Shown piece by piece: positions 1 through 38,289 of a DNA stretch of 38,289 nucleotides (the first letter of the stretch is position 1; every line of letters starts with the position of its first letter). The position numbers and the translations under genes are program-made. The stretch is taken from positions 1 through 38,289 of the forward strand of contig JAAYWN010000043.1 of NCBI GenBank assembly GCA_012516665.1, written 5' to 3'. The stretch comes from Erysipelotrichaceae bacterium (GTDB lineage Bacteria > Bacillota_I > Bacilli_A > Erysipelotrichales > Erysipelotrichaceae). The notes beneath the pieces are model-generated. The model worked only from the letters and a program-made list of their open reading frames with translations, did no database searches and had not been told where the DNA came from.

Positions 1-74
1 GGAGATGCGTCGACTGCTCAAATATTGATGATTCGCATATTCACAATAATATGATCCAGTTCACTACACAGACA

Positions 75-117
75 AAACGGTGCAGAGCCCGTAACCATGG
101 GCTATACACCGTTTTTA
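75..117 (+). terminator. Rho-independent terminator-like hairpin
   Basis: AAAACGGTG (75-83) pairs with CACCGTTTT (108-116); inner AGCCC (87-91) pairs with GGGCT (100-104); T-run follows. Confidence 0.75.
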
Positions 118-169
118 CTTCAAAACTTGAAATACAATAATCCTCTTTTTTTCGCAATGAATTCAGGAA

Positions 170-198
170 GAAAAGGGGCAGTGTGTGCTCACTGTCCC
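170..198 (-). terminator. Terminator of the EF-G-like gene
   Basis: Minus strand GGGACAGTG-AGCACA-CACTGCCCC followed by TTTTCTT, just after the stop at 208. Confidence 0.75.
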
Positions 199-207
199 TC
201 AAAACTG

Positions 208-2295
208 CTATTTTTCTTCCTGTTTTCTTTTTTCTTTTGCTTCTGCGATGACTTTATCAGCCACTTCCTTCGGTGCTGCCTGGTAACGGTCAAAAGTAAT
301 GATATAAGACCCTCGACCTTGCGTCATAGCCCGAAGCTCATTCTGATATGTCTGCATTTCAGCCATCGGTGCTTCCGCATTGATCACCTGATCGCCGTCC
401 TCATCTGTCGTCATATCATTGATCAGTCCGCGTCTCTTGGTAAAGTCGCCCATGATTGCGCCCGTATACTCTTCCGGTGCCGTCACGACGATCTTCCCAA
501 TCGGTTCCAGAAGAACGGGATCAGCCTTCGGCATCGCCGCAACATAGGCAAGTCTGGCTGCTTCCTTGAACGCAACTTCTTTTGAATCTACCGGATGATA
601 GGAGCCATCATACAGTGTTGCTTTGACGCCGACCACTTTGAAGCCTGCTAACGGGCCCTTCTTCATGCATTCTCTCAAGCCTTGTTCTGTCGGTGGGAAG
701 TACTGCTTTGGCACTGCGCCGCCGAATACTTCTTCCGCAAATACCATATCTCCATCTGGGTCATCGCTCGGTTCAAATCTGACCCATACATCGCCAAACT
801 GACCGGCACCGCCATTCTGTTTCTTATAACGTCCCTGTGCTTCTGCTTTGCCGCGGATCGTTTCACGGTACTGCACGGTCGGCAATGCAGAAGTTACTTC
901 CACTTTGTACTTTGCCTTCAGTTTATCCAGGATCAGATTGATGTGCTGATCCCCGATGCCATACAGGATCTGTTCATGTGTTTCATCATTATTGACAAAA
1001 CGTATCGTGCCGTCTTCCTGCATCAAATTGCGGATACCGACCGACATCTTATCTTCATCTGCTTTTGTCTTAGGCCGGATTGCATACCCCAGCATCGGCT
1101 GCGGATATTCAATGTCCGGATAATGAACGACTCTGCTTCTAGTGCACAGCGTATCATTTGTCGAAGTGCTCTGCAGCTTGACAACTGCCCCAATATCACC
1201 AGTGAACAGCTTCCCCACGCCAATCTGATACTTGCCATTGATGACATAGATCTGAGAGATCTTTTCCATGACATCTTTTTTGGCATTATAGACCTGTGAA
1301 TCGCTGTTCAGCACCCCGCTCATGACCTTCAGGTAAGAGACTTTTCCAACAAATGGATCAATGACGGTCTTGAAGACAAAAGCACTTAAGGCTTCTTCTT
1401 CATTGGTCTCCATATCCAAGGTCTCATTCTTTGCATTCAGGGCATGGACATGTCCCTTCTCGGCATAGCTTGGGAAGAATTCTGTGATCAGATCCAGCAG
1501 TCTTTCAATACCGGTCTGCTTTTCGGCTGACCCGCAGTAAACAGGATGGATATCTCCATCACGGACACCGATACGCAGGCCTTTCGCTATCTCATGTTCA
1601 TCAAATTCTTCACCGTTGGAGTATTTTTCAAGCAGTTCATCATCGGTCATAGCGATAGCTTCAGCAATTTCGCTGTAATACTCATCGACCTTTGGTTTGA
1701 TGGCATCCGGCACTTCCTGCGGAACACCTGGCTTATCGTAGTACCAAGCCTTATGGCGAAGGATATTGACAGAGCCAATGACTTTTCTCCCGTCAATGAT
1801 CGGCAGTTCAAATAAGAAGACGGATTTTCCGAATTTTTTTCGCAGATCATCCACGGTCTGCGAGAAATCTGCATTTTCATCATCCAATTTATTCACAAAG
1901 AAGATCGTTGGAAGCTTCTGTTTTTTTACAGCATTCTTCCACGCTCTTTCAGTTCCCGCTTCTGCACCGTCTTTAGCAGATACAACGATCAGCGCATTGT
2001 CCCCGACCATCAGGCCGGTCGCTTCTTCACCGACATAATCCATATATCCCGGCACATCAATAAAGTTTATCTTTTTATTCTGCCATTCCACCGGAGCCAA
2101 ATGACAGTAGACAGAAGCCCTGCGCTTTCCTTCTTCGGTATCATAGTTCAATGCTGTCGTACCGTCATTATTCGCACCGTATTTATCGATCTGATGAGTT
2201 GTATACAGGCAGGCCTCGATCAAAGAGCTCTTCCCGGCACCGGAGTGTCCCAATACCACGACATTCCGCACTTCATTTGCAAGATAGTCTCTCAT
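208..2295 (-). CDS. Elongation factor G-like translational GTPase (EF-G paralog)
   Basis: 695-aa ORF with P-loop GHSGAGKSS, NKLD motif and EF-G-like C-terminal domains (GRYKKQNGGAGQFGDVWVRFEP; GKIVVTAPEEYTGAIMGDFTKRRG). Confidence 0.9.
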   Translation of the reverse strand: MRDYLANEVRNVVVLGHSGAGKSSLIEACLYTTHQIDKYGANNDGTTALNYDTEEGKRRASVYCHLAPVEWQNKKINFIDVPGYMDYVGEEATGLMVGDNALIVVSAKDGAEAGTERAWKNAVKKQKLPTIFFVNKLDDENADFSQTVDDLRKKFGKSVFLFELPIIDGRKVIGSVNILRHKAWYYDKPGVPQEVPDAIKPKVDEYYSEIAEAIAMTDDELLEKYSNGEEFDEHEIAKGLRIGVRDGDIHPVYCGSAEKQTGIERLLDLITEFFPSYAEKGHVHALNAKNETLDMETNEEEALSAFVFKTVIDPFVGKVSYLKVMSGVLNSDSQVYNAKKDVMEKISQIYVINGKYQIGVGKLFTGDIGAVVKLQSTSTNDTLCTRSRVVHYPDIEYPQPMLGYAIRPKTKADEDKMSVGIRNLMQEDGTIRFVNNDETHEQILYGIGDQHINLILDKLKAKYKVEVTSALPTVQYRETIRGKAEAQGRYKKQNGGAGQFGDVWVRFEPSDDPDGDMVFAEEVFGGAVPKQYFPPTEQGLRECMKKGPLAGFKVVGVKATLYDGSYHPVDSKEVAFKEAARLAYVAAMPKADPVLLEPIGKIVVTAPEEYTGAIMGDFTKRRGLINDMTTDEDGDQVINAEAPMAEMQTYQNELRAMTQGRGSYIITFDRYQAAPKEVADKVIAEAKEKRKQEEK

Positions 2296-2305
2296 CGCCG
2301 CGCCC

Positions 2306-2974
2306 TCACTTCAGGAAGCCTTTCAGATCTTCAAAGCATTCTTTTCTGACATAATGAATTGCCAGATTTCCCTGATAATCCTTTTTAGTCTTATCCGCGC
2401 CTTTTGAAAGAAGGCTCTTTACCAGATCAGGAATACCAATATATGCCGCTCTCATCAAAGCCGTACAGCCCTTTGCATCTGCGGTATTCACCGATGCCCC
2501 AGCAGCCAAAAGCTGATCGATGATATCTTCTTTATATCCCGTGACAGCTTCCATCAAAGCAGTCCTGCCCTGATCATCCGCCGCATTGACATCGGCACCT
2601 TTGGAGATCAGATATCCAACTGTTTCTGTCTCTCCGAGCAGTGCTGCTCTCATCAATGATGTTCTGCCATTATTATCATGTGAATTGACATCTGCTCCGG
2701 CATGGATCAGCATCCGGCATATTTCTGTATGTCCTTTTTTAGCTGCGCCCATCAGAGCCGTCTTATTATTTTTATCACGTGCTCTTGTATCGGCGCCATT
2801 ATCCAATAAGAAGCGGACAATATCCTCGTATCCTCTCTTTGCACTGCGCATCAGTGCCGTACGCCCGTCACCATTGGCAATGTTGACATCTGCACCTTTT
2901 GAAACCTGGGCACAGACTTTGCCAAAATCCCCCAAACCTGCTGCATCAAAGAATTCTTGGTTTACCTGATCCAT
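2306..2974 (-). CDS. Ankyrin repeat protein
   Basis: Repeated GxTALMxAAxxGxxxIVxxLLxxGAD units over about 220 aa; SD AGGAGG upstream. Confidence 0.93.
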   Translation of the reverse strand: MDQVNQEFFDAAGLGDFGKVCAQVSKGADVNIANGDGRTALMRSAKRGYEDIVRFLLDNGADTRARDKNNKTALMGAAKKGHTEICRMLIHAGADVNSHDNNGRTSLMRAALLGETETVGYLISKGADVNAADDQGRTALMEAVTGYKEDIIDQLLAAGASVNTADAKGCTALMRAAYIGIPDLVKSLLSKGADKTKKDYQGNLAIHYVRKECFEDLKGFLK

Positions 2975-3276
2975 AATCGTTTCCTCCTTTTATGTTCATC
3001 AGTTTAGATATAAAAAGGTGAGCATAATTCACCCACCTCAAATCCCATATTCATATGTTCTGCATGCCCCGCCCAAAAGCATATCAGCCGCTAATCTGCA
3101 GTCCCTTTCATCGATAGCTAAAAGAAGTATTCCATTCTTTATCATCATATTTTTCTCTGTTATCTTTCTGCTTGGATCTCTATTTCAAATATAGCAGAAT
3201 TCTTTTTTCATTCAACACAATTCATCTCGTTTCTTTGAAAATACAAACAAATGATCGAGAAGAGATGTAACCGTTT

Positions 3277-3657
3277 TCATCCAACTGTCTTCCAGATAGC
3301 CCCATCTTTCTGCAGAGAAGTCGCCAGCATCTGTTCATTGATATAGAAATGTACTGTTTTCTCGCTGGGAAGCAGGAGCTGCAGTGTCTGCTCTTGAGAG
3401 ACCGCATGTCTTTCGGCAAAATCCATATTGACATGGACATTGACCAGCGTGTCATCCACCATTTCATATGTCACACTGGTAATGGTCTGATTGCTGCGCA
3501 CTGCCGCAATCTGCATCTTAATGATCGACCCATTGGTGACCACGGATTCTGCCGTGATCTGCACGCCATGATGAACAATGCTTTCACGTACACTGAAAGC
3601 TGCCGTAATCAGGCAGAGAAAAGCCGCTGTTAAGATCACTGTCATTGTTTTCTTCAT
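3277..3657 (-). CDS. Small secreted or membrane-anchored hypothetical protein
   Basis: 126 aa; N-terminal signal-like segment MKKTMTVILTAAFLCLITAAF. Confidence 0.6.
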   Translation of the reverse strand: MKKTMTVILTAAFLCLITAAFSVRESIVHHGVQITAESVVTNGSIIKMQIAAVRSNQTITSVTYEMVDDTLVNVHVNMDFAERHAVSQEQTLQLLLPSEKTVHFYINEQMLATSLQKDGAIWKTVG

Positions 3658-3727
3658 ACATGTATTTTAGCACAGCAAAAAAATCCCACGTGTCAGATTT
3701 TCAGCATCTGCATGGCGGGACTGTTCT

Positions 3728-4579
3728 TCAGTGCAGCACCTGCACCTTGGGATAAGGAATCTCTATCTGATTCTCTTTAAAGACGATCAAAAGCCTTTGC
3801 CTGATCTCCGAAGAAGCCTGAAGGTTGTCCTTATAATCGGTGGTATTGACCGGGAAAGTAATCAGAAGCCCTGATTCTTGGAAATCATCCAGACGGATCA
3901 GGAATGGTTCTTTTCCCTGCATCTTTTCCTCTTTGCTTCTTAGATCATTGACCAGGGGATTTGCCATGACTGTTTCCGTTATCAGTTTCTTCACAAGGAT
4001 CATATCAGAGTCATAGGCGATGCTGATCTTCATATAGCGGGTAAAAGTGCCCTGTCCGAATACCTTGTTTTCCAATACTGCTGAATTCATCAGTGAGTTT
4101 GGGATGATCATCTGCGTATTTTCGATCGTATGCAGCACCGTATGACGGAAAGTGATCTCCTGCACCGTACCGGTAATATTCTTATCCGGCAGCGTGATCA
4201 GATCTCCTACCGAGAACGGCTGGCCCAAAGCCAAGAAAAAACCAGCAATGAAATTGCCGAATGTCTCCTGGGCAGCTAAGCCTAGCACAACTGTAATAAC
4301 AGAAGTAGCGCCCAGAACTGCTGATCCCAGGCCCTCCAGCGGAACAATAGCAGAAAGCACTGAAAAAGCTGCCACGGCATAAATGATGGCATTCAGGATC
4401 TTGCGGATATAGACCGTAAGCATATCATTGGAATTATTCTTTTTCTTCACCTGTCTGACAGTTCTATCGATCAGTTTATTGATCACCCAGGCAAAGATGA
4501 CAATAAATGCAGTCCTGATCATAAAATTGATCAGTCCTCCTTCAAAGATTGCAGACCCGATTGATGTATCAGCTGACAT
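3728..4579 (-). CDS. MscS-family mechanosensitive ion channel
   Basis: TM helices followed by GLAAQETFGNFIAGFFLALGQPFSVGDLITL and NSLMNSAVLEN, typical of MscS. Confidence 0.93.
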   Translation of the reverse strand: MSADTSIGSAIFEGGLINFMIRTAFIVIFAWVINKLIDRTVRQVKKKNNSNDMLTVYIRKILNAIIYAVAAFSVLSAIVPLEGLGSAVLGATSVITVVLGLAAQETFGNFIAGFFLALGQPFSVGDLITLPDKNITGTVQEITFRHTVLHTIENTQMIIPNSLMNSAVLENKVFGQGTFTRYMKISIAYDSDMILVKKLITETVMANPLVNDLRSKEEKMQGKEPFLIRLDDFQESGLLITFPVNTTDYKDNLQASSEIRQRLLIVFKENQIEIPYPKVQVLH

Positions 4580-4588
4580 TGTATCCTC

Positions 4589-5278
4589 CTATTTCAATTG
4601 ATCGCTGTATGATTTCCACATAGGCATATACTGCTGCACGGTCTGATAGAATGATGGACCATGATTCGGCACAAGCATATGCACATATTCATGGAGAAGT
4701 ACATAATCCAGACATTCTTTCGGAAAGTGGATCAGCCGAACATTGATACTGATATGCCCAGCTTCTGGGGAACAGCTCCCCCAGCGCGATGTCATATATT
4801 TGATCGTGATTCTCGGCAATGGCTTCTGGTGGCTTTCACAGATCTTCAGGTCCCATTCTGTCCGGCGTTCATTGATCATTGCCTTCAACATTTTAGCACC
4901 TTCTCGATAAAATACTTTTTCTCTTTCCTGCGGTGTATTCTCTTTCAGGAAAAAAATGATCTTTCTCGCATCTTCATCAATGAATAAAAAGCTCTTATGA
5001 GAAAGAACAGTATCGATCTGATATGACTGTCCCAGCCAAAATGCACTGATGCCATCCAGTCCTGTTTTTAAAGAGGACTGTTTTCTTCTGATGCTCTGTT
5101 CACTGCGTTCGATCCATTTTTCTTTTTCACTGATAAAAGATCTGATCTCGCTGCTGTTCACCCAGCGAGGGCACGTAACATGCAGACTGCCATCATCATT
5201 GATCCTCAGATACATATTGTGATTCCGCTTGTATTCAACACGGACAGAACGTTCCTGCCCCGCAACTGTGATCTCCAT
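4589..5278 (-). CDS. YgjP-like (DUF45) metal-dependent hydrolase
   Basis: TSRWGSCSPEAGHISINVRLIHFPKECLDYVLLHEYVHMLVPNHGPSFY; HExxH motif. Confidence 0.92.
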   Translation of the reverse strand: MEITVAGQERSVRVEYKRNHNMYLRINDDGSLHVTCPRWVNSSEIRSFISEKEKWIERSEQSIRRKQSSLKTGLDGISAFWLGQSYQIDTVLSHKSFLFIDEDARKIIFFLKENTPQEREKVFYREGAKMLKAMINERRTEWDLKICESHQKPLPRITIKYMTSRWGSCSPEAGHISINVRLIHFPKECLDYVLLHEYVHMLVPNHGPSFYQTVQQYMPMWKSYSDQLK

Positions 5279-5362
5279 ATTTTCTCTCCTGCATATTCAT
5301 TATATTACCGTTAGGTTATGCTTGCATTCCCCTTCTCTTTGCGGTAATATTATCAAGCACCT

Positions 5363-5440
5363 GGCGGCTATGGTGAAGTTGGTTAACACACTGGATTGTG
5401 GCTCCAGCACTCGTGGGTTCGAGTCCCACTAGTCGCCCCA
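5363..5440 (+). tRNA. tRNA-His (anticodon GTG)
   Basis: Cloverleaf: acceptor GCGGCTA/TAGTCGC, extra G-1 opposite C73 (tRNA-His hallmark), anticodon loop CTGGA-TTGTGGC-TCCAG, T arm GTGGGTTCGAGTCCCAC, encoded CCA. Confidence 0.97.
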
Positions 5441-5451
5441 TTATTGATCTA

Positions 5452-5476
5452 AAGTGGCTGAATAAGCCATTTTTTT
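5452..5476 (+). terminator. Terminator downstream of tRNA-His
   Basis: AAGTGGCT-gaata-AGCCATTT followed by a T run. Confidence 0.75.
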
Positions 5477-5520
5477 GTTATCGGACTTGACTGGCTCTGC
5501 CATGCCGCATGCGCCGAAGT

Positions 5521-6255
5521 CTATTTTGAAGTGCTTTCCTTCATGTTCTGCAGATATCTTGTCATATCGGAATCATAGACAAGCGAGGCCTCAGGTTCTG
5601 TACTGTAAGGGTCTGAGGACGGAAAGAACTTTAAAGTACCAACACTTTCAGCCAGATTCAACAGATCAAGATCTGTTCTCTGCACAGCAAGCTCCATCAG
5701 ATAAGGGACGCCATTACTTTTCACATTGCTGAGTGAAAGTCCCTGATGATCTTTGATACAGATGATTCTTGCATTCTGGATCAGGATGCCTGTCAGAGGC
5801 GTGCTGTCCCTCCGCTCGATGCCGACATGCATATCGATTCTTTCTCCTTCAGTCAGCGAGCCTAAGGAAGCTACATCGACCTGTACGCCAAAGGATGTTT
5901 CCCCTTCTTTCAGCTGCAGCTGAGCATGATCCGGAAGGTCCTTTTCTTCATAAAGCATATGCTTATAGAAAACAGATCCAGCTGGGATCATGCCTTGGAT
6001 CTCCGTATATTTTCCAATGATATCTTCTTTTTCTAAATATGTATTATCAATCAGATAATCAGAAGCAATCTCTGCTGAAACAAGATATTCTTCGGTGATC
6101 TTTGTACGCGGCGGTATATCTTCTGCAGCAATATAGGTATGGACCAGATTCAGCTTTTCTTTCATGCATAGATTGAACAGAATACCGTTCAGCGCCAATA
6201 GCATCGCAGCGCAGCCAAGACATACCGCAATTTTCAGGAAAATCTTCTTTTTCAT
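5521..6255 (-). CDS. SAF-domain (CpaB/RcpC-like) membrane-anchored protein
   Basis: Start moved to internal MKKKIF (6255) preceded by a GAGAG-type SD; TM followed by VHTYIAAEDIPPRTKITEEYLVSAEI...GKYTEIQGMIPAGSVFYKHML (SAF signature). Confidence 0.75.
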   Translation of the reverse strand: MKKKIFLKIAVCLGCAAMLLALNGILFNLCMKEKLNLVHTYIAAEDIPPRTKITEEYLVSAEIASDYLIDNTYLEKEDIIGKYTEIQGMIPAGSVFYKHMLYEEKDLPDHAQLQLKEGETSFGVQVDVASLGSLTEGERIDMHVGIERRDSTPLTGILIQNARIICIKDHQGLSLSNVKSNGVPYLMELAVQRTDLDLLNLAESVGTLKFFPSSDPYSTEPEASLVYDSDMTRYLQNMKESTSK

Positions 6256-6321
6256 ATCTGCATCTCTCTTCTGTCTATATATATGCACAGAAAAATTATT
6301 TTCCTGATATGGCAGTACGTT

Positions 6322-6519
6322 TCAGCTTCGTTTTGTTTCGATCATGTACAGAACATCCTGAATTGCAAGAAAACTGTATTCACTGGAATGGCGGATCTCC
6401 ATGACCTCATTCCCATTGATGGTGCGCATTCTGGCAAATTGTCCGCTGCAGATCTGCTGACGTTTGGCATAGATCAGTACTGACTTTCCTAAATACGGTT
6501 CGATTTCATATCTTTTCAT
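6322..6519 (-). CDS. Small hypothetical protein (about 65 aa)
   Basis: Likely start at MKRYEIEPYLGK; beta-rich small domain with no Cys and no TM. Confidence 0.5.
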   Translation of the reverse strand: MKRYEIEPYLGKSVLIYAKRQQICSGQFARMRTINGNEVMEIRHSSEYSFLAIQDVLYMIETKRS

Positions 6520-6590
6520 ATGTCTGCCCTCTGAAGTATATATAGCAGACAATACGCATCATTCCTTGATGAAAAGGTGATATCTGCATG

Positions 6591-6620
6591 AAAAAAGTCT
6601 TCATTGCTGAAGACCTTTTT
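6591..6620 (-). terminator. Terminator of the rnf operon
   Basis: Minus strand GTCTTCA-gcaa-TGAAGAC followed by TTTTTT, immediately after the rnfB stop. Confidence 0.85.
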
Positions 6621-6623
6621 GCT

Positions 6624-6911
6624 TTATGCTTCTTTATGCTCTGCAAGATACTGACGGATCTTTTCTTTTGCATCTGGTTTGCTAGGTGCACATTGGTCGA
6701 TCTTGCAATCACCAGATACCAATTTTGCAGCCATGCCAGCGCATCCTGGATTGCCGCATCCGCCGCAGTTGTATCCTGGCAGCATGCCGAGGATATCCTG
6801 CACTCTATTGTCTTCCTTGACATAGAATTTCTTTGATGCAAATCCAAGCACTGCCCCCAATACAGCTCCTAATATCAGCATCAGTAATAATGCCTTAATG
6901 ATTACCATCAT
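6624..6911 (-). CDS. rnfB: RnfB-like subunit reduced to the N-terminal TM plus [4Fe-4S] module
   Basis: 95 aa: TM, ASKKFYVKEDNRVQDILGMLPGYNCGGCGNPGCAGMAAKLVSGDCKIDQCAP; stop at 6624 followed by a terminator; no ferredoxin CxxCxxCxxxCP motifs. Confidence 0.88.
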   Translation of the reverse strand: MMVIIKALLLMLILGAVLGAVLGFASKKFYVKEDNRVQDILGMLPGYNCGGCGNPGCAGMAAKLVSGDCKIDQCAPSKPDAKEKIRQYLAEHKEA

Positions 6912-7089
6912 CTTCCTCTTTTCTTATTGGTTTCATTCTTGACGTACAGTCTGACATGCCACAGCTCCCACAGTCCGGTGTAAGATTTTCACAGCCCTTT
7001 GGTACAGGCGTATGTTTGTTCTTTCGAAAGAGAAATACATTCAGAAGGAACAGGCCTGCCACAAGTACGATCGCAATTAAAACTTTCAT
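6895..7089 (-). CDS. Small one-TM Cys-rich protein in the rnf operon (putative Fe-S protein)
   Basis: 64 aa: TM MKVLIAIVLVAGLFLLNVFLF then CENLTPDCGSCGMSDCTSRM; 17-nt overlap with rnfB start, 3-nt gap from rnfA stop. Confidence 0.8.
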   Translation of the reverse strand: MKVLIAIVLVAGLFLLNVFLFRKNKHTPVPKGCENLTPDCGSCGMSDCTSRMKPIRKEEDDGNH

Positions 7090-7092
7090 TGT

Positions 7093-7668
7093 TTATCCAA
7101 CCAGGCCCGCAAGAGAAGAGAAGGCAATTGCCATAATGCCTGCAACAACAAAGGCAATTGGGTTTCCCTTGAATGGCTTAGGAATATCACTGCCCTGAAG
7201 TCTTTCACGGATCGTAGCAAAGATGACCAGCATCAGCATAAATCCTGCTGGGGTTGCAATGGAATTGACCATTGTCTGGAAGATATCATAATTCTTTGTG
7301 ATGTTTTCCTGTGCAACATACAGAACTGTACAGTTGGTCGTGATCAATGGAAGATAAATACCAAGCTGACGATACAGTCCTGGAGAATACTTCTTTAAGA
7401 ATAATTCAACGAACTGAACAAACGCTGCGATCAGCAGAATGAAGGTGATCAGTTCCATATACTCCAGCTGAAGCGGTACCAATACAAAGTAATATAAGCA
7501 CCAAGACAGCACCGAAGCACCGAAGATAACGAAGATAACAGCTGCGCCCATGCCGACAGCAGAATCCAGCTTGGTGGATACGCCCATGAATGGGCACATG
7601 CCTAAGAACTTGGTCAAGACAATGTTATTGATCAGCATTGCGCTGATGAATAAGGCAAATAAATTCAT
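7093..7668 (-). CDS. rnfA: Rnf complex subunit RnfA
   Basis: 191 aa; NNIVLTKFLGMCPFMGVSTKLDSAVGMG and LPLITTNCTVLYVA motifs. Confidence 0.96.
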   Translation of the reverse strand: MNLFALFISAMLINNIVLTKFLGMCPFMGVSTKLDSAVGMGAAVIFVIFGASVLSWCLYYFVLVPLQLEYMELITFILLIAAFVQFVELFLKKYSPGLYRQLGIYLPLITTNCTVLYVAQENITKNYDIFQTMVNSIATPAGFMLMLVIFATIRERLQGSDIPKPFKGNPIAFVVAGIMAIAFSSLAGLVG

Positions 7669-7670
7669 AC

Positions 7671-8333
7671 TTACTTAACCTCCTTCTTTGCGGACTTCTG
7701 AGCAACGCTCTCTTTATAGACCGCAACAGCTGCAGCTAAGCAGGCAAAAGTGAAGAAAGCGCCCGTTTCGCCGGTCATGAATGGAATCGTATAAGATTCC
7801 GGAATAATGCGCCATGAGAAAATGACCGCATTGGTAAATGGATTTGCTAAAGACAGAACACCAGTGCCTATGATCTGACGGATCAGGGACATGCACAGAA
7901 GAGAGCATGTATAGGCTAGGCCCATCTGCAGACCATCCAGTGCGGATTCTCCGACACTGTGATTGCAGGCAAAAGCCTCTGCTCTTCCCAAGATGATGCA
8001 GTTGACAACGATCAGAGATAGGAATGCACCCAATGCTGTATACAGATCAGGTGTATATGCATGCATGAACATTTCCAGAATTGTTACCAGTGTAGCAATG
8101 ACAACAATATAAACTGGAATATGAATGTCATCCGGTGTGATCTTGGCGATCATTGAGATAACGATATTTGAAAGCACTAAGACTACGATAACACCTACGC
8201 CCATGCCGATAGCATTGTTAACAGATGTAGAAATTGCCAGCGTAGAGCAGATGCCCAGATACAGTCCGAAGACTGGATTCTCAGTGATCAGCTTTGAGAA
8301 AAAGCTTGGTTTCTTTTCATTGTTTTCGCTCAT
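7671..8333 (-). CDS. rnfE: Rnf complex subunit RnfE
   Basis: 220 aa; NPVFGLYLGICSTLAISTSVNNAIGMG and LIVVNCIILGRAEAFA motifs. Confidence 0.96.
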   Translation of the reverse strand: MSENNEKKPSFFSKLITENPVFGLYLGICSTLAISTSVNNAIGMGVGVIVVLVLSNIVISMIAKITPDDIHIPVYIVVIATLVTILEMFMHAYTPDLYTALGAFLSLIVVNCIILGRAEAFACNHSVGESALDGLQMGLAYTCSLLCMSLIRQIIGTGVLSLANPFTNAVIFSWRIIPESYTIPFMTGETGAFFTFACLAAAVAVYKESVAQKSAKKEVK

Positions 8334-8345
8334 AAGTGACCTCCT

Positions 8346-9299
8346 TTATTGCTGAGCCGCAGCTTTGAGAGCTGCTGCCGCCATGCCTTTTACGGCTTTT
8401 GAAGTAAATGTAGCGCCTGACATTGCATCAATGGATGAATCCAATGTTGCGCCATTGAAGACAGAAGCATCAGAATACCATGCATCTCCCATGCCATCGC
8501 CATTGTCTTTGCCAGTCAGACCTGTGATAGAAGTGATTGCGCCATCCTTGACAAGGACCGTAGCTGTTACTTCTGCACTTTCGAATCCTGTTGCATGGCA
8601 TGCAAAGGCACCGGAAGATGTTGCTGTACAGGATGCTTTCGCACTGGAGTAATCTCCTGTACCAAGCGTATCAGATACTTTTGTACCGGAGGATGCTGAA
8701 GCACTTGAAGTAGCACCGCTGTTAGTGGTTGCTCCGCTTGTTGCAGCAGAAGAAGCCTGAGAAGCAGGTTCGCCCGAGATATTAGCAATCGAATTGAAGA
8801 TTGATTCAGCCTGCTTGACAGCAGCCCCGACAGCACTTGTTGTGATGGTAGCCCCTGAGATCAAAGGCATTGCATCCAAAGAAGTAAGTTTTTTCACTTG
8901 GTCAGCATAGTCCTGATCAAAAGCCAATGATCCTTTGCCGGAAGTCTCCTGCTGTTCAAGAGCCATATATCCTGCAATTGTTCCATCATTGTTGAAGGCA
9001 ATGGCAAACTTGAAACCGGAAGAACTGTATCCTGTATTATGGAGCGTAAAGATGTAGCCTTTTCCTTCTGCTTCATAGATACCATCTACAAGATCTGTAT
9101 CCTTAGTAACATACTTGGATGTCACATCCGTGAAAGAAGCATCCGGATAGAATTGATTCAATGTTGTTTTTACAGCTGCAAGTGCATTGTCTGTAATGAT
9201 CGGCTTTGTTACTGCATTGACTGCAGCTAAGCATGCGCCAGCCACAGAACATACAACAGCTAAGAGGATCGTTTTATACATACTGGAATTTTTATCCAT
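8346..9299 (-). CDS. rnfG: RnfG-like subunit with two FMN-binding domains
   Basis: Start set to MDKNSS (9299), preceded by SD GAGGAGG. N-terminal RnfG domain with LISGATITTSAV; Ser/Ala/Thr linker; second FMN_bind domain with DAMSGATFTSKAV. Confidence 0.93.
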   Translation of the reverse strand: MDKNSSMYKTILLAVVCSVAGACLAAVNAVTKPIITDNALAAVKTTLNQFYPDASFTDVTSKYVTKDTDLVDGIYEAEGKGYIFTLHNTGYSSSGFKFAIAFNNDGTIAGYMALEQQETSGKGSLAFDQDYADQVKKLTSLDAMPLISGATITTSAVGAAVKQAESIFNSIANISGEPASQASSAATSGATTNSGATSSASASSGTKVSDTLGTGDYSSAKASCTATSSGAFACHATGFESAEVTATVLVKDGAITSITGLTGKDNGDGMGDAWYSDASVFNGATLDSSIDAMSGATFTSKAVKGMAAAALKAAAQQ

Positions 9300-9313
9300 A
9301 TTCAGTATCCTCC

Positions 9314-10447
9314 TCACATTTCACTGACAGATATGTCAGTGATCTCCGCTGCTGTATTCTCTCTTGCAGCAGATGCCGTTGAAGATGTCTTAGGAGCAAG
9401 CATCGAGCCGACAAAGAAAGCAGTCACAATAGCAATAGCAGAAATGATAACTGCCCGCTTCATAAACGTTGAAGCATTCTTGATCTGATTGCCAGAGAAT
9501 GCCTTATCAATTGCCGGTGTCAGCATATTCATTAATAAGATAGAGAATAAGACACCATCTGGAAGATTGCTCCGCCAGCGGATGACCAGAGTCAGGCAGG
9601 CTGTGCAGATACCAAAGACAACTCTGCCGCCAATGGTAACCGGCGTTGATACAGGATCTGTCATCATAAAGACAGCTCCGAACAGGACACCGCCGCTGAT
9701 AACGTTGAATAGACCGTATTCAAAGCCCGCGCCCTTCATCAGTCCAACAATTCCAGAAATAACAAATATTGTTACAACATAGCTGACACTGAGATGCCAA
9801 TCAATATCCTTCTTCCATAATAGGTAGAGAAAGCATAAGATCAGCAGCAATGCACAGCTTCCGCCGATGACGGATGCATAATTCCCCAAGAAGAAGCTCT
9901 TGAGGCCGCCAAACTGATTCAGGAAAGCACTGAAGGCACTTGAATCCATGATCCAGCCTGTGGACTTGATCGTTGTAACAGGTGTTGCACCAGTCGAAAT
10001 ATCCGATGCAACAGATGCACTGAAGGAATTCATGATCAATGCTTCGCCGAAAGCCGCTGGGTTGAAGATATTCTGGCCAAAGCCGCCGAACACCATCTTA
10101 CCAAAGACAATGGCGACGATCACGGCAACGATGACAGCGTAATAACTGACTTCCAAGCGAGTGATCAGAACTAAGATCAAAGCAGTTACCCAGCCATAGG
10201 AATGGAAGATCTCTTTCCAATCCTTGCCCGTCGCCTTGAACCAGATGATCTCTGTGACCTCGGCCGCGATGACCGCGAACAGAGCCATTAAGAATACTCT
10301 CAAGCCATACATTGCACCATAGGATACACTGTACCAAACAATCGAGAACAGCAGAACTGCCAGCAGGCAGAACGTGACGTCCCACATGATTCCAGTTGTG
10401 CTCTGTTCAGAACGATAGTTCGGGGATGGTCTGTATGAAATTTTCAT
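9314..10447 (-). CDS. rnfD: Rnf complex subunit RnfD
   Basis: 377 aa; polytopic; GFGQNIFNPAAFGEA and flavinylation-type DISTGATPVTT. Confidence 0.95.
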   Translation of the reverse strand: MKISYRPSPNYRSEQSTTGIMWDVTFCLLAVLLFSIVWYSVSYGAMYGLRVFLMALFAVIAAEVTEIIWFKATGKDWKEIFHSYGWVTALILVLITRLEVSYYAVIVAVIVAIVFGKMVFGGFGQNIFNPAAFGEALIMNSFSASVASDISTGATPVTTIKSTGWIMDSSAFSAFLNQFGGLKSFFLGNYASVIGGSCALLLILCFLYLLWKKDIDWHLSVSYVVTIFVISGIVGLMKGAGFEYGLFNVISGGVLFGAVFMMTDPVSTPVTIGGRVVFGICTACLTLVIRWRSNLPDGVLFSILLMNMLTPAIDKAFSGNQIKNASTFMKRAVIISAIAIVTAFFVGSMLAPKTSSTASAARENTAAEITDISVSEM

Positions 10448-10449
10448 GT

Positions 10450-11769
10450 TTATCTTCCTCCCTTTGCTTTCTTATCCTTCTGCATCTGCAGCTGAATGAG
10501 CCTCTTGCCTTTGCGGACATTCTCTGTAACATCGATCTTTGAAGGACATACATACGTGCATAAACCGCACTCAATGCAGTCCATAACAGATAATTTAGCC
10601 AAAGCATCCTTATCCATTTTCTTTGCAGCTGCCGCAATATTGACTGGCTCCAGGCCAGAAGGACAATGTTCTGTGCATTTCCCGCAGCGCAAGCATGCAA
10701 CACTGTCAATTGGTTCATTTTTCAGGACCGTCAGGCCATTATTCTGCGGACAGATCACAAAAGTATCATTTGGAATTGCTTTGCCCATCATCGGTCCGCC
10801 GGCAATCACCAGAACATCATCAACACCGTCAGCATATCCGCCGACTGCTTCAATGACTTCGTGAGCAGGTGTTCCAATCGGCACAATAATATTCTGCGGC
10901 TGCTTCAGAGCATTGCCTGAAACGGTCAGCACCTTATGAATGATCGGCATGCCATTGATGATCGCATCGCCTAAAGCAATAGCGGTCGAAGCATTGTTCA
11001 GCACGCATCCTGCTTCCATCGGAAGTCTGTCATAGCGCTTCCCTGTCAGTTCATAGACCAGCACACGCTCCCAGCCCATTGGGTACTTATCCGGTACTGT
11101 ACGGATCTCGATCGGTGTACCGCTGAAGGCAGTCTGCAGTGCAGAAATCTGGTCCTTCTTATCTTCCTTGATTGCAATGCATCCCTTCTCTGCTTTTGAA
11201 AGTTTGAACAGAGCAAGTACACCTGTTTTCAATAAGGATAAGTTGGCTTCAATATTCTTGTAGTCAGAAGTCAAATAAGGTTCGCATTCCACTGCATTGA
11301 CAATGAATAGTTTTACATTCTCCGGCTTCATATACTTGACATAGGTAGGGAAGCCTGCCCCGCCAAGTCCTAACATTCCTGCGTTCTTTACGAAATCCAG
11401 CAGTTCCTGCCAGCTGGCTTTTTCATAATCAAACTCCGCAAAAGCACGCACAGCTGTGTTCTTGTGGTCATTCTGGATTCTTAAATGTTCACCCTGCGTC
11501 ATGCCAGAAGTCATGAATTTCTCAATGCCGGTAACTGTTCCAGATACTGGCGAGAAGATAGGCAGGTAAAAGTGGTCGTTTCTTTCTGCGACCTTTGTAC
11601 CGATCGAAACTTCATCTCCAACTTTCACACACGGTGTGCATGCAGCGTTTCCGTTATATAACGGCACCCATACCACATCCGGATCCATTGACTTCAGGAC
11701 TTCTTTGCCCAGCGTCAGATCCTTATGCCCATTGAGATGTTCATTCATCGGTCCCTGTAAAAATGACAT
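10450..11769 (-). CDS. rnfC: Rnf complex subunit RnfC
   Basis: Start set to MSFLQG (11769) after SD GGGAGGAG; GLGGAGFPTYVKY; two Fe-S motifs CLRCGKCTEHCP and CIECGLCTYVCP. Confidence 0.96.
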   Translation of the reverse strand: MSFLQGPMNEHLNGHKDLTLGKEVLKSMDPDVVWVPLYNGNAACTPCVKVGDEVSIGTKVAERNDHFYLPIFSPVSGTVTGIEKFMTSGMTQGEHLRIQNDHKNTAVRAFAEFDYEKASWQELLDFVKNAGMLGLGGAGFPTYVKYMKPENVKLFIVNAVECEPYLTSDYKNIEANLSLLKTGVLALFKLSKAEKGCIAIKEDKKDQISALQTAFSGTPIEIRTVPDKYPMGWERVLVYELTGKRYDRLPMEAGCVLNNASTAIALGDAIINGMPIIHKVLTVSGNALKQPQNIIVPIGTPAHEVIEAVGGYADGVDDVLVIAGGPMMGKAIPNDTFVICPQNNGLTVLKNEPIDSVACLRCGKCTEHCPSGLEPVNIAAAAKKMDKDALAKLSVMDCIECGLCTYVCPSKIDVTENVRKGKRLIQLQMQKDKKAKGGR

Positions 11770-11944
11770 ATGGTCTCCTCCCATCAAAACAGAGTGAATT
11801 ATAGCATCTTTTTCTTTATTTATGCAGTTTCTTAATCAGTTTACCAACAATTGACTTGGCAATTCTGCTTCTTTGTATTATTTCTTTGAATATTTCATCA
11901 ATTGTTCAGGTGAGCAGATGTTAGGCACTTTGTTGAAGTTCTGC

Positions 11945-11950
11945 TATAAT
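11945..11950 (+). promoter_or_regulatory. Candidate -10 box (TGCTATAAT) of apbE
   Basis: Extended -10 TGC-TATAAT ending 8 nt before the apbE ATG (11959). Confidence 0.65.
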
Positions 11951-11958
11951 CGGTCAAT

Positions 11959-13095
11959 ATGACAAAGAAAAACATATGCAAAATCGTACTGTCCGCCCTT
12001 CTGCTGACAGGCTGTTCCTCAAATGCGGCATCAGCCGCTTCAGCATCAACTTCCGCTGAAGCCTATAAGAATACAAATCTTGATGCCGGTATCTTTGATA
12101 CAACTTATGCGTACCAGGAAGCTCCAAAAACAGATGAAAGCGCAGCGCACTATCAGAGCTCTTTAACAGAATTGAAAGAATACAGCGATCTCTATGATAT
12201 CTACAACAATTATGACGGTATCAATAATCTGAAGACGATCAATGACAATGCCGGCATTCAGCCAGTAAAGGTCGATCAGAAGATCATAGATATGCTGAAA
12301 CTGGCCAAACAATTCTATGTCTATTCGGATGGTGAATTTGATATCACGATGGGCGCCGTCCTGAAGATATGGCATACCTACCGTGAAAGCGGCATCAAGC
12401 TGAATGAGCAGGGACAGAATGCCCCTATTCCATCCCAGGAAGAATTGGATGCAGTAAAGTCAGAGAGCGGCTGGGACAAAGTCATCATCGATGAAGATGC
12501 CAGCACCGTCTATATCACAGATGCTGCTGTTTCCTTAGATGTCGGCGGCATTGCCAAAGGCTATGCCACAGAACAGGTCGCAGCGGATCTTGAAAAGCAG
12601 GATATCAGCGGCGGCTATGTCAACGTCGGACGGAACATCCGTCTGCTTGGGGCAAAAGCCGATGGTTCGCAATGGCGCATCGGCATTACCAATCCAGGCA
12701 GTTCCACCGGAGATTCCTTAGTGGCTCTGGATGTAGAACCATCCTATTCCGTAGTCACTTCAGGCGATTATGAACGGTATTACACAGGGACCGACGGCAA
12801 TCGATATTCACATATTATTGATCCGCAGACCCTCTTTCCTGCCACCTACTATCACAGTGTAACGATCATCGCAGATGATTCCGGTGTTGCTGACTGTCTC
12901 TCCACAACGCTTTTTACAATGAGCGTGGCTGATGGCAAAAAAGCACTGGCCGCTTATGAAGCAGCCTCGGGGAAAAAAGTTTCCGCCGTATGGATCATGG
13001 ATCCTGATAAGGCACAGAATGAGACCGGAAAAACAGAAGGAAGCTATTTTGTCACATATACTGATGACATCAAGGATGATCTGATATGGTATTGA
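11959..13095 (+). CDS. apbE: FAD:protein FMN transferase (ApbE lipoprotein)
   Basis: Lipobox LLLTGCSS; SLDVGGIAKGYATEQVAADL; YVNVGRNIRLLG; SVVTSGDYERYY; HIIDPQT. Confidence 0.94.
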   Translation: MTKKNICKIVLSALLLTGCSSNAASAASASTSAEAYKNTNLDAGIFDTTYAYQEAPKTDESAAHYQSSLTELKEYSDLYDIYNNYDGINNLKTINDNAGIQPVKVDQKIIDMLKLAKQFYVYSDGEFDITMGAVLKIWHTYRESGIKLNEQGQNAPIPSQEELDAVKSESGWDKVIIDEDASTVYITDAAVSLDVGGIAKGYATEQVAADLEKQDISGGYVNVGRNIRLLGAKADGSQWRIGITNPGSSTGDSLVALDVEPSYSVVTSGDYERYYTGTDGNRYSHIIDPQTLFPATYYHSVTIIADDSGVADCLSTTLFTMSVADGKKALAAYEAASGKKVSAVWIMDPDKAQNETGKTEGSYFVTYTDDIKDDLIWY

Positions 13096-13928
13096 TCGAT
13101 ATCCTGCTGGATTCACTGAGCGATGTCGTTAAGATCATTCCTTTCTTATTTATTATTTATCTGCTCTTAGAGTTCATGGAACATGAAGCCGGTCATAAGA
13201 TGGAACACTTCTTAGAAAAGCACCGCCGGCTGAATCCGATCATGGGCACGATCATGGGCCTGATCCCTTCCTGCGGCTTTGCCGGAGCAGCATCGTCGCT
13301 GTTTGCGACCGGTGTAATCTCAGCCGGCACGCTGATTGCTGTCTATCTGTCATCTTCCGATGAAATGCTTTCTATCATGTTGAGCATGCAGGCACCTTTC
13401 AGCAAGATCTGGCCGATCCTGTTCGTCAAACTGATCGTGGCCGGCATCGCCGGTATCATCATTGACCGCTTCTCTAAAAAGCGCAGCATCGATGTAGAAG
13501 AATTTTGTGAACGTGAACATGATGATCATGCGCATGGCATCTTCTATTCAGCTGCTATGCATACAATGCAGGTAACTGTTTGGCTGCTGCTGATCACCCT
13601 GGTCTTCAATCTGATCGTTGCCTGGATCGGCGAGGACAGTCTGCGGATGTTTGTTTCTTCCTATCCAAATCAGTCTGTATTTGCAGCAACTCTGATCGGC
13701 ATGATTCCTTCCTGTGCTTCTTCAATCCTGCTGACCAAGATGTATCTTGAAGGGGTCATCGGCTTTGCGGCAGTATGTGCTGGCTTGCTAGTCAATGCCG
13801 GCACCGGCATGATGGTCCTTTGGCGGGTCAATCCAAATCTGAAAGAAAACTTCCAGATCATGTTCCTGACTTGGCTCTGCGGTCTGATCGGCGGTCTGCT
13901 GATCGAACTGATCCTTGTCCTGATATAA
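13086..13928 (+). CDS. Putative manganese/arsenic-type permease (10-TM efflux family)
   Basis: 280 aa polytopic protein with two GLIPSCGFAGAAS/GMIPSCASSILL-type repeats and an internal His-rich loop; overlaps apbE by 10 nt. Confidence 0.75.
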   Translation: MVLIDILLDSLSDVVKIIPFLFIIYLLLEFMEHEAGHKMEHFLEKHRRLNPIMGTIMGLIPSCGFAGAASSLFATGVISAGTLIAVYLSSSDEMLSIMLSMQAPFSKIWPILFVKLIVAGIAGIIIDRFSKKRSIDVEEFCEREHDDHAHGIFYSAAMHTMQVTVWLLLITLVFNLIVAWIGEDSLRMFVSSYPNQSVFAATLIGMIPSCASSILLTKMYLEGVIGFAAVCAGLLVNAGTGMMVLWRVNPNLKENFQIMFLTWLCGLIGGLLIELILVLI

Positions 13929-13978
13929 AAAAGGGATCCTTTCTGTCCTGCATCGGCAGAAACTGAGGATCCCTTTTC
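13927..13978. terminator. Bidirectional terminator between convergent genes
   Basis: AAAAAAGGGATCCT ... AGGATCCCTTTTCT inverted repeat with inner TTTCTG/CAGAAA. Confidence 0.85.
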
Positions 13979-15367
13979 TTATGCCTGCACAGAAGATGCA
14001 TCCTTAGGCAGCGATTTCAAGAAGATGACCAGGAATGGTACCGTGATCAAAGCGGACAGGATCTCACTGACGCTCTGTGCCATCTCTAAGCCATACAGTC
14101 CCAAAGTCCAATTCAGCAGGAGGACCGTTGGAATCAGCACCAATCCGCTTCTTAAAGCAGCTAAGAAAGTTGCTGCCGTGCTTTTCCCAATGGATTGGAA
14201 CAGCATGTTTCCATACATAGATATCGGCATCAGTACCAAAGAAATACATTGATAGCGCATAGCGACAGCACCGATCATCGTGACTTCCGGATCATCGCGG
14301 AAGAACGCAACAAATGTTTCTGCTTTGACAAAAGCGAGAATGCTCAGGATGACCATCAATGCGGTGCCAAGCTTCAAAGCAAACAGGAAGCCAGCTTTGA
14401 CACGCTGATATTTTTTAGCTCCATAATTAAAGGCAGAAACAGGCTGAAAGCCCTGACCGATACCTATAGCAACACAGAAGAGAAAGTTAACAATTCTGGT
14501 AACGATAGAAATAGCAGCCACAGCCGCATCTCCATAGCCGCCGGCACATACATTCAGGATCATAGTAGAAGCACTGTTCAGACCCTGTCTAGCTAAAGAA
14601 GGAAGACCTGTACTGATAATATTGCGAAAGACCAAGAACTGTCTCGTAAAATATTTTATATTGAATTTTGACTGTGTTCTTCCCTGCAGATACGGCAGCA
14701 GAAGAATGAACATAGATATATATTCTGAGATCGTTGTCGAAAGACCGGCACCGCCGATGCCCATATGGAAGACATCAACAAAGATATAATCTCCTAAAAT
14801 ATTGAGCAGACCGCCAGCCGTCAGACCGAACATGGCAAAGACTGCTTTTCCCTCATACCTCAGAATATTGTTCATCACACAGGAAGATGTCATGGCCGGA
14901 CCGGCAAGCAAGATATAGAAAGCATACGTTCTGGCATAAGGAAGAATCGTATCTGTACTGCCAAGCATGCGCATCAGCGGATCCATGCATGCATATCCCA
15001 GGATCATCACGGCAAGACCGGCTAAGATCGAAGACCAGAAAGAAGTGCTGGCATATTCATGGGCAGCATTGACATTGCGGTCTCCCAGCTGACGGGCAAT
15101 ATTCGATCCGGCACCATGTCCGAACATAAAGCCGAAAGCCTGCAGGATCGCCATCAAACCAAAAACAATGCCTGTTGCACCGGAAGCACTGGTTGAGATC
15201 GTGCCGACAAAATATGTATCTGCCATATTATAAATGCTTGTTACCAGCATGGAGATAATGGTCGGAATGCCCAATGACAGGATCAGCTTAGAGACTGGTG
15301 TTTCGGTCATTTTGATATACTGTTTTTTCTGTTCTTCATTGCTCATCCTGTTATGATACTGCCGCAT
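13979..15367 (-). CDS. MATE family efflux transporter
   Basis: VSKLILSLGIPTIISMLVTSIYNMADTYFVG; 12-TM pattern. Start may be 15346 (MSNEEQ). Confidence 0.93.
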   Translation of the reverse strand: MRQYHNRMSNEEQKKQYIKMTETPVSKLILSLGIPTIISMLVTSIYNMADTYFVGTISTSASGATGIVFGLMAILQAFGFMFGHGAGSNIARQLGDRNVNAAHEYASTSFWSSILAGLAVMILGYACMDPLMRMLGSTDTILPYARTYAFYILLAGPAMTSSCVMNNILRYEGKAVFAMFGLTAGGLLNILGDYIFVDVFHMGIGGAGLSTTISEYISMFILLLPYLQGRTQSKFNIKYFTRQFLVFRNIISTGLPSLARQGLNSASTMILNVCAGGYGDAAVAAISIVTRIVNFLFCVAIGIGQGFQPVSAFNYGAKKYQRVKAGFLFALKLGTALMVILSILAFVKAETFVAFFRDDPEVTMIGAVAMRYQCISLVLMPISMYGNMLFQSIGKSTAATFLAALRSGLVLIPTVLLLNWTLGLYGLEMAQSVSEILSALITVPFLVIFLKSLPKDASSVQA

Positions 15368-15411
15368 CTGTCTTTTGTCACATGCATAGAAAAAGAAGGA
15401 TCTCTCCTTCT

Positions 15412-16428
15412 TCAGCGCTGTATGATCTTTGGCGCATTGAATGGAACAACATCTGTGACAGCTCCTGCCGCATCGATCTCTGTTCCCTCATGATCCAGAT
15501 CGATCAGATGATAACGGCGATTCCCCATCCCAAGTTCATTCATGTATGAGAGCTGGCGCAGCCCATGCCGCGATTGGACCCGCTCCACAAAATCATGATG
15601 ATCCTTATCATTCATCGCATAGATCATATCGATGGATGCCTGATCGATCGCACAGATATCCAAGGAAGCCAAGATACCGACATTCGGCGTCACGACCGGT
15701 GCAGCCTGGATGCCTTCACAGTCGCAGGATACCGACATATTGCGCATCACATTTATGAAAGCGATCTGACTGCCGAAATGATCCACTGTTGCTTTGGCAG
15801 ATTCGGTAAACCGTTCCATAAATTCTTCTTCCTTGATATCCCACATATTCGGCTGTCCCGGCGTTGTATGGATCTCTTTTTTGCCAATCCTGCCATCTGC
15901 ACACCCGATACCGATATTCTTGTTGGAGCCCCCGAAGCCTCCCTGCGTATGTCCCTTAAAATGCGTCAGGACAAGCATCGAGTCATAGTTCAGTTCATGC
16001 GATCCAACATGCATCTCAGTGAACCATTTTCCGTTTTTGACCGGCAGTGCAGTGACCCCATCTTCATCCATGATATCGACAGGACAGAATGTCCAGCCAT
16101 TGACCTGCAGTGTCTCACGATGCTTTTCAGTCGTATAGCGGTCACCGTCATAATACGTATTCGTTTCCACGATCGTCCCATCCGGGATCTCCTTGGACAT
16201 CAGTTCTTTCACCCAAGGCCGCGGCAGAATATTCGGTCCATGTTTTTCACCGGTGTGAAGCTTCACAGCAATCTTTCCCTTCAGTACTGATCCAATCTTT
16301 TCGTATGCTTTGATCAATCCGGCAGCCGAAAGATCCCGCGTAAAATACACAATTGATTCTTCGCCCGTACGTTCACTGTACGGCAGATACTTTGAGCCAT
16401 CTTTTTCCTGCATTATTTTTTCTGTCAT
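15412..16428 (-). CDS. DUF362 domain-containing protein
   Basis: KIAVKLHTGEKHGPNILPRPWVKELM, THFKGHTQGGFGGSNKNIGIGCADGRIGK; SD AGGAGAA upstream. Confidence 0.88.
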   Translation of the reverse strand: MTEKIMQEKDGSKYLPYSERTGEESIVYFTRDLSAAGLIKAYEKIGSVLKGKIAVKLHTGEKHGPNILPRPWVKELMSKEIPDGTIVETNTYYDGDRYTTEKHRETLQVNGWTFCPVDIMDEDGVTALPVKNGKWFTEMHVGSHELNYDSMLVLTHFKGHTQGGFGGSNKNIGIGCADGRIGKKEIHTTPGQPNMWDIKEEEFMERFTESAKATVDHFGSQIAFINVMRNMSVSCDCEGIQAAPVVTPNVGILASLDICAIDQASIDMIYAMNDKDHHDFVERVQSRHGLRQLSYMNELGMGNRRYHLIDLDHEGTEIDAAGAVTDVVPFNAPKIIQR

Positions 16429-16516
16429 ATTTCTGTTTTTCTCCTGAGCTCATTATAGCATTGCCAAGCATTTTACAGTCTGTTTCTGCATCCTGATCGA
16501 TCATTGGATCCTGCAT

Positions 16517-16551
16517 AAAAAAGGCTCGATCCCAAAATGCAGGACCAAGCC
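16517..16551 (-). terminator. Terminator of pgi
   Basis: Minus strand GGCTTGGTCC-tgcatttt-GGGATCGAGCC followed by TTTTTT. Confidence 0.8.
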
Positions 16552-16575
16552 ATTATTGTGTTTCTTATTGCCTGC

Positions 16576-17865
16576 TTACTTTTCGTATCCCGGTTTGCCA
16601 AGCAGACGGAACATATTCTTCTTATAGATCTCAACACCCGGCTGATTGAATGGGTTGATATCGATCATATAGCAGGTCATAGCGGTCGCTAAGAAGAAGA
16701 AATAGCAGAGATAGCCAAAGCTGTACTCTTTCATATCTGGAATGGTGATCAGCAGATTCGGAACATTGCCAGCTTCAACATGTGCTTCGATTGTTCCCTT
16801 TTCGGCCATCTTATTGACCCAGTCATAGGACTTGCCCGTCAGATAGTTCATATTGTCCAGATTTGCTTCATCCGCTTCTACATGAAGATCTTCCGTTGGC
16901 TTTTCGACTTCCAGCACTGTCTCATATAAGACTTTCTTGCCCTGCTGAATGAACTGACCTAAGGAATGAAGATCGGTCGAGAAACATGCACTGTCCGGCA
17001 GAATGCCCTTGCCATCTTTGCCTTCGGATTCTCCCAGCAGCTGTTTCCACCATTCTGCTAACATCTGCATCTGCGGTTCATAGGTAACAAACATCTCAAC
17101 ATTGTATCCCTGCTTCTGCATGATGCGTCTGGTCACTGCATACTGATATGCTGGATTCTTATTCAGGTCAGCTGTATTCAGCTCATTGTATGCATCATGA
17201 AGTCCTGCCATGACTTTCGCAATGTCAATGCCGACAATTGCCATTGGAACTAAACCGACCGGTGTGATCACCGAATAGCGTCCGCCGATATCATCCGGAA
17301 TAACAAAGGTCTCATAGCCTTCCTGATCGGCCAAAGTCTTCAAGGCACCTCTTGCTTTATCAGTCGTCGCAATGATTCTGGTCTTCGCTTCTTCCTTGCC
17401 GTATTTCTTTTCCATGAACTCTCTCAGCACACGGAAAGCAAGTGCTGTTTCCGTCGTTGTACCGGACTTGGAAATAACATTGAGGACCACAGACTTATCC
17501 TGTATATGCTTCATGACCTGTGATACATATGTTGATGAGAAAGTATTGCCAATATAGATAACTTCTGTTTTTCCTTCCGGATACAGGCCATTGATCATTT
17601 CAATTGCTGCTCTGGCGCCCAAATAAGATCCGCCGATGCCGCATACGATCAATACCTCTGCCTTATCTCTGACTCTTTCTGCTGTCTTAATGATCCGGGC
17701 AAATTCTTCCTTGTCATAGGATTCAGGCCATTCGACCCATCCCATGAAATCATTGCCGGTTCCTGTTCTGCTGCGGATTGCCTTATGCAGCTCTGTAATT
17801 TTGTCCTGATAAGAAGAAATCTCTTCTTTCAGCAGACCGTGTGATGCATCAAATTTCATCGTCAT
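16576..17865 (-). CDS. pgi: Glucose-6-phosphate isomerase
   Basis: Start set to 17865 (AGGAGAG-N7-ATG). IVCGIGGSYLGARAAIEMI, VISKSGTTTETALAFRVL, FNQPGVEIYKKNMF. Confidence 0.96.
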   Translation of the reverse strand: MTMKFDASHGLLKEEISSYQDKITELHKAIRSRTGTGNDFMGWVEWPESYDKEEFARIIKTAERVRDKAEVLIVCGIGGSYLGARAAIEMINGLYPEGKTEVIYIGNTFSSTYVSQVMKHIQDKSVVLNVISKSGTTTETALAFRVLREFMEKKYGKEEAKTRIIATTDKARGALKTLADQEGYETFVIPDDIGGRYSVITPVGLVPMAIVGIDIAKVMAGLHDAYNELNTADLNKNPAYQYAVTRRIMQKQGYNVEMFVTYEPQMQMLAEWWKQLLGESEGKDGKGILPDSACFSTDLHSLGQFIQQGKKVLYETVLEVEKPTEDLHVEADEANLDNMNYLTGKSYDWVNKMAEKGTIEAHVEAGNVPNLLITIPDMKEYSFGYLCYFFFLATAMTCYMIDINPFNQPGVEIYKKNMFRLLGKPGYEK

Positions 17866-18238
17866 GTAATATCTCTCCTTTTGCATCTGCAATCCATTGA
17901 TCCATATGCGAAGCAATGGATTGAAAACCAATCTTCATGGAAGGCAGCGATGCTTTGATCATCGGCATCTGTTTCCTTCTGTTGCGTACCCGGCTGTGAT
18001 TCAATGCTTTAATTGAAAGCCTAGCCTGATTTGATGTATTGTCAAAATCGATGATCTTTACTTTCACCGTATCACCGACTTTTACAAATGAATTGATATC
18101 TCGGATAAAGCCATCAGAGATCTCGGAAATATGGATCAATCCGCTGGTATGCTTGTCTAAACTGACAAATGCTCCATATGGCTGTATGCCGGTTATTTTT
18201 CCTTCAACGATCTGCCCAATCTGATAGCTCATTGTCAT
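17849..18238 (-). CDS. S1 RNA-binding domain protein (general stress protein 13/CvfD-like)
   Basis: IGQIVEGKITGIQPYGAFVSLDKHTSGLIHISEIS...VGDTVKVKIIDFD; overlaps the pgi start by 17 nt. Confidence 0.9.
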   Translation of the reverse strand: MTMSYQIGQIVEGKITGIQPYGAFVSLDKHTSGLIHISEISDGFIRDINSFVKVGDTVKVKIIDFDNTSNQARLSIKALNHSRVRNRRKQMPMIKASLPSMKIGFQSIASHMDQWIADAKGEILHDDEI

Positions 18239-18308
18239 GAATTCTCCGGACTCAGTATACCACGGAATTTCTATGGACGTGTTATACTTTACTCGGAGAA
18301 AAATAACT

Positions 18309-18770
18309 ATGGGATTAAAAACGATGTATATATTTTGGTCTTCTTTATTATCTGCGATACTGGCCCAGGTACTGAAACCAGTGATCTATTATTTCTTTAT
18401 TGGGCATAAATGGCAGCCTGCCCGCGTCAAGGATGCCGGCGGTTTCCCATCTTCTCATTCCGCCATGGTGTCTGCCTTGGCCTTATCTGTCGGTCTGCAG
18501 GAGCGATTTTCCTCCCCGCTGTTTGCCGTCACGCTGACAGTTGCCTGCATTGTGATCTACGATGCAGCGAACGTGAGGTATTATAGTGGACAAAATGCAA
18601 AAGTTACGCGACAATTAGTCAAAGATCTGCAGGAAGATCACCCGGAAGACTTCAATGATCCGATTTATTCCATTAAGCTGAAAGATGTGCTGGGCCATAA
18701 ATGGAAAGAGGTCATCGGCGGTATGGTACTTGGATGTGCTGTTGCCCTGTGCTTCCATTGGTATTTATAG
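18309..18770 (+). CDS. DUF212 / divergent PAP2 family protein (YuiD-like)
   Basis: Start set to 18309 after SD GGAG; DAGGFPSSHSAMVSALALSVG and YDAANVRYYSGQNA. Confidence 0.92.
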   Translation: MGLKTMYIFWSSLLSAILAQVLKPVIYYFFIGHKWQPARVKDAGGFPSSHSAMVSALALSVGLQERFSSPLFAVTLTVACIVIYDAANVRYYSGQNAKVTRQLVKDLQEDHPEDFNDPIYSIKLKDVLGHKWKEVIGGMVLGCAVALCFHWYL

Positions 18771-18782
18771 GACCGAGGAAAT

Positions 18783-19211
18783 ATGAATAGAGACGAAGAA
18801 GAAAAAAAAATCAATCAGGAAATAGATCAAACAATCAAGGAACATGAGATCCCTGCTCCCGCGCAGCCCGTCAAAGAAGAAAAAGGAGCGATCGAGCAGA
18901 GCCAGGAAGTCAAAGATCCCGAGACGCTGAAGGCATTGCAGAATGCGGAAGGTACCTTGGAACATCAGGATCTGATGGATCGCATCCAGCATACCCTGAA
19001 CAAGATCCGTCCATACATTCAGGCAGATGGAGGCGATGTGCAGCTGATCGATTATAAAGACGGCATTGTGACCGTATCCATGCTGGGAGCGTGCGCCGGT
19101 TGCATGGCCATCGATGCCACTCTGACGGATGGCATTCAGGCGATCCTGATCGATGAAGTTCCGGAAGTGCACAAAGTGCAGATGCTGGAAGCCAATCCAT
19201 ACGGGTATTAG
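18783..19211 (+). CDS. NifU-like (C-terminal domain) Fe-S scaffold protein with acidic N-terminal extension
   Basis: LNKIRPYIQADGGDVQLIDYKDGIVTVSMLGACAGCMAIDATL; about 60-aa Glu/Lys/Gln-rich extension. Confidence 0.9.
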   Translation: MNRDEEEKKINQEIDQTIKEHEIPAPAQPVKEEKGAIEQSQEVKDPETLKALQNAEGTLEHQDLMDRIQHTLNKIRPYIQADGGDVQLIDYKDGIVTVSMLGACAGCMAIDATLTDGIQAILIDEVPEVHKVQMLEANPYGY

Positions 19212-19219
19212 ATGATCTG

Positions 19220-19242
19220 ACAGGAGAGATCCTGTTTTTTTT
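19220..19242 (+). terminator. Terminator downstream of the NifU-like gene
   Basis: ACAGGA-gaga-TCCTGT followed by a T run. Confidence 0.85.
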
Positions 19243-19365
19243 GTGAAGGCTCATGGTTCAAGTCTGCGGTATTCTATTTAAAGAGCAGGAAATATCAATC
19301 CCTTTATTGTATTTTTCTAAAATATTTCATGTTTTCAGCTATTTTTGATTCTTTTTTTGTAAAAT

Positions 19366-19398
19366 CAGGAAATTAATTCAAATTTTCCTGTTTTTTTT
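19366..19398 (+). terminator. Second terminator-like hairpin upstream of glnN
   Basis: CAGGAAA (19366-19372) pairs with TTTCCTG (19384-19390); T8 follows (19391-19398). Confidence 0.7.
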
Positions 19399-19407
19399 GT
19401 TTTTCAA

Positions 19408-19436
19408 TTGACGTAGCACAAGAATTGAAATACAGT
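19408..19436 (+). promoter_or_regulatory. Candidate sigma-A promoter of glnN
   Basis: TTGACG (19408-19413), 17-nt spacer, TACAGT (19431-19436); SD AAAGGAG then ATG 19462. Confidence 0.65.
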
Positions 19437-19461
19437 TTTCAAAAAGAAAAGGAGATGTTCA

Positions 19462-21558
19462 ATGCCTACACCGTATGAAGGTTTTGGATCACTCGTCTTC
19501 AATGAAGATGAGATGAAAGACAGGCTTCCCGGTCCCGTCTATGATTCCTGGGAGAAAACAGTCGCAAATGAAGGCACCTTGGATCGGCCTACTGCAGATG
19601 CCATCGCCCATGCCATGAAAAGATGGGCCATGGAGCAGGGCGTTACGCACTTTACCCACTGGTTCCAGCCAATGACTGGAGGCACTGCTGAAAAGCATGA
19701 TGCCTTCTTAGAACCAGATGAGCAGGGAGAGCCAATTGCCCGTTTTTCGGGGAAGATGCTGATCAAGGGAGAGCCAGATGCCTCCAGTTTCCCATCCGGC
19801 GGATTGAGAGCTACATTTGAAGCCAGAGGATATACGTATTGGGATGTTACCTCCCCTGTCTTTATCAAGGAGAATGTCCTATGCATTCCGACCATTTTCG
19901 TATCCTACAATGGCGAAGCATTGGATAAGAAAGAACCTCTGTTAAAATCCTTGGAAGTCCTGAGCACTTCGGCGACAAGATTAGTCAATCTCTTTGGTGA
20001 CAAGGAAGTCAAGTCATGCAACATCTCAGTCGGTCTGGAGCAGGAATACTTTTTGATCGATCGGAAATATTTTGACCAGCGCTTAGATTTAAAACTGACC
20101 GGAAGAACGCTGTTCGGCACTTCCGCAGCCAAGCGGCAGGAATTGGATGATCACTACTTCGGATCCATTCCGACAAAGGTCCAGGCCTTCATGACCGATG
20201 TCAATCAGCAGCTGTGGAAGCTTGGCATCTATGCTAAAACGGAGCATAACGAAGCTGCTCCGGCACAGTTTGAATTGGCACCGATCTTCTGCAAAGGAAA
20301 TATTGCCGTAGATCAGAACCAGGTGACCATGGATATCCTGCGCAAGACAGCCGAAAAGCATGGCCTTGCCTGTCTCCTGCATGAGAAGCCATTCAATGGC
20401 ATCAACGGATCCGGCAAACATAACAACTATTCCATCATCACAGACAACGGGCAGAACCTGTTTGACCCAGGCAAGAAACCAGCCGACAATATCCGCTTTC
20501 TGACTTTCATCTGTGCCTTTATCCAGGCGGTTGATGAATATCCGGTGCTGCTGCGCATGAGCGCTTCCTGTACCGGCAATGATCATCGCTTAGGTGCCTT
20601 GGAAGCACCGCCAGCCATCATCTCGATCTTCTTAGGATCTTATATTGAAGATATTCTCTATTCTCTCTATCAGGATCATCCTTCCCAGAAAAAAGGAAAG
20701 ACAGAAGACAAAGATGACTTCAATCCAGTAGCCGGACTGTCTTATATTCCGCATGACAATACAGATCGCAACCGTACATCTCCTGTCGCCTTTACAGGCA
20801 ATAAGTTTGAGTTCCGTATGCTGGGATCTTCGATGTCTGCCTCCTTTGCCAATACGGTGCTCAACTGCATCATGGCACAGTCGCTCAATAAGATCTCCGA
20901 TCAGCTGGATGGCATCAAGTATCTGCAGGATGTCAGAGAAAAAGCATTGGAGATCTGCCGCAATATGATCCATGATCATAAGCGCATCCTGTTCTCGGGC
21001 GACGGCTACAGCGAAGCATGGGTCAAGGAAGCCAAACGCAGAGGTCTGCCGAATGTTCCTTCCTTCATTGAATCGGTCGAAGTGCTGAAAGATAAAAAGG
21101 TCATTGATCTGTTTACTTCCTTAGGCGTCTATACTGAAAAAGAACTGGAAGCCAATCGCAGGATCATGGAAGAACAGTATGACCGTACCATGGACATCGA
21201 AGTTCGCACACTGATTGAAATGTGCAGAAAAGATGTTCTGCCGGCCATGAGCGCAGAGTATAGCTTCTATGCTGAAGCCGCAAAGAACGGCGGCAAAGAA
21301 GCGCCGAAGTTCTTGGCTAAAAGAATGAGCCAGCTGTCAGAACTGATCGACAATGTATATGCAGCAACGGAAAAAATGACAGTGCTCTGGAAAGATGCCA
21401 ATTCTTCCGAAGATGACTTTGAAACGGGAAAGAAGATCTATTATACGGTCGCACCGCAGATGGAAGTCCTGCGGAAGTATATCGACCGCTATGAAGAGAT
21501 TGCTTCAAGGCAGTTCTATCACATGCCTCTCTATGAGGAAATGCTGTTCAATATCTAA
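19462..21558 (+). CDS. glnN: Glutamine synthetase type III
   Basis: 698 aa; GLEQEYFLIDRKYF, NEAAPAQFELAPIF, HEKPFNGINGSGKHNNYSI, GNDHRLGALEAPPAIISIFLG, NRTSPVAFTGNKFEFRMLGSS. Confidence 0.95.
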   Translation: MPTPYEGFGSLVFNEDEMKDRLPGPVYDSWEKTVANEGTLDRPTADAIAHAMKRWAMEQGVTHFTHWFQPMTGGTAEKHDAFLEPDEQGEPIARFSGKMLIKGEPDASSFPSGGLRATFEARGYTYWDVTSPVFIKENVLCIPTIFVSYNGEALDKKEPLLKSLEVLSTSATRLVNLFGDKEVKSCNISVGLEQEYFLIDRKYFDQRLDLKLTGRTLFGTSAAKRQELDDHYFGSIPTKVQAFMTDVNQQLWKLGIYAKTEHNEAAPAQFELAPIFCKGNIAVDQNQVTMDILRKTAEKHGLACLLHEKPFNGINGSGKHNNYSIITDNGQNLFDPGKKPADNIRFLTFICAFIQAVDEYPVLLRMSASCTGNDHRLGALEAPPAIISIFLGSYIEDILYSLYQDHPSQKKGKTEDKDDFNPVAGLSYIPHDNTDRNRTSPVAFTGNKFEFRMLGSSMSASFANTVLNCIMAQSLNKISDQLDGIKYLQDVREKALEICRNMIHDHKRILFSGDGYSEAWVKEAKRRGLPNVPSFIESVEVLKDKKVIDLFTSLGVYTEKELEANRRIMEEQYDRTMDIEVRTLIEMCRKDVLPAMSAEYSFYAEAAKNGGKEAPKFLAKRMSQLSELIDNVYAATEKMTVLWKDANSSEDDFETGKKIYYTVAPQMEVLRKYIDRYEEIASRQFYHMPLYEEMLFNI

Positions 21559-21608
21559 TAAAAAGGAATCCTGGAGTGATATGATCTATCCAGAATTCCT
21601 TTTCTTAT
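21559..21608. terminator. Bidirectional terminator glnN / bceB-like
   Basis: AAAAAGGAATCCTGGA ... TCCAGAATTCCTTTTCT inverted repeat between convergent genes. Confidence 0.75.
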
Positions 21609-23560
21609 GCATTCTTGTTTTCAACAATATGATAATACACTTTAGATGTCACAAAATAGACAAGCATGTAGATGACCGCAAATGCGCCAGCCGTGATCAG
21701 CAGATATTTCAGATACAGAGATGTATCTGTCAAACCGAAAGCCATCATCAGTTCATAGACGATATGGAAGGCAAAGCAGATATGCAGCAGTGCAACGCCC
21801 AATGGCATAAAGAATACAGTCAGCACCTGAGAATTGATCGACTTTCTGACTTCTGCTTTGGACAGGCCGACCTGCTGCAGGATCTCATAGCGATGACGAT
21901 CTTCATATCCTTCTGATACCTGCTTATAGTAGATGATCAGAACGGTCGCAATCAGGAACAGTGTTCCTAAGAAGACACCGACGAACAGCAGGGAGCCGAT
22001 CAATGTATATGCCTGCGTGCGGAAAGAAGAATAGCATTGTGCTTCACCGCCCTGGTCCGCGCTGAAATACTCATCCGTCAGTCTGTCGCAGAACTTCTGC
22101 TGCTCTTCATCTGTGGCAGATGTATCAAAGCTGTCATGCAGCGTCAGCGTTGGTTTCCCCTTAGCGTTCTGCACTGTATCCGTCATTGCATACGGATCAT
22201 TGCAGTAGATATATACCGCTGCCTGATCATTGCTTGCAATTCCTGTCTCCGCAAAAGCATCCGGATTCGAGAAGATCTCTTCTTTGACATGATAGCTGTT
22301 CTGATTGATCCTCAGAGCATCGCCGATCTGTCCTTTGAAAGAACAGTAAGCAGCAATCTCATCGCCATTCAGCACAATATCTCGGCCTGTCTGCTCGTTA
22401 TAGGAAGCAATCGGAAGAATGTTCACAGTGACCGAAGAAACATTGTCCGGCAGATTCAGAAGACCGACACTGTCGGCAGAAAGGAATGTACTTCCTTTGA
22501 CATAAACTATTTCATTTTCTCTTGCAATATCGTTATACGATGCCAATTCACCCGCTACCTTTGACTGATCTGCCGGTGAATCAACATAAGCTGTGATCTT
22601 AACACTTTTAGTAAAGGAGGTCTTGACAATGTTTTCTGTATTGACATACAGCGACAGGGTCATCGAGATCGTGACCAATACCATGCAGGAAAGGATGCAG
22701 ATCTGAGCAAGTCCTTTAGCATTCTGCTTCATGCGGTACATCATGCCGGAAACATTGATGAAATGATTCTTCTTATAATAGTATTTCTTATTCTTCTGCA
22801 GCAGTTTCAATACAGCTACCGAACAGGAAGTAAATAAGAAGAAGGTACCGATCATGACTAAAGCGACGGCAATAAAGAAATAGGTAAATGCCTCTGTCGG
22901 ATTTTTTACATACTGTGCCAGCCAATACCCGGCAATCAGGACAGCAGCACCGATAATAGCCATTGCCCAATTTGCTTTCGGAGCCTTTTCGCCCGCATTG
23001 CTGGAGGACATCAGATCAACTGGCTTTGTCTGATAGATCGTCTTCAGGGTCGAAAGATAAGCAAGGAAATAGATCACGGCAAATAAGCAGACTGCAGACA
23101 GAACTGGCGCCAGGCTCAGCCGCATCGTGATATCGCCGCCATATTTGATCATCCGCAGCAAGAGCAGCTGCATCAGTTTAGAGAATACCGTGCCAAGCAG
23201 GATGCCGCCGAGAACAGCAATCAGAAAAGCGAAGACTGTTTCAATAAATACAACACAGGCGATCTGCGGCTTGTCCATGCCAAGTACATTGTACAGACCA
23301 AATTCTTTTGTACGCCGTTTCATTAAAAAGCTGTTGATATACAGAATAAAGCTGACGGCAAACAGACCGACCACCCAAGAGCCCGAGCCCAGCGCAGCAG
23401 ACAGATTGCTGTTGTTCATACCGGGATCCATGGCCAGCATCAGAATGATGTAATACATCATGATCATGCCGGAGCTTGCCAAAAGATAAGGCACGTATAA
23501 ACGATAGTTTGCTTTAATATTTGTGCATGCCAGCTTTGCATAAAGAGAAAGCTTATGCAT
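21605..23560 (-). CDS. BceB-type ABC transporter permease (FtsX family)
   Basis: 651 aa, 10-TM pattern with a large extracytoplasmic insertion; MKRRTKEFGLYNVLGMDKPQI. Confidence 0.92.
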   Translation of the reverse strand: MHKLSLYAKLACTNIKANYRLYVPYLLASSGMIMMYYIILMLAMDPGMNNSNLSAALGSGSWVVGLFAVSFILYINSFLMKRRTKEFGLYNVLGMDKPQIACVVFIETVFAFLIAVLGGILLGTVFSKLMQLLLLRMIKYGGDITMRLSLAPVLSAVCLFAVIYFLAYLSTLKTIYQTKPVDLMSSSNAGEKAPKANWAMAIIGAAVLIAGYWLAQYVKNPTEAFTYFFIAVALVMIGTFFLFTSCSVAVLKLLQKNKKYYYKKNHFINVSGMMYRMKQNAKGLAQICILSCMVLVTISMTLSLYVNTENIVKTSFTKSVKITAYVDSPADQSKVAGELASYNDIARENEIVYVKGSTFLSADSVGLLNLPDNVSSVTVNILPIASYNEQTGRDIVLNGDEIAAYCSFKGQIGDALRINQNSYHVKEEIFSNPDAFAETGIASNDQAAVYIYCNDPYAMTDTVQNAKGKPTLTLHDSFDTSATDEEQQKFCDRLTDEYFSADQGGEAQCYSSFRTQAYTLIGSLLFVGVFLGTLFLIATVLIIYYKQVSEGYEDRHRYEILQQVGLSKAEVRKSINSQVLTVFFMPLGVALLHICFAFHIVYELMMAFGLTDTSLYLKYLLITAGAFAVIYMLVYFVTSKVYYHIVENKNA

Positions 23561-24320
23561 TCAGCTCACCGCCTCTGGCAACAACGGTCAAGGTCGACTG
23601 GATCCGCTCATAGAATTCTTCTTCGCTCATGGAAGCGCGGTACAGCTGATGGTATACTTCCCCATCCTTGATGAACAGGACACGGGATGCATGGCTGGCC
23701 GCATGAGAACTGTGCGTGACCATAACGATCGTCTGTCCTTCATTATTGATCTCTTCAAAGATCTTCAGAATATGTCCAGCTGCACGTGAGTCCAAAGCAC
23801 CCGTCGGCTCGTCTGCCAGAACAAGCTGAGGTGACGTGATCAGGGCGCGGGCTGCAGCAGCTCTCTGCTTCTGACCGCCGGATACTTCATAGGGGAATTT
23901 GTCCAGAAGTTCCGTGATCTCCAAACGTTTAGCAATCGGGGCCAGCCGGCGTGCCATTTCTACTTCCGGGCATCCCTTCAGTACTAGCGGCAGATAAATA
24001 TTGTCACGAATAGAGAAGGTATCCAGCAGATTGAAGTCCTGGAATACGAAGCCTAGGTTATCACGGCGGTATTTAGAAATATCGCGTTCGCTGATGGCCG
24101 TCGTATCCTTGCCATTCAGCAGAACAGATCCTGAAGTCGGCTTATCCAATGAAGCAAGAATATTCAGCAGTGTTGTTTTGCCTGAACCGCTTTCGCCCAT
24201 AATAGCTAAGTACTCTCCCTTTTCCACTGAAAAGGAAACATTACTCAGAGCCTGTACCTTATTCGTACCAAAGCGGCTGACATATACTTTCCGTAAGTTA
24301 TTTACTTGTAACAGTTCCAT
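23553..24320 (-). CDS. BceA-type ABC transporter ATP-binding protein
   Basis: Start set to MELLQV (24320) after AGGAGG; Walker A GESGSGKTT, signature VSGGQKQRAAAARAL, Walker B LVLADEPTGALDS. Confidence 0.95.
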   Translation of the reverse strand: MELLQVNNLRKVYVSRFGTNKVQALSNVSFSVEKGEYLAIMGESGSGKTTLLNILASLDKPTSGSVLLNGKDTTAISERDISKYRRDNLGFVFQDFNLLDTFSIRDNIYLPLVLKGCPEVEMARRLAPIAKRLEITELLDKFPYEVSGGQKQRAAAARALITSPQLVLADEPTGALDSRAAGHILKIFEEINNEGQTIVMVTHSSHAASHASRVLFIKDGEVYHQLYRASMSEEEFYERIQSTLTVVARGGELNA

Positions 24321-24404
24321 ATTTGAAACCCTCCTGACAGCTGTTAGAATAGTCCAGATCAAAAAGACCATCCATCGAACTGTCTTACAAAAGAAAGCCG
24401 AATC

Positions 24405-25373
24405 TTACAGTTTTGTAAGGTTCAGCCCTAAGATCACTTCTGTTCCTTTGCCTACTTCCGATTTCAGAAGTATCGTATGTCCAAGCTGCTTTAGAATACG
24501 ACGGCAGAGATATAGGCCGATACCGCTGGCATGATCATCAATGCGGCCATTGTATCCGGTATATCCTTTTTCCCCTACACGGGCAAGATCTTCAGCACAG
24601 ATGCCGCATCCTGTATCTGCAATGATCAGATTGCCATCTTCCGCATAAATGCGAATGCTGCCATGCTCTGTATATTTCAGGCTGTTGGAAATGATCTGTT
24701 CAATCACAAAGAGGAGCCATTTTTTATCCGTTACTGCGTGCATGTTCGTCAGAACGTAATCCAGTTTCAGTTTTTTATGAATGAATTGGCTGCTATAATG
24801 GCGCACAGCTTCCTGTATGATCGGATCCAAAGCATAATCATTCAGGACAAAATCTTTGGTAATATCGTCCGTTTTCAGATAATGCATCACGATCGAAACA
24901 TATTCTTCAATGCGAAAGAGCTGATCTTTGATTTCAGGGTCGCCATGATCATCGATCAATAGATGCATGGCTGCGATCGGTGTCTTGATCTGATGTGCCC
25001 ACATGGCAAAATAGTCGCTGCGATCGCGGTACTTTTCTTCTTCTTTCGTTACATACTGCCGATGACTCACGGCTAAAGAATGCAGCAGATCCTGATACAT
25101 GGATATCTCCATGTCATTTGACTCTCGCAGATGCTCGCTGCATCCCTCAATATCCATACTTGCATTCAGTTCTTTCAGATACTGGATCCTGGTGCGGTAC
25201 CGCGGATATCCAAAACAGAGCAGAGCCGTACCGACGGTCAGAACAATGAGCGAAGCATACATCACGGCCGGACGCAGCTGGGCATATAGGAGCGCAACAA
25301 TCAGAAAGGTGCCGACTGTAAACAAAGAAAACAGGATCTTCGTCAGCTGTTTCCGCAGATATCCGAAGATCAT
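24405..25373 (-). CDS. BceS-type sensor histidine kinase
   Basis: Two TMs with short loop; WAHQIKTPIAAMHLLI H-box; IADTGCGICAEDLARVGEKGYTG; ASGIGLYLCRRI. Confidence 0.94.
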   Translation of the reverse strand: MIFGYLRKQLTKILFSLFTVGTFLIVALLYAQLRPAVMYASLIVLTVGTALLCFGYPRYRTRIQYLKELNASMDIEGCSEHLRESNDMEISMYQDLLHSLAVSHRQYVTKEEEKYRDRSDYFAMWAHQIKTPIAAMHLLIDDHGDPEIKDQLFRIEEYVSIVMHYLKTDDITKDFVLNDYALDPIIQEAVRHYSSQFIHKKLKLDYVLTNMHAVTDKKWLLFVIEQIISNSLKYTEHGSIRIYAEDGNLIIADTGCGICAEDLARVGEKGYTGYNGRIDDHASGIGLYLCRRILKQLGHTILLKSEVGKGTEVILGLNLTKL

Positions 25374-26038
25374 ATCTGGTAGCCCGATCCCTTTCTGGTA
25401 ATGATAAAGTCTTTGAGACCGAGTTCTTCCAAGGTATGGCGCAGACGTGTCATGTTGACGGTCAGGGTATTGTCATCAATAAATTCATTGGTCTCCCACA
25501 ATCTCTGCATGAGAGAATCACGCGAAATAATATGTCCCTGATTCTCCATCAATATCTGCAGGATACGGTACTCATTTTTTGTCAGGTCCTTCTGCTGGCC
25601 TTCATAGCTGATTGAAGAATTATTCAGATCCAGGGTCAAACCCTGATAGGTCAGGAAATTTGCCGGGGCAGACAAATCATACGTACGCCGCAGCAAAGCT
25701 TGGATCTTAGCAATCAGCACATTCATATCAAAGGGCTTGGCAATGAAGTCATCGCCTCCCATGTTCATGGCCATGACAATATTCATACTGTCAGACGCAC
25801 TGGATATAAAGATCACCGGCACCTGCGAAGTCTCGCGGATCTTTGTGCACCAATGGAAGCCATTATAAAAGGGAAGCTTGATATCGAGCAGCACCAGGGA
25901 CGGCTGAAAGTCCTGGAATTCTTCCATGATCTTCTGAAAATCACTGGCTCTCTGTGCAGCATATCCCCACTCCCGAAGCTGTTTTTCCAATTGTTCGCCG
26001 ATGACATGGTCATCTTCTACGATCAAGATCTTATACAC
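25370..26038 (-). CDS. OmpR/BceR-type response regulator
   Basis: KILIVEDDHVIGEQL, LVLLDIKLPFYNGF, winged-helix C-terminus; overlaps the kinase start by 4 nt. Confidence 0.95.
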   Translation of the reverse strand: MYKILIVEDDHVIGEQLEKQLREWGYAAQRASDFQKIMEEFQDFQPSLVLLDIKLPFYNGFHWCTKIRETSQVPVIFISSASDSMNIVMAMNMGGDDFIAKPFDMNVLIAKIQALLRRTYDLSAPANFLTYQGLTLDLNNSSISYEGQQKDLTKNEYRILQILMENQGHIISRDSLMQRLWETNEFIDDNTLTVNMTRLRHTLEELGLKDFIITRKGSGYQI

Positions 26039-26054
26039 AATGCTGCCTTTCTTA

Positions 26055-26534
26055 TTACATGCCTAGATATCTGTATGCATATTCTCTCTGCTGCAGACGA
26101 TCCAGTTCATCGATCTTATCATCCGTCAGCACATACAGCAGAAATTTACGGCGCATTTTGTTCATATGGCTTGGCCGTACATCATAGAACCGCGATACAG
26201 AGTCCAAGGAATCTCTTTTTACAAACGTCATCCATACCAATGCTTTATATGCAGGTGACGGCATCAGTTCGATCGTATTTACGATCCAATCCATCCTGGA
26301 CTGAAAATATGCTTTTCTGTCCTCCAGACGATTTTTCTGTTCAATCAAAGCTATCATGTCTTTTTCATGATGCGACGGTGTAGAGCCGATTTTTTCTAAA
26401 GACGGCGAATGGACGTTCTCCATTTTGATCTGCAGCACTTTCAGGCGGCCATTGATATTGTCGATATGTTCCTGAAAATCGAGATACCGATGGCATTCCT
26501 CACGAAATAGAATGATCTTATCATTATCATTCAT
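26055..26534 (-). CDS. Sigma-region-4-like / phage-type HTH regulator (protein 2)
   Basis: Likely start MNDNDK (26534); coiled N-terminus then LMPSPAYKALVWMTFVKRDSLDSVSRFYDVRPSHMNKMRRKFL (sigma-4-like HTH). Confidence 0.6.
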   Translation of the reverse strand: MNDNDKIILFREECHRYLDFQEHIDNINGRLKVLQIKMENVHSPSLEKIGSTPSHHEKDMIALIEQKNRLEDRKAYFQSRMDWIVNTIELMPSPAYKALVWMTFVKRDSLDSVSRFYDVRPSHMNKMRRKFLLYVLTDDKIDELDRLQQREYAYRYLGM

Positions 26535-26538
26535 GAGC

Positions 26539-26874
26539 TTATTCACCCGTATAGTCCAAAGCAGCGTGAAGCCACTTATCCATTGAATACTGGACCTGTC
26601 TTCTTGTAATGCCGAACTCATGCGCAATATCGACCTGCGTTTTTTCTTCCACAAAAAGCAGAAAGATCATCAATCTTGCATTCGTGCCGCATTTTTTTTC
26701 TATTCTGTCTAAGATCTTATCCACATAATCAACATCTTCCTGCATGAATCTGACCATCTGCTCCGTCAGAGCATCCAGTCCCTGAGCGTTTTTATAACGC
26801 ACAAGGTTTTCTTTTTCATTGCGATAAGCACGGCAGGAAGCGTGAAACGCTTCTTGGCTCTCTTTGTAATCCAT
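26539..26874 (-). CDS. Sigma-region-4-like HTH protein (protein 1)
   Basis: SD GGAAGGA upstream; RLMIFLLFVEEKTQVDIAHEFGITRRQVQYSMDKWLHAAL resembles a sigma-4 HTH. Confidence 0.65.
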   Translation of the reverse strand: MDYKESQEAFHASCRAYRNEKENLVRYKNAQGLDALTEQMVRFMQEDVDYVDKILDRIEKKCGTNARLMIFLLFVEEKTQVDIAHEFGITRRQVQYSMDKWLHAALDYTGE

Positions 26875-27003
26875 AATGAATCCTTCCCCACGAACATTCG
26901 TTAATGTACAAATAATGCCCTCTTACCTTAGCATACTTTTGTGTATTTTTGTGCATTTGGCATCATTTATTTATGAAATGGACAAATAAAAAGATGAATA
27001 GTG

Positions 27004-27009
27004 TATAAT
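27004..27009 (+). promoter_or_regulatory. Candidate -10 box (TATAAT) of the COG2509 flavoprotein gene
   Basis: TATAAT ends 8 nt before the ATG at 27017. Confidence 0.6.
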
Positions 27010-27016
27010 TCCCCAT

Positions 27017-28573
27017 ATGATAAAAATCCATCAGATCAAAGTGCCTGTTGATAAAGCACTGAGTATTGATATTATTGCAAGAAAGCTCCATTGTCTGCCG
27101 AAAGAGATCTCTTCTTTTGCAATTGACCGACAGTCCCTGGATGCCCGCGGTCCGCATCTGCATTATTCCTATACCGTGTATGCGCAAGTCAGAAATGAAG
27201 AAAAATACCTGCGGAATAAAGATGTGACTGCCGAAGAAAAAGAGATGTATGTCCTTCCTTCTCCTCAGCCAAAGCAAACAGACCAGCCGATCATCGTGGG
27301 CTTCGGTCCTGCTGGCATGTTCAGTGCTCTGATCTTGGCCGAATGCGGTCTGAGACCGATCATCATCGAGCGCGGAAGGCCAGTGGAAGAGCGTACGAAA
27401 GACATTGATGCCTTCTTTCAAAAGGGAGAATTGGATGAAGAATCCAATGTGCAGTTCGGTGAAGGCGGTGCCGGTACTTTTTCCGATGGCAAGCTGACGA
27501 CCCGCATGAAAAATGTACGGATCGGCAAAGTATTTGATGAATTCATAGAAGCTGGTGCCGATCCAGCTATTTCTTATCAGCACCGGCCGCATTTAGGGAC
27601 AGATGCCCTCAGGATCATTGTGAAGAACATCCGCCAGAAGATCATTTCGCTTGGCGGTGAGATCCATTTCAATACCCGCATGGAAGATCTTATCACAGCC
27701 GATCATAAATTGACTGGCCTTCATACCACTGCCGGTGATTTCATGAGCAGCCATATCATCCTGTGTGGCGGCCACAGTGCTTCTGATACATATCAGAATC
27801 TGTACCGGCAGGGTGTTGCCATTGAACAGAAAGATTTTGCAGCGGGCGTCAGAGTTGAGCATCTGCAGAGCATGATCGATCAATGCACCTATGGAAATTT
27901 TGCCGGCGACCCTCATTTGGAACCAGCATCCTACCAATTGACCGCAAAAACAAAATTCAATCGCGGTGTATACTCCTTCTGCATGTGCCCTGGCGGCATA
28001 GTGATCCCATCCTCTGCCAAGAAAAATGCTTTGGCCGTCAATGGAATGTCCTACAGCCAGCGTAACGGTGCCAATGCCAACAGTGCGATCCTAGTACAGA
28101 TCCCCCGCAAAGACTTTGATCATGGCGATCCGCTTGACGGCTTCCGTTTTCAGCAGGAGCTGGAAAAGCATGCCTATCGCAATGGCTATGAAGCACCCTG
28201 TCAGAATATTCATGACTATCTGGCTCATACTGTTTCCAAAACGCCGATCATCCCAACCTCGTTCCCGCGCGGGATCGTGATGGAAGATATGCACGCACTG
28301 TTCTCCGAAGAAGTCAGCGGTGCTTTGGAAGAAGGCCTTCGTACCTTTGGCCATCGGATCAAAGGCTTTGATGATCAAGGCATCATGGTCGGCATGGAAT
28401 CGCGTTCTTCTTCCCCGATCCGTCTGCTCCGCACGGAAGATGGATGTTCCGTATCCTGCCAAGGACTGTACCCAGCAGGTGAAGGCGCCGGATATGCCGG
28501 CGGCATTGTCTCCAGTGCGGTCGACGGCATCAAGCAGGCAGAAAATCTAATTATGGATCTGAACAGAGACTGA
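27017..28573 (+). CDS. NAD(P)/FAD-dependent oxidoreductase (COG2509-like)
   Basis: PIIVGFGPAGMFSALILAECGLRPIIIERG dinucleotide fold; FGEGGAGTFSDGKL; YPAGEGAGYAGGIVSSAVDGIKQAE. Confidence 0.93.
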   Translation: MIKIHQIKVPVDKALSIDIIARKLHCLPKEISSFAIDRQSLDARGPHLHYSYTVYAQVRNEEKYLRNKDVTAEEKEMYVLPSPQPKQTDQPIIVGFGPAGMFSALILAECGLRPIIIERGRPVEERTKDIDAFFQKGELDEESNVQFGEGGAGTFSDGKLTTRMKNVRIGKVFDEFIEAGADPAISYQHRPHLGTDALRIIVKNIRQKIISLGGEIHFNTRMEDLITADHKLTGLHTTAGDFMSSHIILCGGHSASDTYQNLYRQGVAIEQKDFAAGVRVEHLQSMIDQCTYGNFAGDPHLEPASYQLTAKTKFNRGVYSFCMCPGGIVIPSSAKKNALAVNGMSYSQRNGANANSAILVQIPRKDFDHGDPLDGFRFQQELEKHAYRNGYEAPCQNIHDYLAHTVSKTPIIPTSFPRGIVMEDMHALFSEEVSGALEEGLRTFGHRIKGFDDQGIMVGMESRSSSPIRLLRTEDGCSVSCQGLYPAGEGAGYAGGIVSSAVDGIKQAENLIMDLNRD

Positions 28574-28596
28574 TGCGCTGGCATCGGTCTTTTTTA
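28567..28596 (+). terminator. Terminator of the COG2509-like gene
   Basis: AGACTGATGC-gctg-GCATCGGTCT followed by a T run. Confidence 0.85.
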
Positions 28597-28619
28597 TCCA
28601 GATGACAGGGACTTCACGT

Positions 28620-28649
28620 AAAAAAATCACAGGCATTTCTGTCTGTGAT
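28620..28649 (-). terminator. Terminator of the AI-2E family transporter gene
   Basis: Minus strand ATCACAG ... CTGTGAT followed by a T run. Confidence 0.8.
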
Positions 28650-28654
28650 AGTAT

Positions 28655-29809
28655 TCATTCCATTTTTATTTCTTTTTTCTTCAGACTGGCATTGATCCAA
28701 TCGCGGATCAATGTACACAGCACCGAGAAGATCGGTACACCAACGACCATGCCTGGGATGCCAAACAGGGAACCGCCCACAATAATTGCAAACATGATCC
28801 ATAGAGTCGGCAGGCCAAGCGAACCGCCTAAGATCTTCGGTCCCAGCAGATTGCCGTCAAACTGCTGCAGCAGGAAGATAAAGATCAGGAACTTCAGAGC
28901 AGACCATGGATCAATCACAACAAGAATGATCAGACATGGGATTGCACCGATAAATGGTCCAAAGACAGGGATCACATTTGTCACGCCGACCACAACAGCA
29001 ATCAGCACCGGATACGGCATCTTCATCACCGCAACACAGATATAGCATAGGATCCCGATGATCAAAGAATCAATAAGCTTGCCGAAGATAAAGGCATTGA
29101 AAGCAACTTTATTCAGATGATAGACATATACGATCCAATCAGCACCCTTCTGCGGCAGAATGCCATAGAAAAGCTTTTTGAATGTATGCTTAAACTTTTC
29201 TTCATCATAAAGCATATAGGCAGCTGCGATAATACCAATCAGGAAATTGAATGTCCCCTTAACCAAGCTCATGCCGGCAGACAGGATCTTCTGAATGCCT
29301 CCGGACGCTCCCGTAAGCCAGGAAGAGATTGAACTGAGGGCCGTATTCAGACCGGAATTGATCGCATTGATCAGCTCGGCCATCTGCGGTGATGATGCAT
29401 TATCTGGGTTCAGCAGCTTTTCAAAGTTCTCAAGATATGTACTGAACGATTTAACAAAAGATGTAATAGAAGCAACCAGCTGCGGCAGCAGAACTGCCAC
29501 AAAAGCCACCAGGATCAGGATAAAGACTGTCATGGCAAAGATCGTTGCGATCAGGCGCTTTTTCTTAAAGCTCCATGCCTTCTTTTTCAGCCATTTTTCT
29601 TCCATCAGGACCCGGAACGGTTTGACTAAGAAAGCAAAGATAAAGCCATAAATAAAAGGTGAGAGCGCATCAAATATTATTTTAATGCCATTGCCCAAAA
29701 CCGGCAGATGGCTCACCAGCACATAGAACAGTACGATAATACAGCCAGCCCCAGCATACGAAAGCATATTGGTCTTGGCTTCATCAGTCATCAGATCTTT
29801 AATTTTCAT
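28655..29809 (-). CDS. AI-2E family (PerM/YdbI-like) transporter
   Basis: Start set to MKIKDL; VVGVTNVIPVFGPFIGAIPCLIIL, GNLLGPKILGGSLGLPTLWIMFAIIVGGSLFGIPGMVVGVPIFSVL. Confidence 0.93.
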   Translation of the reverse strand: MKIKDLMTDEAKTNMLSYAGAGCIIVLFYVLVSHLPVLGNGIKIIFDALSPFIYGFIFAFLVKPFRVLMEEKWLKKKAWSFKKKRLIATIFAMTVFILILVAFVAVLLPQLVASITSFVKSFSTYLENFEKLLNPDNASSPQMAELINAINSGLNTALSSISSWLTGASGGIQKILSAGMSLVKGTFNFLIGIIAAAYMLYDEEKFKHTFKKLFYGILPQKGADWIVYVYHLNKVAFNAFIFGKLIDSLIIGILCYICVAVMKMPYPVLIAVVVGVTNVIPVFGPFIGAIPCLIILVVIDPWSALKFLIFIFLLQQFDGNLLGPKILGGSLGLPTLWIMFAIIVGGSLFGIPGMVVGVPIFSVLCTLIRDWINASLKKKEIKME

Positions 29810-29893
29810 TTTTGTACCTCGAGTGTATTTTAGCATGCACAGCAGTCAAATTGAAGTATTTACAGAAACTCAAATGTGTATAGGTCATAAGAA

Positions 29894-29922
29894 TTGACTC
29901 TGAACTAGGGCAATGCTTTAAT
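29894..29922 (+). promoter_or_regulatory. Candidate metK promoter
   Basis: TTGACT (29894-29899), 17-nt spacer, TTTAAT (29917-29922); predicted start site just before the structured leader. Confidence 0.6.
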
Positions 29923-29930
29923 AATGGAGT

Positions 29931-30082
29931 CTTTTATCAAGAATGGGTGAGAGAGTCAGCTCAGCGATCCCATACCAGCCTGCCTCAGGGTAAGGTGGTA
30001 AAGCTGACAACGATAAAGAAAGAGTCTGATAAATTCTCTTTCTCAGCTTTCGTTAAAAAAGACAAGAAAAGGAGAATTTTTT
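29931..30082 (+). promoter_or_regulatory. Structured metK leader: candidate SAM-I/SAM-IV-like riboswitch with SD-sequestering switch
   Basis: P1 TTTATC (29933-29938)/GATAAA (30012-30017); P2 ATGGG (29943-29947)/CCCAT (29969-29973) and GAG-tcag-CTC; P3 ACCA (29974-29977)/TGGT (29996-29999); pseudoknot GTCAGCT (29955-29961)/AGCTGAC (30002-30008). AAATTCTC (30031-30038) is complementary to the SD region GAGAATTT (30072-30079). Confidence 0.65.
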
Positions 30083-31174
30083 ATGTCAAAAGTATTTTTT
30101 ACATCCGAGTCCGTTACAAGCGGACATCCAGACAAAGTCTGTGATTATATTGCAGACTCGATCCTTGATGCAGCGATTGCTCAGGATCCAGAATCCCACA
30201 TGGCAGTAGAGTGCACGATCAAGGATGATCTGATCCTGATCTATGGCGAAGCCGGAACTAAGGCTGACATTGATTATGAAAAGATCGCATTGAATGCCAT
30301 GAAGGAAATTGGCTATGAAGAAGAATATCATGTCATGGTCAAGGTCAACAAACAGTCTTCAGAGATCAATGGTGCCGTTGCGCATGATGAGATCTCAGCA
30401 GGAGACCAGGGCATCATGTTCGGCTACGCTGACGATGAGACAGATGATCTGATGCCATTTGCCATCGACTGTGCGCATAAGCTGGCCAAGAAGCTGGAAG
30501 AAGTCAGAAGACAGACACCATGCTTAAGACCGGATGGCAAGACACAGGTCACATGCGAATATGTTGACGGCAAGCTGGCAAGGATCGATACGATCGTTGT
30601 TTCTACGCAGCATACTGCTGAGGTATCGCAGGATGAGATCAAGAAGATCGTTATGGAAAAAGTCATCAAGCCAGTTGTTGATCAAAAGCTGGTAGATGCG
30701 GATACAAAATATCTGATCAATCCATCCGGAAGCTTTGTTCTGGGCGGATCCTGGGGCGATTCCGGTACGACCGGACGCAAGATCGTCGTTGATTCCTATG
30801 GCGGATATGCACCGATCGGCGGCGGCTGTTTCTCCAGCAAGGACCCAACCAAGGTCGACCGTTCTGCTGCTTACTATGCCCGCTATGTCTGCCGCAACAT
30901 TGTTGCCAATGGCTTAGCACATAAGTGCCAGCTGCAGCTCTCCTATGCTATCGGTGAACCAAGACCGACATCTGTCTATGTTCAGTCCTTCGGCACATCC
31001 AAGTACAGCGATGATGAACTGCAGGAGATCGTTCTGAAGAACTTTGACTTCTCTGTTTCAAACATCATCAAAGAATTGAACCTGAGACAGCCAATCTACA
31101 AGAAGACCGTCAACTACGGTCACTTCGGCAAGAAAGACCTTCCTTGGGAACAGTTCAAAAAAATCAATTACTAA
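30083..31174 (+). CDS. metK: S-adenosylmethionine synthetase
   Basis: FTSESVTSGHPDKVCDYIADSILDA; DQGIMFGYADDETDDLMP; GGCFSSKDPTKVDRSAAYYARYV. Confidence 0.97.
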   Translation: MSKVFFTSESVTSGHPDKVCDYIADSILDAAIAQDPESHMAVECTIKDDLILIYGEAGTKADIDYEKIALNAMKEIGYEEEYHVMVKVNKQSSEINGAVAHDEISAGDQGIMFGYADDETDDLMPFAIDCAHKLAKKLEEVRRQTPCLRPDGKTQVTCEYVDGKLARIDTIVVSTQHTAEVSQDEIKKIVMEKVIKPVVDQKLVDADTKYLINPSGSFVLGGSWGDSGTTGRKIVVDSYGGYAPIGGGCFSSKDPTKVDRSAAYYARYVCRNIVANGLAHKCQLQLSYAIGEPRPTSVYVQSFGTSKYSDDELQEIVLKNFDFSVSNIIKELNLRQPIYKKTVNYGHFGKKDLPWEQFKKINY

Positions 31175-31215
31175 AAAAGACTGCTGCGGAATATCAATAT
31201 TCTGCAGCAGTTTTC
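31174..31215. terminator. Bidirectional terminator metK / glgB
   Basis: ACTGCTGCgGAATA-tcaa-TATTCtGCAGCAGT between convergent genes, flanked by A and T runs. Confidence 0.85.
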
Positions 31216-33153
31216 TTATTTTTCATTGAATTTAAATATGGCGCATCCATACGGCGGCAAGTCATAAGAGAGATGATATTTCTGATGATCACATTCACCC
31301 TTTATGGCTGAATACTGATTCTTTCTGCTGCTCTGTGCTGAAACAGCGCCATCGTGGTCCAGCAGCAATGTATATCTGCCGGCATGAGGGGCTCCTACCA
31401 TATAGTCGTTTCTTTCCATCGGTGTCATATTGACGACAAAGAGAAGACTGTTCTTCCCAGTGCCGTCCCTTCTGACAAAGGAATAGATCGAACGTTCCGC
31501 ATCATCTGCATTCATCCACTGAAAGCCATCCCAGGAATCATCCTTGGCATAGAAAGCAGGATATTTTCTATACAGATGAAGAAGATCTTTGACAAAGCCC
31601 TGCAGATCCCTGTTCAGAGGCTGCTCTGCTTCATCCCAGCTCAGCTGCACCTTCTCATCCCATTCATGGCTCTGGCCAAAATCCTGGCCCATGAACAGCA
31701 GTTTCTTTCCCGCATGGCCGAACATAAAGAGATATCCGCACTTCAGATTCCGGAACTTATCCACTTCACAGCCAGGCATTTTATTGATCATCGAACATTT
31801 CAGATGAACGACTTCATCATGCGATAGGACAAGGATGAATTTTTCACTTGCTGCATAAGACATCCCGAAAGTCATTTTATGATGTGCCCCCTTGCGGAAC
31901 AGCGGATCCAATTTCATATAGTCCAGAAAATCATGCATCCAGCCCATATTCCATTTATAAGTAAAACCAAGTCCGTCATTCTCAGGCGCTTCCGTCACCT
32001 TAGGCCAGGCAGTGCTTTCTTCCGCAATGATGATCGTACCGTCTTTTCTTCCGCGGATCACCGAATTCAGATGCTTAAAAAACTCGATTGCTTCCAAGTT
32101 GCCATTGGATCCGTATTTATTCGGTACCCATTCTCCGTCTTTTCGGCCATAGTCCAGATACAGCATCGATGCCACAGCATCCACCCTGAGCCCATCAATA
32201 TGATATTCGTCAAACCAGAACAGTGCATTGCCGATCAAAAAGTTCTTTACTTCATTTTTTGTGTAATCAAATATCTTCGTGCCCCATTCTGGGTGTTCTC
32301 CCTTGCGGGGATCCGCGTATTCATACGTCGGCGTACCATCAAAATCCGCCAAGCCATGTGCATCCTTAGGAAAATGTGCCGGCACCCAGTCCAGAATGAC
32401 CCCGATGCCATGAAGATGAAGATGATTGATGAAGAACATAAAATCCTCTGGCATACCATAGCGGCTGGTCGGTGCATAGTAGCCGGTCACCTGATATCCC
32501 CACGATCCATCAAATGGATGCTCGGCAATGCCCATCAGTTCTACATGCGTATATCCCATATGACAGCAGTAGTCCGTCAGTTCCTTGGCCAGTTCACGGT
32601 AATTCATGAAACCGTCCGCGCTCCCGTCGTTCTGCTTGCGCCAAGAACCTAAATGACATTCATATATCGACATCGGCGAAGCAAATGTATTGCGTTCTTT
32701 TCTTTCCTGCATCCATTTGGCATCATGCCATTTGAACTTTGTGATATCAGCTGTACAGGATGCTGTCCCAGGTCTCATCTCAGCATAAAAAGCATATGGA
32801 TCTGCTTTATACAGGATCTTTCCCTGCGCCGTTTCAATGGCATACTTGTACAGTTCTCCTGTTGACATACCTGCCTGAAATCCTTCAAATACGCCGCTGT
32901 GATCCAGCGGTTTTAAATAATTCGCTTTGATATCCCAGCCATTTCTCTCACAGATGACAGAAACTCTCTTTGCATGCGGTGCCCATACATCAAAGCGCAT
33001 GCCCTTTTTCTGATCGATGACCGCAGGATGTGCGCCCATTTTTTCATAGATCTTGTAGTCCCGTCCATTGCCGAATAAATACCGATCATATTCAGTAAAG
33101 AAAGCAGGTTCTGCTTTCAGCTGACTGCTTGTGATGCTCTTTGTCTTTGTCAT
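31216..33153 (-). CDS. glgB: 1,4-alpha-glucan branching enzyme
   Basis: VWAPHAKRVSVICERNGWD; YECHLGSWRK; FDGSWGYQVTGYYAPTSRYG; DGLRVDAVASMLYLDY; AEESTAWP; LSHDEVVH. Confidence 0.95.
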   Translation of the reverse strand: MTKTKSITSSQLKAEPAFFTEYDRYLFGNGRDYKIYEKMGAHPAVIDQKKGMRFDVWAPHAKRVSVICERNGWDIKANYLKPLDHSGVFEGFQAGMSTGELYKYAIETAQGKILYKADPYAFYAEMRPGTASCTADITKFKWHDAKWMQERKERNTFASPMSIYECHLGSWRKQNDGSADGFMNYRELAKELTDYCCHMGYTHVELMGIAEHPFDGSWGYQVTGYYAPTSRYGMPEDFMFFINHLHLHGIGVILDWVPAHFPKDAHGLADFDGTPTYEYADPRKGEHPEWGTKIFDYTKNEVKNFLIGNALFWFDEYHIDGLRVDAVASMLYLDYGRKDGEWVPNKYGSNGNLEAIEFFKHLNSVIRGRKDGTIIIAEESTAWPKVTEAPENDGLGFTYKWNMGWMHDFLDYMKLDPLFRKGAHHKMTFGMSYAASEKFILVLSHDEVVHLKCSMINKMPGCEVDKFRNLKCGYLFMFGHAGKKLLFMGQDFGQSHEWDEKVQLSWDEAEQPLNRDLQGFVKDLLHLYRKYPAFYAKDDSWDGFQWMNADDAERSIYSFVRRDGTGKNSLLFVVNMTPMERNDYMVGAPHAGRYTLLLDHDGAVSAQSSRKNQYSAIKGECDHQKYHLSYDLPPYGCAIFKFNEK

Positions 33154-33290
33154 AAGATTTCCCCTTTAAATGATCAATCTTTATACTGAATCTCTGCTTT
33201 AAATATACTACATTCATCATTAGAATTCGACTGCTTTTCAATGATGAAATGACAGAATAGCTTTTATGTCTGCTGTCAGAGCATACAAAA

Positions 33291-33318
33291 AGAACAGTCC
33301 ATGAAGGCGCTGTTCTCT
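33291..33318 (-). terminator. Terminator-like hairpin
   Basis: Minus strand AGAACAG ... CTGTTCT followed by TTTTT. Confidence 0.65.
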
Positions 33319-33473
33319 TATCATTAATTCTTATTTCACTGCGGTATCCGGTGCAGCATAATCATCTGTCGGATTAACAGTATCCTTGGAAATGTCCGTA
33401 GGATCCTGCGTAAACTGTGCATATGCCGTTACGGATGCATTGCCATTTTTATCAAAGCTGTGCATTTCTGCAC

Positions 33474-33500
33474 AAAAAAGAGAAGATTGTTCATCTTCTC
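33474..33500 (-). terminator. Terminator of ileS
   Basis: Minus strand GAGAAGAT-gaaca-ATCTTCTC followed by TTTTTT, directly after the ileS stop. Confidence 0.85.
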
Positions 33501-33512
33501 CTATAGTTGGCA

Positions 33513-36227
33513 CTAATGATCCATGACTGAATGGCATCTTGGGCAGAGGCCATTCTCATCTGCTTCTTCAGAATAGTTCCAGCATCTTGGGCACTTCGTT
33601 CCCTTTGCCTTCACCACTTTGACGCTTCTTTCATTTCCTTCACTGATCACTGCTTTGGATACGATCATCCATTGAGCGGCTGTTCCCTTTAGTCCCTTGA
33701 TCATTAGTTCTGCTTCTTCCTTTGGCAGCGTCAGATCTAATTCTGCTTCCTGAGCTGTACCGATCTGCTTAGCAGCTCTGGCTTCTTCCAGTGCTTTCAG
33801 GACATCATTTCTGATATTCAGAAGCTGATCAAATTCTCCTTCGATCTCAGCTGCATTGGCGTAATTCTGTCCCTGCGGGAATTCTGTATAGTGTACAGAT
33901 TCTGCTTCATCATCATTGAAGTGCGACCATACTTCTTCACATGTATAGACAAGGAACGGTGCCCACAGCTTCACTAAGGCATCTGTGCAGTTCCAATAGA
34001 CTGACTGCACCTGTCTTCTGCGATGATCATTTTTACTGCTGCAGTATAGAATATCCTTAGTGAAATCACAGTAATAGGAAGACAATTCATTGACCATGAA
34101 ATTCGTCAATGCTTTCGATGCATCCAGGAAATCATATTCTTTGCAATCACTGCGTACAGCTTTGACCACTTCATTCAATTTGACCATGATATACTGATCA
34201 GCCGGTTCCAGATCTGCATAGGATACCATATCTTTCTTTGGATCAAAGTCGGATGGATGAATATTTCCTAATAAGAAGCGGAACGTATTGCGAATCTTGC
34301 GGTACTGATCTGATACCTGCTTGATATTGCTTGGGCCAAGCTTAAGGTCTTCTCTGAAATCAGAAGTCATTGCCCATAAGCGGAAGACATCGGCGCCATT
34401 GACATTGATGATATCCATCGGATTGACAACATTGCCGACAGACTTGGACATCTTTTCACCTTTCGAATCAACAACATAGCCGTGTGACAGAACTTCTTTG
34501 TAAGGAGCAGTGCCATTGACAGCCGTGCTGACGATCAAAGAAGAATTGAACCATCCGCGGTATTGATCGCTTCCTTCAAAGTACAGGTCGCATGGATAGC
34601 TGTCATCTCTGGCAATCAGTTCATTCCATGACGAACCAGAATCGAACCAGACATCCATGATATCTTTTTCTTTCGTAAAGCAGCCGTTCGGCGACTTTGC
34701 ATTCGTATAGCCTTCCGGCAGCAGTTCTTTGGCTTCTTTTTCAAACCAGATATTGGTGCCGTATTTGCCGAATAATTCCGCAACATGATTGAAGACATCC
34801 ATCTCCATGATCGGTGAGCCATCTTCGTTATAGAAGATTGGGATTGGAACGCCCCATAATCTCTGCCGGGAAATGCACCAGTCACCGCGGTCTGCAATCA
34901 TATTATGCATGCGCTTCTGACCGAAGGAATTGTGCCATACGACCTTATGATCGATCTCATCCAGCAGCTGCGGCTTGATCTTGTCAATGGAGCAGAACCA
35001 TTGCTTTACGGCTCTGAAGATGACCTTCTTCTTTAAACGGTCATCGTGCGGATAGCTGTGGACAATATTCTCAACAGCCAGCAGACATCCTTTCTCGCTC
35101 ATATCGTGAATGACAGCCTTAGAGCAGTCCTCAAAGAACATACCTTCATATTTGCCGGCATTCTCATTCATCTTTCCCTGATAATCAACGGTATTGATCG
35201 GTGCTAAGCCATATTTAGCGCACACATTGAAGTCATCAAGACCATGGCCGCCGGCAGTATGAACAACGCCCGTGCCATCTTCATCCGTGACATGATTGCC
35301 AAGAAGCACTGGGCATTCTTTGTCAAAGATCACATGATGATAGGTAATGCCTTCCAATTCTTTTCCTTTGAAAGTACGCAGGATCCCCTGATTGGTCAGA
35401 TGGAATTTTTCCAGCAGAGCATCGACAAACTTTGCCAAGAAGACCAGTTTACCTTTTTCGGTCTGCACTTCAGCGTAATCAAAGCGCTCATTCATCGAGA
35501 CAGCTTCGTTAGCTGCCATGGTCCAAGGCGTGGTCGTCCAGATCACAAAGTAATCATCGGAATCCAATATACCTTTGCCATCCGCAATCTGGAAAGCAAG
35601 ATAGATTGTCGCATCTTTGACATCTTTATAGACGATCTCCGAATCTGCCACTGCTGTTTCATTATACGGTGACCAATAGACAGGCTTGAAGCCCTGAAAG
35701 ATCATGCCGGCAGAAGCCATTTTTCCGAATGTCTTTACCTGACGTTCTTCAAATTCACGATTCAATGTAATATACGGATGTTCATAGTCTGCGATCTGTC
35801 CCAGGCGCTTTTCCGTTGCCATCTGTGTTTCGATCTGCGAATGAACGAACTCATTGCATTTCTGACGGAATTCCGCAGCACTGATCTTTTTGCGATCAAC
35901 CCCAAGTTTCTGAATCGCATTCTCGGTCGGCAGTCCATGGGTATCCCAGCCTGGAAAGTACGGTGTGTAATAGCCCAGCATTGCATGCGATCTGACAATA
36001 AAATCTTTAATAGAACGATTCATTGCTGTGCCTGCATGCAGGTTCCCATTGGCGTACGGAGGACCATCATGAAGAATAAAAGCCTTCTGTCCTTTATGAT
36101 GTGCAAGCAGATTCTGATAATAGTTGTTCTCCTCCCACTGTTTTAAAATGCCTGGTTCTTTCTTGGCAAGATTTCCCCGCATTTCAAATTCTGTGTTCGG
36201 CATGTTCAGCGTGTCTTTGTAATCCAT
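33513..36227 (-). CDS. ileS: Isoleucyl-tRNA synthetase
   Basis: 904 aa; HDGPPYANGNLHAGTAMN (HIGH region), KMSKSVGN (KMSKS), C-terminal Zn motif CPRCWNYSEEADENGLCPRCH. Confidence 0.97.
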   Translation of the reverse strand: MDYKDTLNMPNTEFEMRGNLAKKEPGILKQWEENNYYQNLLAHHKGQKAFILHDGPPYANGNLHAGTAMNRSIKDFIVRSHAMLGYYTPYFPGWDTHGLPTENAIQKLGVDRKKISAAEFRQKCNEFVHSQIETQMATEKRLGQIADYEHPYITLNREFEERQVKTFGKMASAGMIFQGFKPVYWSPYNETAVADSEIVYKDVKDATIYLAFQIADGKGILDSDDYFVIWTTTPWTMAANEAVSMNERFDYAEVQTEKGKLVFLAKFVDALLEKFHLTNQGILRTFKGKELEGITYHHVIFDKECPVLLGNHVTDEDGTGVVHTAGGHGLDDFNVCAKYGLAPINTVDYQGKMNENAGKYEGMFFEDCSKAVIHDMSEKGCLLAVENIVHSYPHDDRLKKKVIFRAVKQWFCSIDKIKPQLLDEIDHKVVWHNSFGQKRMHNMIADRGDWCISRQRLWGVPIPIFYNEDGSPIMEMDVFNHVAELFGKYGTNIWFEKEAKELLPEGYTNAKSPNGCFTKEKDIMDVWFDSGSSWNELIARDDSYPCDLYFEGSDQYRGWFNSSLIVSTAVNGTAPYKEVLSHGYVVDSKGEKMSKSVGNVVNPMDIINVNGADVFRLWAMTSDFREDLKLGPSNIKQVSDQYRKIRNTFRFLLGNIHPSDFDPKKDMVSYADLEPADQYIMVKLNEVVKAVRSDCKEYDFLDASKALTNFMVNELSSYYCDFTKDILYCSSKNDHRRRQVQSVYWNCTDALVKLWAPFLVYTCEEVWSHFNDDEAESVHYTEFPQGQNYANAAEIEGEFDQLLNIRNDVLKALEEARAAKQIGTAQEAELDLTLPKEEAELMIKGLKGTAAQWMIVSKAVISEGNERSVKVVKAKGTKCPRCWNYSEEADENGLCPRCHSVMDH

Positions 36228-36245
36228 ATGTCTCTCCTTTGTATA

Positions 36246-36449
36246 CGTATATAAAAAAGCATCCCTATCTCTAAGGACGCTTTTGAACGCGGTACCACCT
36301 TAGTTTATGCAGTAAATGCATACCCTTATTTCTTCCTCATAACGCTGAGGCGCGTCTGCTCAGAAAGTGATGTCCTTGGCAATCGAATTCCTGTTTCCAC
36401 CATCCACAGGATCTCTTTTGATTTCAATTGCTTGGCGCGTCTTTCTTCA
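36246..36449 (-). promoter_or_regulatory. T-box leader (tRNA-Ile responsive) of ileS
   Basis: Minus strand T-box TAAGGTGGTACCGCG (36302-36288); terminator AAAAGCGTCC/GGGATGCTTTTTT (36284-36253); stem I base AGAAAG/CTTTCT; GGTGGAAA motif; specifier candidate ATC (36371-36369). Confidence 0.93.
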
Positions 36450-36929
36450 GCGCAGTTTTTCTTCTGCTTCATTCAGCCATCTTAGATCAGGCATCTGCGG
36501 AAGTTTGAAGTTATCGAGCTGTTTCAATAGATCTTCCAGCTGTGTATTCATCTGTCCCTTGACTGTACCTGCGCTCTGATAGAGCTTGGTCAGATCGGTC
36601 AGGACCAAACGAGCAGTGCCCAGAGCTTCACGAATGATCTCATCCGCATTGTTCTGTGCCGTTGCAATGATCTCATTTGCTTCACGGATCGACAGACGGG
36701 CAATGCGATCGCTTGTTTCCTTGCGCACAGCATCATTCTTTTCCATCTCTGCCAGCTGCGCTTTAATGGAATTCAGTTCTCTGGTCGTTTCGACCAGCTG
36801 TTCCTGATAGAGCTCAAGCTTGCGCTGCAGAGCATCTGCCTGAGCAGCATAGCGTTCAACGGCGTCATCGACCGCGAAACGATCGTATCCATTTTTCATG
36901 ACCCGAAATGTCGGCCTTTTTGCACTCAT
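36447..36929 (-). CDS. divIVA: DivIVA-family cell division protein
   Basis: FRVMKNGYDRFAVDDAVERYAAQADALQRKLELYQEQL coiled coil; conserved position between ylmH and ileS. Confidence 0.88.
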   Translation of the reverse strand: MSAKRPTFRVMKNGYDRFAVDDAVERYAAQADALQRKLELYQEQLVETTRELNSIKAQLAEMEKNDAVRKETSDRIARLSIREANEIIATAQNNADEIIREALGTARLVLTDLTKLYQSAGTVKGQMNTQLEDLLKQLDNFKLPQMPDLRWLNEAEEKLR

Positions 36930-36940
36930 TGCATGCTCCT

Positions 36941-37681
36941 CTACATATACTGCAGAAACTCAGCTGCGATCCGACCGCTCTTTGTACTGTGACTTGTTCC
37001 TAAATAAGTAAATCTGCCAATACCGCGGATCGAAATCGTAACGTTATTATCGCACAGTTGATCGGGCTCTTCAAGACTCACGTGATTGATCTGCACCATC
37101 CCTGCACGGATCATTTCCTTTGCCGCTACGCGGCTGACATGCGCCAATGCAGCGACCAAAGCATCTGCACGGCCGCTTGCTGCGACACAGGTGATCTTCT
37201 TCGTATGAAAGATCTGCGCCGGTCTTTCTTCTGTGATCTGCAGAGATATACTGAGCTGATTGATCCTCGTCAGATGATCGATCAGAAAAGGGGCCATAGC
37301 TTCACTTGTATACAGATACAGATGATCTCCTGCAAGCCAAAAATCACCGAATGAACTGCGATCGATCTGCAGATGCATTAAAGCACCGAGAATATCACTG
37401 TGACCGATCCGGCGAAATCTTTGATCAGCCCTTGCGTCCAGACAGACAATATCAGAAAAGTCATCTTCCTCATCCGCGAGGAAAATGACCTTTTTCTTTC
37501 TTGCTTCAGGATATCCTCCATCATAGCGGATCAGATGAGAAGGCGGAAAAAGCTTTGCCATCGCACTCAGTTCCTCTTCATTCAGAAATGAAGAAGCCAG
37601 TGATTTATGCCATGTTCTGCTTTTCTCTTCCAGATCATGCAGATGCGCTGCCAATGAAGTCAGTTCCGATGCATCAGTCAT
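36941..37681 (-). CDS. ylmH: YlmH-like S4-domain RNA-binding protein
   Basis: Start set to MTDASEL (37681); FPPSHLIRYDGGYPEARKKKVIFL; RADALVAALAHVSRVAAKEMIRAGMVQINH S4 domain. Confidence 0.9.
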   Translation of the reverse strand: MTDASELTSLAAHLHDLEEKSRTWHKSLASSFLNEEELSAMAKLFPPSHLIRYDGGYPEARKKKVIFLADEEDDFSDIVCLDARADQRFRRIGHSDILGALMHLQIDRSSFGDFWLAGDHLYLYTSEAMAPFLIDHLTRINQLSISLQITEERPAQIFHTKKITCVAASGRADALVAALAHVSRVAAKEMIRAGMVQINHVSLEEPDQLCDNNVTISIRGIGRFTYLGTSHSTKSGRIAAEFLQYM

Positions 37682-38078
37682 CTTCACTGTCGAGTGAAAT
37701 AGCCCCATCCACACCGACATTCTTCGGTGTGCAGAGAATAACATTATGACCGATCTTCTGGATCGTTCCATCTAATGCAAACACAACACCTGTCAGAAAA
37801 TCAATAGTGCGCTGTGCATAATCTCTCTGCAGCTTATGCAGGTTGACAACACACGCTCTTCTCTGCTTCAGATGACGCGCAATTTCTTCTGCTTCTTCAA
37901 AGCTTCTTGGCTCAAACAGGACCATCTGTGCATTGGTAGGAACACCCTGCACTTTTGTCTGCTTTGCTTCATAAGTACTCACAGGCTTTGTTTCCTGTTC
38001 ATCATATCCTGGTTCATTTTCATCATCGTATTCATCATCGACAGGTGCAATAAAATTCTTTAGTTTTTCGAATGCCAT
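37674..38078 (-). CDS. sepF: Cell division protein SepF
   Basis: PRSFEEAEEIARHLKQRRACVVNLHKLQRDYAQRTIDFLTGVVFALDGTIQKIGHNVILCTPKNV. Confidence 0.93.
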   Translation of the reverse strand: MAFEKLKNFIAPVDDEYDDENEPGYDEQETKPVSTYEAKQTKVQGVPTNAQMVLFEPRSFEEAEEIARHLKQRRACVVNLHKLQRDYAQRTIDFLTGVVFALDGTIQKIGHNVILCTPKNVGVDGAISLDSEDD

Positions 38079-38183
38079 TTCTTATAGCCTCCATTAATAT
38101 CTACTTACAGTAGTATACCATCATGAGAATTTCAAAACAATCATTGAAACAAAATCCAATGAATTACCCCGGGGCAGAGCCCT

Positions 38184-38266
38184 CAAACGTCTACCAGACG
38201 TTTGCCTTCACGCTTGTGCGTGAAGCGGTGTATCTCCTCTCTGTCGGCTATATTTTTATATATAGC
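38184..38266. repeat. Three consecutive perfect inverted repeats
   Basis: CAAACGTCT-acc-AGACGTTTG (38184-38204); CTTCACGC-ttgt-GCGTGAAG (38206-38225); GCTATAT-ttttat-ATATAGC (38247-38266). Confidence 0.8.
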
Positions 38267-38289
38267 TGTTGATACGAATCTTGTGTACC

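Follow-up and report, generated by a model that had tools for sequence, protein, structure and literature searches.

The small open reading frame that lies between rnfA and rnfB in the Erysipelotrichaceae DNA analysed here (the whole stretch of 38,289 nucleotides, referred to as the window) encodes what is almost certainly an accessory protein dedicated to the RNF complex with short RnfB that is native to the class. This protein, called X in the following, represents a new RNF-dedicated small cysteine protein family attached to the minimal-RnfB variant of a known complex. Regarding its function, we tentatively favour a maturation factor over a subunit that relays electrons. X could be an NqrM-like protein which delivers iron or an Fe-S cluster to the [2Fe-2S] of RnfA/RnfE.

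The window carries a complete rnf operon on the minus strand, running from 11787 down to 6624 in the order rnfC-rnfD-rnfG-rnfE-rnfA-X-rnfB, with apbE divergent from it. The genes are:

11959-13095, plus strand: apbE, flavin transferase (PF02424, 1.9e-68), divergent from rnfC
10450-11787, minus strand: rnfC (TIGR01945, 360.9 bits)
9314-10447, minus strand: rnfD, by profile search
8346-9317, minus strand: rnfG, with two FMN_bind stretches
7671-8333, minus strand: rnfE, by profile search
7093-7668, minus strand: rnfA (TIGR01943, 243.6 bits, above the cut-off)
6895-7089, minus strand: ORF X, for which we propose the name RnfX (RnfM should the maturation reading prove right), 64 residues, one membrane helix and a cysteine cluster
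6624-6911, minus strand: short rnfB, 95 residues, a membrane helix and one PF04060 Fe-S domain (1.6e-11), without the C-terminal ferredoxin domains

ApbE is the known flavin-attaching maturation factor of RNF and NQR. The RnfG protein (323 residues) contains two SGAT motifs in addition to its two FMN_bind stretches and thus may bear two covalent flavins; multi-flavinylated RnfG is known (PMC8238504). The end of apbE is overlapped by the adjoining gene for an ArsP_2-type putative heavy-metal transporter (PF11449; 13086-13928, plus strand). Elsewhere in the window an elongation-factor-G-like protein of 695 residues with all EF-G domains (208-2295, minus strand) is followed by a 222-residue ankyrin-repeat protein (2306-2974).

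The initial annotation had described a 64-residue cysteine protein with a single transmembrane helix between rnfA and rnfB. Both the locus and the translation of 6895-7089 on the minus strand, MKVLIAIVLVAGLFLLNVFLFRKNKHTPVPKGCENLTPDCGSCGMSDCTSRMKPIRKEEDDGNH*, which is identical to the one described earlier, bear this out. The parts of X are:

7018-7086, minus strand: membrane helix, codons 2-24, ending at the invariant Asn24 (AlphaFold2 helix 2-24, pLDDT about 95)
6946-6993, minus strand: cysteine region, with C33 at 6991-6993, C40 at 6970-6972, C43 at 6961-6963 and C48 at 6946-6948
6895-6911, minus strand: 17 nt shared by the reading frames of X and rnfB

The four cysteines are C-terminal to the helix and are spaced C33-x6-C40-x2-C43-x4-C48, with a basic stretch, NKHTPVPKG, between the helix and the cluster. 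The N-terminal helix is probably a membrane anchor, and the basic stretch which follows it suggests that the cysteine tail is cytoplasmic. In the AlphaFold2 model helix 2-24 is confident and the cysteine tail is without secondary structure (pTM 0.43). The 17-nt overlap of the X stop with the rnfB start, earlier taken to imply translational coupling, was found as described. Inspection of the sequence showed a Shine-Dalgarno-like GAGGA of rnfB within the last codons of X, just upstream of the ATG-ATG of rnfB, and this placement is consistent with coupling.

X is a real and conserved gene. A scan of the genome collection with RnfA gave 80 loci, comprising 70 readable loci of Erysipelotrichia, nine clostridial ones and one that ended too early. 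In 70/70 of the readable Erysipelotrichia loci X was found directly after rnfA, with a short rnfB directly next wherever the contig continues. N24, P30, G32, C33, C40, C43 and C48 were invariant in 56/56 aligned X proteins, and the pN/pS of X, from 16 related gene pairs taken together, was 0.15, so that X is under purifying selection. Synteny, invariant cysteines and this ratio together rule out a chance ORF. Lack of conservation of the cysteines across orthologs had been named beforehand as evidence that would count against the annotation; the cysteines were found to be conserved. In a wider alignment of X (A2) invariance is limited to N24, P30 and the C-x2-C-x4-C core and does not extend to C33. 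The last spacing of the core drifts to x2-x3 in family f12 (CxxCx2C, CxxCx3C), which has reduced genomes. The fourth cysteine of X may precede the core, follow it at a variable distance or be missing, and part of the family has only three cysteines. C33 is often lost, and a cysteine 10-21 residues downstream is then over-represented (6/12 against 9/116, Fisher p 6e-4, the sequences being related and not independent), which is a hint of a four-ligand cluster.

Among the most constant features of X are its helix, Asn24 and the TPxP segment. This would suit a small subunit with a structural or stabilising role, whose helix packs on RnfA/RnfE or on RnfB while the cysteine tail binds zinc or nothing, with no part in iron or electron handling. 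Small RNF subunits free of cofactor do exist, for example RnfH of A. vinelandii (PMC12174285). Such a role is nevertheless improbable for X, as three cysteines are invariant in the widest alignment and are still present in the 35-40 residue versions of X found in reduced genomes, and as X also occurs in unlinked and shared copies.

The distribution of X was followed in 395 genomes from across the class, with a threshold for X of E 1e-3 or better. X was found in 172 of them, rnfA in 211 and both in 169; the Fisher p-value for this association takes no account of common ancestry. Thus X displays the genomic co-occurrence (169/172) as well as the operon linkage of an RNF-associated component. Three X genomes lack a listed rnfA; two of these are MAGs of 85-86% completeness, and in the third the contig bears rnfA-X-rnfB. 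Among Erysipelotrichales 32 of the 33 X genes adjoin rnfA, the place of rnfA for the 33rd not being among those listed. The 42 rnfA genomes initially without X consisted of 11 without RnfB, 7 with long-RnfB operons (one cut by a contig end) and 24 with a short RnfB, and the wider profile A2 finds X in 12 of these 24. Judged by position, a minimal X lies between rnfA and rnfB in five genome-reduced genomes of family f12 (e.g. MIGFVIVLLLFILTFILYRVNKTKEKCKGCDLCQL) and in G289, and in G285 an X truncated by the end of the contig adjoins rnfB and matches that of the genus-mate G148. A short RnfB, with the tandem-domain form counted in, was present in 62/80 genomes; X was detected by profile in 50 of these and by position in 7 more. 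The co-occurrence with short RnfB, for which a profile search had been suggested, is therefore borne out in 57/62 genomes. Neither profile nor position gave an X in the other five short-RnfB genomes, namely G095, G275, G302 and G387 (55-84% complete) and G315 (98%).

A search of 229 clostridial genomes gave no convincing X, with three sub-significant matches to the helix only; of the 82 RnfB frames listed for clostridial genomes, 81 have at least 249 aa. In each of the nine clostridial loci (from Lachnospiraceae, Vallitalea and relatives) rnfA is directly followed by a cysteine-rich rnfB of 263-269 aa, without X. Within the class, X stands unlinked among housekeeping genes in families f22 and f6, in much of f17 and in parts of f4 and f14, with a short-RnfB operon devoid of X elsewhere in the genome. 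In family f22 (L171-L176, L202-L204) it belongs to a conserved block, pgm-X-ung, between phosphoglucomutase-like and uracil-DNA-glycosylase-like genes, these neighbours being identified by eye. X can also be less numerous than short-RnfB operons or RnfB: one (unlinked) against two in G061, one against two in G093 and two against three in G071.

FeoB_associated (PF12669) was the only family matched by many X members (25/62, best 1.2e-4). Profile-profile comparison of A2 was carried out with hhalign against a null of 100 shuffles in which the helix is kept and the tail shuffled. PF12669 members ranked best (94%, 0/100 shuffles) in a short alignment dominated by the helix and the cysteines, the RnfB N-terminus ranked second (74%, 0/100), and NqrM (33%, 26/100) was not above chance. 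It could be argued from the PF12669 matches that X is a general ferrous-iron handling protein of that type which merely travels with rnf. This is very unlikely, as the window X scores 17.7 bits (E 0.0043) against a gathering score of 27 bits, a PF12669-like protein distinct from X is encoded in the same genome (G000:C108:9511-9633, 26.0 bits), and the presence of X tracks RNF and not iron uptake, even when X is unlinked. The published cysteine motif of PF12669, Cx3-5Cx2-3Cx6-8C (PMC8749426), differs from the C-x6-C-x2-C-x4-C of X. Homologs located mainly outside rnf operons, such as FeoB-associated proteins, had been foreseen as evidence against a link with RNF; X homologues were found in rnf operons or unlinked beside housekeeping genes, and not as neighbours of feoB. 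On the strength of the sub-threshold score, the separate protein and the RNF-dependent distribution, X was rejected as a plain FeoB_associated protein. In 16 genomes searched up to E 10, the PF04400 (NqrM) profile did not match X. This result and the profile comparison, for which NqrM sequences were taken from plasmid-collection records, are both negative and speak against X being an NqrM homologue. A solved-structure profile search with X returned chance matches only.

It had been proposed that X is a duplicated or paralogous RnfB subunit which compensates for the lost ferredoxin domains. The underlying alignment of CGSCGMSDC with CGGCGNPGC of the adjacent RnfB is literally correct but weak, since the BLASTP match covers only 12 residues with E 0.023 in a single comparison. 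X scores 13.6 bits with TIGR01944 against a cut-off of 68.7, a PF04060 domain search of X found no match, and X has only the first three cysteines of the RnfB pattern C-x2-C-x4-C-x16-C. Since the profile match to RnfB is in addition weaker than that to PF12669, the duplication was set aside.

Compensation could still operate through an electron-relay subunit, in which X with a small Fe-S cluster beside the short RnfB would accept electrons from ferredoxin or some other donor and pass them on to RnfB or RnfA/RnfE, thereby replacing the missing input domain of RnfB. In known complexes the C-terminal clusters of RnfB normally accept electrons from ferredoxin, with two to seven [4Fe-4S] in the reviewed structures (PMC12174285). 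In Erysipelotrichia X is always beside rnfB, and its four strictly invariant cysteines there would suit a real cluster equally well. The CxxCx4C spacing is that of the RnfB Fe-S motif, the resemblance to the RnfB N-terminus exceeds the shuffle null, a fourth cysteine is frequent upstream or downstream, and pyruvate:ferredoxin oxidoreductase is present in the genome of the window. Co-occurrence with short RnfB is near-perfect and X is absent with long RnfB. However, this correlation with RnfB length is confounded. In the RnfA tree the long-RnfB operons of family f2 fall inside Lachnospiraceae and those of f6 lie on a long separate branch, so the class has its long-RnfB operons from foreign RnfA lineages, and long RnfB without X was rejected as proof of compensation. 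X follows the native RNF lineage and not demonstrably the length of RnfB, and compensation is not supported by these data. From the same tree, the rnf operon of two same-order genomes (L191, L149; G049, G050) was apparently gained from Lachnospiraceae.

Further observations count against electron carrying. In family f9 (L179, L188, L190, L152) X is kept in operons whose RnfB, of 180-190 aa, has two PF04060-type Fe-S domains in tandem after a helix; the second of these domains shows the variant NCTTCG. Conversely, in one case, the clostridial G581 (L331 7588-7881, reverse complement), RnfB has independently been cut short behind its Fe-S domain, to 98 aa, and no X-like gene was seen beside this rnfB, which is directly followed by two long membrane-protein-like frames. 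The cysteine tail of X is not predicted to fold alone, part of the family has three cysteines only, and X may be unlinked and fewer than RnfB. Taken together, an electron-relay subunit is possible but doubtful.

The reading that we favour is that of a maturation factor. NqrM is reported to be needed to insert the intramembrane [2Fe-2S] of NqrD/NqrE in Na+-NQR, and the homologous site lies between RnfA and RnfE (PMC12174285). It could be that the invariant Asn at the end of the helix and the CxxCx4C core of X, usually with a fourth cysteine, bind iron or an Fe-S cluster at the membrane surface. X would then pass this iron or Fe-S on to RNF, the most likely recipient being the intramembrane [2Fe-2S] site common to RnfA and RnfE, and so might act like NqrM for Na+-NQR, though it is no recognisable NqrM homologue. 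That X can be fewer than RnfB is easier to reconcile with an assembly factor that is shared than with a stoichiometric subunit. The drift of the core spacing and the dispensable C33 are looser than is usual for an electron-transfer cluster. An unlinked, shared and loosely spaced protein suits assembly better than stoichiometric electron carrying. Cluster delivery accounts for the tandem-RnfB, unlinked, low-copy and truncated-RnfB facts at least as well as electron carrying does. The nearest profile of X is iron-associated (PMC8749426) and its layout is like that of NqrM. On the other side, there is no profile link between X and NqrM, and clostridial RNF with the same RnfA/RnfE cluster does without X. 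A fuller version, put forward with yet more reserve, is that X might be a class-specific, NqrM-analogous chaperone which inserts the RnfA/RnfE [2Fe-2S], independent of NqrM in origin, possibly derived from FeoB-associated iron proteins, and tied to the minimal RNF with just one Fe-S domain in RnfB.

We know of no established route by which RNF acquires its membrane-embedded [2Fe-2S]. A review names ApbE and NqrM for NQR and ApbE alone for RNF (PMC12174285). Within the limited range of papers searched, no literature naming RnfB together with Erysipelotrichia was found. A conserved RNF-dedicated cysteine protein across a class makes the acquisition of the RNF [2Fe-2S] testable in a cultured member that is non-pathogenic. 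X is also the mark of a minimal RNF with a single Fe-S domain in RnfB, where the structurally known RnfB has three or more clusters, so either the rules of electron input or the assembly of RNF differ here.

Several known systems can be compared with X. By its description, RnfH of the Azotobacter vinelandii RNF is likewise an additional lineage-specific small component of the complex, but it lacks a cofactor, and other complexes have no subunit homologous to it (PMC12174285), whereas X is cysteine-rich and probably membrane-anchored. FeoB_associated proteins share with X their size, a single N-terminal helix and a short cysteine cluster, and they are the nearest profile; X differs in its score below the gathering threshold, its cysteine pattern and its dependence on RNF. 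The N-terminal region of RnfB resembles X in having a helix followed by a cytoplasmic CxxCx4C and in a weak profile similarity, but it carries a fixed fourth ligand (C-x16-C) and a surrounding domain, and its sequence homology with X is limited to 12 residues. NqrM (PF04400, DUF539) has, like X, one helix, a basic turn, a first cysteine at position 33, a CxxC and usually one more cysteine. Cys33 is reportedly essential in NqrM, whereas the first cysteine of X, C33, is the least conserved across the class. NqrM is encoded with NQR, the sister complex of RNF.
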